49,494 nucleotides of DNA from Wenjunlia vitaminophila DSM 41686 (GTDB lineage: Bacteria > Actinomycetota > Actinomycetes > Streptomycetales > Streptomycetaceae). Shown here one piece after another: positions 1 through 49,494 of this stretch (the first letter of the stretch is position 1; each line of letters starts with the position of its first letter). The notes beneath the pieces are model-generated. The model was given only the letters and a program-made list of their open reading frames with translations. It was not told the DNA's origin and ran no database searches. Location of the stretch: contig NZ_KB904679.1 of assembly GCF_000380165.1 (NCBI RefSeq), forward strand, positions 1-49,494, in the 5' to 3' direction. Made by a program: the position numbers and the translations under genes.

Positions 1-981
1 ATCAGCCTCCCTGGCCTCACCAGGACCATTGACCACACACCCCATCACCGCCACCCGCAACGGCACCTCCATACCATCCAGCCCCGCCGTCACCTCATCC
101 GCCAACCGATACACATCCACCTGCGCCCGACCACACGACGGACACGACACGATCTCCAACCGCCGCTCCCGCAACCCCAACGACTCCAGAATCTGCGCCC
201 CCACCTTCACCTCCTCCACCGGAGGCGCCGACAACGACACCCGAATCGTGTCCCCGATCCCCTCCGACAACAACGCACCAAACGCCACCGCCGACTTGAT
301 CGTCCCCTGAAACGCAGGACCCGCCTCCGTCACACCCAAATGCAACGGATAATCACACCGACTCGCCAACAACCGGTACGCATTGACCATCACCACCGGA
401 TCGTTGTGCTTCACCGAGATCTTGATGTCCCGGAACCCGTGCTCCTCGAACAACGAACACTCCCACAACGCCGACTCCACCAACGCCTCAGGAGTCGCCC
501 GCCCGTACTTCGCCAACAACCGCTTGTCCAACGACCCCGCGTTCACCCCGATCCGAATCGGCACCCCAGCCGCCGACGCCGCCCGCGCGATCTCCTTCAC
601 CTTGTCATCGAACTGCCGGATGTTCCCCGGATTCACCCGAACCGCCGCACACCCGGCATCAATCGCCGCAAACACATACTTCGGCTGAAAATGAATGTCC
701 GCAATCACCGGAATCTGCGACTTCCGCGCGATCTGCGCCAACGCCTCCGCATCATCCTGACTCGGACACGCCACCCGCACGATCTGACAACCAGACGCCG
801 TCAACTCAGCGATCTGCTGCAACGTCGCACCCACATCCGCGGTGACCGTCGTCGTCATCGACTGCACCGACACCGGAGCCCCGTCCCCCACAGGAACCGA
901 ACCCACATTGATCCGCCGAGTCTTACGACGCTCGGCGAGCTTGACCGGAACGGACGGCATTCCGAGCGAAACGGAACTCAT
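1..981 (-). CDS. ispG: 4-hydroxy-3-methylbut-2-enyl diphosphate synthase (flavodoxin), 3' end cut by window
   Basis: Penultimate step of the non-mevalonate (MEP) isoprenoid pathway: reductive ring opening of ME-cPP by a [4Fe-4S] enzyme in the cytosol. The first 327 residues are visible; the actinobacterial family is about 385 long, so only the extreme C-terminus is missing. The N-terminal TIM-barrel part reads [20 protein letters not shown]. The cluster ligand motifs CPSCGR and CVVNGPGE are both present near the cut end. ATG at 979-981 has no clear Shine-Dalgarno (a GGGGA lies about 12 nt upstream). It lies 151 bp downstream of rseP and shares the strand with rseP and dxr. Codon use is odd: third positions favour G and T (GAT, GTG, GCG, TTG) while neighbours favour C and G, so the plus strand here is strikingly C/A rich. 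Identity is secure. Confidence 0.97.
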
Positions 982-1003
982 TAGATGTGCATCCCCACGT
1001 GGC

Positions 1004-1016
1004 TCAATGACATTGA
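1004..1016. promoter_or_regulatory. 13-bp palindrome upstream of ispG
   Basis: TCAATG-A-CATTGA is a perfect inverted repeat 22 bp upstream of the ispG start, in the short rseP-ispG gap. It could be an operator or part of the ispG promoter. No -10/-35 pair is convincing. Function is unknown. Confidence 0.3.
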
Positions 1017-1132
1017 CACACGGACCTCGACGACCAACGGTACGGCAACCCATGATGCGGCATGACGCTTGTGGTTCGGTACAGCTTCCCGATCACCGGG
1101 CGAGCGCACCCGATCATCCGCCGATCGCCGCA

Positions 1133-2434
1133 TCAGTTGATCCGAACCGGATTGAACAGATCCGCTACCAGGACCAACAAGGTGAAACAGATGAAGACCC
1201 CGGCCACCACGTAGGCGACCGGCATCAGCCGGGCCACGTCGAACGGCCCGGGATCTGGCCGGCGGAACACCCGGGCGGCGTGCCGTCGGATCGACTCCCA
1301 CAGGGCCCCGGCGACGTGCCCGCCGTCCAACGGCAACAGCGGCAACATGTTGAACAGGAACAGCGACAGATTGAATCCGGCCACCAGGAACAGCATGAAC
1401 GCGACCCGCTGCTCCGGCGGGGCGTCGAGGGCGAACACGTCACCGCCGACCCTGGCCGCGCCCACCACGCCCATCGGCGAGTCGGCCTCCCGCTCCTCCC
1501 CCTGGAAGGCCGCACCCCACAGCGCGGGGACCCGTGAGGGGATCTCGATCAGCCGCTCGACACCGTCCACCACGATGTCGCCCATACGGTCGGCGGTCTG
1601 CGACGGACTCTGCTTGACGATGCCGGACGCCGGGGTGAAGCCCAGGAATCCGGCCTTCTCCGTCTCGCCCGGAACGTAGTCGCCGTCCCCGTCGATCCTG
1701 GTGACCTCGTTGCGCACCACGTCGGCCGTGAGGGTCACCTCCTTGCCGCCGCGCTCGACGCCGATGGCGACCGTGCCGGAGGAGTCCCGGATGGCCCGTT
1801 GCAGCGCGCCCCAGTCCTGCATGGGGCGGCCGTCGAACGAGATGATCTTGTCACCGGCCCGGAGCCCCGCCGTCTCGGCGGGGGTGTCCTTGGCCCCCTT
1901 CGGACAGGTGTCCGAATTGGCTGAGGCCGGCACCACACAGTCGCCGACGCTGCCCACGGTGGTGGTCGGGGTGCTGACTCCGAACCCCATCAGCACACCG
2001 GCGAACAGCGCCACCGCCAGGATGAGGTTCATGAACGGCCCGGCGAGCATCACGATCACGCGCTTCCACGGCTTGCGCGTGTAGAACATCCGGCCCTCGT
2101 CGCCGGGCTGCAACTCCTCGTAGGCGGCGGAGCGGGCGTCCTCGATCATGCCGCGCCACGGGGAGGTCGAACGTGCCGTGACCTTCCCGTCGTCCCCGGG
2201 TGGGAACATCCCGATCATCCGGATGTAGCCGCCCAGCGGCAGTGCCTTGATGCCGTACTCCGTCTCGCCCCTGCGCCGGGACCAGATCGTCGGCCCGAAG
2301 CCGACCATGTACTGCGGCACCCGGATGCCGAAGAGCTTGGCCGTGGACAGGTGCCCCAGCTCGTGCCAGGCGATGGAGAACAGCAACCCCAGGAAGAAGA
2401 CGACTATGCCCAGGACCGTCATCAGTTCCGTCAT
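1133..2434 (-). CDS. rseP: Site-2 intramembrane zinc metalloprotease (RseP/M50 family)
   Basis: Membrane protease that cuts substrates such as anti-sigma factors or remnant signal peptides inside the bilayer. The 433-aa protein has the zinc site HELGH at residues 24-28 in the first membrane helix. A PDZ domain follows at about 150-260 (it contains [14 protein letters not shown]). The third metal ligand is in the LDGGH motif at about 369, followed by a C-terminal membrane helix. The start is ATG at 2432-2434, which overlaps the dxr stop as ATGA, so the two are translationally coupled. An in-frame extension upstream of this ATG lies inside dxr and is not used. The dxr-rseP-ispG order is the usual actinobacterial one. 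Confidence 0.95.
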
Positions 2435-3699
2435 ACAGTCGTCCCTGTCCTCGTCCCCGCCTGCGTTCCGGCCAGCTCCCTGGCCCTGGCCCTGGCCCAC
2501 TCCTCGGCCTCCAGGACGTCGCCGAGCGACAACTGGTTGCCCGCCGGGGGCGTCCCGTGCTCCTGCACCGTCCTGGCGACCGTGTCCACGATCGCGTTGA
2601 AGGGCAGCCGCCCGGCCATGAACGCGGCCACGCACTCCTCGTTGGCGGCGTTGAACACCGCGGGCGCTGTCCCTCCGAGGGTACCGACCTGCCGGGAGAG
2701 CGCGACGGCGGGGAACGCCGCGTCGTCGAGGGGGAAGAACTCCCATCGGCTGGCCTTGGTCCAGTCGCAGGCCGGCGCGGCGTCCGGCACCCGGTGTGGC
2801 CACCCCAGTGCCAGGGCGATCGGCATCCGCATGTCGGGCGGGCTGACCTGGGCCAGCGTCGAACCGTCCACGAACTCGACCATCGAATGCACGTACGACT
2901 GCGGGTGGACCACGACGTCGATCCGGTCGAACGGGATGTCGTAGAGCAGGTGGGCCTCGATCACCTCGAGCCCCTTGTTGACCAGGGTTGCCGAGTTGAT
3001 CGTGATCACCGGACCCATGTCCCAGGTCGGATGGGCCAGCGCCTGCTCGGGGGTGACCCCTTCCAGCTCCTCCCGGGTGCGGCCGCGGAACGGCCCCCCG
3101 CTGGCGGTGACCAGCAGCCGGCGCACCTCGGGGCGGGACCCCCCGCGCAGCGCCTGGAACAGGGCCGAGTGCTCCGAGTCCACCGGGACGATCTGACCGG
3201 GCGAGGCCAGCTCCCGCACCAGTGGGCCACCGACGATCAGTGACTCCTTGTTGGCCAGGGCCAGGATGCGCCCGGCACGCAGCGCCGCCAGGGTGGGCGC
3301 GAGACCGATGGAACCGGTGATGCCGTTGAGCACCGTGTCACAGGGGTGGCCGGCGAGTTCCGTCGAAGCGTCCGGACCGACCACCAGCTCGGGCAGCCGG
3401 CGGGTCCCGTACCGGGCCCGCAGCGCCTCACGGAGCGGTCCGGCCGCCGCCTCGTCGGCGACACCCACGGCTCGGACGTCGAGTTGGTGCGCCTGCTCGG
3501 CAAGCAGCTCCACCCGGCTGCCCGAGGCGGACAGCGCGACCACCCGGAAACGCTCCGGGTTGCGCACCACCACGTCGATCGCCTGGGTGCCGATGGAACC
3601 GGTGGAGCCCAGGACGACCACGTCCCGGCAGCCGCCGTCGCCTTCGGCGGTGACCGTGGGAGGCAGGAGGTGGGGATCGGCCAGTGAGGTCTGCGTCAT
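2431..3699 (-). CDS. dxr: 1-deoxy-D-xylulose 5-phosphate reductoisomerase
   Basis: First committed MEP-pathway step: converts DXP to MEP with NADPH and a divalent metal. The 422-aa product has the NADPH-binding GSTGSIG at residues 31-37. The metal/substrate motifs [11 protein letters not shown] and [11 protein letters not shown] and the flexible-loop region are all present. The N-terminal ~22 residues before the Rossmann fold are a nonconserved extension. ATG at 3697-3699 is preceded directly by six G and by CACAAT six bases further up, so the message may be leaderless. It is the first gene of the dxr-rseP pair and couples to rseP by a 4-bp overlap. Confidence 0.97.
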
Positions 3700-3715
3700 C
3701 CCCCCATTGTGGACC

Positions 3716-3741
3716 GGTGCGCGGGGCCCGTGCCCCGCACC
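3716..3741 (-). terminator. Possible hairpin terminator after the acyl-CoA dehydrogenase
   Basis: Left arm 3716-3727 and right arm 3732-3741 (GCCCCGCACC) pair over 10 bp with a 2-nt bulge, directly after the acyl-CoA dehydrogenase stop codon. There is no U-tract, which is common for actinobacterial terminators. It lies just upstream of the dxr start, so it would separate the two transcripts. Confidence 0.4.
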
Positions 3742-5721
3742 TCAGTGCACGGGGCGGTGCAGATTCCTGTCTGCCGGGGGCTGCTGGGCCGGTTCCGCGA
3801 TCCACGGCCCGTCGCCCGAGGGATCGAGGACGCCCTCCTCCAGCCACGCGTAGTCGCCGGCCATGACCCGGCGCACCGCCTTGCCGTCGAGCTCGTCGGT
3901 GTTGTGCCACAGGCGGTGGAAGACCTCCTGCACCCGCAGCCTGGCCTGGCAGCAGAACAGGTCGGCCAGTTCGTACGCGGCCGTCCCCGGTGTGCCGCCG
4001 GGGTCCTCCGTCCCGGTCGCGGCCTGCTCACGGAGCATCTGTGCGCGGACGCAGACCGCGCTCATCGCGAACAGTTCGGCGCCGATGTCCACGACCCTGC
4101 CGAGGAAGCCCTGCTTGGTCTCCATCCGGCCCTGCCAGCGGGACATCCCGTAGAAGGTGGAACGGGCCAGACGACGGGCGCTGCGTTCGACGAAGCGCAG
4201 GTGGCGGGCGAGGTCCGGGTGACCGGGCGGGTGGAACGCGGCGTAGCTGCCGGGCACCTGCCCGGGGCCGGCGACGAGCCTGGGCAGCCAGCGGGCGTAG
4301 AAGCCCCCGGCGCGCACCGCGGCCCTGCCCTTGCTCCGCAGGTCCTTCTCCGGGTCGATCAGGTCGCCGGCCACGGACAGGTGGGCGTCCACCGCCTCCC
4401 TGGCGATCAGGAGGTGCATGATCTCGGTGGACCCCTCGAAGATCCGGTTGATCCGCAGGTCCCGCAGCACCTGTTCCGCGGGCACCGCCCGCTCACCGCG
4501 GGCGGCCAGCGACTCGGCGGTCTCGAAGCCGCGGCCACCTCGGATCTGGACCAGCTCGTCCGCGACCAGCCAGGCCATCTCCGACCCGTACAGTTTGGCC
4601 AAGGCGGCCTCGATCCGGATGTCGTTGCGTTCCTCGTCGGCCATCTGGCTGGCCAGCTCGACCACGGACTCCAGGGCGAACGCCGTGGCCGCGATGAACG
4701 CCACCTTGGTGCCCACCGCCTCGTGCCGGCCGATCTGCCGGCCCCACTGCTCCCGGGCGCAGGACCACTCGCGGGCGATCCGCACACACCACTTGGCGGC
4801 CCCGGAGCAGGCCGCGGGCAGCGAGAGCCGTCCGGTGTTGAGCGTGGTCAGGGCGATCCGCAGCCCGGCGCCCTCGGCACCGATGCGGTTGGCGGCGGGG
4901 ACCCGGACCTGGTGGAAGCGGGTGACGCCGTTCTCGATGCCGCGCAGGCCCATGAAGGCGTTGCGGTTCTCCACGGTGATGCCCGGGGAGTCGGCCTCGA
5001 CGACGAAGGCGGTGATGCCGCCCCGGTGCCCCTCGCCCGCGGGCACCCGGGCCATCACCACCAGCAGGTCGGCCACCACGCCGTTGGTGGTCCACAGCTT
5101 GACCCCGTCAACGACGTAGGCGTCGCCGTCCTCGGTCGGGACCGCGGTGGTGGCCAGCCGCGCCGGGTCCGAGCCCACGTCGGGTTCGGTGAGCAGGAAG
5201 GCGGAGATGTCCGAGCGTGCGCACCGGGGCAGGAAACGCTCCTTCTGCTCGGGGGTTCCGAACAGCTTCAACGGTTGGGGAACCCCGATCGACTGGTGCG
5301 CGGAGAGCAGCGCGCCGACGGCGGGGCTGACGCTGTTGACCAGGGCCAGCGCGCGGTTGTAGTAGACCTGGGTGAGTCCGAGGCCGCCGTACTGCTCGTC
5401 GATCTTCATGCCGAGCGCCCCGAGTTCCTTCAGGCCCAGCAGGACGTCGTCGGGGATCCTGGCGTCCCGTTCGACCCGGGCGCCGTCGATCCGCGTCTCG
5501 CAGAACTCGCGCAGCCTGTGCAGGAACGCTTCGCCCCGTGCCTGGTCCTCGGGGGCGGGCAGCGGGTGCGGATGGATCAGGTCGAGGCGGAACCGGCCGA
5601 GGAACAGCTCCTTGGCGAAGCTGGGTTTGCGCCAGTCCTTCTCCCGGGCGGCCTCCGCGACCCTACGGGCCTCTGCCTCGCTGATCGTTGTCCGGCTGCG
5701 CGGCGTGGACGCTGCGGTCAT
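3742..5721 (-). CDS. Acyl-CoA dehydrogenase family protein (long form)
   Basis: FAD-dependent alpha,beta-dehydrogenation of acyl-CoA thioesters in fatty-acid or branched-chain breakdown. At 659 aa it is longer than the 380-400 aa core family, with an N-terminal arm and a ~200-residue C-terminal extension like the VLCAD/ACAD9 type. The core contains the FAD/substrate motif FLLTEPDVGSDPAR. Near residue 445 is INRIFEGSTEIMHL, whose Glu in FEGS aligns with the catalytic base of this branch. ATG at 5719-5721 has a strong GGAGG six bases upstream, which fixes the start over longer in-frame options. It is monocistronic, divergent from the T-box-controlled synthetase gene. Chain-length specificity cannot be read from sequence alone. 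Confidence 0.9.
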   Translation of the reverse strand: MTAASTPRSRTTISEAEARRVAEAAREKDWRKPSFAKELFLGRFRLDLIHPHPLPAPEDQARGEAFLHRLREFCETRIDGARVERDARIPDDVLLGLKELGALGMKIDEQYGGLGLTQVYYNRALALVNSVSPAVGALLSAHQSIGVPQPLKLFGTPEQKERFLPRCARSDISAFLLTEPDVGSDPARLATTAVPTEDGDAYVVDGVKLWTTNGVVADLLVVMARVPAGEGHRGGITAFVVEADSPGITVENRNAFMGLRGIENGVTRFHQVRVPAANRIGAEGAGLRIALTTLNTGRLSLPAACSGAAKWCVRIAREWSCAREQWGRQIGRHEAVGTKVAFIAATAFALESVVELASQMADEERNDIRIEAALAKLYGSEMAWLVADELVQIRGGRGFETAESLAARGERAVPAEQVLRDLRINRIFEGSTEIMHLLIAREAVDAHLSVAGDLIDPEKDLRSKGRAAVRAGGFYARWLPRLVAGPGQVPGSYAAFHPPGHPDLARHLRFVERSARRLARSTFYGMSRWQGRMETKQGFLGRVVDIGAELFAMSAVCVRAQMLREQAATGTEDPGGTPGTAAYELADLFCCQARLRVQEVFHRLWHNTDELDGKAVRRVMAGDYAWLEEGVLDPSGDGPWIAEPAQQPPADRNLHRPVH

Positions 5722-6028
5722 CGAATCCTCCGGGGAAACCCCGCCCTCGGGCAGGGGGAACGGACTCCCGCGGAGCAGGGCGGGGAGGGGCGACGCGCCA
5801 CCGGGCGGATCGCCCGTCCGGCCTGGGCGTTCGCCGGACACGCCCTCCCACGGGCGGTGAGTGCCGGTTACCGGCCAGTGCTACTTGACCGTAATACCCC
5901 GCTTCGCCCTGCCCTATCGCCACCGGACCGCCGACCGGTGGAATCACGCCACTGGCTGCGCCCCCTGCTGCCGCGGCCGGGGGACGCAACCGCCCGGCCG
6001 GGTGGTCACCCGGGTCCCCGGTATCCGG
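5722..6028. other. Divergent intergenic region between acyl-CoA dehydrogenase and the T-box leader
   Basis: No gene is seen here. It holds the start-proximal sequence of the acyl-CoA dehydrogenase, including its GGAGG. It also contains a palindrome GCCGG-TTA-CCGGC at 5863-5875 that could be an operator for a TetR-type lipid regulator (inference). A relatively AT-rich TTGACCGTAATACC lies at 5885-5898. No complete promoter for the minus-strand gene is convincing. Confidence 0.35.
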
Positions 6029-6058
6029 TTGCCGCCCGCGCCAACGCGCCCGTACGCT
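6029..6058 (+). promoter_or_regulatory. Promoter of the T-box transcript
   Basis: TTGCCG (6029-6034) and TACGCT (6053-6058) are separated by 18 bp. Transcription would begin around 6065, only a few bases before the first base-paired nucleotide of the T-box stem I at 6068. That spacing supports both calls. Confidence 0.6.
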
Positions 6059-6067
6059 CCGGGTAAC

Positions 6068-6335
6068 GCGCTGACGGAGACGAGTAGTCACCGGGTCCGG
6101 GCAGGTGGAGAGAGCCGCCGGTAGCTGGGAAGGCGGACCTGCCCCTGGTGGCGAAGACCCTCCCGAGTGCGGGGAGGAACGGCACCGATGCCCAATGCCC
6201 CGCCGGCCGGCCCCCGTCACCGGGCCCGTCGAGGCCGCCGCCCGTCACGGCGGCGGCGAAGGTGCGGTGGTACCGCGAGTTCCCCTTCTCGCCCGCACTC
6301 CCAAGGGATCACCACGCGCTCACCCGAGGACTGTG
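6068..6335 (+). promoter_or_regulatory. T-box riboswitch leader, Asp (GAC) specifier
   Basis: Stem I is complete. The base helix is GCGCT 6068-6072 with AGTGC 6166-6170. A GA-type kink (GAC/CG) comes next, then GGAG 6076-6079 with CTCC 6160-6163. The specifier loop has the S-turn AGTA (6083-6086) on its 5' side and GAC (6156-6158) at the specifier position on the 3' side. Above it, CACCGG 6089-6094 pairs with CTGGTG 6145-6150 and GGGCAGGT 6099-6106 with ACCTGCCC 6137-6144. The AG bulge GGAGAGAG is at 6107-6114. CCGCC/GGCGG closes the distal loop GGTAGCTGGGAA (6120-6131). Stem III is 6234-6254 (7 bp). The T-box GGTGGTACCGCG is at 6266-6277. Alternative pairing GTGCGG 6262-6267 with CCGCAC 6293-6298 could compete. 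No U-tract is seen, so control is probably at translation, as in actinobacterial ileS T-boxes (inference). Uncharged tRNA should switch the gene on. Confidence 0.9.
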
Positions 6336-7676
6336 ATGATCTCCCCGAAACCCATCCCCACCCTCCCCGTCCCCTTTCCCCGAACCCTGGCCGCGGAGCT
6401 CACGGCACGGATCGGTCGGCAGGTGACCCTCAAGGGCTGGCTCCACCGCAAGAGGGTCTTGAAGTCGGTCGCCTTCCTCGTCCTGCGGGACCGCTCCGGG
6501 CTGGCCCAGGCCGTGCTCTCCGAACCCCGGGCCGTGGCCGCGCTCTGTGCCCTGCCCGAAGAGACCGTCCTGCAGGTCACCGGCACCGCGACCGCACGGG
6601 CCCAGGCCCCCGGCGGAGTCGAGGTGACCTCCCCGACCGTGTCCGCCCTGTCCGGGCCGGCCGCGCCTCCGCCGTTCGACCTCTACCGCCCCGTGGTGCC
6701 CGCCACGCTGCCGACCGTCCTCGACCACGCCCCCGTCGCCCTGCGCCACCCGCTGCTGCGGGCCCCGCACACCCTCGCCGCGGCGTCGGTCGCCGGCTTC
6801 CGGGCGGCGCTGGACGCGCTGGGCTTCACCGAGATCCACACCCCGAAGGTGGTGGCCTCGGCTACCGAGTCGGGCGCCAACGTCTTCTCCCTCGACTGGT
6901 TCGGCCGCACCGCCTACCTCGCCCAGTCACCGCAGTTCTTCAAGCAGGCCATGGTCGGTGTCTTCGAGCGCGTCTACGAAACGGGCCCGGTGTTCCGTGC
7001 CGAACCCCACGACACGGCACGCCACCTGGCGCAGTACACCTCCCTCGACGCCGAACTCGGATTCGTCGCCGACCACCACGACGTCATGGCCGTGCTGCGC
7101 GAGGTCCTCGCCGTCATGACGGCGACGGTGGAGGAGCGGGCCGGCGAGGCCTGCGCGCTGCTGGGCGTCACACCGCCGGAGGTCCCGGAGCGCATCCCGG
7201 TGCTCCACTTCGCCGAGGCCCAGGAACTGCTCGCCGCCCACACCGATGAGGACCCCCGCGGCGAGCCGGACCTGTCCCCGGCCCACGAGCGGTGGCTGTC
7301 CCGGTGGGCGCTGCGTGAGCACGGCAGCGAGTTCCTCTTCGTCACCGGCTATCCGATGGCCAAGCGCCCCTTCTACACCCATCCCGAACCCGGCAGGCCG
7401 CAGTACTCCAACAGCTTCGACCTGCTCTTCCGCGGCCTGGAACTGGTCACCGGTGGCCAGCGCCTGCACCGCCACGAGGACTACCTCGCCGCCCTGTCGG
7501 CCCGTGGCGAGTCACCGGAACCGTATGCGGGGTACCTCGCCGCCTTCCGACACGGCATGCCCCCGCACGGCGGCTTCGCCCTGGGCCTGGAACGCTGGAC
7601 CGCCCGCCTCACGGCGGCCGACAACGTCCGTCGCGTCACGCTGTTCCCACGCGACCTGCACCGTCTCACTCCCTGA
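6336..7676 (+). CDS. aspS2: Archaeal-type (probably nondiscriminating) aspartate-tRNA(Asp/Asn) ligase
   Basis: Class II synthetase charging tRNA-Asp and possibly tRNA-Asn with aspartate, for later amidation by GatCAB. The 446-aa length fits the archaeal/AspRS2 form, not the ~590-aa bacterial AspRS. An N-terminal OB-fold anticodon-binding domain covers about 1-105. Motif 2 contains FRAEPHDTARHLAQYTSLD. The active-site motif KRPFYTHPEPGRPQYSNSFD and motif 3 (GLERWTARL) follow. ATG 6336-6338 has GAGGA five bases upstream; an in-frame extension upstream would run through the leader RNA. It is expressed as a single gene behind the T-box, whose GAC specifier agrees with aspartate. An AsnRS-like role is the alternative. 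It may be a second, inducible enzyme beside a housekeeping AspRS elsewhere. Confidence 0.85.
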   Translation: MISPKPIPTLPVPFPRTLAAELTARIGRQVTLKGWLHRKRVLKSVAFLVLRDRSGLAQAVLSEPRAVAALCALPEETVLQVTGTATARAQAPGGVEVTSPTVSALSGPAAPPPFDLYRPVVPATLPTVLDHAPVALRHPLLRAPHTLAAASVAGFRAALDALGFTEIHTPKVVASATESGANVFSLDWFGRTAYLAQSPQFFKQAMVGVFERVYETGPVFRAEPHDTARHLAQYTSLDAELGFVADHHDVMAVLREVLAVMTATVEERAGEACALLGVTPPEVPERIPVLHFAEAQELLAAHTDEDPRGEPDLSPAHERWLSRWALREHGSEFLFVTGYPMAKRPFYTHPEPGRPQYSNSFDLLFRGLELVTGGQRLHRHEDYLAALSARGESPEPYAGYLAAFRHGMPPHGGFALGLERWTARLTAADNVRRVTLFPRDLHRLTP

Positions 7677-7751
7677 CGCCCGGGGTGCGGCCGGTCCGGA
7701 GCCACCGCCCGGACGGGCCGCCCCCCGCGGGGACGCCCGCCGGGCGGGAGC

Positions 7752-10250
7752 TCACCCGTTCAGGTCCACCAGGAGCGGGGGCACCCGCTCGCCGGACGCG
7801 GTGACCAGCGAGACCACGGCGTGGCCCGGCGGCACCGAGTGGGCCAGCTCGGAGGCGGACCACCGTTCCCGTTCCACCTTGCGCACGGTCACCGACTCCG
7901 TCGTCACCGCCCGGCCGGTGACCAGCTTGCGCAGGGTGTTCATGCTGCGCCGGAACGAACCCCCGTAGTGGTCGGGGGCGCGGGTCACCCGCGGGTCGTC
8001 CACCCACGTCTTCCCCCAGGTCTCGGCGAAGTAGCCACCGTCCCAGGTGTTGATCCCGGCGAGCGCCACGTGACAGCCCACCGCTCCGAGCAGCGCGCCG
8101 CGCAGCGGCTCGGGGACGTCGTCGAGGGAACGCAGCGCCAGCACCGCCCCGGCGTGCCCGGACCGCAGGCGCTGGAGGTCCCGTACCGTCTCCTCGGTCA
8201 CCGCGTGGGCGGCGTCGTCCACCACCAGGCAGGCGAACAGCGACCGGTCGGCGCGGGCCGCCACCGCCGCGGCGAACTGCGCCAGGACCAGTCGGGTGAG
8301 GATGCGGCTCGCCTCGGCGTGGCCCCTGGCGGGAAGGCAGATCCGCACCCGCAGCGGATGTTCCAGGGCGCGCAGCGAGAACGGGTGGCTGAGGCCGTGC
8401 ACGTCGAAGAAGCCGGCGAAGGCCGGGCGGTTGAGCAGCGCCACCCGGTCGGCCAGCGCGGGGCCGACGTCCTCGGGCCGGCCGTGCAGGCGTTCCCGGG
8501 CCATCAGGTCACGCAGGTGCTGGTGGGCGCCCGCGGCGTCCAGCACGCCACGCAACGCCGCGAAGGCGTCGGGGGTGCCGTCCAGGAGTTCGCGCAGCTC
8601 GCCCACCGCTGGGTAGCGCCCGTGGGCGGCGTGGAACGGGCCGAGGAGCTGCCCCAGCGCCGTCCTGGCCGCACGGCTGTCCACCTCCCCCTCGGGTAGC
8701 AGCGCTTCGGCCAGGCAGGCCGCCGCCTCGTCGGGGTCGGCGGCGCCCCCGTAGAGGTCGAAGTCGTAGTCGGACGCCGGGTCCCCGAGCGAGATCACCA
8801 CGTCGAACGCCTCGCGGGGCCCGAGGTCCGCCTCGGCCGGCCCCACCGCCACCACCGCGGCCCGGCCGCACAGTGCCTGGAGGTTCAGGCTCTCCACCAC
8901 CGGACGCAGCACGGAGCGGGTCTTGCCAGAGCCCGGCGGCCCCACGGCCACCAGGGAGGTGCTGAGCATGCCCGGGTCCAGGGCGATGGCCGCGTTCCGG
9001 TAGGCCCAGGGGTTCTTCTCCTGGTCCGGGGCCAGCCCCAGGCGAAGCTGCGACACCAGGAGGTCGTGCCGGGCCTCGCTCCTGGCTGGCAGGTCCCGCG
9101 CGCCGGACGGGTGGGTGAACGACGCGCCGCCCTGGCGCAGCACGGTCTCGGTGACCACGCGGGACCGTTCGGCGTGCATCCTGGCGTTCTCCCAGGCCCG
9201 GCTGATCCGCACGTAGTCCACGTCGGTCATCCGCCCCGAGCGCACCTCGGCGTCCAGTCGGTCGGCGAGCGCCGTGGCGCCGGCCGCCCGGAGGTCCGGC
9301 CAGGCGGAGGCGGGGGCCGGCAGGGGGGGCTCCGGCCGGCGGGGTGGCCGGCGGGCGGTGAACGTGCGCAGCGGGGGCAGGGCCAGCACCCGGGGGGGCA
9401 CCCGGGGCTCCACGAACCGCCGGTACACCTCCAGCCACTGCCCGAAGTACAGGACGCCGGCGACCACCGTCAGACGCAGCAACCAGGCGTACGAGTCCCA
9501 GACGAGGTCCTCGTCCAACCACGACTCGGGGGCGATCCGCTCGAGGAACCACCAGACCGGGATGGTGTCCTCCCACATCAGCCGCCACACCACCCAGCCG
9601 AGCACGGCGGTGAGGAGGGCCTGGACCAGCAGCCGGGGGGACGGGGTGTCGGCGCCCCGCCTGCGGCGGTCGTGGGCGGGGACCGCGGTGTGCGGGGACG
9701 GGGCGTCGCGGAGCAGTTCGGGCGTGGTGAACCGGCGCAGCGGGGGCAGGGCCAGCACCCGGGGCGGCACCCGGGGCTCCACGAACCGCCGGTACACCTC
9801 CAGCCACTGCCCGAAGTACAGGACGCCGGCGACCACCGTCAGACGCAGCAACCAGAAGTACGAGTCCCACATGAGTTCCTCGTCGTCCCAGGACTCCGGG
9901 CTGACCAGCGCGAGGAACCGCCAGGCCGGGATGACGTCGAGGTAGACCAGTCGCCAGACCACCCAGCCGAGTACCGGGGACAGCAGCGCACCGAGCAGCA
10001 GCCGGCGGTTGGTGATCCGGTCGGGGTCCTCCGGCGGGCGGGGGACGTGACCGAACCGGTAGACACCCGGGACGTCCACGGGACGTTCGGTGTGCACCCA
10101 GGTCACCAGGTCACGGTGGGGCGAGGGGGGAGCCGCGGGGCGGGGGGGCACCGGTGGCGGGCCGGCCGGCCGGGGCACCTGCCCGGCCGGGCTGGGCGCC
10201 GGATCGGCGTCCGCCGGCTGCTGGAAACCCATGCTGCCGCCACCGTCCAT
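7752..10250 (-). CDS. VirD4/TraG-like membrane ATPase with duplicated membrane module
   Basis: The 832-aa protein has a Pro-rich cytosolic N-terminus (about 1-75) and two copies of a ~123-residue module, each with two hydrophobic segments (e.g. GWVVWRL and WLLRLTVVAGVLYFGQW). A large cytosolic P-loop domain follows, with Walker A VGPPGSGKTRS and a Walker B-like hhhhDD (FACLVVDDAAHA). The layout resembles the coupling-protein/TraG group of the FtsK-VirD4 superfamily, which pump DNA or protein across membranes. No relaxase or type IV secretion genes are nearby, so substrate and role are unknown. ATG at 10248-10250 was chosen because GGAGGG lies ten bases upstream; a second ATG six codons on is possible. 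It is divergent from the PAP2 gene. The two repeats share a ~119-bp nearly identical DNA stretch. Confidence 0.75.
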   Translation of the reverse strand: MDGGGSMGFQQPADADPAPSPAGQVPRPAGPPPVPPRPAAPPSPHRDLVTWVHTERPVDVPGVYRFGHVPRPPEDPDRITNRRLLLGALLSPVLGWVVWRLVYLDVIPAWRFLALVSPESWDDEELMWDSYFWLLRLTVVAGVLYFGQWLEVYRRFVEPRVPPRVLALPPLRRFTTPELLRDAPSPHTAVPAHDRRRRGADTPSPRLLVQALLTAVLGWVVWRLMWEDTIPVWWFLERIAPESWLDEDLVWDSYAWLLRLTVVAGVLYFGQWLEVYRRFVEPRVPPRVLALPPLRTFTARRPPRRPEPPLPAPASAWPDLRAAGATALADRLDAEVRSGRMTDVDYVRISRAWENARMHAERSRVVTETVLRQGGASFTHPSGARDLPARSEARHDLLVSQLRLGLAPDQEKNPWAYRNAAIALDPGMLSTSLVAVGPPGSGKTRSVLRPVVESLNLQALCGRAAVVAVGPAEADLGPREAFDVVISLGDPASDYDFDLYGGAADPDEAAACLAEALLPEGEVDSRAARTALGQLLGPFHAAHGRYPAVGELRELLDGTPDAFAALRGVLDAAGAHQHLRDLMARERLHGRPEDVGPALADRVALLNRPAFAGFFDVHGLSHPFSLRALEHPLRVRICLPARGHAEASRILTRLVLAQFAAAVAARADRSLFACLVVDDAAHAVTEETVRDLQRLRSGHAGAVLALRSLDDVPEPLRGALLGAVGCHVALAGINTWDGGYFAETWGKTWVDDPRVTRAPDHYGGSFRRSMNTLRKLVTGRAVTTESVTVRKVERERWSASELAHSVPPGHAVVSLVTASGERVPPLLVDLNG
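9367..9855 (-). repeat. Direct repeat inside the VirD4-like gene (offset 369 bp)
   Basis: Segments 9367-9486 and 9736-9855 match at all but about one of the first 119 positions, including silent sites. The offset of 369 bp is exactly 123 codons. They encode the same ~40 residues (from WLLRLTVVAG to VLALPPLR). Beyond this block the two modules are much less alike, which suggests gene conversion inside an old in-frame duplication. Confidence 0.9.
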
Positions 10251-10515
10251 AGCGCGCGTTCCCTCCGTACCGTGCCACCACCCTGAACTGCCACTCAATG
10301 TAGTCGAGTTGCCACGTGCGGCCGAGGGCGTGTCAGTTCTGGCGTCCCGCGGAGCCGGGCGGCGGGCACGGGCGGGAGGTCACGCCCGGGGGTGGACGCT
10401 CGGACGGGGGTCGGACGGGTTGCCCGGGGGTCAGTGAAGAACCTGTGCGAGCCTGATGGCGGACGGGTGATCCGACTCGCCCGCTGGCCCCCCGCTCCCG
10501 TACGGTCTCTTTCAG

Positions 10516-11419
10516 ATGGCTGAAACACCCAGTTCGCAGCAGCACGCGAGCGACACCCCACCGGGGGCTCCCCACCTCCGGTACGCACGTGCCCTCGCGC
10601 ACGGCGCCGCAGCCGAAAGCCGCGGCAACCATCGCCGGTCACTCGACCAGTCGCCCCACACCCCCCGGGGCGGCCGGGCCGAGGATCGCCACAGCCGCCC
10701 CGGAACTCTCCCCCCCGTTCCGGGGCGGCGCCGCGTGCTTCCCCGGTGGGTCGTTCCTCCGCTCGGCCCCCGGTTCCCCGGGTGGTCCCTGCTGGCGCTC
10801 GGAATGCTGGTGCTGCTGGTCCTGATCACCTGGCAGGTGGTGGACGACGGGGCCCTGCTGGTCCTCGACGAACGGGCTCGGGACGCGGTGCCGCACCGGG
10901 GTGCCGACGAGCCGGTGCGGCCGTGGGCGGCGGAACTCCTCGCCGACCTCGGGGGCACGCTGGTGGCGGGTCCGGTGCTGGCCGCGGCGGCGCTGGGCTC
11001 CGCCTGGTGGAACCGTCGCCGGGACGCTGTTCGCTGGTGGCTTCCCCTCGTCTGGGCCGCGGTCGCCGGGGCGGCGGTCCCGTTGCTGGTGGTCCCCATG
11101 AAGGCGGTCGTGGGCCGGGAGGGGCCGGACGGGACACTCGATCCCGGCCAGCTCGGCTTCTACCCCTCCGGGCACACCGCCACCGCGGCCGTGTGCTACG
11201 GCGCCGCGGTGCTGCTCGCGCCGGCCGGCCGCCGGGGCCTGACCTGGGCCGCCGCGGCGCTGAACGCGGCCGTGGGGGTGGCCCTGGTCTGGTGCGGCTA
11301 CCACTGGGCGCTGGACGTGGTGGCCGCCTGGTGCCTGTCCGGGACGGTGCTCCTCGCGCTCCGGGCCGGGCTGGCGGGACCGGGCGGCGGCCGGGTCGGT
11401 CGAGGTCGGGCGGTAGCGG

Positions 11420-11448
<29 letters not shown>
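10516..11448 (+). CDS. PAP2-superfamily membrane phosphatase
   Basis: Integral membrane lipid phosphatase of the PAP2/PgpB type, possibly acting on undecaprenyl pyrophosphate or phosphatidic acid. Three signature parts are visible: KAVVGREGP (motif 1, K..R), YPSGH (motif 2) and CGYHWALD (motif 3, His and Asp). About five hydrophobic helices start at residue ~88. The first ~80 residues are Pro/Arg-rich and not typical. ATG 10516 has no Shine-Dalgarno, but TACGGT (10501-10506) nine bases upstream would make a near-leaderless message. GTG at 10734 (237 aa) is the other candidate start. The 3' end overlaps the convergent mmsA by 29 bp. Confidence 0.8.
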
Positions 11449-12922
<1,474 letters not shown>

Positions 12923-13277
12923 CAGTGCCGACCCTCCTATGGGGGACAACTCCCGAACCGCCAGTCTCATGGTGGCCAGCCCGCCCCGCAATGCCCCCTG
13001 CCCACGGCGTCTCCCCGGCCCGGGCGTGGCCGTGGGTGTCGGCGTGTGCGTGCGCGGGGGCGGGGGCGGGGGTGTCGGCGTGCGCGGGGGCGGGGCCACC
13101 ACAGCCCCGGCACCCGGGGCACACCCGGTCAGCGTCCGCCGAAGCCAACGTCCCGCCCGGGTCGGCCTCCACCGGGGGCTCCCCGGGGCCAGGCACGCCG
13201 TACCACGTCCGGGGTCCCGCCCCGCGTCGCGGACTACGATGGCCCGCGCCACCCCGCAGGCAGGAAGGTCACACCAC
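12923..13277. repeat. Divergent mmsA/deaminase intergenic region with G-rich imperfect repeat
   Basis: No gene is seen. The mmsA Shine-Dalgarno AGGAGG lies at the left end and AGGAAGG for the deaminase at the right end. The middle holds an imperfect direct repeat: GTGTCGGCGTG followed by a GCGCGGGGGCGGGG run occurs at 13036 and again at 13072, 36 bp apart. The G-tracts on the plus strand could form quadruplex-like structure (inference). No clear promoter hexamers were found. Confidence 0.4.
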
Positions 13278-14318
13278 ATGTCCCAGACCACCAGTCCCCA
13301 GGGCATCGACGCGTTCATAGCCGGGCTCCCCAAGGCGGAGTTGCACGTGCACCACGTGGGTTCGGCGTCGCCCCGCATCGTGGCGCAGCTCGCCGCCCGA
13401 CACCCGGGCGCACCGGTCCCGACCGATCCCGCCGCGCTGGCCGAGTACTTCACGTTCCGCGACTTCGCCCACTTCATCGAGGTCTACCTGAGCGTGGTGG
13501 ACCTGGTGCAGGACGCCGAGGACGTGCGCCTGCTCACCTACGAGGTGGCCCGGGACATGGCCCGGCAGAACATCCGCTACGCCGAGCTCACCGTGACCCC
13601 GTACAGCTCCACCCGGCGGGGCATCCCGGACCGGGAGTTCTGCGACGCCATCGAGGACGCCCGACGGGCCGCGGAGGCCGAACTGGGCGTGGTGCTGCGC
13701 TGGTGCTTCGACATCCCCGGTGAGGCGGGACTCGAGGCGGCCGAGGAGACGGTGCGCATCGCAACCGAGGTCCAGCCGGCGGGACTGGTGAGCTTCGGAC
13801 TCGGCGGCCCGGAGATCGGGGTGGCCCGCCCGCAGTTCCAGCCGTACTTCGACCGGGCGCGGGCCGCCGGCCTGCACAGCGTTCCGCACGCGGGGGAGAC
13901 GACGGGGCCGCAGACGGTGTGGGACGCCCTGCGCCACCTGGGAGCCGAACGGATCGGGCACGGCACCAGCGTCGTCCAGGACCCGGCCCTGGTGGACCAT
14001 CTCGGTGAGCACCGCATTCCGCTGGAGGTCTGCCCGACGTCGAACGTCGCCACCCGCGCGGTGGCAGACCTGGACGAGCACCCGATCCGCCGGATGGTCG
14101 AGGCGGGTCTGGTGGTGACCGTCAACAGCGACGACCCCCCGATGTTCGGCACCGACCTCAACACCGAGTACGCGGTCGCCGCCCGGTTGCTGGGGCTGGA
14201 CGAGGCCGGGGTCGCGGAACTGGCCAAGAACGCCGTGTCGGTGTCCTTCCTGGACGCCCCCGGAAAGGCCGAGCTGACCGCGTCGATCGACACCTACCTG
14301 GCGAACTGGGGGTCCTGA
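13278..14318 (+). CDS. Adenosine deaminase-family enzyme, possibly aminodeoxyfutalosine deaminase
   Basis: Zinc amidohydrolase removing an amino group from a purine nucleoside. The 346-aa protein has the metal-binding AELHVHHVG (canonical adenosine deaminases read HLHLDG here), the catalytic HAGE, the HGT motif and the NSDDP motif. The HVHHVGSASP variant and overall pattern match the Streptomyces group, one member of which was assigned to 6-aminodeoxyfutalosine deamination in futalosine-pathway menaquinone synthesis (established for the family, from memory). No other mqn gene is in the window. ATG 13278 is preceded by AGGAAGG nine bases upstream. Simple adenosine salvage remains the alternative. 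Confidence 0.85.
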   Translation: MSQTTSPQGIDAFIAGLPKAELHVHHVGSASPRIVAQLAARHPGAPVPTDPAALAEYFTFRDFAHFIEVYLSVVDLVQDAEDVRLLTYEVARDMARQNIRYAELTVTPYSSTRRGIPDREFCDAIEDARRAAEAELGVVLRWCFDIPGEAGLEAAEETVRIATEVQPAGLVSFGLGGPEIGVARPQFQPYFDRARAAGLHSVPHAGETTGPQTVWDALRHLGAERIGHGTSVVQDPALVDHLGEHRIPLEVCPTSNVATRAVADLDEHPIRRMVEAGLVVTVNSDDPPMFGTDLNTEYAVAARLLGLDEAGVAELAKNAVSVSFLDAPGKAELTASIDTYLANWGS

Positions 14319-14445
14319 GGCACCGTCGTACGGTGGGGCGGCGGTCTATGCGCGTCGCCCCATCACTGCCCGTGTGTTGGCGCCCGGATGTGCCCGCACC
14401 GGCAGGGCCTGCTTCCGGACAACTTGTGCTGTCTGCGCTGTCCGG

Positions 14446-14486
14446 GCGTTTTCCCCTGGTGAACGGGTATCTCCTACCCGATACCC
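14446..14486 (+). promoter_or_regulatory. Sigma-B-like promoter with overlapping inverted repeat
   Basis: GCGT (14446-14449), 15 bp, GGGTAT (14465-14470) fits the actinomycete sigma-B-type pattern GNNT-N14-16-GGGTA(C/T). The -10 is also the left arm of GGGTATC (14465-14471) / GATACCC (14480-14486), a perfect 7-bp inverted repeat. The transcript would have a ~155-nt leader before the STAS gene. The rest of the 315-bp gap 14319-14633 shows no gene. Confidence 0.55.
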
Positions 14487-14633
14487 CGCAGCCGCCGACC
14501 CAGGTCCCCGGCAGCGTCTGCGGAAGCGCGGATGCCTGCGCGTCGGGCGAACGGCGCTGCCGCGCCCTCGCCGCCCACCACCCACACGCCTCGCAGCCCC
14601 GCTGCCCCGCGATCAGTTGAGGGGGCACAGGCC

Positions 14634-15035
14634 ATGTATCACGACGAACTGACCTTCAGCGTCCGGGAGAGGCGCGTCGGCGACACCATCGTGGTGGAGC
14701 TGCGCGGCGAACTCGACCTGTTCGCCACGCCCCGGCTGTCCGCCCGGCTCGACGCCCTGACTGTCCAGCCGCGCCCCGCCCTCGTCCTTGACCTGCGGCA
14801 GTTGGCCTTCATGGACTGCGGGGCGCTGACCGCGCTGTGCCGGGTGCGGGCCAGGACCGCAGCCCGGGGCGGCCGGCTGTACGTGGTGACCAATCGCCGG
14901 CACATCCTGCGGCTGCTCCAGGTCACCAGGCTGTTGCGGGCCTTCGACGTCTTCTCCGACCTGCCGTCGGCGCTCGCCAGGGCAGCCAGCGCGAGTGACA
15001 CCCCCACGCAGGCCGACCAGGGCGCCATCGCCTAG
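14634..15035 (+). CDS. STAS-domain anti-sigma factor antagonist lacking the usual phospho-serine
   Basis: SpoIIAA/RsbV-like partner-switching protein, normally released from or bound to an anti-sigma kinase according to phosphorylation. The 133-aa protein is essentially one STAS domain (VVELRGELDLFATPRLSARL, then LVLDLRQLAFMDCGAL). The phosphorylation site of the family is D-S-S-G or D-C-S-G; here it reads D-C-G-A, so the acceptor Ser is replaced by Gly. ATG 14634 has GAGGGG about nine bases upstream. It is single, with no kinase or sigma gene beside it; its promoter looks sigma-B-like. It may be a constitutively active antagonist or have another partner (inference). Confidence 0.88.
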   Translation: MYHDELTFSVRERRVGDTIVVELRGELDLFATPRLSARLDALTVQPRPALVLDLRQLAFMDCGALTALCRVRARTAARGGRLYVVTNRRHILRLLQVTRLLRAFDVFSDLPSALARAASASDTPTQADQGAIA

Positions 15036-15083
15036 CCTGCCCGCGGTCCCGCCCCCGGGTCCGCCCGCGGGTCACCGGCGCGG

Positions 15084-16535
15084 CTACCGGGGCGGGTGGC
15101 CGTCCGGGTAGGAGACGTCCCTCAGCTCGACCCCGCCGTGGGGGCGCAGCTCGAGCACCGGAACCGCCTTGTTCTGGGCATACCCCTCGTTGTCCAGGGA
15201 GATGTCTCCGCTGGCGCCGGGGACCCTGTGCACCCCGTTGAGCACCTGGAGCTTCTGTTGCACGGCCTCCGGGGAGAGCGACGACGGTCCCTGATCGGTG
15301 CGGTACCGTATCGCGGCGATGGCGGTCAACACCGCGTCGTGGGCCATCACCGCGTGCCCATCGGTCAGCGTGGCGTCGGGAAACCAGTCCTTGCTGGTGA
15401 ACGTCTCGGTGAAGAATCGCACCGCCGGCCTGTTCACCTCGGCCCTGTCCCACACTCCGGGATGGGTCAGGCCGGTGTAGACCAGCCTGATCCTGCCGGC
15501 CAGCGCCTGGTCGAGCTGTTCGTCGGAGCGCAGCAGGGTCGCGTCGTCGCCGGTGACGACGGTGAACCCGACGTCCTGGCAGCCACGGTTGCCCAGTTGG
15601 GCCACGAACACCCTGAGCGCGTCGGAACGCCCGGCGAAGTAGATTGTTCTGGTGTTCGAGTAACACAGGTTGTCGATCAGTGCGGAGAACCGGTCACCCA
15701 GCGAGGGCAACCGCCCGGCGTAGGAGCCTCGCTCCTCCACCAGGGCGTGGCCGTCTCCTGCGTACGCCTCACGGAAGGCGGTGCGCAGGCTGGTGGAGTA
15801 CGTCTCGTTCTCGTCGCGGTCGAAGACGAGTTGTACCCTGCGGACCTTCTGGTCCTTCAGCCACTCCGCCGCCGCCGTGGCCTGGTCGCTGTTGGTGGGG
15901 GCGACCCGGGCCAGCGTCCGCACGCCGGGGACCTCGTCCACGGTGAGCACGTCGCTGACCATGGGGATGCCGTGCTCGGACAGGTAGCGCATGGCCTCGC
16001 CGTTGGCCTTGGTGCTGCGGCTGATCCCGGCGACCGCGACCACGCCGTTGTCCTCCTTCGACTCCTCCACGATCTTCTCGGCGGTGACCTTCCAGTGCTC
16101 CGAGCGCTCGCCGAAGTTCCCGATGACCAGCCGGATCAGCGGGCTCTCCCCCCTCACGCCCCTGTTGGCCCGCCACTGGGCGGCGTACGCCCCTGCGAGA
16201 CTGTCCCGGATGGCACCGCTCTGCCCTTCGCCCATCGGCCGCGCGAAGGCGATGGTCACGTACTCCTTCCCGGTCTGCTCGACCCGGTCGTTCTCCGCTT
16301 CGATCCTCTGCGAGACGCCGCGGAGCTCGTCGAAGAAGGGGTGCCCGCCGTCGGTGAGCCCGACGCACTGCTCGCCGCGCGCCTCCAGGCCCGAGCCGCA
16401 GTCGTCCTGGTCGCGCAGGTGGCGCCAGCCCACGACGCCTCCGGTCACCGTCGCCAGCGCGGCGACCACGATGAGCGCCGTGAGGAGGGGGTGCCGGTAG
16501 TAGAAGGGGCCTGGACCCAGACGTGGGTGACTCAC
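15084..16535 (-). CDS. Membrane-anchored periplasmic-binding (LivJ/ANF-receptor-like) protein
   Basis: The 483-aa protein has a short cytosolic tail, one membrane helix at about 19-38 (LLTALIVVAALATVTGG) and a large outer domain. That domain follows the type 1 periplasmic-binding fold of branched-chain amino-acid and ANF receptors: VVAVAGISRS, GIPMVSDVLTVDEVPG, and a late lobe with HAVMAHDAVLTAIAAI. Two Cys (in DDCGSG and EQCVGL) follow the helix and may form a disulfide. The start is GTG 16533-16535 with GGAGG six bases upstream. It begins 12 bp after the NTPase stop, so the two are an operon. No permease or ABC ATPase is present, so it is more likely a sensor than a transporter part (inference). 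The ligand is unknown. Confidence 0.75.
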   Translation of the reverse strand: MSHPRLGPGPFYYRHPLLTALIVVAALATVTGGVVGWRHLRDQDDCGSGLEARGEQCVGLTDGGHPFFDELRGVSQRIEAENDRVEQTGKEYVTIAFARPMGEGQSGAIRDSLAGAYAAQWRANRGVRGESPLIRLVIGNFGERSEHWKVTAEKIVEESKEDNGVVAVAGISRSTKANGEAMRYLSEHGIPMVSDVLTVDEVPGVRTLARVAPTNSDQATAAAEWLKDQKVRRVQLVFDRDENETYSTSLRTAFREAYAGDGHALVEERGSYAGRLPSLGDRFSALIDNLCYSNTRTIYFAGRSDALRVFVAQLGNRGCQDVGFTVVTGDDATLLRSDEQLDQALAGRIRLVYTGLTHPGVWDRAEVNRPAVRFFTETFTSKDWFPDATLTDGHAVMAHDAVLTAIAAIRYRTDQGPSSLSPEAVQQKLQVLNGVHRVPGASGDISLDNEGYAQNKAVPVLELRPHGGVELRDVSYPDGHPPR

Positions 16536-16547
16536 CTGATGCCTCCG

Positions 16548-18710
16548 CTAGCGGTACTTGTCCGCCTCGTCGTAGAAGAGCTGGAACCCTGCCCGTGAGT
16601 AGGCGCCCAGTGTGCGCAGCAGGTCACCCACCGGCCCGCGCAGGTCTCCCGCCGGGTCGGCCATGGGGTCGCACAGCAACCACCGGGCCGCGGTCAACCG
16701 CCACAGCAGTCGGTGCAGCTCGGACAGGTCCGCCGCGGGTGCGGTGAGCTGGTCCAGGACGACCCGTGGCTCGCTGAGCCGGGGCAGCCGGTTCGGTGCG
16801 GCGGTCAGCGCGTTGAAGTCCTCCAGCCAGGCGGCGGCCCCGATGTCGCGGTCGTCCCAACGCCGGATCAGGTGGGCGACCGGGTCCCCGAGGCCGTCCG
16901 CGGCGAGCTGGTGGTGCAGGGCGCGGACGGCGAGCCGCCGGCGCCCCGCCTCGTCCCGGGCGGTGGCGGCCTCGCGCTGGTAGTCCTGGCGCAGCTCCTG
17001 GTGCATCCGGCGCCAGGGGTCGGCGCCGTCCCCTTCCCCACCGCCCCGGGCCAGCCGGTGCAGCAGGAGGGTGCGCAGCCAGGGGTGGATGTGGCTGGCC
17101 CGCCCGGGCTGGGGTATGAAGGCGACCGTGCCCCGGTTCGGTCGGCGACGTGGGTCTCCCGGGGCGTCCTCGACGAGCCAGAGGTGGTCCTTCAGCTTCT
17201 GGTAGAGCTGCGGCAGGCCGGTCATGGGCGCCCACCGGCCGAGCTCCGCCGAGTCGTGCGGGTCCCACGCGGCGGCGAGTCCGGTGAGGGCGGCGACCTC
17301 CGGGGGCTCGAAGGCTCCCCGCAGCATCCTGTCGAGGGCGTACTCGCCCAGGGTGAGGGACGTCGGCTCACCGGCGGTGACCGTCAGGGGGTCGGGGTCC
17401 GGGTGGTCGCCGCCCGGCAGGTGCACGGGGCGGTCCAGGGACCGGCGCAGCGCGTCGGCACGGGAGGTGTCCCCGTCCCGGTTCAGCACCGCGCCGATGA
17501 CGGCGCGCACGGCCCAGGGGTGACCACCGGTGGCTCGGTGCACCGCCGCGGTGAGGTCGGTGAGGGTCGCTGCGCGCTCCGGGGCGTCCGCCCGCGCCCG
17601 ACGGGTCTCCACCGCGGCGACGGCGTCGAGGTCACCGAGACCGAACCCCCGGAGGAGCACGGGGTACCACCAGGAGCCGTCGCTGTTGAGCTCCCGCCTG
17701 ATCCCCGCCCAGTCCGCGTGCCCGGCCTGGTCGGGTAGGCGGGGCGGCACCTGGTCCTCGCTGGGGGCGACCGCGCTCCAGGCCCGGGGCCGACGGCGAC
17801 TCGTCGCGACGATCAGCAGGGAGTCCCGGTCTCGGGGACCGGTCATGTCCCAGGCTTCCCGGACCCGGATCAACGTGTCGAGGAAACCCGCCCCCGCGGG
17901 GGAGTCCGCGTTGTCCAGCAGGGCCACGCACACCCGGCTGCGACGCTCGGCCCGGTAGGCGCGCATGTCCGCGAGGAACGCCCCGCACTGGGCCTCGTCC
18001 ACGCTGCGCCGTTCGTTGGGGTCCCCGTCGTGCCAGTACCGGTGCAGGGTGGCCAGGGCGTCCCTGGGATCGGCGGTGTCCCGCCCGTACCAGTCGAGGG
18101 CGGCGCGGTGCTGCTTCTTGGACGTGCCGATCGCCACCTCCAGGCCCCGCACCGCGAGACCGCCCACCGCCATGGCCACGCTGGAGGTGACGGGTAACCC
18201 GTTGGCCGCCGGGAGCAGGCCGAGGACCTCGCTCATCCCCTCGCTGTCCCAGGCGTGGTCGTGGCGCTCCCGGCGGTTGCGCAGGAGCGACTCGATCTGC
18301 TTGCGGGCCCTGGCCGGATCGCCGCGGTCCAGCTCTGCGTCGAGGACGAGCTGGCCGAGGAGCAGCCGTGGGAAGAAGGGACTGGGCACCCCGTCCAGCC
18401 GTTGGGCGAGCGCGAAGGCGAGGGCGGAGGCGACGTGGCCCGGGCTGGTCTGCTCCCGCCCGTCGAGATCGAGACGGGCCACCGGAACGACGTGTTCGCG
18501 GCAGCGCTCCTGCATCCGCCGGAGCACGGCGCTCTTTCCACTGCCGCGCGGGCCGAGCAGCACCACCAGGGGCAGCTCCGGCCCACCGCGACCGCCCGCG
18601 AGGGCGTCGTCAGGAGCCAGGAACTCCTCGAGCATCCGATCGGTGATCTGGGTGGCACCCCGCAGTGAGGTGCCGGGTAACGCCGTGCCTCCCGCTGACC
18701 TGCGAAACAT
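16548..18710 (-). CDS. P-loop NTPase (STAND/AAA-like) paired with binding-protein receptor
   Basis: Large cytosolic ATPase of 720 aa. Walker A is LLGPRGSGKSAVLRRM near residue 50. A Walker B-like RVCVALLDNAD is followed by a sensor-like LLIVATSRRRP. A hydrophobic stretch around 170-190 (SSVAMAVGGLAVRGLEVAIG) may touch the membrane. The C-terminal half is helical and rich in Arg/Trp/Leu, with no recognised effector domain. Domain layout fits STAND-type signalling ATPases better than transporter ATPases: there is no LSGGQ. ATG 18708-18710 has a GGGGGGA run eight bases upstream; the in-frame upstream reading is not conserved-looking. It is the first gene of the two-gene operon. A DnaA-box-like TGTGGATAA lies 64 bp upstream. 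I do not recognise a characterised homologue. Confidence 0.7.
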   Translation of the reverse strand: MFRRSAGGTALPGTSLRGATQITDRMLEEFLAPDDALAGGRGGPELPLVVLLGPRGSGKSAVLRRMQERCREHVVPVARLDLDGREQTSPGHVASALAFALAQRLDGVPSPFFPRLLLGQLVLDAELDRGDPARARKQIESLLRNRRERHDHAWDSEGMSEVLGLLPAANGLPVTSSVAMAVGGLAVRGLEVAIGTSKKQHRAALDWYGRDTADPRDALATLHRYWHDGDPNERRSVDEAQCGAFLADMRAYRAERRSRVCVALLDNADSPAGAGFLDTLIRVREAWDMTGPRDRDSLLIVATSRRRPRAWSAVAPSEDQVPPRLPDQAGHADWAGIRRELNSDGSWWYPVLLRGFGLGDLDAVAAVETRRARADAPERAATLTDLTAAVHRATGGHPWAVRAVIGAVLNRDGDTSRADALRRSLDRPVHLPGGDHPDPDPLTVTAGEPTSLTLGEYALDRMLRGAFEPPEVAALTGLAAAWDPHDSAELGRWAPMTGLPQLYQKLKDHLWLVEDAPGDPRRRPNRGTVAFIPQPGRASHIHPWLRTLLLHRLARGGGEGDGADPWRRMHQELRQDYQREAATARDEAGRRRLAVRALHHQLAADGLGDPVAHLIRRWDDRDIGAAAWLEDFNALTAAPNRLPRLSEPRVVLDQLTAPAADLSELHRLLWRLTAARWLLCDPMADPAGDLRGPVGDLLRTLGAYSRAGFQLFYDEADKYR

Positions 18711-18773
18711 GCTGGTGATCCCCCCGTCACTGGTGAACAGGGTAGGACCGCAACCGTGGGAACCGCGACGTGC

Positions 18774-18782
18774 TGTGGATAA
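18774..18782. promoter_or_regulatory. Perfect DnaA-box sequence
   Basis: TGTGGATAA is the exact complement of the DnaA box TTATCCACA. It lies upstream of the NTPase/receptor operon in the 222-bp gap after the aldehyde dehydrogenase. It is a single site without a cluster, so an origin is excluded; transcriptional control by DnaA or chance are both possible. Confidence 0.35.
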
Positions 18783-18932
18783 CTTGTGACATGGTTCGGT
18801 CAGCACACGTCGGCGCACACGACGACGGCCCACACCGTCCACCGGTGGCCGGCGGGTGGTGTGGGCCGCGGGGACGCCCTCCCGCCCCGGCGGGGGACCG
18901 GGGAGGGAGACGTGGGGGACGCCCTGCCGGCG

Positions 18933-20384
18933 TCACCCGTCCAGCGACGTCATCACGTGCTTGACCCGGGTGTAGTCCTCGAAGCTGTAACCGGACAGGT
19001 CCTTGCCGTAGCCGGACTGCTTGAAGCCGCCGTGCGGCATCTCGGCCACCAGGGGGATGTGGGTGTTGATCCACACGCAGCCGAAGTCCAGTGCCTTCGA
19101 CATCCGCATCGCCCGGCCGTGGTCCTTGGTCCACACCGAGGACGCCAGGCCGTACCGGACGCCGTTGGCCCAGGTGACCGCCTCCTCCTCGGTGGAGAAC
19201 CGCTGCACCGTGATCACCGGCCCGAAGACCTCGTTCTGCACGATCTCGTCGTCCTGGAGCACCCCGGAGATCACGGTGGGCGCGTAGAAGTAGCCCTCGT
19301 CGCCGACCCGCTGCCCGCCCGTCTGGACCTTGGCGTGGCCGGGGAGCCGCTCGATGAAGCCCGCCACCCGCTCCAACTGGTCGGCGTTGTTCAGCGGGCC
19401 GTACAGCACGTCCTCGTCGTCCGAGCGCCCGGTCCTGGTGGCGGCTGCCTGCTGGGTCAGCGCCGCGACGAACTCGTCGTGCACGCCGTCCTGGACCAGC
19501 ACGCGGGTGGCCGCGGTGCAGTCCTGCCCCGCGTTGAAGTAGCCCGCCACCGCGATGTCCTCGGCGGCCTTGGCCAGGTCCGCGTCGTCGAAGACGACCA
19601 CCGGGGCCTTGCCGCCGAGCTCGAGGTGGACCCGCTTGAGGTCCTTGGCGGCGCTCGACGCGACCTCGATCCCGGCACGGACCGATCCGGTGATGGAGGC
19701 CATCGCCGGGATCCGGTGGTCCACCATCAGCCGGCCGGTCTCCCGGTCCCCACAGATGACGTTGAACACGCCCTTGGGCAGCCGCAGGTCGGCGAGGACC
19801 GAGGAGATGATCTCGGCGAGCAGCACCGTGGACGCGGGCGTGGTGTCCGAGGGCTTGAGCACCACGGTGTTCCCCGCCGCCATGGCCGGGGCGAACTTCC
19901 ACACCGCCATCATCATCGGGTAGTTCCACGGCGTGACTTGGGCACAGACCCCGATCGGCTCGCGCCGGATCATGGACGTCATGCCGTCCATGTACTCACC
20001 GGCCGACTTGCCCTCCAGCATCCGGGCAGCGCCGGCGAAGAACCGGATCTGGTCGACCATCGGCGGGATCTCCTCGTCCCGGGTCAGGGCGACCGGCTTG
20101 CCGGTGTTCTCGCACTCGACGGCGATCAGCTCGTCCGCCCGGCGCTCGATCGCGTCAGCGATCTTGAGCAGGGCGAGCTGGCGCACGGCGGGGGTGGTGT
20201 CCCGCCAGCTCGGGAACGCGGCGGCGGCAGCCTCCATGGCGGCGTCCACATCAGCCCCCGAGGACAGCGGTGCTGTCGCGTACACCTGGCCCGTCGCCGG
20301 GTTGACCACTTCGGTGGTGCGGCCGTCCGCGGCGTCGGCGAATTCACCGTTGATGTGGTTGCGCAGCGTGCGGAGCTCGCTCAC
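18933..20384 (-). CDS. patD: Gamma-aminobutyraldehyde dehydrogenase
   Basis: NAD-dependent oxidation of 4-aminobutyraldehyde to GABA in putrescine breakdown. The 483-aa aldehyde dehydrogenase has the cofactor motif ITGSVRAGIEVASSAAKDL, the catalytic Glu in LELGGKAPV and the catalytic Cys in NAGQDCTAATRV; the last is typical of the PatD/Prr group. The start is GTG 20382-20384 with AGGAGA six bases upstream. It is divergent from the ABC genes. No putrescine aminotransferase or puu genes are seen, so the substrate assignment rests on the family motif. Betaine aldehyde dehydrogenase is a less likely alternative. Confidence 0.85.
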   Translation of the reverse strand: MSELRTLRNHINGEFADAADGRTTEVVNPATGQVYATAPLSSGADVDAAMEAAAAAFPSWRDTTPAVRQLALLKIADAIERRADELIAVECENTGKPVALTRDEEIPPMVDQIRFFAGAARMLEGKSAGEYMDGMTSMIRREPIGVCAQVTPWNYPMMMAVWKFAPAMAAGNTVVLKPSDTTPASTVLLAEIISSVLADLRLPKGVFNVICGDRETGRLMVDHRIPAMASITGSVRAGIEVASSAAKDLKRVHLELGGKAPVVVFDDADLAKAAEDIAVAGYFNAGQDCTAATRVLVQDGVHDEFVAALTQQAAATRTGRSDDEDVLYGPLNNADQLERVAGFIERLPGHAKVQTGGQRVGDEGYFYAPTVISGVLQDDEIVQNEVFGPVITVQRFSTEEEAVTWANGVRYGLASSVWTKDHGRAMRMSKALDFGCVWINTHIPLVAEMPHGGFKQSGYGKDLSGYSFEDYTRVKHVMTSLDG

Positions 20385-20631
20385 AGCGTCTCTCCTGTCC
20401 TCTACACGGTCACGGCCAGCCAGGAACGGTCACCGGATCGCGGCGCCGTGAGGCTGTGGCCAACCAGCCTAGCCCGCGGTTCCCGCATTGCTTCCGCGCG
20501 TCGGTACAGCGGAAATCGACGGTAGAACGTAAGGTTCTTTATGCGACAAAACGCCCGGACCTGTGTGGTGGGCGTGCCCCACGCCACCTCGTCCTCGTTC
20601 ACCCCCAGAGGTGACAACACCGGAGGTGCTC
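20385..20631. promoter_or_regulatory. Divergent patD/ABC promoter region
   Basis: The AT-richer core holds an inverted repeat AGAAC-N5-GTTCT (20524-20528 and 20534-20538) and a possible plus-strand -10 TAAGGT (20530-20535) inside it. No good -35 was found. GGAGG (20622-20626) is the ribosome site of the ABC ATPase. Confidence 0.35.
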
Positions 20632-21438
20632 TTGACCGTGGCCCCGCCGGACAACGACGTGCTGTGGGCACGCGCGCTCGTGACGTCCTACCGCAAGCCC
20701 GGCGGCCGGACGGACGCCGCCGGTTCCCCCGCCCTGCGAGGCGTCTCCCTCGGGGTCGCGGACGGTGAGTTCCTCGCCGTGACCGGCCCCCGGGGCAGCG
20801 GCAAGTCCACGCTGTTGCACTGCCTGTCCGGACAGCTCGTCCCGGACGAGGGCGAGGTGTGGTTCCACAGCAGACCGGTGCACGCCCTGCCGGAGGCCGA
20901 ACGGGAGCGGCTGCGCCGGGAGCGGTTCGGCTGGATCGCCACCGAGCCCCACCTCGTCCCCGAGCTGACCGCCAGGGAGAACGTGGCCCTGCCCCTGCTG
21001 CTCAGCGGTGTCCCCCGTCGAGCGGCCAAGGCAACGGCCCTGGAGTGGCTGGACCGCCTCGACGCCGCCGCCCACGCGGACCTGCGCCCCGACCGGTTGT
21101 CCCAGGCCAGCCGCCAGCGCGTGGCCGTGGCCAGGGCCCTGGTCACCCGGCCCAGCGTGCTGTTCGCCGACGAGCCCACCGCTCCGCTGCTCTACCAGAC
21201 CGACCGGGTGCAGGTCCTGCGCACCCTGGTCGCCGTCTGCCGGTCCTCCGGCATCGCCGTGGTGATGGCCACCAGCGACGAGGAGGTCGCCGAGCAGGCG
21301 GACCGCACGGTGGCGCTGCGGGAGGGCCGTCGCTCGGGCGGGGAGTCCCGTCGCCCCGCGAAACCGGGTGCCGCGGTCCCCGCCTCCGCCACCACACCCC
21401 TGCCGAAGAGCGCGGACCGGTGTTCTGCCTCCGCCTAG
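20632..21438 (+). CDS. Degenerate ABC-transporter ATPase (MacB/LolD-like)
   Basis: The 268-aa ABC ATPase has an intact Walker A (GPRGSGKSTLL) and Walker B (VLFADEPTA). The ABC signature reads LSQASRQR instead of LSGGQ-QR. The Q-loop position has GWIATEPHLV (no Gln), the D-loop lacks its Asp (DEPTAPLL) and the H-switch His is Ser (VVMATSDEE). Hydrolysis is therefore probably weak or absent, though ATP binding may remain. The start is TTG 20632-20634 with GGAGG five bases upstream; GTG two codons on is the alternative. It overlaps the permease gene by 19 bp. The ~40-residue C-terminal tail is Ala/Pro/Arg-rich. Confidence 0.8.
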   Translation: MTVAPPDNDVLWARALVTSYRKPGGRTDAAGSPALRGVSLGVADGEFLAVTGPRGSGKSTLLHCLSGQLVPDEGEVWFHSRPVHALPEAERERLRRERFGWIATEPHLVPELTARENVALPLLLSGVPRRAAKATALEWLDRLDAAAHADLRPDRLSQASRQRVAVARALVTRPSVLFADEPTAPLLYQTDRVQVLRTLVAVCRSSGIAVVMATSDEEVAEQADRTVALREGRRSGGESRRPAKPGAAVPASATTPLPKSADRCSASA

Positions 21439-22562
21439 CCCGCGGTTCCCGCCCCATCCCCCTGCTGCGCGGACTGCTCCTCGCCGTCGTCTCCGGCGGG
21501 GTGGGGTTCCTCCTGCTGGCCACCCTGACCCGCGCCCTCACCCATCCGGAGCAGACCACCCCGGCCATCACCCAACTGCTCTGGTGCCTGCTGCCTGTCG
21601 CGGCCACGGCCCCGCTCGCCGCCGCCTGCTCACGGCTCGCCACCGGGGGCAACCTGGACCGGAGCCTGGCCGCCAGCGGAAACGGCAGTCGCCGGCTCGC
21701 CGGGGTCGCGGCCACCGCCACCGCCCTGGCCGGCGCGTTCGGCAGTGCCCTCGCCCTGCTCGTCTTCCTGCCGCTCAGCGACACGGTCGTGGACCTCGTC
21801 GCCGACGAACGGGCCACGGCCCCCCGGACGCCGTCGCTGCCGCTGGCCGGCACCGTGACCCTGCTGTCCGTGGTCCCCCTGGTCAGCGCCGGGTCCGCGC
21901 TGGCCGCACACCGGTTGCGGCCGGGGCCGACCGGCCGGCGGGCCCCCGGCTCCCCACTGCCGTGGCGCTGGTTGCGCGACGGCGCGGCCGTGACCGCGGT
22001 GGGACTCGCCGTGGAACTGGGCGCCGACCGGCTCGGCCCCGGTCGGCAGATCGAGCCGCCGGGCGGACTGGCCCCGGTGCCGGTGGGGGTGCTGGTCGGG
22101 TGGACGCTGACGGTCACCGGGTTCGCCATGGCCGGTCCCGGCCTGATCGGGTTGGGCGGCCGTCTGCTGGCCAGCGTCCGGCCCGGGGTGCTGCGGCTGC
22201 TCGCCGGGCGCGGGCTGGAGGCCGACGCCGTACGGCTGGGTCACCCGATGGGGCTGGTGTGCGCCGCGGGCTGCGCGGTCCTCGCCGGCACCCGGCTGGC
22301 CCAGGACTCCGGCAGCGTGCGGCTGGAGCCGCTGACCGTGCTGGGTGCCGCCCTGATCCTGTTCTGCGTCGTCGCCACGGCGCTGACGGCCACCGCGCGG
22401 GCGCACCAGCTCAGGGCCGGCACCCGCGCCACCATGGCCGGGTTCGGCGCCCCTGCCTCGTTGCTGCGTCGCGCCGCCCTGCTCCGCGGGAGCGTGCTTG
22501 TGGGTCTGCTGGGGCCACTGACCTGGGCGGTCGCCGAACTGGCCGCGTCGCCGCTGCACTGA
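21420..22562 (+). CDS. ABC-transporter permease-like membrane protein
   Basis: The 380-aa protein has about eight hydrophobic helices (e.g. GLLLAVVSGGVGFLLLA near the N-terminus and VLGAALILFCVVATAL near the C-terminus). It is presumed to be the partner of the preceding degenerate ATPase, by overlap and topology, in the manner of FtsX/MacB-type permeases. No FtsX signature is plain. GTG 21420-21422 is the most likely start; the long in-frame reading upstream of it lies in an antisense-like frame of the ATPase gene. The substrate is unknown. Confidence 0.7.
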   Translation: MFCLRLARGSRPIPLLRGLLLAVVSGGVGFLLLATLTRALTHPEQTTPAITQLLWCLLPVAATAPLAAACSRLATGGNLDRSLAASGNGSRRLAGVAATATALAGAFGSALALLVFLPLSDTVVDLVADERATAPRTPSLPLAGTVTLLSVVPLVSAGSALAAHRLRPGPTGRRAPGSPLPWRWLRDGAAVTAVGLAVELGADRLGPGRQIEPPGGLAPVPVGVLVGWTLTVTGFAMAGPGLIGLGGRLLASVRPGVLRLLAGRGLEADAVRLGHPMGLVCAAGCAVLAGTRLAQDSGSVRLEPLTVLGAALILFCVVATALTATARAHQLRAGTRATMAGFGAPASLLRRAALLRGSVLVGLLGPLTWAVAELAASPLH

Positions 22563-22569
22563 CACCCGC

Positions 22570-22585
22570 GCGCCGGGCCCGGCGC
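22570..22585. terminator. Palindrome between convergent ABC permease and rlmN
   Basis: GCGCCGGGCCCGGCGC is a perfect 16-bp palindrome eight bases after the permease stop, in the 90-bp gap between two converging genes. It could serve as a bidirectional terminator. There is no U-tract in either direction. Confidence 0.4.
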
Positions 22586-22652
22586 CGCCGGAGCCGCCTG
22601 CTCACTGGGCACGGGGACGGGGTGTCACCCGATGTCCGAACGGACGAGCCGG

Positions 22653-23804
22653 TCAGCGCTCCGCGGCGGCGAGCTGGCCGCAGGCCCCGTCGATCTCCTG
22701 GCCCCGGGTGTCGCGCACGGTCACCGGCACCCCGTGGTTCTCCAGACACCGGACGAACTCCTTCTCGTCCTCCGGCCGGGAAGCGGTCCACTTCGACCCG
22801 GGGGTGGGGTTCAGCGGGATGAGGTTCACATGGACCCGGTGGTTGCGCAGCAACCGGCCGAGCAGGTCGGCCCGCCACGGCTGGTCGTTGATGTCCTTGA
22901 TCAACGCGTACTCCACGGAGATCCGGCGCCCGCTGCTCGCGGCGTAGTGCCAGGCGGCGTCGAGCACCTCACGGACCCGCCACCTGGTGTTCACCGGCAC
23001 CAGGGTGTCCCGCAGCTCGTCGTCGGGTGCGTGCAGCGAGACCGCCAGCCGCACCTTGAGCCCCTCGTCGGCGAGCCGGTACATCGCGGGGACCAGGCCG
23101 ACGGTGGAGACGGTGATGCCTCGCTGGGAGAGCCCGAGGCCGTGCGGGTTGGGGTCGGTGAGCCGCCGGGTCGCCTCCACCACCCGGCGGTAGTTCGCCA
23201 GCGGTTCGCCCATGCCCATGAAGACGATGTTGCTGAGCCGGGCAGCCGAACCGACCGTGGACTCCGGGGCCCCGTCGCCGGTGGACACCGACTCCACCGC
23301 CCCGAGCTGGCCGTCCCGCAGCGCCCGCATCCCCGAGACGATCTGGTGCACGATCTCCGCGGTGGACAGGTTGCGGGTGAGCCCCGCCTGACCCGTCGCG
23401 CAGAACGGGCAGTTCATCCCGCAGCCCGCCTGTGAGGAGACGCACATGGTCACCCGGTCGGGGTAGCGCATCAGCACCGACTCGACCAGGGTGCCGTCGA
23501 ACAGCCGCCACAGTGTCTTGCGGGTGGTGTCGTTGTCGCAGGAGACGTGCCGCACCACGGACATCAGCTCAGGGAACAGCTCCGCGGCGATGCGCTCCCT
23601 GGCGGCCGCGGGGACGTCGGTCCACTGCGCGGGGTCGTCCGCCAGCCTGGCGAAGTAGTGCCGCGCGACCTGGTTGGCACGGAACGGCTTCTCGCCCAGC
23701 GCGACCACCGCCTCGCGGCGCCCCTCGGGGTCGAGGTCGGCGAGGTGCCGGGGCGGCATGGCCCCGCGCGGGGCGGCGAAGGTGAGTTCTCCGGGTGCAG
23801 GCAT
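22653..23804 (-). CDS. rlmN: 23S rRNA (adenine-2503 C2) / tRNA methyltransferase
   Basis: Radical-SAM enzyme that methylates C2 of A2503 in 23S rRNA and A37 of some tRNAs. The 383-aa protein has the [4Fe-4S] motif CGMNCPFC and the second catalytic Cys in [10 protein letters not shown] near the C-terminus; the first methyl-carrying Cys residue is in the expected position. [14 protein letters not shown] is the family's SAM/RNA region. It lies upstream of nothing in an operon, 100 bp after cdsA, and is the standard neighbour of cdsA in actinobacteria. The start is ATG 23802-23804. Confidence 0.96.
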
Positions 23805-23904
23805 GGTTCCTTCAGTGTCGCAGACGCGGCGGGGGGGCCGGGTCGGCGGCAGCGCCGACGCCGGTTCCCGGCGGCGCGGGGTCCCGCGCCGCCACGGGAT
23901 CGGG

Positions 23905-25419
23905 CTACAGGAAGAGCACGAGGACCAGCCAGGCCACCGGGGCGGTGGGCAGCAGCGAGTCGAGGCGGTCCATCACACCGCCGTGCCCGGGAAGCAGCGC
24001 GCCCATGTCCTTGATTCCCAGGTCACGTTTGATCATGGACTCGCCGAGGTCCCCCAGGGTGGCGCTGCAGGCCACCAGCAGCCCCAGCACCAGTCCCTGC
24101 CACCAGCTTCCGCCTTCCACACCCAACTGCATGCACAGGGCGCCGGCGACCATCGAACAGCCGATGGCGCCGGCCAGACCCTCCCGGGTCTTGCCCGGGC
24201 TGATCCTCGGCGCCAACTTGTGCTTGCCGAAGCGGAATCCGAAGGCGTACGCGCCGGTGTCGCTGCAGACGGTCAGCACCAGGAAGGTCAGCACCCACCA
24301 GGCACCGTCGTCCTCGGCGAGCATCAAGGCGACGAACGTGGCCAGGAAGGGCACGTAGAAGGCGGCGAAGGTGCCCGCGGTGACGTCGCGCAGGTAGTCC
24401 TGCGGCGGGGCGGCCATGCGCCAGACCAGCAACGCCAGGACGGTCAGGCCCATCGCCGCCAGCGCCGCCTCCGCGCCCTGGACGTAGCCGGCGATCACCA
24501 TGCCGGTGCCGCCTGCGGCGAGCGGGACGAGGGGGACGTTGGTCTGCTTGCGTTCGGCGAGCCGCGAGGTCAGCTCCCACAGACCCACCACGACCGCCAC
24601 CACGATGACGCCGAGGAAGAACGCCTTGACGACGAACAACGACGAGATGATCACCACACCGAGGGCCAGCCCCACACCGATGGCCGCCGGGAGGTTACGC
24701 CCGCCCCGGTGCTTCTTCTGGGCCGGCGCGGAACCGGACGGCGCGGAACCGGACCCGGACGGGGTCGGAGCCGAACCCGGTGCGGGCGGCACGCCGTGAG
24801 CCGGCGGGGGGGACGGGGCGGGCGCGGCTGAGCGTCCGCGACGACCGTCTCGGGGCCCGGTCCCGTTGGCACCGGGCCGGCCCTGGGAGGCCGTGCCACG
24901 GGCATCGCCGGAACCGGGAGGCGGGACCGCGCCACCCTCCGCCGGCGCACCGTGACGACGGCCCCGCCGTGGCCGGTGGCCCTCCCCGTCGTCGTGGCCC
25001 GGCGGGCGCGGGGACTCGGCGGTGACCGGCGGCAGCACCGCCGTCTCCTCGACCGCCGCCGAGGTACCGACCTCGTCACGGAAGAACGGCCCGCCGGCCC
25101 GCCCGCCCGCGGAGCTGACGGCGTCCGTCTGGTGGCCTACGCCGGGCGGCTGGCCCGCCGGGCCCCACCGTCCCTCGCCGACGGGCGGGGGGGGCGGGGC
25201 CGAGTGCGTCCCCCAGCCGTGGTGAGCGGTCACGTAGGCGCCGTCGTGGCGGTCGGTGACGGGTGGCAGCGCCTGCGTTTGCTCCTGGTCCGCGGGGTTG
25301 ACGTAGTACCTGGGCGCCCCCCGTTCGGAGTGGCCGTGCGGGGGGTGCGGCCCGGGGGCTGCCGGCGGCTGGTGAGGCCGCCGGTCTCCCGACGGAGTCC
25401 CCCAGGAAGACTCGTTCAT
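23905..25419 (-). CDS. cdsA: Phosphatidate cytidylyltransferase with long disordered N-terminus
   Basis: Makes CDP-diacylglycerol from phosphatidic acid and CTP, the entry point for phosphatidylinositol, cardiolipin and phosphatidylglycerol. At 504 aa it is about twice the minimal family: residues 1 to ~225 are Pro/Gly/Arg-rich and low complexity. After these come roughly eight membrane helices and the C-terminal CdsA signature ([20 protein letters not shown], then GVMDR). ATG 25417-25419 shares one base with the frr stop (TGATG), implying translational coupling. Start choice is supported by that overlap. Confidence 0.94.
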
Positions 25420-25976
25420 CAGACCTCGAGGAGTTCGGATTCCTTGTGCTTGAGCAGCTCGTCCACCTGGGCCACGTACTTGTGTGTGGTGTCCTCGAGC
25501 TCCTTCTCGGCGCGGCGCACCTCGTCCTCGCCCGTCTCACCGTCCTTGACGAGCTTGTCCAGGGCCTCCTTGGCCTTGCGGCGGACGCTGCGAATGGCGA
25601 TCTTCGCGTCCTCGCCCTTGCCCCTGGCGACCTTGATGTAGTCCCGACGGCGCTCCTCGGTGAGCTGGGGGAACACCACGCGGATGATCGATCCGTCATT
25701 GCTCGGGTTGACGCCCAGGTCCGAGTCCCGAATGGCCTGTTCGATGGCCCGCAGTGAGGACTTGTCGAACGGCGTCACCACGGCCATCCGCGGCTCGGGC
25801 ACCGAGAACGACGCAAGCTGGTTGATCGGCGTCTGGGTGCCGTAGTACTCCGCCGTGATCTTGTTGAACATCGCCGGGTGCGCGCGCCCGGTACGGATGG
25901 CGGCGAGGTCCTCCTTGGCGACCACGACGGCCTTCTCCATCTTCTCCTCGGCCTCGAGGAGTGTCTCTTCGATCAC
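25419..25976 (-). CDS. frr: Ribosome recycling factor
   Basis: Splits the post-termination ribosome together with EF-G. The 185-aa length is standard. It begins [20 protein letters not shown] and has the conserved [11 protein letters not shown] and KASLRAIE-type helices of the three-helix bundle. The start is GTG 25974-25976 with GGGAGC seven bases upstream. It sits 114 bp after pyrH and is coupled to cdsA by a one-base stop/start overlap. Confidence 0.97.
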
Positions 25977-26090
25977 TTCACAGCTCCCTGTCCCTTGCCC
26001 CTGCCCGCTGGTTCACCTGCACGATCTGCGAACGGCAGCGGATTGTCCATCCCGTCGCGCGGGCCGTGCGCCCGGCGCGGGCTCGTGCGG

Positions 26091-26855
26091 TCAGTCCCGG
26101 CCACCGTGATGGTTGACGAGCGTGCCGATCTTCTCCCCGCGCACCGCCCGGGCGATGTTGCCCTCCGTGAGGAGCTCGAAGACGAGGATCGGCAGTTTGT
26201 TGTCCATGCACAGGCTGATCGCGGTGGCGTCGGCGACCTTCAGCCCACGGGCGAGCACCTCGGCGTACTCCAGCGAGTCGAACTTCACCGCATCCGGGTT
26301 GTGCTTGGGATCCGAGTCGTAGACGCCGTCCACTCCGCTCTTGGCCATCAGCAGCGCCTCGGCGTGGATCTCCAGGGCCCGCTGGGCCGCGGTGGTGTCG
26401 GTGGAGAAGTAGGGCATGCCCATACCGGCGCCGAAGATCACAACGCGGCCCTTCTCCAGGTGCCGGATGGCCCGCAGGGGAATGTACGGCTCGGCGACCT
26501 GGCCCATGGTGATCGCTGTCTGCACCCGCGTCTCGATCCCCTCCTTCTCCAGGAAGTCCTGGAGGGCGAGGCAGTTCATCACGGTGCCGAGCATGCCCAT
26601 GTAGTCGGATCGGGCCCGGTCCATGCCGCGGACCTGGAGCTGCGCACCGCGGAAGAAGTTCCCGCCGCCGATGACCACGGCGATCTGGGTGCCACCGCGG
26701 ACCACGGCCGCGATCTGGCGGGCGATGGCATGGACGACGTCGGGGTCCACACCGAGGCCGCCTCCTCCGGAGAACGCTTCGCCGGAGAGCTTGAGCAGGA
26801 CGCGGCGGTGGGTGCCGCCGTCCGTCGATTCGGCCTTAGCGGCATCGGGTTGCAT
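26091..26855 (-). CDS. pyrH: UMP kinase
   Basis: Phosphorylates UMP to UDP in pyrimidine synthesis; the bacterial amino-acid-kinase-fold hexamer. The 254-aa protein contains [24 protein letters not shown], the [18 protein letters not shown] region and [20 protein letters not shown] 26853-26855 with GAGGAG six bases upstream matches the family N-terminus. A second in-frame start, GTG 26916-26918, has its own GAGGAGG and would add 21 residues ([20 protein letters not shown]). The ATG Shine-Dalgarno is buried in a perfect hairpin (see leader). It lies between tsf and frr in the usual order. Confidence 0.97.
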
Positions 26856-26861
26856 GGACGT

Positions 26862-26934
26862 CTCCTCGTACACGTACGAGGAGGCCACTGCCGCGGGTTC
26901 CGGTCCGGTTCCCTGCACGGCAATGGCCTCCTCG
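26862..26934 (-). promoter_or_regulatory. pyrH leader: two mutually exclusive hairpins at the ribosome-binding site
   Basis: On the minus strand, arm A (26934-26918, CGAGGAGGCCATTGCCG) can pair with arm B (26893-26877) over 17 bp with one G-U. The 3' part of arm B plus the next bases (26883-26874) also pairs perfectly over 10 bp with arm C (26871-26862). Arm C contains the GAGGAG of pyrH. So A:B frees the ribosome site and B:C hides it. The loop of A:B is 24 nt. No U-tract follows. A possible GTG start (26918) sits at the end of arm A. Confidence 0.7.
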
Positions 26935-26995
26935 CGTCACTACTGGTGTCGGCCGGGAAAGCCGACCGCCTTCGACCCTAGCGGGTGCCCGGCGG

Positions 26996-27847
26996 TCAGA
27001 CGCCGACGCGGAAGCGGGTGAAGCGCTTCAGCGTCACGCCGGCCTCCTCAAGGACCTTGCTGACGGTCTTCTTGTTGTCCTTGGCGAACGCCTGCTCGAG
27101 CAGGACGTTCTCCTTGAAGAAGCCGTTGAGCCGGCCCTCGACGATCTTCGGCAGGGCGGCCTCCGGCTTGCCCTCCTCGCGAGCGGTGGCCTCGGCGATG
27201 CGGCGCTCGTTCTCCACCGTCTCCTCGGACACCTCCTCCCGGGAGAGGTACTTGGCCGGGAACGCCGCGATGTGCTGGGCGACGTCCTTGGCGACGACGG
27301 CCGTGACGTCGTCCGGCACGCCCTCCTGCGCCAGCTCGACCAGGACACCGATCTGCGGGGGCAGGTCGGGGCTGGTCCGGTGCAGGTAGGAGGCGACGTA
27401 CCCGTCGTCGTACTGGGCGAAGCGGCTCAGCACGATCTTCTCGCCGAGCGTGGCGTTGGCCTCGTCCACGAACGCCTGGACGGTCTTCCCGGCCTCGATC
27501 TCCGAGGCGAGCAGCGCCTCGATGTCGGCGGGCTTGGTGGCCGCCACGTGCTTGGCGATGGCGTTGGCGACATCGACGAACCGGTCGCCCTTGGCCACGA
27601 AGTCGGTCTCGCAGTTCAGCTCGACCAGGACACCGGTCCTGGCGTCCTCGAGCAGGGCGACGACAGCCCCGTTGGAGGCGCTGCGGCCCTCCCGCTTCGC
27701 GACGCCCTTCTGGCCCTTGACGCGCAGGATCTCGACGGCCTTCTCGACGTCGCCCTCGGCGTCGCCCAGCGCGTTCTTGCAGTCCATCATGCCGGCGCCG
27801 GTGAGCTCGCGCAGCTTCTTGACGTCGGCGGCGGTGAAGTTCGCCAT
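26996..27847 (-). CDS. tsf: Translation elongation factor Ts
   Basis: Guanine-nucleotide exchange factor for EF-Tu. The 283-aa protein begins [19 protein letters not shown]. It contains the family motifs MMDCKNAL and [12 protein letters not shown], and the long C-terminal dimerisation region typical of actinobacteria and proteobacteria. ATG 27845-27847 has only a weak purine-rich site (GAGAAGAG) upstream. It follows rpsB by 112 bp with a strong hairpin in between. Longer in-frame reading upstream is Arg/Pro noise. Confidence 0.97.
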
Positions 27848-27888
27848 GGTCTGTGTGTCTCTTCTCGAATGTCGGTGGATACCGGGGA

Positions 27889-27917
27889 ACGGCGGGGGCC
27901 AGGTGCGCCCCCGCCGT
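27889..27917 (-). terminator. rpsB-tsf intergenic hairpin (attenuator/terminator)
   Basis: The perfect 11-bp stem ACGGCGGGGGC (27889-27899) / GCCCCCGCCGT (27907-27917) has a 7-nt loop, 43 nt after the rpsB stop and 41 nt before tsf. A smaller hairpin CCCGCG-TT-CGCGGG lies at 27944-27957. It may lower tsf expression relative to S2, as partial terminators do in other rpsB-tsf operons (inference). Confidence 0.55.
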
Positions 27918-27959
27918 CGGATGCCGTACGGCGCCCGGATGAACCCGCGTTCGCGGGGA

Positions 27960-28880
27960 CTACGCCTTGTCGCCCTCGGCGGCGGACGCCTCGGCGGGCT
28001 TCTCCCCCGCCTCGGCCTCGGCGGCACCGGCCTGCTGGGGCTCGTCGACCTTGGCTTCCTCGGTCTTGGCCGCCTCGGACTTGGCAGCCTCGGCCTTGGC
28101 CGCCTTCTCGCCCTCGAGGAGCTCGCGCTCCCAGTCGGCCAGCGGCTGGTCGGCGCCCGGCTCCACCTTGGTGTCACCGGTGGCGGCACCGGCGCGAGCG
28201 ATCAGACCCTCGGCGACGGCGTCGGCGATGACCCGGGTCAGCAGGGTGACCGAACGGATCGCGTCGTCGTTGCCCGGGATCTTGTAGTCGACCTCGTCGG
28301 GGTCGCAGTTGGTGTCCAGGATCGCCACCACCGGGATGCGCAGCTTGCGCGCCTCGCCGACGGCGATGTGCTCCTTCTTGGTGTCCACGATCCACACCGC
28401 GCTGGGGACGCGCTGCATGTCCCGGATACCACCGAGGGTGCGCTCGAGCTTGTCCTTCTCCCGCTGGAGGACCAGGAGCTCCTTCTTGGTCATGCCGGAA
28501 CCGGCCACGTCCTCGAAGTTGATCTCCTCGAGCTCCTTGAGGCGCTGCAGCCGCTTGTGCACCGTCGAGAAGTTGGTGAGCATGCCGCCCAGCCAGCGCT
28601 GGTTCACGTACGGCATGCCGACGCGGGTGGCCTGCTCGGCGATGGCCTCCTGGGCCTGCTTCTTGGTGCCGACGAAGAGCACCGAGCCGCCGTGGGCCAC
28701 GGTCTCCTTGACGAACTCGTAGGCGCGGTCGATGTACGACAGCGACTGGAGCAGGTCGATGATGTAGATGCCGTTGCGCTCGGTGAAGATGAACCGCTTC
28801 ATCTTCGGGTTCCAACGGCGGGTCTGGTGCCCGAAGTGGACGCCGCTTTCCAGCAGCTCCCGCATCGTGACGACGGCCAT
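27960..28880 (-). CDS. rpsB: 30S ribosomal protein S2
   Basis: Structural protein of the small subunit. It begins [20 protein letters not shown], and [13 protein letters not shown] and [20 protein letters not shown]-like motifs confirm S2. At 306 aa it exceeds the bacterial ~240-260 because of a ~55-residue Ala/Glu/Lys-rich acidic tail, common in actinobacteria. ATG 28878-28880 has AGGAGG six bases upstream. It is the first gene of the rpsB-tsf-pyrH-frr-cdsA series. Confidence 0.98.
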
Positions 28881-29281
28881 GGCCGTCCTCCTATTGATGT
28901 TGCGCCCCGTGGTGCTGGGGGCTTCTTCCCGGTTTGCCCACGGCGGCCGGGTGACCACCGTGCCTGTCGCCCCGATCGCGCCGCGCCGTGGGAACCGTGG
29001 TTCCCCAGGACCGAGAGCGCTACCACCGCTGGGGCTGGAGGGGCCTTCGTCAGCGGTGGCGGGGCGTGCGAAGTCGATCCGGACAGCCGGATCGCCAAGG
29101 GAAGTGTACGGGACCGGTTGAGCGCCGAGCGACTGGCCGGTTGGGGCGGAACGGGTGGCGTCGCCGGGGGGCGCGGACAGTTATCCACAGGGCAGGCTCA
29201 AGATCAGCGCCTGTCGGTGGGAATGGGGCATCGTCGAGGCACGAGGCAGACCGAGGCGGGACCCGGGGGGCGGGGGACGAC
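28881..29281. promoter_or_regulatory. rpsB leader and divergent promoter region
   Basis: Minus-strand -10 TACACT lies at 29103-29108 (no good -35). It is followed at the predicted transcript 5' end by a perfect hairpin CGATCCGG-ACAG-CCGGATCG (29075-29094). The rpsB leader would be ~215 nt. It also contains a near-perfect palindrome GGGAACC-GT-GGTTCCC (28990-29005). A perfect DnaA box TTATCCACA is at 29181-29189, on the side of the divergent M23 gene. No gene is seen here. Confidence 0.5.
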
Positions 29282-30277
29282 ATGGGCTCGGCGGTGGGCA
29301 AGGGCTGGACCTGCGCGTTGGGGAGGCTGGTGGCGGCGCTGTTGGCGGCGGTCCTGTGGCCCGGGCCGGGAGCGGCGCGTGCGGTCGGCGGCGACGCTGA
29401 TGCCGCGGAGAGACCACCGACGGCCTCGAGCGGCGCCACGTCTGCCGGTGCCCGGTGGGCCGCTGCCCAGCGGGCCGCCACCGGCACACCGGGGATGGTG
29501 GCTCCCCGGCCTGGTGGCCTTGGGCTGGCCGGTCCGGGGATGGCGCGCCCGGGGATGGCTGACGGCCCGGGGGGAGGTCGAGGTGGGACGGAAGGCGAGC
29601 TCCTCGCCCGGCCCCACCGGGGCGTGGTCGACCAGGCGGGTGACGCGTCGGGCGCACCGCACGGTGCCGGGGTCTGGCCGGTGGGTGGGCCGGGGAGGCC
29701 GCCGGTGCTGCGTGGGTGGGAGCCACCGGCCACCCCCTGGGGCCCCGGCCACCGGGGGGTGGACCTCGGCGCCGCGGCCGGGGACCCGGTGCGGTCGGCA
29801 GCGGCGGGCACCGTGGTCTTCGCGGGGGACGTCGCCGGGCGCGGAGTGGTGACAGTGGAGTTGGCGGGCAGCGGGCGTCCGGCGCTGCGCACGACCTATG
29901 AGCCGGTGTTGGCCACGGTCCCGGAGGGGGCCAGGGTCGCGGCCGGGGCCCGGGTGGGGACGGTACAGCGCGCCGGCACGTCGCACTGCGCGGCCCGGTG
30001 TGTGCACTGGGGCCTGCGGCGCGGCCCCCGGTACCTGGACCCGCTGTCGCTGCTGCCCGCGAAGCTGCGCCGGGGCGGGCCCTCCAGGTTGCTCCCGGTC
30101 TTCGGTGTGCCGCCACCCGGTGGCACGGCCGGCGAGCCGGTGCGGGAGCGCCGGGGGTGGCCGGCCGCGGTGCCGCTCGCGGCTGGCGCACTGGCCACCC
30201 GGCCCCGGCGTCGCGGGCCCCGCGCCGTCACCGGAGGCAGACGCCGTTCCTGGCCATGGCCACCGCGGCGTCGATGA
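29282..30277 (+). CDS. Secreted M23-family (LytM-like) peptidase domain protein
   Basis: Predicted cell-wall endopeptidase or its regulator. The 331-aa protein has a signal peptide (CALGRLVAALLAAVLWPGPG, cut near AARA), a Gly/Pro-rich linker, and an M23 domain at about 150-265. That domain starts with the zinc ligands of GHRGVDLGA. The usual HxH motif is CVHWGLRRG: the first, catalytic His is Cys, as in a common actinobacterial subgroup. A basic C-terminal tail follows. ATG 29282 has a GGGGGA run five bases upstream. The 3' end overlaps the convergent TetR gene by 50 bp. Activity is uncertain because of the altered motif. Confidence 0.82.
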   Translation: MGSAVGKGWTCALGRLVAALLAAVLWPGPGAARAVGGDADAAERPPTASSGATSAGARWAAAQRAATGTPGMVAPRPGGLGLAGPGMARPGMADGPGGGRGGTEGELLARPHRGVVDQAGDASGAPHGAGVWPVGGPGRPPVLRGWEPPATPWGPGHRGVDLGAAAGDPVRSAAAGTVVFAGDVAGRGVVTVELAGSGRPALRTTYEPVLATVPEGARVAAGARVGTVQRAGTSHCAARCVHWGLRRGPRYLDPLSLLPAKLRRGGPSRLLPVFGVPPPGGTAGEPVRERRGWPAAVPLAAGALATRPRRRGPRAVTGGRRRSWPWPPRRR

Positions 30278-30815
30278 TCTGCTCGGTGTCCTCCGCGGCG
30301 CCGCCGAGCTCGATGCGACGCACCGCCGCGTCGACCACGCCCTGGAGCAGGGCGGCGGTCAGCCGGGGCTGCTCGTGCCCCAGCGCCCCCAGCGCGTCGA
30401 CCACCAACGCGACGAGCTGGCCGTGGGCGGCACGGATCTTCTCCCGGGCTCCTTCCTCGAGCTCTCCCGCCGAGATCGCGACCACCGCGCGGTGCCGCTG
30501 GTCACCGACGAGCGCGAGCTGGCCGCGTACGTACGCCTCGACCTTGCCCTCGGCAGTGGCCTCGAGGCGCATCGCCGCCTCCACCTCGGCCGCCCAGACC
30601 GGGAAGTCAACCGCGCACAGCTCCTCGACCACCTGGGCCCTGGAGCGGAAGTACTCATAGACGGAGGACCGGGCGAGCCCGGTGCGCCGTGCGAGGGCGG
30701 GGAAGGTCAGGGCCTTGCCGCCGCCCTCGGACAACAGCGCCCGTGCCGCGTCCAGCAGGGCGTTGCGCTGCATGGTCCGGTGCTCGGCCACCGAGGCCGC
30801 TCGAATCTTCGGCAC
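30228..30815 (-). CDS. TetR/AcrR-family transcriptional regulator
   Basis: One-component repressor of 195 aa. The N-terminal helix-turn-helix is LTFPALARRTGLARSSVYEYFRS-like, at about residues 33-55. The ligand-binding C-terminal half is unassigned. GTG 30813-30815 is preferred because GGAG lies about five bases upstream; an upstream in-frame start would add 17 residues. It is located between whiG and the M23 gene, tail-overlapping the latter. Its target is unknown; the neighbouring M23 gene is one candidate. Confidence 0.85.
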   Translation of the reverse strand: MPKIRAASVAEHRTMQRNALLDAARALLSEGGGKALTFPALARRTGLARSSVYEYFRSRAQVVEELCAVDFPVWAAEVEAAMRLEATAEGKVEAYVRGQLALVGDQRHRAVVAISAGELEEGAREKIRAAHGQLVALVVDALGALGHEQPRLTAALLQGVVDAAVRRIELGGAAEDTEQIIDAAVAMARNGVCLR

Positions 30816-30930
30816 GGTCTCCACTCTACGGAGCCCCGCACCCCCCAGCCAGGGCAACTCGAACACCCATGCGGCCCTGGCGGCGTGGGTTCCGGGTCAC
30901 CCCGGGCGAGTCCGGGCGGCGCCATGCCGG

Positions 30931-31749
30931 TCACCGGCCCGAGTCCGCCAGCTTGGCCCGCAGTTGGAACACGGCCTTGGTGTGGATCTGGCTGACGCGG
31001 CTCTCGGTGACGCCGAGGACCTGCCCGATCTCGGCGAGGGTGAGCCCCTCGTAGTAGTAGAGCGTGACCACGGTCTTCTCCCGCTCGGGGAGGGTGTTGA
31101 TCGCGCGGGCCAGCAGGCGCCGCAGCTCGCGGTCCTCGGCGACCTCCACCGGGTTGTCAGCGGCGGTGTCCTCCAGGGTGTCGACCAGGCTCAGCCGGTC
31201 CCCTGCCTCGGTGCCGACGTGCAGCAGCTCCTCCAGGGCCACCACGTTGGCCAGGGAGAGCTGGCTGAACACCGCGTGCAGCTCGTCCAGCGAGATGCCC
31301 ATCTCCTGGGCCACCTCGGGCTCACTCGGGGTGCGTCGGAGCCTGGCCTCGAGCGTGGCGTAGGCACGCTCCACCGCACGGGCCTTCTGGCGCACCGAGC
31401 GTGGGATCCAGTCCAGGGCGCGAAGCTCGTCGATCATCGCCCCTCGGATGCGGCTGATGGCGTACGTCTCGAACTTGATGGAGCGCTCGGGCTCGAACTT
31501 CTCGATCGCGTCGATGAGTCCGAACACACCCGAGGAGACGAAGTCGGCCTGCTCCACGTTGGCAGGCAGGCCCACGCTCACCCGCCCCGCGACGTACTTC
31601 ACCAACGGTGAGTAGTGCAGGATCAACTGCTCACGCAGCCGCGCGTCGCCGCTGGACTTGTAGGCGCTCCACAGCTCGGCGAGCGCCGCCGTCTCACGGG
31701 TGGTGGTCGCGGCGGACGTGTGGTCAGGCCCCGAGGTGTGCTTGGGCAT
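30931..31749 (-). CDS. whiG: RNA polymerase sigma factor of the FliA/WhiG type
   Basis: Sporulation sigma factor that commits aerial hyphae to septation in streptomycetes. The 272-aa protein has region 2 ([20 protein letters not shown], then [14 protein letters not shown]), region 3 and region 4.2 with [20 protein letters not shown]. Its presence argues for a differentiating actinomycete. ATG 31747-31749 has AAGG six bases upstream. The 350-bp region upstream carries its control signals. In Streptomyces WhiG is held by an anti-sigma (RsiG) and c-di-GMP; no such gene lies here. Confidence 0.95.
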
Positions 31750-32099
31750 GCGTCGCCTTGCGCCGTTCTACGGATACGTGGGTCTCGATCTGGTTCGCTG
31801 CGAGCCTAGCGTCACCGGACGGTTCCGGAGCGCGACGATCGCGCTCGAGTGGCATTCTCACCGCCGTGGTGCGACCGGCGCGCAGGCGGCCCGCCGACGC
31901 GTGCCACTGCGCCTGGGGATACCACCCGGCCCGGCCCCTGGGGCCTCGTGGGCGCCAGGACAACGGCACCGAGGGTGTTGCGGACAGGCGGCCAGGAACC
32001 GCTGGCCAGCTCGTGGGGTGTGCGGTCACTCCCTCAAACTCTTCACCTGACCGGCCGAGGTCAAGAACCGTCTTGTCACCTGATGGTGTGTTGACCCGC
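31750..32099. other. whiG upstream region
   Basis: No gene is seen. A minus-strand -10-like TAGGCT lies at 31804-31809, about 55 bp before whiG. GTGAC/GTCAC elements nearby could be part of a BldD-type site (weak, inference). The element TTCACCTGA/GTCACCTGA is repeated near 32043 and 32075. Confidence 0.3.
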
Positions 32100-33254
32100 C
32101 TACGGGGGATTGTGTGCACAGCCGTTCGCCACCTCGAGGACCAGGCGCCACACGGACCCCTCACGTTCGACGAATCCCAGCGGCAGCAACTCGTGCAGCG
32201 TGCGCAGGGTGTCGTCCAACCCCAGACCGGCGCCCCTGGCCACCTGTTCCGCCGTGACCGACTCGCGCGCCGGCAGGGCCTCCAGCACCGAGGTCGCGGT
32301 CATTCCGAGGAGGTCCCTCGGCAACAGCGGAACCCGCCGGGGGGAGGCCAACTCCCCGATGCTGCCGCAGAGCTCCACCACCTCCGCCGCCCGAGTGACC
32401 AACACCGCCCCCTCACGGACCAGTTCGTGCGCCCCACCGGACAGGGCGCTGGTGACCGGGCCGGGGACGGCCATGGTGAACCGCCCCAGCGCCGCCGCCC
32501 GCCTGGCGGTGACCAGCGCCCCACTGCGGTGCGCCGCCTCCACGACGACGGTGCCCGGCGTCAACGCCGCGATGACCCGGTTCCGCTGGACGAACCTGGT
32601 GCGGGTCGGGCGCTCCCCCGGAGCCAACTCGCCCACCAGCAGCCCATGGTCCGTGATCCGGCGCAGCAGCTCCGTGTGTCCCCGTGGGTAGGGGACCCCG
32701 GCACCACTGGCGACCACCGCGACGGTCGCCCCGCCGACGGCCAGGGCACCCCGGTGGGCCGCACCGTCGATCCCGTAGGCAGCGCCGGAGACCACCACCC
32801 AGCCGAGGTCCGCCAGATCAGCGGCGAGGTGCCCCGCGACGTGGTTGCCGTAGGCGGTACACGCACGCGAGCCGACGACGGCCACCGATCTCAGCGCCAA
32901 CAGCCGCAGTGACGGCACGCCGCACACCCACAGCCCGATCGGGCGCTGGTGCCCCAGGTCGTCCAACTGGCTGGGCCACTCGCTGTCCCCGGGGCAGACG
33001 AAGCGCCCACCGAGCGCCTCGATCCTCGCCAGGTCCTCCGAGGGATCGAGGCCGTCCAGGCGGACGCGGTAGCCCTGGGCGCGGGCCCGCGACACCCCCT
33101 CCAGGGGGCCGCCCCGCCGCAGCCGTTGCAGGGTCTCCGCCGCTCCCAGGCGCTCCAGCAGCCCCCCGAGTACCCCGTCCCCCGGCTCGGCGAGCCTGGT
33201 CAACCCCGCTCGGGCGAGACGCTCCTCGTCAGGGACACCGGACCCCCCGGTCAC
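32100..33254 (-). CDS. dprA: DNA-processing protein DprA
   Basis: Loads RecA on incoming single-stranded DNA during transformation. The 384-aa protein has an N-terminal SAM-like region and a Rossmann core with VAVVGSRACTAYG and SGAAYGIDGAAHRG. It ends with a winged-helix domain (VTAEQVARGAGLGLDDTLRT). The start GTG 33252-33254 overlaps the comM stop by four bases (GTGA), fixing the start. The yraN-comM-dprA trio is one coupled operon. Its role in actinomycetes without known competence is unclear. Confidence 0.95.
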   Translation of the reverse strand: MTGGSGVPDEERLARAGLTRLAEPGDGVLGGLLERLGAAETLQRLRRGGPLEGVSRARAQGYRVRLDGLDPSEDLARIEALGGRFVCPGDSEWPSQLDDLGHQRPIGLWVCGVPSLRLLALRSVAVVGSRACTAYGNHVAGHLAADLADLGWVVVSGAAYGIDGAAHRGALAVGGATVAVVASGAGVPYPRGHTELLRRITDHGLLVGELAPGERPTRTRFVQRNRVIAALTPGTVVVEAAHRSGALVTARRAAALGRFTMAVPGPVTSALSGGAHELVREGAVLVTRAAEVVELCGSIGELASPRRVPLLPRDLLGMTATSVLEALPARESVTAEQVARGAGLGLDDTLRTLHELLPLGFVEREGSVWRLVLEVANGCAHNPP

Positions 33255-34852
33255 CGTGGCCCTCCAGGAGCCAGTGCGCCCCGGCTGACCTCGGTGCGCA
33301 GCTCCAGCGCCGTGCGCACGTCCTCCTCGCCGGGACGCCCGCGGCCGGCGAGGTCGGCCACCGTCCAGGCCACCCTGAGAACCCGGTCCAGGCCGCGGGC
33401 GGTCAGCAGCCCCCGCTCGATCTCCCGCTCCACACCGGCCATCGCACCGGGGGCCGGCGTCCACCGGGTGCGCAGCTCGTGCCCGGGGACCTCGCTGTTG
33501 GTGTGCCAGGGGGCCTGCGCGTACCGGTGCGCGGCACGCTCCCGGGCCTGAGCCACCCGGGCAGCGATCTGCTGGGTGGACTCCACGTCCTGGCCGCGCC
33601 CCAGCAGCTCCTCCCGCCCGACCGGCTCCACCCGGACCCTGAGGTCAACCCGGTCCAGCAGCGGCCCGGACAGCCGTGCCTGGTAGCGCCTGATCATCGC
33701 CGAGGAGCACTCACAGCCGTCCCGGTGTGGCGCGTACCGTCCACAGGGGCACGGGTTCGCCGCCAGCACCAGCAGGAAGCGGGCCGGGAGACACAGCGAA
33801 CCCGCCGACCTGGCGACCACCACGTGCCCTGACTCCAGCGGCTGGCGCAGGGCGTCGAGCACCCTCCCGGAGAACTCGGGTGCCTCGTCCAGAAAGAGCA
33901 CTCCACGGTGAGCCAGCGAGACGGCCCCGGGCCGGGGCAGGCCGCTGCCGCCGCCCACGATGGCCGGCATGGTCGCCGAGTGGTGCGGAGCGCAGTACGG
34001 GGGCACCTCCACCAGCGGCCTGCCCGCGGGGAGCAGCCCCGCCACCGAGTGCACGGCGGTGACCTCCAGGGCCTGCTCGGGGTTGAGCGGGGGCAGTAGC
34101 CCTGGCAGCCTCTCGGCCAGCATCGTCTTCCCCGCACCTGGCGGGCCCTGAAGAAGGAGGTGGTGCCCTCCGGCCGCGGCGATCTCCAGGGCCCGGCGCG
34201 CCGCGAACTGCCCCGCCACGTCGGCCATGTCCGGCGCCGGGGCGGCTGCGTGCAGGCCACCGCCGGGCACCACCAATCCGGCGAGCAGCGGGTCGGGGTG
34301 GTCGGGGCCGGGGGCGTCCGGCTCCTCGTCCGGCACCGGCTCGTCATTGAGGACGGCGATGACCTGGCGCAGCGAGCGCACTCCGATGACGGACACCCCG
34401 GGCACCAGCGCCGCCTCGGCCGCTGACCGCTCCGGCACCACCACGTGCCGGTACCCCAGCTCAGCGGCGGCCAGCACCGCGGGCAGCACTCCCCGCACCG
34501 GACGCACCCTCCCGTCGAGGCCGAGCTCGCCCACCATCAACACGTTCGAGATGTCCTTGGCCGCGATGCGCTCGGCCGCCGCGAGCACCGCGCAGGCCAC
34601 GGCGAGGTCGAAGCCGCTGCCGCTCTTGGGCACGGAGGCGGGACTGAGCCCCACCGTGAGCTTCCGCTGCGGCCACTGCTCACCGCTGTTGACCACCGCG
34701 GCACGCACCCGGTCGCGGGCTTCGGACAGGCTCTTGTCGGGCAGACCCACCAGGGTGAAGGTGGGCACGCCCGGCTCCAGGTCGGCCTGGACCTCGACGA
34801 CCACACCGTCCACCCCGACCAGGGCCACCGCGCAGGTACGGGCGAACGCCAT
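33251..34852 (-). CDS. comM: YifB/ComM-family Mg chelatase-like AAA+ ATPase
   Basis: Hexameric helicase-like ATPase that promotes branch migration in transformation. The 533-aa protein has an N-terminal Lon-protease-like fold (VEVQADLEPGVPTFTLVGLP), Walker A GPPGAGKTML near residue 240, Walker B GVLFLDEAPEF, a Cys cluster (NPCPCGRYAPHRDGCEC) and a C-terminal lid. The start ATG 34850-34852 shares a base with the yraN stop (TGATG). It is coupled to both neighbours. Confidence 0.96.
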   Translation of the reverse strand: MAFARTCAVALVGVDGVVVEVQADLEPGVPTFTLVGLPDKSLSEARDRVRAAVVNSGEQWPQRKLTVGLSPASVPKSGSGFDLAVACAVLAAAERIAAKDISNVLMVGELGLDGRVRPVRGVLPAVLAAAELGYRHVVVPERSAAEAALVPGVSVIGVRSLRQVIAVLNDEPVPDEEPDAPGPDHPDPLLAGLVVPGGGLHAAAPAPDMADVAGQFAARRALEIAAAGGHHLLLQGPPGAGKTMLAERLPGLLPPLNPEQALEVTAVHSVAGLLPAGRPLVEVPPYCAPHHSATMPAIVGGGSGLPRPGAVSLAHRGVLFLDEAPEFSGRVLDALRQPLESGHVVVARSAGSLCLPARFLLVLAANPCPCGRYAPHRDGCECSSAMIRRYQARLSGPLLDRVDLRVRVEPVGREELLGRGQDVESTQQIAARVAQARERAAHRYAQAPWHTNSEVPGHELRTRWTPAPGAMAGVEREIERGLLTARGLDRVLRVAWTVADLAGRGRPGEEDVRTALELRTEVSRGALAPGGPR

Positions 34853-35211
34853 CACGTCACCCCGCGAACGTGATCGACCCGGGCTGGCCCCCGCCGGGCC
34901 CTGAGCACGCCCACCACGTCGATGCGCACCCCGCCCGGCGGTGCGCCGCCGTGGTCGGCCAGCCAGCGTTCGGCCAGGCACCTCAACCGCCTGACCTTGG
35001 CCCTTCCCACCGCTGCCAGCGGATGCTCAAAGCCGTCCCCGGTGCGGGTCTTCACCTCGCAGATCACCACGGCGTCGCCGTCCCTCGCGACGATGTCCAG
35101 CTCCCCGTCCCGACACCGCCAGTTCCGGTCCAGGATCGTCATGCCCGCAGCGACGAGCCAGCGGGCCGCCACCGCCTCCCCGTAACGGGCGAGCGCTCCT
35201 CGGGCGTTCAT
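34852..35211 (-). CDS. yraN: YraN-family (UPF0102) putative endonuclease
   Basis: The 119-aa protein has a restriction-endonuclease-like fold. The catalytic pattern appears as [20 protein letters not shown] (Asp, then Glu-x-Lys). ATG 35209-35211 has GGAGG nine bases upstream; earlier in-frame codons lie in unlikely sequence. It is the first gene of yraN-comM-dprA. Function is not firmly known; a link to Holliday-junction or DNA uptake processing is inferred from context. Confidence 0.92.
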
Positions 35212-35597
35212 CGGCCACCACCTCCGTGACCGAGGGTGACGGATCAGGCAGTGACCGTGCTGATCTCCATGGCGAGCTGGGGAGAACTCAGCGCCTGTGT
35301 ACAACTCCGTCATCCTGACGGGTGAACGTCACCGGCTCGGGGCTCCCTGTCCGACAGCCGATTCCGAATGAGTTGCTGAGCAGGTACACTCAGTGACGAG
35401 TGGCGGGTCAGCGGCTCACTCAGCGATGGCGCGCCGGGCTCCTACTCAACCTCAGCCGACGCGCTGAACCACCGGCGCCACTACCAACCAAACCGAACCA
35501 CCGGCGCCGCTGGACACCTGCGGCGCTACTGAACCACCGGGGCCACAAGCCACCGGGCCACGGATCACTGAGCTGCGGATCACTGAAGCGACGGGGG
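35212..35597. repeat. Intergenic region with degenerate GAACCACCGG repeats
   Basis: No gene is seen between DUF2469 and yraN. Three copies of GAACCACCGG(C/G)GCC occur at 35466, 35495 and 35531. A related CCACCGGGCC is near 35551, and GGATCACTGA occurs twice (near 35562 and 35577). A plus-strand promoter-like pair TTCCGA (35362-35367), 17 bp, TACACT (35385-35390) points into the repeats, so a small antisense RNA is possible. Confidence 0.45.
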
Positions 35598-35915
35598 TCA
35601 CATGGAGCTACCGGAGGGAAGCTCCAGATCGCTCTTGGTCAGCTCCTCGATGTTGACGTCCTTGAACGTCAGCACCCGCACCTTGCGGACGAACCGCGCC
35701 GGTCGGTACATGTCCCAGACCCAGGCGTCCGCCATGGAAACCTCGAAGAACACCTCACCCTGCACAGAGTGGACCTGCATCTCGTAGTCGTTGGTGAGGT
35801 AGAACCGGCGCTCGGTCTCGATCACGTACTTGAACAGCCCGACGACGTCCCGGTACTCCCGGTAGAGCTTGAGCTCCATCTCGGTTTCGTACTTCTCGAG
35901 GTCCTCCGCGCTCAT
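35598..35915 (-). CDS. DUF2469 family protein
   Basis: The 105-aa protein is conserved almost only in actinobacteria and always near this block. It begins MSAEDLEKYETEMELKLYRE and is acidic, with an aromatic-rich middle (MADAWVWDMYRPARFV). No enzymatic motif is visible. ATG 35913-35915 has AAGGGG eight bases upstream. It is separated by 42 bp from the Nudix gene. Function is unknown. Confidence 0.93.
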   Translation of the reverse strand: MSAEDLEKYETEMELKLYREYRDVVGLFKYVIETERRFYLTNDYEMQVHSVQGEVFFEVSMADAWVWDMYRPARFVRKVRVLTFKDVNIEELTKSDLELPSGSSM

Positions 35916-35957
35916 GGCATGTCCCCTTCTGCCTTACGTCCCCCCATTGTGAACCAG

Positions 35958-36461
35958 TCACTCGTTCTGCGGGTCCAGCACCAGCGGAACGGGGGGCGGG
36001 CCGCTCTCCAGCAGCGCGCCGAGGAGTTCCCCCAGCTCCGGCGGGTACACCGTCTGGTCGGTGGCAAGCAGCTCGGCCTCCGTCCACCAGCGCAGCTCGT
36101 CGGTGGAGACTCGTTCCAACGCCGTGCGTCCGGACTGGTCCAGGCGGGTTGTCCTGGTCCTTCCGAGGACGTACCGCTCGTCGTTGTCCCAGAGCCGGCC
36201 GGCGAAGGTGAAGGTGCTGCGCCGCCGCCAGAGCCACGGTCCGAGGTCGAGGTCGGTGATCCCCGTCTCTTCGGCCACCTCGCGCCGCGCCGCCTGCTCC
36301 AGACCCTCCCCCGGACGCACCCCGCCTCCCGGGGTGAACCACCAATCGGTCGCCCGATCGGCGGGCTCGAAGCCGTGGACCAGCAGAATCCGGTCGGCGG
36401 GGTCGAGCAGCACCACCCTGGCCGTGAGCCGGAGCCCGACGGACGCCACGTCCTCAGCCAC
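35958..36461 (-). CDS. Nudix hydrolase
   Basis: Hydrolyses a nucleoside diphosphate-linked substrate. The complete Nudix box is visible: GGGVRPGEGLEQAARREV, then AEETG. The domain spans about residues 10-140. The start is uncertain: GTG 36461 (used here, ~167 aa, overlapping lepB by 8 bp), GTG 36482, or GTG 36449; an ATG at 36521 would overlap lepB by 68 bp. None has a good ribosome site. It is probably translationally coupled to the signal peptidase upstream. The substrate is unknown. Confidence 0.85.
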   Translation of the reverse strand: MAEDVASVGLRLTARVVLLDPADRILLVHGFEPADRATDWWFTPGGGVRPGEGLEQAARREVAEETGITDLDLGPWLWRRRSTFTFAGRLWDNDERYVLGRTRTTRLDQSGRTALERVSTDELRWWTEAELLATDQTVYPPELGELLGALLESGPPPVPLVLDPQNE

Positions 36462-37218
36462 CGGAACGCCGGGCAGTTCCACGCCGGCCGACCCGGTCAG
36501 CCACCGGGCCCGCGGCCGCACCTCCGAGGATCAGCACGGAACCCGACAGGCAGGCCACCACCAGCCAGCGCAGCGGCCCGGGGGCCGAGACCGGACCGAC
36601 GACGCCGAACGCCTCCTCGTGCCCGCCGAACCCCATCCTGCTCGGTGGCCACACCGTGCCGTCCATCCGCGCCGTCACCGCCGACGCCGGCACGGTGCCC
36701 TGGTGGTCGGCCAGGTGCATCCGGGAGTCCTGGGAGGTGCCGCGGTTGTCCCCGAGCAGGAAGAGCCGTCCCTCCGGCACCGTGGCTTCGAACTCGGTCA
36801 GCGACGCGCGGCCACCCCCGAGGTACGGCTCCCGCACGGGGACGCCGTTGATGGTCAGCCTTCCCTCGTCGTCACAGCAGGCGACGGTGTCGCCGCCCAC
36901 CGCGATCACCCGCTTGAGCATGGAGACGTCGCCCCACACCGGATCTTCGAAGACCACGACGTCGCCGCGGCGCACCTCGTCACCGTCGATGCGCTGGGCG
37001 ATCACCCGGTCTCCGGGGGACACCGTGGGGGCCATGGAATCGGTCGGCACGGAGAACGGCCGGTACTCCAGCACGGCCAGCAGGAAACCGCCGACGAGCA
37101 ACACCAGACCGATGCCCACGGCGGCGTTGGACAGGTTGGTGAGCCGTCGGGAGCGTGGGGGAGCCGCGGCCTCGCCGTCGCCCCCGGTGCTGTCGTCCAC
37201 CGCTGCGGTGCTGCTCAT
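36454..37218 (-). CDS. lepB: Type I signal peptidase (copy 1 of 4)
   Basis: Membrane protease that removes signal peptides after Sec/Tat export. The 254-aa protein has an N-terminal helix (VGIGLVLLVGGFLLAVLEY), the catalytic Ser in VPTDSMAPT, the catalytic Lys in MLKRVIAVGGDTV, the LLGDNRGTSQDSR box and a C-terminal helix (WLVVACLSGSVLILGG). It is the most divergent of the four tandem copies. It is separated by 145 bp from copy 2, so it may be transcribed on its own or by read-through. Confidence 0.93.
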   Translation of the reverse strand: MSSTAAVDDSTGGDGEAAAPPRSRRLTNLSNAAVGIGLVLLVGGFLLAVLEYRPFSVPTDSMAPTVSPGDRVIAQRIDGDEVRRGDVVVFEDPVWGDVSMLKRVIAVGGDTVACCDDEGRLTINGVPVREPYLGGGRASLTEFEATVPEGRLFLLGDNRGTSQDSRMHLADHQGTVPASAVTARMDGTVWPPSRMGFGGHEEAFGVVGPVSAPGPLRWLVVACLSGSVLILGGAAAGPVADRVGRRGTARRSGG

Positions 37219-37363
37219 GGGCCGGCCTCCGCCCTGCTGGAAATGACGCCCGACAGGCGCACCTTACCCGCCGGTACCTCACCCAGTCAGCAGTGTTCGC
37301 CGCACTCCCCGGACCGCGCCACCCCCGGACGTCGGCCCGTGGCGTGCCCTTGCCCGCGTCGGG

Positions 37364-38533
37364 TCACTCCTGACCCGGGGCAGCGCCCGTCCCGGCCCTC
37401 CCGGTCCCGGTGCGCAGCAGCCGGCGGCGGTTCAACAGGGTCAGCGGAACCGCACCGAGCAGCCCCAGGGCCGCGGGGGCGGCACCGGCCGCGGCGGCCA
37501 ACCCGGGCTGGTCGAAGGTGCCCGGCACCGGAAGCGTGGCCCACCGGTCGATCGGCCAGGCCACCACGAAGGCGCGGCCCACGACCTGGTCCTCGTCGAT
37601 CGTGCCCTTGCCCGGGAGGTTCTGGTGGTACCGCGAGTCCATGGAGTCGTTCCGGTGGTCGCCCATCACCCACAGCCGTCCCTCGGGGACCTTGATCGGA
37701 CCGAAGGGGTGGTCACTGCAGGGCTTGACACCGGGGTAGACGTACGGCTCGTCCAGTGCCTTGCCGTTCACCTTGACCGGTCCGTCGCCGGTGCACTCCA
37801 CCGTGTCACCGCCAACCGCGATCACCCGCTTGATCAGGTCTTTCTCCTCGGACGAAGGCATCAGCCCGATGAAGCTCAGGGCCTTCTGCACTGGGTTCTG
37901 TTCCTCGGTCGGCTCGTTGAGCCACCCTCCGGGATCGTGGAAGACCACGACCTCGCCGCGTTCGGGCTTGCTCCCGAACCACGGGGTCAGCTTGTCCACC
38001 AGCACCCGGTCCCCCTGTTGCAGGGTGTTCTGCATGGAGTTGGAGGGGATCGAGAAGGCCTGCACGAAGAAGGTCTTGATGCCCAGCGCCAGGATCAGGG
38101 CGATGCCGATCAGGATCGGCAGTTCCTTCCAGAAGGAACGCTGCTTGCGGGTCTCGCCACGCTCCCCCTGTGCGGTCTCGGCGGAGTCCTCGTCCGAGCC
38201 ATCCGGCCCGTCCGCCTCGCCGCGGGCCGGGGCGTCGGGCGCCTGATCCACGTTCCGCTCCGGGGGACCAGGCGCTTCGTCGGCCAGCGGCTCCCCCCGG
38301 GGCTCGGGCGGAATCCGGTCGGCGACGTCGTCGGCGCCGGAGCGCGCGGGGTCGTCCGCACCGGGCGCCGGCGCGGGGTCGGCGCCCGCACCCCCGTCCC
38401 GCACGGGTGGGAAGGCGGCGGTGCCGGACTCCTCGGACGTGTCGCCGCTCGCAGGTCGCGCCGGCTGAGCCGGGGCGTCCCGCCCCTCCGGCTCACCCGA
38501 CCCGGACCGCGCGCCGACCACCAGGTCCCCCAC
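37364..38533 (-). CDS. lepB: Type I signal peptidase (copy 2 of 4)
   Basis: The 389-aa protein starts with ~130 residues of acidic, Pro-rich cytosolic extension, then a membrane helix. The catalytic Ser is in IPSNSMQNT, the Lys in LIKRVIAVGGDTV, and MGDHRNDSMDSR and a C-terminal helix follow. The start is GTG 38531-38533, with GGGAGGAG about six bases upstream overlapping the end of copy 3; the two are 2 bp apart. The long extension sets it apart from the E. coli enzyme. Confidence 0.95.
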   Translation of the reverse strand: MGDLVVGARSGSGEPEGRDAPAQPARPASGDTSEESGTAAFPPVRDGGAGADPAPAPGADDPARSGADDVADRIPPEPRGEPLADEAPGPPERNVDQAPDAPARGEADGPDGSDEDSAETAQGERGETRKQRSFWKELPILIGIALILALGIKTFFVQAFSIPSNSMQNTLQQGDRVLVDKLTPWFGSKPERGEVVVFHDPGGWLNEPTEEQNPVQKALSFIGLMPSSEEKDLIKRVIAVGGDTVECTGDGPVKVNGKALDEPYVYPGVKPCSDHPFGPIKVPEGRLWVMGDHRNDSMDSRYHQNLPGKGTIDEDQVVGRAFVVAWPIDRWATLPVPGTFDQPGLAAAAGAAPAALGLLGAVPLTLLNRRRLLRTGTGRAGTGAAPGQE

Positions 38534-38535
38534 AG

Positions 38536-39627
38536 CTACTCCTCCCTACAGTGCGCTTCGCCCCACGCCCGTCTGCGGACGCTGCGTTCCAACCGGGCCG
38601 CTCCTCGGTACGGAAGCACGCCCACCACTGTCATAACGAGCGGGAGTTCCACCAGAACCGGGGCCACGATCGATTCACGCGGATGACGCCCGCCGTCGAG
38701 CGCGGAGACCGGCTTCCCTGCGTCCGGCACCGCCGCGAACACCTCGGGCTCGTCCAGTCCCCGCCAGTGGCCGGTGGGCCAGGCAACGACCATGGCACGC
38801 CCCACCACCAGGTCCTCCGAGATGGTGCCGTGCCCGGGCTCGTCGAGGTGGTAGCGGGAGTCAGCGGAGTTGGCCCGGTGGTCGCCCATGACGAACAGCC
38901 TTCCCCGGGGAACCTCCACTGTGAACGTGATCGTCGAAGGCTCGTTCCCCGGGTACAGGTACGACTCGTCGATCGGGTGCCCGTTGACGGTGACCCGCCC
39001 GGCGCTGTCGCAACAGGCCACCGTGTCGCCACCGACCGCGATCACCCGTTTGATCAGGTCGTCCTCATCTTCCGACGGTAGCAGGCCGACGAAGGTGAAG
39101 AACGTCTTCACCTCGTGGACCACCGGCGGGTCGTCCCCGGAGGACGGCTCCTCCTCGAGCCAGCCACCCGGGTCCCGGAACACCACCACGTCACCGCGGG
39201 ACGGCTTGGCCCCGAACCACGGCGTCAGTTTGTCCACCACCACCCGGTCACCGATGTGGATGGTGTTCTCCATCGATCCGCTCGGGATGGAGAACGGTTG
39301 CACCACGAAGGTCTTCAACAACAGGGCGATCACCAAGGCGGCGCCGATCAGCAGCGGCACCTCGCGGACGGCCGACCTGCGCCGGCGCCGCTTGGCCCGC
39401 TGCGCCTGACGACGTCGCTCGGCGCGCCCCGTGCGCGGACCGCCGCCGTCGCGCGGGTCGGCCGGCGCCGGACTCCCGTCCCGCGGCGTCGGAGCAAGGG
39501 GAGGCTGCGGCTCCGGGGGTGGCTGCGGTACGCCGTTGGGCTCGGCGGCCCACCGCGGGAGGCTCCCATACGGGTCGTGTCCCCCGTTCCGGGGCTCGCC
39601 ACCCGCGCGTCCCCCGTGACTACCCAT
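38536..39627 (-). CDS. lepB: Type I signal peptidase (copy 3 of 4)
   Basis: The 363-aa protein has ~85 residues of Pro/Arg-rich cytosolic N-terminus and then a membrane helix (VPLLIGAALVIALLLKTFVV). The catalytic Ser is in IPSGSMENT and the Lys in LIKRVIAVGGDTV. The MGDHRANSADSR box and a C-terminal hydrophobic segment (VELPLVMTVVGVLPY) complete it. ATG 39625-39627 overlaps the stop of copy 4 by eight bases. It is closely related to copy 2. Confidence 0.95.
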   Translation of the reverse strand: MGSHGGRAGGEPRNGGHDPYGSLPRWAAEPNGVPQPPPEPQPPLAPTPRDGSPAPADPRDGGGPRTGRAERRRQAQRAKRRRRRSAVREVPLLIGAALVIALLLKTFVVQPFSIPSGSMENTIHIGDRVVVDKLTPWFGAKPSRGDVVVFRDPGGWLEEEPSSGDDPPVVHEVKTFFTFVGLLPSEDEDDLIKRVIAVGGDTVACCDSAGRVTVNGHPIDESYLYPGNEPSTITFTVEVPRGRLFVMGDHRANSADSRYHLDEPGHGTISEDLVVGRAMVVAWPTGHWRGLDEPEVFAAVPDAGKPVSALDGGRHPRESIVAPVLVELPLVMTVVGVLPYRGAARLERSVRRRAWGEAHCREE

Positions 39628-40462
39628 GGGTTCCGTCCGGGACCCGGGCGAAGACCCGCGGGCGTTCCACCTCGCCGAAGTGTGACGGTGGCCACACGAT
39701 CCAGTCCGCCCGGCCGATCACCTTGTCCACCGGGACCATGCCGCCCCCCGGCTGACCCAGGTGGTCGCGGGAGTCACTGGACGCGGACCTGTGGTCACCC
39801 AGCACGAAGAGCGTCCCGTCCGGCACCACCACGTCGAACGGCACCGTCGACCCCCGGTCCCCCGGGTAGAGGTACGCCCGCTCGTCGAGCACCATGCCGT
39901 TGATCGATATCCGACCGTCGGCGTCACAGCAGGTGACCCTGTCACCGCCAATCCCGATCACCCGCTTGGTGTAGTCCGTCTCGCCCGGCCTGGCGAACCC
40001 CACCAGGCCGGCGGCCTTGTGGAACAGCCCGGTCAGCGGGTCGGAGTCGCCGGCCCCGCCCCCGTGGACGAAGGAGCCGGAGCCGTCGAAGACGATCAGG
40101 TCTCCGCGCCGCACCTCGTCTCCGAAACGGTACGCCAGCTTGTTCACCATGATCCGGTCGCCGACCCGCAGGGTGTTCTCCATGGAACCGCTCGGCACCA
40201 CGAACGGCTGCGCCACCAGGGCGTTGACCAGGGACAGCGTCAGCACGCACACCACGAGGCCGAACAGTGCCGCACGCCTCGCACCACGGCTGGGCAGCAA
40301 CCGCCGCGGAGCCCGGAGCCCGGGAGGCCACCACGACGACAGCAGGCCCCTGGTCCGCGGGAGAACGCCGGAGCGCGACCGCCGCTCCCCCTCCGGGGCC
40401 GTTGTGGGCCGCTCGGAAACGGGGGCGGGGTCGCGCTCGGTCGTCGTGTCGCCGGTGTCCAT
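39620..40462 (-). CDS. lepB: Type I signal peptidase (copy 4 of 4)
   Basis: The 280-aa protein has the catalytic Ser in VPSGSMENT, Lys in YTKRVIGIGGD and the LGDHRSASSDSRDH box. Unlike the other three it has no C-terminal membrane helix. ATG 40460-40462 was chosen; GTG 40493-40495 is an alternative that adds 11 residues, and neither has a good ribosome site. It lies 53 bp after rplS and overlaps copy 3, so copies 4-3-2 form one unit. Confidence 0.93.
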   Translation of the reverse strand: MDTGDTTTERDPAPVSERPTTAPEGERRSRSGVLPRTRGLLSSWWPPGLRAPRRLLPSRGARRAALFGLVVCVLTLSLVNALVAQPFVVPSGSMENTLRVGDRIMVNKLAYRFGDEVRRGDLIVFDGSGSFVHGGGAGDSDPLTGLFHKAAGLVGFARPGETDYTKRVIGIGGDRVTCCDADGRISINGMVLDERAYLYPGDRGSTVPFDVVVPDGTLFVLGDHRSASSDSRDHLGQPGGGMVPVDKVIGRADWIVWPPSHFGEVERPRVFARVPDGTHG

Positions 40463-40515
40463 CGGGCCAGAGCCTATCCGGCCGTCGAGGAACACCTCGG
40501 ACTGCTGCTCGACGC

Positions 40516-40866
40516 TCAGCTCGTCTCGCGCTTCTCCTTGATCTTGGCAGCCTTGCCGCGCAGCCCACGCAGGTAGTACAGCTTCGCGCGGCGCACGTCA
40601 CCGCGGGTCACGACCTCGATGCGCTCCACGATCGGGGTGTGCACCGGGAAGGTGCGCTCCACGCCGACACCGAAGCTGACCTTGCGGACGGTGAACGTCT
40701 CGCGGACACCGGAGCCCTGGCGCCGGATGACCACGCCCTTGAACTGCTGCACGCGCGAGCGGTTGCCCTCGATGACCCGCACGTGGACGTTGACCGTGTC
40801 ACCGGGGCGGAAGGCGGGGATGTCGTCGCGCACGGAGGCGGCGTCGACGGCGTCAAGAAGATGCAT
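40516..40866 (-). CDS. rplS: 50S ribosomal protein L19
   Basis: Large-subunit protein at the 30S-50S interface. The 116-aa protein contains the family motifs [32 protein letters not shown] and [21 protein letters not shown] 40864-40866 has GAGGA about 12 bases upstream, right after a perfect hairpin in its leader. It follows trmD by 226 bp, which suggests its own promoter or processing. Confidence 0.97.
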
Positions 40867-40882
40867 GACCGTCTGCTTTCCT

Positions 40883-40906
40883 CGCTGATGCCACAGGTCA
40901 TCAGCG
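40883..40906 (-). promoter_or_regulatory. Hairpin in the rplS leader
   Basis: CGCTGATG (40883-40890) and CATCAGCG (40899-40906) form a perfect 8-bp stem with an 8-nt loop. It ends immediately before the GAGGA of rplS on the minus strand. It could be an L19 autoregulatory site or an mRNA-processing element (inference). Confidence 0.55.
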
Positions 40907-41092
40907 GTCTCGTGATGCCGAAGGGTGCTGTCGGGTCAGGCGAGCGACGCTCCCCCTGTGGCGGGGGCGCCGGTCGCGCCTCGTTGCCTCGACCCGGTGC
41001 TGACCGCTGGCGTCCGCACCCGTGGTGAGCGCGCTGCCTGCGGTTGCTTCACCGGGGTGGGCCTGGGCGTTCGACGGCCAGACAACAGCGGC

Positions 41093-41941
41093 TCATTCTT
41101 CCACAGCCTCGGGTGACCGCCAAAACCGGCTGCCGTCCCCGGCCACCCAGCCCAGTTCCTCCAGCAGTTTCCGGTCCGCCGCGTCGAACGCGTCGGGCTC
41201 GGTGCGCTCGATGAGGTCGGGGCGCAGGGCCGCGGTCCGCCGCAGGGCCTCGTCCCGCCGCCAACGCTCGATCCGACCGTGGTGCCCGGACAGCAGCACC
41301 TCGGGAACCGCTCGGTCCCGCCACACCGGCGGCTTGGTGTAGACGGGCCCCTCCAGCAGGTTCGCCATGGGTCCCGGGGCGAACGAGTCCTCCTGGTGCG
41401 AGCGGACGTTGCCGAGGACCCCGGGCAGCAACCGGGCCACCGCCTCCACCATCACCAGGACCGCGGCCTCCCCGCCGGCCAGCACGTAGTCCCCGATGGA
41501 CAGCTCCCGCACCGGCATCCTGGTCCCGGCGTCCTCGATCACCCGGCGGTCGATCCCCTCATAGCGCGCGGGGGCGAAGACCAACCAGGGCCGTTGGGAG
41601 AGCTCGACGGCGACCTGCTGGGTGAACGGGCGTCCACTTGGCGTGGGCACCACGAGCACCGGGGGCTGTGGCTCCGGACCACCGGCCGGGGAACCCTCCT
41701 GCGGGTGACCTGCGGCACCGGTGACCTCGTCAAGTGCCTCCCCCCAGGGCTCCGGCTTCATCACCATGCCGGGTCCGCCGCCGAAGGGCGTGTCGTCCAC
41801 CGTGCGGTGCCGGTCGTGGGTCCACCGGCGCAGGTCGTGCACCCCGAGCCGCAGCAGCCCGCGGGCGTGCGCCTTCCCGACGAGGGAGACGTTCAACGGC
41901 TCCAGGTACTCGGGAAAGATCGTGATGACGTCGATGCGCAT
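41093..41941 (-). CDS. trmD: tRNA (guanine-37 N1) methyltransferase
   Basis: Methylates G37 next to the anticodon to prevent frameshifting. The 282-aa SPOUT enzyme begins MRIDVITIFPEYLEPLNVSL and has DDTPFGGGPGMVMKPEP, RYEGIDRRVIE and the knotted SAM site SIGDYVLAGGEAAVLVM. An insertion rich in Pro/Gly at about 78-95 is typical of actinobacteria. It lies 11 bp downstream of rimM, the same unit. Confidence 0.97.
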   Translation of the reverse strand: MRIDVITIFPEYLEPLNVSLVGKAHARGLLRLGVHDLRRWTHDRHRTVDDTPFGGGPGMVMKPEPWGEALDEVTGAAGHPQEGSPAGGPEPQPPVLVVPTPSGRPFTQQVAVELSQRPWLVFAPARYEGIDRRVIEDAGTRMPVRELSIGDYVLAGGEAAVLVMVEAVARLLPGVLGNVRSHQEDSFAPGPMANLLEGPVYTKPPVWRDRAVPEVLLSGHHGRIERWRRDEALRRTAALRPDLIERTEPDAFDAADRKLLEELGWVAGDGSRFWRSPEAVEE

Positions 41942-41952
41942 GCGGGGACCCG

Positions 41953-42477
41953 TCAGCCGCCCGTGCCGGCGTCACCGAGCAGGCCCGGCGGTGGGGTGAT
42001 CACGGCGCGCTGTTCCTCGAGGTCGATCTCGGGAACGATCTCGGTGACGAACGGGACGAGCACCTCGCCGCCGTCCGGGCGCCGCACGACCAGCAGGTCC
42101 TGGGCGGGCAGGTGGGCGATGGACTCGATCCGGCCGACCTCGGTGCCGTCCACGGTCACCACGTCCAGATCGACGAGTTGGTGGTCGTAGAACTCCTCGG
42201 GGTCCTCCGGGCGCTCCTGCGGATCGACCTCGGCGATGAGCAAGGTGTTGCGCAGTGCCTCCGCCGCGGTGCGGTCGGTCACCCCGACGAACCGCAGCAA
42301 CAACCGGCCGCTGTGCACCCGCCCGGACTCCACAGTGAGCGGGCCGGTCGCCGCCGGGTCGGTGGCGAGCACGGCTCCCGGACCGAGTCGCAGTTCCGGT
42401 TCGTCGGTGCGCACCTCGACCGACACCTCGCCCTTGATCCCGTGGGCGCGGCCGATCCGGCCTACTACGAGCTGCAC
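41953..42477 (-). CDS. rimM: 16S rRNA processing protein RimM
   Basis: Assembly factor for the 30S head, binding S19. The 174-aa protein begins with [17 protein letters not shown] and has an N-terminal beta-barrel and a PRC-like C-terminal barrel ([18 protein letters not shown]). The start is GTG 42475-42477; earlier in-frame codons are unlikely. The ribosome site is weak (GAGAG). It is 109 bp after khpA, within the rpsP-khpA-rimM-trmD cluster. Confidence 0.95.
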
Positions 42478-42586
42478 GTGGGGAACTCTCTTCGAGCGGT
42501 GGCGCGGATCACGACCGCACCACAGGCGACCTCGGGCCGGGCAGGACACCCGGTCCCGCCCGGCCCGAGCCGGCGATCATCTGAAC

Positions 42587-42826
42587 TCAGCGAACGTGGT
42601 CGACATCGACCAGGTCGACGCGGACGCCACGACCCCCGAGAGCGCCCACGACGGTGCGCAGGGCCCGCGCGGTGCGGCCGTTGCGGCCGATCACCTTACC
42701 GAGGTCGTCGGGGTGCACCCGAACCTCGAGGACCCGGCCGCGGCGCAGTTCGCGAGCGGAGACGGAGACCTCGTCGGGGTTGTCGACGATGCCCCTCACC
42801 AGGTGCTCGAGGGCTTCCTCGAGCAT
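42587..42826 (-). CDS. khpA: KH-domain RNA-binding protein
   Basis: The 79-aa protein is a single KH domain with the GxxG loop IGRNGRTARAL. It is a YlqC/KhpA-type RNA chaperone that in firmicutes partners KhpB; binding of rRNA or sRNA is inferred. It starts 2 bp after the rpsP stop, so it is co-translated. Length and position are standard. Confidence 0.95.
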   Translation of the reverse strand: MLEEALEHLVRGIVDNPDEVSVSARELRRGRVLEVRVHPDDLGKVIGRNGRTARALRTVVGALGGRGVRVDLVDVDHVR

Positions 42827-42828
42827 GG

Positions 42829-43275
42829 TCAGGCCCCGGACGAGGCGGTCTCGGCCGACGCGGCGGTGCCCGCCTCGCCGTCCTTCTTCTCGCCCTTCTT
42901 GCCCTTCTGGGTGATGGCCTCACCCTTGGGCTCGTCGCCGAGGTCCTTGGCGGCGGCCTCGAACAGGGCGCTCTTGTCAGCCTTGGGCTGGGCGACCTTC
43001 AGCGGCGGCGGCGCCGGCAGGCCCTTGAACTTCTGCCAGTCACCGGTGGCCTTCAGGATGGCCAGCACGGGCTCGGTTGGCTGCGCGCCGACGCTCAGCC
43101 AGTACTGCGCGCGCTCGGAGTCGACCTCGATCCGGGAGGGGTTCTGCACCGGGTGGTACAGGCCGATCTCCTCGATCGCGCGACCATCACGGCGGGTGCG
43201 GGCGTCAGCGACGACGATGCGGTAGTGCGGCGACCGGATCTTGCCCAGTCGCTTCAGCTTGATCTTGACTGCCAC
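42829..43275 (-). CDS. rpsP: 30S ribosomal protein S16
   Basis: Small-subunit protein needed for 30S assembly. The 148-aa protein begins [20 protein letters not shown] and includes [20 protein letters not shown] and GAQPTEPV. The C-terminal ~60 residues form a Lys/Ala/Glu-rich tail usual in actinobacteria. The start is GTG 43273-43275 with AGGAGA nine bases upstream. It is the first gene of rpsP-khpA-rimM-trmD, with its promoter in the 161-bp gap after the SprT-like gene. Confidence 0.97.
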
Positions 43276-43436
43276 GGGAGTGGTGTCTCCTGGTGTTGAC
43301 GTGGTTGAGCACACGGGACACACGTGGGGCAGTGGGAGCCGAGCGCTCGAACGGACGCGTCAGCCGAAGGAGAGAGGGGTCCTGGCGGCTGCCGAGTACT
43401 CAGCTCGCCATTCTGCCACACTCCAGGTCAGGGCGA

Positions 43437-44027
43437 TTACCCGACCGGCACTGCCTCGGGGATGCGGAACGCCTGCCCGCACGCTCCGCACATGATCGGC
43501 GCCTGGGCGAGGACGGACGGTACCACCCGCACGTTGCGGCCACAGCCGCAGACGGCCTTCACCCGGACCCCACCACCGGAGGAGCCGTGTCGTGCGGCCG
43601 GGCCGCGGAAGGACTTGGCGGTGTCCGCCGTGGTCACCTTGGAGTGGGTGCCGAGGGCCTTGCGCAGCCGCTCCATGGTGGAGCGGTAACGCCGCTTGGT
43701 GGCCGGGGTCATCACCACCAGGGAGAAGCCACTACTGGGATGCGGTTGCTCAGAGTGCTCGAGACCGAGCTCGGCGGCGATGGCCAGAAAGCGTCGGTTG
43801 TGGTACCGGCCGGCACGTGATGTGTCCCGGACACCGCGGGCGGCGGCGATGCCGTGGACGGCCTCGTGCAGCAGTCGTTCGAAGGAGAGCTCGGTGCCGC
43901 AAGCGGACGACGACTCTCCGATCAGGGATTCGGGCGAGGCCAGATTTGGCAGCTCAGGGTGGTGACGCTGGATGTCGGCCCACGCGGCTGCCAGCTCGGC
44001 GGCAAGAACAAATGGTGTCGTGCTCAC
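43437..44027 (-). CDS. SprT-like zinc metalloprotein
   Basis: The ~196-aa protein has the HEAVHG (HExxH) zinc site and a following His in GRYHNRRF, the SprT pattern. At the C-terminus is a zinc-ribbon with CGCG and CGAC. Eukaryotic relatives (Spartan) clear DNA-protein crosslinks; the role in actinobacteria is unproven. The start is taken as GTG 44025-44027 (VSTTPFVLAAEL); GTG 44088-44090 would add 21 residues that span a strong hairpin, which makes it less likely. No good ribosome site is seen for either. Confidence 0.82.
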   Translation of the reverse strand: MSTTPFVLAAELAAAWADIQRHHPELPNLASPESLIGESSSACGTELSFERLLHEAVHGIAAARGVRDTSRAGRYHNRRFLAIAAELGLEHSEQPHPSSGFSLVVMTPATKRRYRSTMERLRKALGTHSKVTTADTAKSFRGPAARHGSSGGGVRVKAVCGCGRNVRVVPSVLAQAPIMCGACGQAFRIPEAVPVG

Positions 44028-44043
44028 GTCGTGACAACGAAAC

Positions 44044-44077
44044 GGGATGGCCCGGTGTTCCGATTCCGGGCCATCCC
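44044..44077 (-). promoter_or_regulatory. Strong hairpin and AT-rich palindrome upstream of the SprT-like gene
   Basis: GGGATGGCCCGG (44044-44055) pairs perfectly with CCGGGCCATCCC (44066-44077); 12-bp stem, 10-nt loop. Directly beside it is the AT-rich CAAATAATTTG (44078-44088 region), an 11-bp palindrome unusual in this genome. The pair could be a terminator ahead of, or a regulatory leader for, the gene. The remaining 44089-44268 shows no gene. Confidence 0.5.
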
Positions 44078-44268
44078 AAATAATTTGCACGTACTAGTCA
44101 GTACCGGTTCACCTGGCTTCCCCCTCAACCCCTGCGGATAACAGCGGAGGACCCGCGATAAGCCGCCACCGTCGGTGCGTGAGGACGGCTACGCAGGGCT
44201 CAGTACACCTAGATCATCCGACACGCAGAGTCCACTCGCGCAGAACGGAACACTCCGCCACGCGAGCG

Positions 44269-44307
44269 CCGCGGGGGCCGACGGCGGACGGCAGCCGGCC
44301 CCCGCGG
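44269..44307 (-). terminator. proS transcription terminator
   Basis: CCGCGGGGGCC (44269-44279) and GGCCCCCGCGG (44297-44307) make a perfect 11-bp stem with a 17-nt loop, nine bases after the proS stop. No U-tract is present, as often in actinobacteria. Confidence 0.7.
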
Positions 44308-44316
44308 ACCGGTGGT

Positions 44317-45729
44317 TCAGTAGGCGCGGCCGATGACCGCGAGGACACCGGGGGTGTCGTCGTCGTCCGGAACCGACCCGTCCTCAGCGACCAGGCAGCG
44401 CACGGTCACCCCCTGCTCGGCGAGCTTGGCCTCGCCCTCGGGGCCCACCTCCGACCAGGGAATCCGGGCCCATCCGGTGGCCGCGGCCTCCGCCGCCTCG
44501 CCCAGCGTGGCCACGTCCGCGGTCCGCGCCTCGCGGAACTCCCGGGACTGCCGCAGCAGCAGCTCCTGGTCCTCCGCCAGCACGGCGGTGACCGTCTGCG
44601 GGAGCTCGTCGATCCGCGCCGGCTCCTTGCCCCCGGCGATCCGACGGGCCAGCATCGCGGTGCCGCCCTGGAGGTCGCGCGGGCCGATCTCCACCCGCAC
44701 GGGAACGCCCTTGAGCTCCCAGTCCACTGCGCGACGGCCGAACGGGGTGTCGGTGCGGTCGTCCACCACGACCCGCACGCCGGCGGCCTTCAACCGCTCG
44801 CCGACCTCGCGGACCTTGGCCACCACCGCCTCGTCCTCCTTGATCGCCAGCACCACGGCCTGGACCGGGGCCAGCCGGGGGGGAACCCGCAGCCCGTTGT
44901 CGTCACCGTGGGACATGATCAGCCCACCGACCATCCGGGTGGACACGCCCCAGGAGGTCTGCCACACGTGTTCCCGCCCGCCGTCCGCGGCGAGGTACTG
45001 GGTGTTGAACGCCTTGGCGAAGTTCTGCCCCAGCTCGTGGCTGGTGCCGAGCTGGAGCGCCTTGCCGTCGCGCATCATCCCCTCCAGGGTGAGGGTGTTG
45101 ATCGCCCCGGCGAACCGCTCCTTGGCGGTCTTGCGACCCGGCACCACCGAGATGCCCAGGACGTTCACCATGAAGTCCGCGTAGACCCGGTGCAGGATGC
45201 GCTCGGCGTACGCACGGGCGTCCTCGTAGGTGGCGTGCGCGGTGTGGCCCTCCTGCCACAGGAACTCCGAGGTGCGCAGGAAGACCCGGGGACGCATCTC
45301 CCAGCGGACCACGTTGGCCCACTGGTTGATGAGCAGCGGCAGGTCGCGGTAGCTCTGCACCCATTTGGAGAAGTACTCATTGATGATCGTCTCGGAGGTG
45401 GGACGGACCACCACCGGCTCCTCCAGCTCCTTCCCTCCCCCGTGGGTGACCACGGCGAGCTCGGGGCTGAACCCTTCGACGTGCTCGGCCTCCCGAGTCA
45501 GGTAAGACTGGGGGATGAAGAGCGGGAAGTAGGCGTTGGACGCGCCCGCCTCCTTGATCCGGGCGTCCAGCTCCTGCTGCATCCGCTCCCACAGCGAGTA
45601 GCCGTACGGTCGGATGACCATGGTGCCGCGCACCGGGCCGTTGTCGGCCAGTTCGGCCTTGTTGATCAGGTCCTGGTACCAGCGCGGGAAGTCGTCCGCC
45701 TGGGGAGTGAGCACGGGAGCCTTTGCCAT
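44317..45729 (-). CDS. proS: Prolyl-tRNA synthetase, archaeal/eukaryal type
   Basis: Charges tRNA-Pro. The 470-aa protein lacks the large editing insertion of the ~570-aa bacterial form. It begins MAKAPVLTPQADDFPRWYQD and contains VRPTSETIINEYF, the motif 2 region RPRVFLRTSEFLWQEGHTAH, and a C-terminal anticodon-binding domain plus a family-specific tail ending in AVIGRAY. ATG 45727-45729 has no ribosome site, but TACCAT (45737-45742) stands seven bases upstream, the pattern of a leaderless message. It is divergent from the methyltransferase gene. Confidence 0.95.
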   Translation of the reverse strand: MAKAPVLTPQADDFPRWYQDLINKAELADNGPVRGTMVIRPYGYSLWERMQQELDARIKEAGASNAYFPLFIPQSYLTREAEHVEGFSPELAVVTHGGGKELEEPVVVRPTSETIINEYFSKWVQSYRDLPLLINQWANVVRWEMRPRVFLRTSEFLWQEGHTAHATYEDARAYAERILHRVYADFMVNVLGISVVPGRKTAKERFAGAINTLTLEGMMRDGKALQLGTSHELGQNFAKAFNTQYLAADGGREHVWQTSWGVSTRMVGGLIMSHGDDNGLRVPPRLAPVQAVVLAIKEDEAVVAKVREVGERLKAAGVRVVVDDRTDTPFGRRAVDWELKGVPVRVEIGPRDLQGGTAMLARRIAGGKEPARIDELPQTVTAVLAEDQELLLRQSREFREARTADVATLGEAAEAAATGWARIPWSEVGPEGEAKLAEQGVTVRCLVAEDGSVPDDDDTPGVLAVIGRAY

Positions 45730-45736
45730 GGCGCAG

Positions 45737-45742
45737 ATGGTA
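45737..45742 (-). promoter_or_regulatory. -10 element of a leaderless proS promoter
   Basis: TACCAT (read on the minus strand) lies seven bases before the proS ATG. The transcript would start at or next to the A of the start codon. A -35 is only weakly visible (TTCACG, 19 bp upstream). Confidence 0.5.
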
Positions 45743-45828
45743 CGGCGAACGCCGCCGCCACCGTGAATCCGCACGGGTGCGCCGGGAACGGCGCCTGGTG
45801 CTCCGAGTCGCCGGAAGGAGCCTCGACG

Positions 45829-45868
45829 ACCCCTGGTTCCCTGGCGGACTCCGCCTGGAACCAGGGGT
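45829..45868 (+). promoter_or_regulatory. 12-bp inverted repeat upstream of the methyltransferase gene
   Basis: ACCCCTGGTTCC (45829-45840) and GGAACCAGGGGT (45857-45868) pair perfectly around a 16-nt loop. The right arm contains the AGGGG that would serve as ribosome site for the GTG at 45877. It could be an operator in the divergent promoter or an RNA hairpin hiding that site. Confidence 0.45.
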
Positions 45869-45876
45869 TCCCCGGC

Positions 45877-46851
45877 GTGGCGGAGGCACGGGGCGGGGGC
45901 ACGCGGACGAGTGCGGTGAGCGGCGGGGCGAACGGGGCGTTGGGCGACGGCTCCCTGGTCGGTCCCGGGTTGAGGCGTGCGTCGGAGCGTCGGAGCGGGG
46001 ACGGTGTCCCCGACGCCCGGACCCGGGCCCGGGACTGGGCGGAGGTCCAGGAGCGCATGCTGGTCCCCCTGTACGAGGCGGTGTACGCCCGGCTCGACGT
46101 GGGTCCCGGCACCCACCTGCTCGGTCTCGGCTGCGGTTCCGGTCTGGCGCTGCTGATGGCGGCGGCCCGTGGCGCCCGGGTCACCGGGGTGGAGGGCGAC
46201 GGCCGCTGGCGGGAGCTGGCCCGGGAACGGCTGCTGCCGCACGAGGGGGCGGGGCCGGCGGACCCCGTTCGCCGGTGGCGCCCCGACCCGGATTCGGACC
46301 CGGGTACCCGCCGGGGCCGTGTGCGGTTGCTTCCCACGGTGCCGGACGCGGTCCCCGGGGACGTCCCGGTCAACCTGATCACGGTCTTCGACGAGCTGCC
46401 GGCCCTCGCGGAACCGGAGCGCGCGCTCGCCCACGCGGCCCGCCTGGCCGAGCGGGGCAGTGCCGTGGTGCTCGGCGGTTGGGGACCACCGGAGCGGTGC
46501 GCGACCGAGCGGGTGGTGCGGGTCGCCGCCCGGACGGCCGGACAGGTCCTCCAGGCACCGGCCACGGACCCGTTCCGGCTTGTCGGGCCGGACGAACTGG
46601 AGCGGATCGCCCTGCGCGCGGGGCTGGAGCCCGACGGTTCGGGGCGGGTGGCGTGCCCGTTCGCCTACCCGGACGTGGACAGCGCGGTGCGCGGTCTGTG
46701 GTCGACCGGCCTGCTGGACGCGGCGGTGCGGGCCACCGGCGCCGCCCGGGTCAGGAAGGAGCTGGTCGGGGCGCTGCGCTGCTTCCGCCGGGCCGACGGC
46801 GGCGTCCGGCTGGACAACGTGTTCCGGTACGCCGTCGCCAGGGTGCCCTGA
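45877..46851 (+). CDS. SAM-dependent methyltransferase
   Basis: Class I Rossmann methyltransferase of ~324 aa with the SAM motif HLLGLGCGSGLALLMAAARG and acidic GVEGDG after it. It resembles small-molecule or quinone-type methyltransferases of actinomycetes. The substrate is unknown. The start is uncertain: GTG 45877-45879 (AGGGG eight bases upstream) is used; GTG 45918 and ATG 46060 are alternatives. It converges on the GNAT gene with 27 bp between them. Confidence 0.75.
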   Translation: MAEARGGGTRTSAVSGGANGALGDGSLVGPGLRRASERRSGDGVPDARTRARDWAEVQERMLVPLYEAVYARLDVGPGTHLLGLGCGSGLALLMAAARGARVTGVEGDGRWRELARERLLPHEGAGPADPVRRWRPDPDSDPGTRRGRVRLLPTVPDAVPGDVPVNLITVFDELPALAEPERALAHAARLAERGSAVVLGGWGPPERCATERVVRVAARTAGQVLQAPATDPFRLVGPDELERIALRAGLEPDGSGRVACPFAYPDVDSAVRGLWSTGLLDAAVRATGAARVRKELVGALRCFRRADGGVRLDNVFRYAVARVP

Positions 46852-46878
46852 GGGACGACCGGTCGCCCCGCCGGGGCC

Positions 46879-47418
46879 TCAGCGCACCGGCGGCTCGGCG
46901 GCCTCCAGGCCCGGCCACTCCTCCGCGGTCAGGGCGAACCGTTCGTGGTCCCGCCAGGCGTCGTTGATGAACAGCATCCGGGGGGAGAACCCCTCGTGCC
47001 GGAAGCCGAGCCGCTTGGCCAGGGCGATGGAGCGGACGTTGTCCGGCTGCACGTTGATTTCCAGGCGGTGGAGCCCGAGGCCGTCCGGGCAGTCCCTGAA
47101 GCAACGGTCGACGACCAGCCGCATGCCCTCGGTCATCCGACCGGTCCCGGCGTAGGGCACGTAGGAGTCGTAACCCAGGGCCCCGTTGCGGAAGCGGGCA
47201 CGCACGATGTTGGCGACGTTGACCTTGCCGACGATCCCGCCGTCCTCGTTGTCGAGGATGAAGTACGAACGCAGGGTCGGGCCCTGGCGGCGCAGCAGTT
47301 CGTGGAGCCCGTTGGGATCCACCGGGTTCCAGGGGCCGATGTGGTCGGCCGAGCGCAGCACCGCGGCCGAGTAGGCCGGAGCGTCGCTGGGCAGCGGGGG
47401 GCGAATGTGCACGCGCAT
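46879..47418 (-). CDS. RimJ/RimL-like GNAT N-acetyltransferase
   Basis: The 179-aa acetyl-CoA-dependent enzyme begins MRVHIRPPLPSDAPAY. It has the GNAT core YVPYAGTGRMTEGMRLVVDR (acetyl-CoA P-loop region) and LEINVQPDNVRSIALAKRLG (the RimJ/L signature ending in RLGF). Likely acts on protein N-termini such as ribosomal proteins; the target is not shown. It is transcribed in the ffh direction, 81 bp downstream of ffh. Confidence 0.9.
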   Translation of the reverse strand: MRVHIRPPLPSDAPAYSAAVLRSADHIGPWNPVDPNGLHELLRRQGPTLRSYFILDNEDGGIVGKVNVANIVRARFRNGALGYDSYVPYAGTGRMTEGMRLVVDRCFRDCPDGLGLHRLEINVQPDNVRSIALAKRLGFRHEGFSPRMLFINDAWRDHERFALTAEEWPGLEAAEPPVR

Positions 47419-47457
47419 GCGTCCATCATCGCAACCGCGGCGGCCCGGACGGGATCA

Positions 47458-47496
47458 GGGCACGGCCGCAGGGGGTCCGGCCGCGCCCGGGTGCCC
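47458..47496 (-). terminator. Probable ffh terminator
   Basis: Outer arms GGGCAC (47458-47463) and GTGCCC (47491-47496) and inner arms CGGCCG (47463-47468 and 47478-47483) form a bulged hairpin starting four bases after the ffh stop codon. No U-tract. Confidence 0.45.
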
Positions 47497-47499
47497 GCC

Positions 47500-49053
47500 T
47501 CAGCTCATGAACTTCCTGAACTCCTCGGGCAGTTCGAAGTCCTGCGGCACCTGGTCCTGGCCGGGCAGGCCGAACGCCCCGCCGCCGGCCGTCGCGCGTT
47601 CGGCCGCGGCCCGCTCCTGCTCCGCCCGCTTGGCCGGGTTCCCGCTGCGCTTCTTGCCCTTCTTCGCCGTGGCCTTGGTCTTCTTCCGGGCACCGCCGCC
47701 GGCCGCGCCGGGCAGCCCCGGGATGCCCGGCATGCCCGGGACGCCGCCGCCCTGGGCCATCCGGGACATCATCTTGCGGGCCTCGAAGAAGCGCTCCACC
47801 AGGTTGTTGACGGCGCTGACCTCGACCCCGGAGCCCCGGGCGATGCGCGCCCTGCGGGAGCCGTTGATGATCTTCGGGTCCTCGCGCTCGGCCGGGGTCA
47901 TCGACTTGATGATCGCGGCGACCCGGTCCACGTCCCGGTCGTCCAGGCTGTTGATCTGCTCCTTGATGTGGCCCATGCCGGGCAGCATCCCGAGCAGCTT
48001 GGAGATCGAGCCCATCTTGCGGACCTGTTCCATCTGGGACAGGAAGTCGTCGAGGGTGAACTCCTTGGGGCCGCGCGCCAGCTTGTCGGCCATCTTCTGG
48101 GCCTCGGCCTGGCTGAACGTGGCCTCGGCCTTCTCGATCAGGCTGAGCACGTCCCCCATGCCGAGGATGCGGGAGGCCATCCGGTCGGGGTGGAAGGCGT
48201 CGAAGTCGTCGAGCTTCTCGCCGTTCGACGCGAACATCACCTGGCGGCCGGTGACCTGCGCCACGGACAGCGCGGCACCACCGCGGGCGTCGCCGTCGAG
48301 CTTAGTGAGGACCACCCCGTCGAAGCCCACGCCGTCCAGGAACGCCTGCGCCGTGGTCACCGCGTCCTGGCCGATCATGGCGTCCACGACGAACAGGATC
48401 TCGTCGGGGCTGACCGCGTCGCGGATGTCAGCGGCCTGCTGCATCAGCTCGGCGTCGATGCCGAGGCGGCCGGCGGTGTCCACCACCACCACGTCGAACT
48501 GCTTGGTGCGGGCGTACTCGATGGAGTCCTTGGCGACCTGGACCGGGTCCCCGACGCCGTTGCCCGGCTGCGGCGCGTACACCGCGACCCCGGCCCGCTC
48601 CGCGACCACGCTGAGCTGGTTGACCGCGTTGGGGCGTTGCAGGTCACAGGCGACCAGCAGGGGGGCGTGGCCCTGGTTCCTCAGCCAGCGCCCGAGCTTC
48701 CCGGCGAGGGTGGTCTTACCGGCGCCCTGGAGGCCGGCGAGCATGATCACGGTCGGGGGCTGCTTGGCGTACCGCAACCGGCGGGTCTCACCGCCGAGGA
48801 TGCCCACCAGCTCCTCGTTGACGATCTTGATGACCTGCTGGGCCGGGTTCAGTGCCTGGGAGACCTCGGCGCCCAGCGCCCTGGTCTTGACCTGCTTGAT
48901 GAACGCGCGAACCACGGGCAGCGCCACGTCTGCCTCGAGCAGGGCGATGCGGATCTCGCGTGCGGTGGCATCGATGTCCGCCTCGGAAAGACGGCCCCGG
49001 CTTCGGAGGTTCTTGAACGTTGCAGCAAGGCGGTCGCTCAGGGTATCGAACAC
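47500..49053 (-). CDS. ffh: Signal recognition particle GTPase Ffh
   Basis: Binds signal sequences on the ribosome and targets them to FtsY. The 517-aa protein has an N domain, a G domain (G1 GLQGAGKTTLAGKL; DTAGRLGID; TKLDGDARGG) and a Met-rich M domain with MGSISKLLGMLPGMG and RRARIARGSG for 4.5S RNA binding. It ends in a Lys/Ala-rich tail. The start is GTG 49051-49053 with AAGGAA about 12 bases upstream. An IS element ends about 160 bp upstream of the start. Confidence 0.97.
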   Translation of the reverse strand: MFDTLSDRLAATFKNLRSRGRLSEADIDATAREIRIALLEADVALPVVRAFIKQVKTRALGAEVSQALNPAQQVIKIVNEELVGILGGETRRLRYAKQPPTVIMLAGLQGAGKTTLAGKLGRWLRNQGHAPLLVACDLQRPNAVNQLSVVAERAGVAVYAPQPGNGVGDPVQVAKDSIEYARTKQFDVVVVDTAGRLGIDAELMQQAADIRDAVSPDEILFVVDAMIGQDAVTTAQAFLDGVGFDGVVLTKLDGDARGGAALSVAQVTGRQVMFASNGEKLDDFDAFHPDRMASRILGMGDVLSLIEKAEATFSQAEAQKMADKLARGPKEFTLDDFLSQMEQVRKMGSISKLLGMLPGMGHIKEQINSLDDRDVDRVAAIIKSMTPAEREDPKIINGSRRARIARGSGVEVSAVNNLVERFFEARKMMSRMAQGGGVPGMPGIPGLPGAAGGGARKKTKATAKKGKKRSGNPAKRAEQERAAAERATAGGGAFGLPGQDQVPQDFELPEEFRKFMS

Positions 49054-49213
49054 GTCGGTCGCGGTTCCTTGCGGTCGAGGGCAGTGACAGTCGCCCTCCA
49101 GGGTATCCGGCTCCGCACGGCGACCGGGGCCGTGGCCACTAGCGGACCCGGGACCGGACGGGCGGAGCCCCGCGGGCCGCCAGGGCCCCGACCCGGCCGG
49201 CCCGACGGCCCAC

Positions 49214-49494
49214 CTAGGTCGTGTCCGCAAAGTCAGGGCAGCCAGAGTCGCAGGCAGGCGAGGGTGACCAGGGCTTGGTAGTGGCGGGCGCGTTTGTCGT
49301 AGCGGGTGGCCAGGGCTTTGTTGTGCTTGAGCCGGTTGAAGCAGCGTTCGACGACGTTGCGGCGGCGGTAGGCCGCGCGGTTGAGTCGGCACCTGCTCTC
49401 GCCTCGCCGGATGCGGCCGTTGATCTGGTCGATCCGTTCAGGGATCGCTGCTTTGATGCCTCGGCCGCGGAGATAGGCGCGGATCTTCTTGGAT
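49214..49494 (-). mobile_element. IS5-family insertion sequence, 3' end (runs off window)
   Basis: The element end is marked by CTAG (49214-49217), a target of the IS5 type, followed by GGTCGTGTCCGCAAAGT as probable terminal repeat. The transposase gene starts inside. The other end lies beyond the window. It sits in the ffh upstream region, 161 bp before the ffh start. Confidence 0.8.
49233..49494 (-). CDS. IS5-family DDE transposase, C-terminal part
   Basis: The last ~86 codons of a transposase, open to the window edge and ending in TGA at 49233-49235. The end of the catalytic core shows RRNVVERCFNRLKHNKALAT, whose Glu is the third DDE residue, and a C-terminus ending ALVTLACLRLWLP. The reading frame is intact in the visible part. 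Whether the complete element is active cannot be judged here. Confidence 0.9.
   Translation of the reverse strand, partial: SKKIRAYLRGRGIKAAIPERIDQINGRIRRGESRCRLNRAAYRRRNVVERCFNRLKHNKALATRYDKRARHYQALVTLACLRLWLP

Follow-up and report, generated by a model that had tools for sequence, protein, structure and literature searches.

The stretch of DNA analysed here (the window, 49,494 nucleotides of Wenjunlia vitaminophila DSM 41686) carries aspS2, a gene for an archaeal-type aspartyl-tRNA synthetase (AspRS) that stands alone between an acyl-CoA dehydrogenase gene on its 5' side and an unassigned open reading frame on its 3' side, both on the opposite strand. The ATG start codon was picked by Shine-Dalgarno (SD) sequence and frame. 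The predicted product scores 535.7 bits against NF003483 (aspartate--tRNA(Asn) ligase; cut-off 353) and 346.4 bits against TIGR00458, slightly below the cut-off of 368.4, and its closest solved relative (1n9w/3kfu, 388.9 bits) is named AspRS 2, non-discriminating and archaeal-type. The residues His37 and Pro92 of aspS2 are also found in 1n9w, which we take to be the Thermus thermophilus enzyme, while 3nel, presumably from Thermococcus, has Trp and Lys there. We assume these to be the positions that are said to govern tRNA discrimination; since a plasmid-encoded AspRS with Asn and Lys in their place (P0002) still passes TIGR00458, they were given no weight. A search of the genome (111 contigs, 99.21% complete) found three PF00152 genes, the family of the class II Asp, Lys and Asn synthetases: aspS2, a main AspRS of bacterial type encoded elsewhere (TIGR00459, 701.3 bits) and LysRS. 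No AsnRS was found among these three, and gatC is present in the genome. Extra AspRS genes in Actinomycetales that lack AsnRS have already been noted (PMC4206432); the two mentions of T-boxes in that paper fall in its reference list.

The region directly upstream of aspS2 aligns with the whole T-box model of Rfam (RF00230, 1-219 of 219), a full-length match covering window positions 6062-6299 on the forward strand. Its score is 48.3 bits, with an E-value of 1.5e-9 in an E-value scan of 5900-6500 (601 bases) against all Rfam families and of 3.7e-9 in a search of the organism's own genome. As 48.3 bits is half the curated gathering cut-off of 93, and a gathering-threshold scan of the whole window returned zero T-box matches, annotation at the curated threshold would overlook the leader. 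The gathering score is a curation threshold and not an anatomical feature; taking the empty scan as absence of a T-box was dropped, given the strong E-value scan. Minimum-energy folding of the leader alone did not yield the T-box fold (z -1.46). The only other RF00230 match in the genome (E up to 0.001) lies in the ileS leader, is confined to stem I and is likewise below the cut-off (40.9 bits). The sequence-only reading had placed a full T-box leader with an Asp specifier at 6068-6335, ahead of a free-standing archaeal-type aspS. This holds up on the Rfam match, whose extent reaches slightly further 5', on covariation and the uniform GAC specifier in orthologous leaders (see below), and on the protein family; the stem I, AGTA, AG bulge, distal loop, GAC, stem III and T-box that it listed can all be read in the sequence and the alignment. 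We consider it highly probable that a T-box riboswitch responding to tRNA-Asp precedes aspS2. The K-turn, AGUA and predicted distal tRNA-elbow module of stem I fit in sequence blocks and covariation. The stem II helix covaries; of a possible S-turn there (GAA...AGUA), the GAA is kept, and the AGUA appears in the Micromonospora rows but reads AAUG in the window. The CCGUCA element is named F-box-like here, a label and role that are putative. The features are collected in Table 1.

Table 1. Features of the aspS2 locus (window positions) and the ileS T-box of the same genome; helices and promoter are predicted.
Feature	Position	Strand	Basis or remark
Promoter: -35 TTGCCG (6029-6034), 18-nt spacer, -10 TACGCT (6053-6058)	6029-6058	+	
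Stem I, full-length type: K-turn region, AGUA/specifier loop, AGAGAG bulge, distal loop	6067-6169	+	Rfam, alignment, covariation
AGUA	6083-6086	+	Sequence and alignment
Specifier GAC (Asp)	6156-6158	+	GAC in 80/80 leaders
Stem II, CGGGG/CCCCG closing helix	6170-6202	+	100% of cells paired; two-sided changes in 2/5 pairs
Stem IIA/B region with F-box-like CCGUCA	6203-6233 (limits approximate)	+	CCGU(C/G)A in most alignment rows
Stem III	6234-6257	+	Two-sided changes in 7/9 pairs; 92.6% of cells paired
Antisequestrator A1 + A2	6262-6298	+	Both helices 100% of cells paired
A1, GUGCGG/CCGCAC	6262-6267 with 6293-6298	+	
T-box bulge UGGUACC	6268-6274	+	
T-box base N = U	6271	+	Expected wobble with tRNA-Asp G73
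A2, GCGAG/CUCGC	6275-6279 with 6288-6292	+	
Helix X, A2-loop CCCUU (6283-6287) with AAGGG (6303-6307)	6283-6307	+	4 nt past A1
Helix Y, GGGAUCA (6305-6311) with UGAUCUC (6337-6343)	6305-6343	+	Encloses SD, covers start codon
aspS2, archaeal-type AspRS, non-discriminating type by similarity	6336-7676	+	NF003483, 1n9w
ileS T-box	L002 1501-1596; own genome C18:117395-117490	-	AUC specifier

To place the leader among its relatives, 80 aspS2 loci were taken, the top-ranking 80 among 408 confirmed stretches and hence close relatives, all from Actinomycetota by their titles. A T-box sequence lies upstream of aspS2 in 79 of them. The exception, a metagenome contig (L019), has no T-box upstream and was excluded from all later counts, which refer to 80 leaders, the 79 relatives plus the window. 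Covariation was assessed in an alignment of 52 of these leaders against a structure that we read from the window. Pairing is possible in 97.8% of 2175 cells and falls to 46-52% when partners are slid by 1-3 columns; two-sided changes occur in 20 of 42 pairs (2-7 in the slid controls), and none of 500 shuffles reaches any of five covariation measures. RNAalifold gives 54 pairs, 30 with two-sided changes. Helices A1 and A2, which flank the 7-nt bulge, show compensatory changes, with one A2 pair appearing as C-G, G-C and A-U across leaders. It is possible that the T-box has decayed and is functionless in W. vitaminophila, as its score lies below the Rfam cut-off and a C follows the specifier where the Rfam consensus has a purine. 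However, the conserved blocks are intact, 16 orthologous actinomycete leaders matched by Rfam score likewise low (34-70 bits), 7 further leaders with a T-box sequence are unmatched at E 0.01, and, where the specifier was read by pattern (76 leaders), the base 3' of GAC is C in 40 cases and A in the other 36. We regard decay as exceedingly improbable.

The identity of the tRNA is indicated by the specifier, which is GAC in every one of the 80 leaders (76 by pattern; L015, L020, L053 and L082 by eye) and in each fits the regulated gene, aspS2. In both T-boxes of this genome a single base separates the specifier triplet from the lower helix that follows: the loop reads GAA-GAC-C in aspS2 and GAA-G-AUC-A in ileS, with AUC at the equivalent place. 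This position corresponds to the priority frame in the TBDB account (PMC7778990). A motif search for the specifier, GAAGACMCTCCYGAG, also gave matches apart from aspS2 in 4 of 15 genomes (L137-L140), with no T-box there; these look like chance, since a reversed control pattern gave 5 matches in the same 296 genomes (the even sample below).

Among the 80 leaders, the base N of the UGGN sequence is C in 65, U in the other 15 and never A or G. Its state changes at least seven times on a quick aspS2 tree in which long branches meet, so that any ancestry it suggests for the forms from clostridia and plasmids would be tentative. Both tRNA-Asp(GUC) genes found in the genome have G73, as does its one tRNA-Asn gene; 52 of the 57 tRNA genes were read, and the remaining five, at 82-85 nt, have the length of Leu and Ser tRNAs. 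With N = C or U and G73 in tRNA-Asp, C pairs and U wobbles, so that the UGGU of the window would be able to pair with the NCCA end of tRNA-Asp through a U-G73 wobble. The N = U of the window, which had been flagged as odd for tRNA-Asp, is thereby explained and no longer speaks against this tRNA. The same wobble occurs in 46% of Trp T-boxes in TBDB (PMC7778990), and a clostridial Asp T-box (L171) likewise has N = U. Another tRNA might still be the ligand, either tRNA-Asn, for whose charging the enzyme type is named, or, since specifier frames slide in some T-boxes (PMC7778990), a tRNA reading the +1 or -1 frame (ACC for Thr, AGA for Arg). The N = C of 65 leaders calls for G73, and GAC occupies the priority frame in all 80. 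As the tRNA-Asn of this genome also has G73, only the anticodon excludes tRNA-Asn. Such alternative ligands appear very improbable, and tRNA-Asp remains the preferred one.

The promoter proposed earlier to place the transcription start at the base of stem I (Table 1) is supported by a near-fixed distance in the relatives: of 79 leaders, 74 have their best -10-like hexamer beginning 28-31 nt 5' of the AGUA anchor. The 5' anchor is wrong in L038, L041, L052 and L070, and at least L041 is thereby a miss in this count. The mean promoter score is 8.4 versus 2.6 in letter shuffles (sd of shuffle means 0.4), the score and its shuffles both being ad hoc. A generic sigma-70 scan found no promoter at the leader. 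The transcript would thus be expected to begin at about 6064-6066, where stem I has its base.

How widespread the arrangement is was estimated from an even sample of 296 Actinomycetes genomes, 28 of which carry an archaeal-type aspS above the NF003483 cut-off. A T-box lies upstream in 18 of these 28, in 11 by Rfam (window included) and in 7 by the T-box sequence and its complementary strand only (G058, G071, G119, G148, G198, G264 and G272, with the specifier motif shown in G071 alone). The Asp T-box on aspS2 is thus not unusual in actinomycetes, contrary to what had been supposed. We found no prior report of an actinomycete aspS2 Asp T-box in the open-access literature, and an earlier listing is possible; a survey (PMC2494555) gives 32 T-boxes for Actinobacteria, in 12 of the 19 genomes examined, and 18 in Symbiobacterium. 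No T-box was found upstream of the other 10 aspS2 genes (G007, G081, G101, G130, G174, G183, G192, G218, G242 and G266; loci L148-L157). None of these reaches 450 bits against the family model, and every one of the 18 with a T-box scores at least 452, the two lowest of the 18 and that of G007 being partial family matches. Nine of the 10 belong to one protein family (f31), which also contains the aspS2 of G148, a gene with a T-box. The split in score and family indicates that the T-box accompanies a subfamily of aspS2 rather than each aspS2.

At which level does the leader act? No terminator-like site was found in 5850-6450, and the leader runs directly into the SD (GAGG, 6326-6329) and the AUG. 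The lack of a detected terminator sets it apart from two clostridial Asp T-boxes on aspS (described below) and argues that the expression platform is probably translational rather than transcriptional. Conceivably, transcription ends early, through Rho or an intrinsic terminator that lacks a U-run, as long as no uncharged tRNA-Asp is bound. A full-length stem I is general among transcriptional T-boxes in the review of PMC7583486, and the two clostridial aspS relatives carry an Asp T-box followed by a stem and U-run. However, the absence of a terminator-like site in the interval searched, the direct continuation of the leader to SD and start codon, and pairing with the start codon in excess of that in shuffles all make a transcriptional T-box unlikely.

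This pairing with the start codon, helix Y, is the candidate sequestering element of a translational platform. At least six contiguous pairs, in any register, are possible in 65 of 80 leaders (21.8 expected; mean z -1.78), and we propose that they sequester the ribosome-binding site (RBS). Helix Y is absent from 15 leaders, 10 of them from Micromonospora and the rest from Kutzneria, Segeticoccus and others. On the coding side, in 46 genes starting with AUG-AUC-Ser codon 3 is UCU in 29, a triplet that accounts for 7 of the 881 remaining Ser codons, and codon 4 is CGU in 33 of 35 Arg codons, compared with 94 of 1697 Arg codons elsewhere in these genes. Because CGU at codon 4 is enriched as well as UCU, the bias at codon 3 was not taken as proof of helix Y, part of which may be explained by start-proximal codon bias. 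A plain anti-SD helix (helix Z, the 3' strand of A1 with the SD) was considered as the general platform and rejected (mean z -0.24; z < -1 in 22.5% of the 80). It is prominent in Segeticoccus L082 and in 4 of the 10 Micromonospora leaders, where helix Y is absent, is also notable in a few others (e.g. L014, L027, L048 and L050) and does not stand out in the window (z 0.4).

A second candidate, helix X, pairs the A2 loop with AAGGG shortly past A1. At least five contiguous pairs are possible in 76 of 80 leaders, with 4.3 expected from letter shuffles, and the linker to A1 is 4 nt in 70 of 80. In the 52-leader alignment, 98.5% of its cells are paired and 2 of 5 pairs show two-sided changes; the inner pairs change from U-A to G-C in 6 and from U-A to C-G in 3 of the 52, all Micromonospora, and U-A to G-C is also seen in Sphaerisporangium (L015, L020). 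Of the conserved elements found, only the putative helix X would link the tRNA-binding end to the start codon. Since X and Y both use AAGGG, only one of them can form fully, and A1/A2 do not overlap helix Y and are compatible with it in plain secondary structure. Under ordinary T-box logic helix X must therefore form together with A1/A2. This is sterically strained and a real difficulty, since the linker of 3-4 nt must span A1 with A1 intact. The tRNA end stacks on A1 in solved complexes (PMC7583486), so that A2 could lie off the axis of A1, and its loop may reach. Energy models that ignore pseudoknots give no clean switch. With A1/A2 forced, opening the RBS costs a mean of 10.9 kcal/mol over the 80 leaders; constraining the X strands as well gives 9.2, and leaving out A1/A2 gives 12.0. 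The window (11.9, 9.1 and 8.4 in the same order) does not keep the mean order, so that the model is not favoured by it.

Given these elements, it is appealing to propose that uncharged tRNA-Asp would bind GAC through its anticodon and UGGU through its 3' end, stabilising A1/A2. With A1/A2 held, the A2 loop CCCUU would take AAGGG, AAGGGAUCA could not fully pair with the start-codon region and aspS2 would be translated. When tRNA-Asp is charged, A1/A2 would not be held, AGGGAUCA would close over AUGAUC and translation would be off. The enzyme would then serve as a reserve that is produced whenever the main AspRS fails to keep tRNA-Asp charged. It is likely that, as a whole, the leader is a T-box sensing tRNA-Asp charging that controls a second, archaeal-type AspRS, and we have still more confidence that uncharged tRNA-Asp is the ON signal. 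That the coupling runs specifically through helix X is a tentative suggestion, and slightly more tentative still is the idea of a new platform in a long-stem-I T-box, in which an A2-loop pseudoknot with AAGGG unzips a start-codon hairpin instead of freeing an anti-SD. The logic could also be inverted, with tRNA-stabilised A1/A2 excluding helix X and allowing helix Y, so that uncharged tRNA-Asp turns translation off. Plain sterics would favour this, as X requires a linker of 3-4 nt across A1, and A1/A2 with Y is the predicted fold of the 3' part of the window. However, the linker, nearly constant at 4 nt, suggests joint formation of X and A1, 4 of 10 Micromonospora show an anti-SD pairing overlapping A1 (z < -1), which points to the normal logic, and to our knowledge all known T-boxes are turned on by uncharged tRNA. 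An OFF signal is thus very unlikely, and activation by uncharged tRNA-Asp is the reading we retain.

Translational T-boxes have reportedly been described by Sherwood in 2015 for actinobacterial ileS. Such T-boxes in actinobacterial ileS, mostly with a shortened stem I, are described in PMC1262725 and PMC7583486, and a few translational T-boxes retain a long one (PMC7583486). Like the actinobacterial ileS T-boxes (Seliverstov et al., 2005; PMC1262725), the aspS2 leader has an aminoacyl-tRNA synthetase target, an apparent action at the level of translation, and A1/A2 with UGGN. Unlike them, it has an Asp rather than an Ile specifier, a full-length stem I, an AGAGAG bulge and a distal loop, and in most leaders a start-codon hairpin rather than a plain anti-SD; the shortened stem I without an elbow module (class II, ileS type) is not what is found here. 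The pair at the foot of A2 differs as well. It is G-C in 52 of 52 aspS2 leaders (6275 with 6292 in the window; alignment columns 264/282) and, read by eye, G-U in the organism's own ileS T-box; a G-U at this foot is a steric aminoacyl sensor in the review account (PMC7583486).

The closest parallel comes from clostridia. Paraclostridium bifermentans (L172) and Acetoanaerobium noterae (L171) carry Asp T-boxes on plasmid-collection records, with the loop GAAAGACA and scores of 119.5 and 107.4 bits, above the Rfam cut-off. The aspS2 leader shares with them GAC, a long stem I, an archaeal-type aspS, N = C or U, and G-C at the A2 foot (by eye in both); it differs in lying below the Rfam cut-off and in having no terminator found, whereas the clostridial T-boxes are followed, by reading, by a stem and U-run. 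In L172, a second antiterminator-terminator lies at 1290-1470 after the Asp T-box, in front of the plasmid-borne archaeal-type aspS. The long-stem-I aspS2 T-box may derive from a transcriptional ancestor. Five of eight plasmid-collection aspS loci have a T-box match; those of Subdoligranulum, Macrococcus and Rhodococcus have none. The last (L168, Rhodococcus sp. JS3073, 1.39-Mb plasmid) carries an aspS2 that belongs, at 60% identity, to the lineage with the T-box. On a linear plasmid of Streptomyces sp. NBC_01724 (NZ_CP109170.1, L175), an actinomycete-type Asp T-box at 2211-2446 (80.6 bits) includes AAGGGAUCA, with UGAUCC at the start, and precedes a divergent archaeal-type AspRS that is 36.4% identical to the aspS2 product of the window and has Asn and Lys in place of its His and Pro. 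Thus, an Asp T-box leader of the same kind can precede a different AspRS, and the L175 leader has apparently been exchanged between AspRS lineages. The T-box of the Clostridium acetobutylicum transamidation genes, gatCAB among them, reportedly responds to tRNA-Asn and to tRNA-Glu (work attributed to Saad, 2012 and 2013). The aspS2 leader resembles it in standing upstream of an extra AspRS gene and would differ in its GAC specifier and single gene. One of the three aspS genes of C. acetobutylicum is T-box regulated in the survey cited above (PMC2494555).

Taken together, the Asp T-box in front of this second AspRS gene is real and conserved, and its ligand and its mode of switching are proposed from the sequence. 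None of the actinomycete aspS leaders scored here reached the standard Rfam threshold, which therefore missed their T-boxes. In these leaders a long stem I, usual in transcriptional T-boxes, is joined to a probably translational platform, and since the same sensor would have two outputs, a terminator in clostridia and a start-codon hairpin in actinomycetes, the two can be compared directly. The finding suggests that the patchily distributed second AspRS of actinomycetes is an inducible reserve under the control of tRNA-Asp charging, and that natural products directed against AspRS should induce aspS2.
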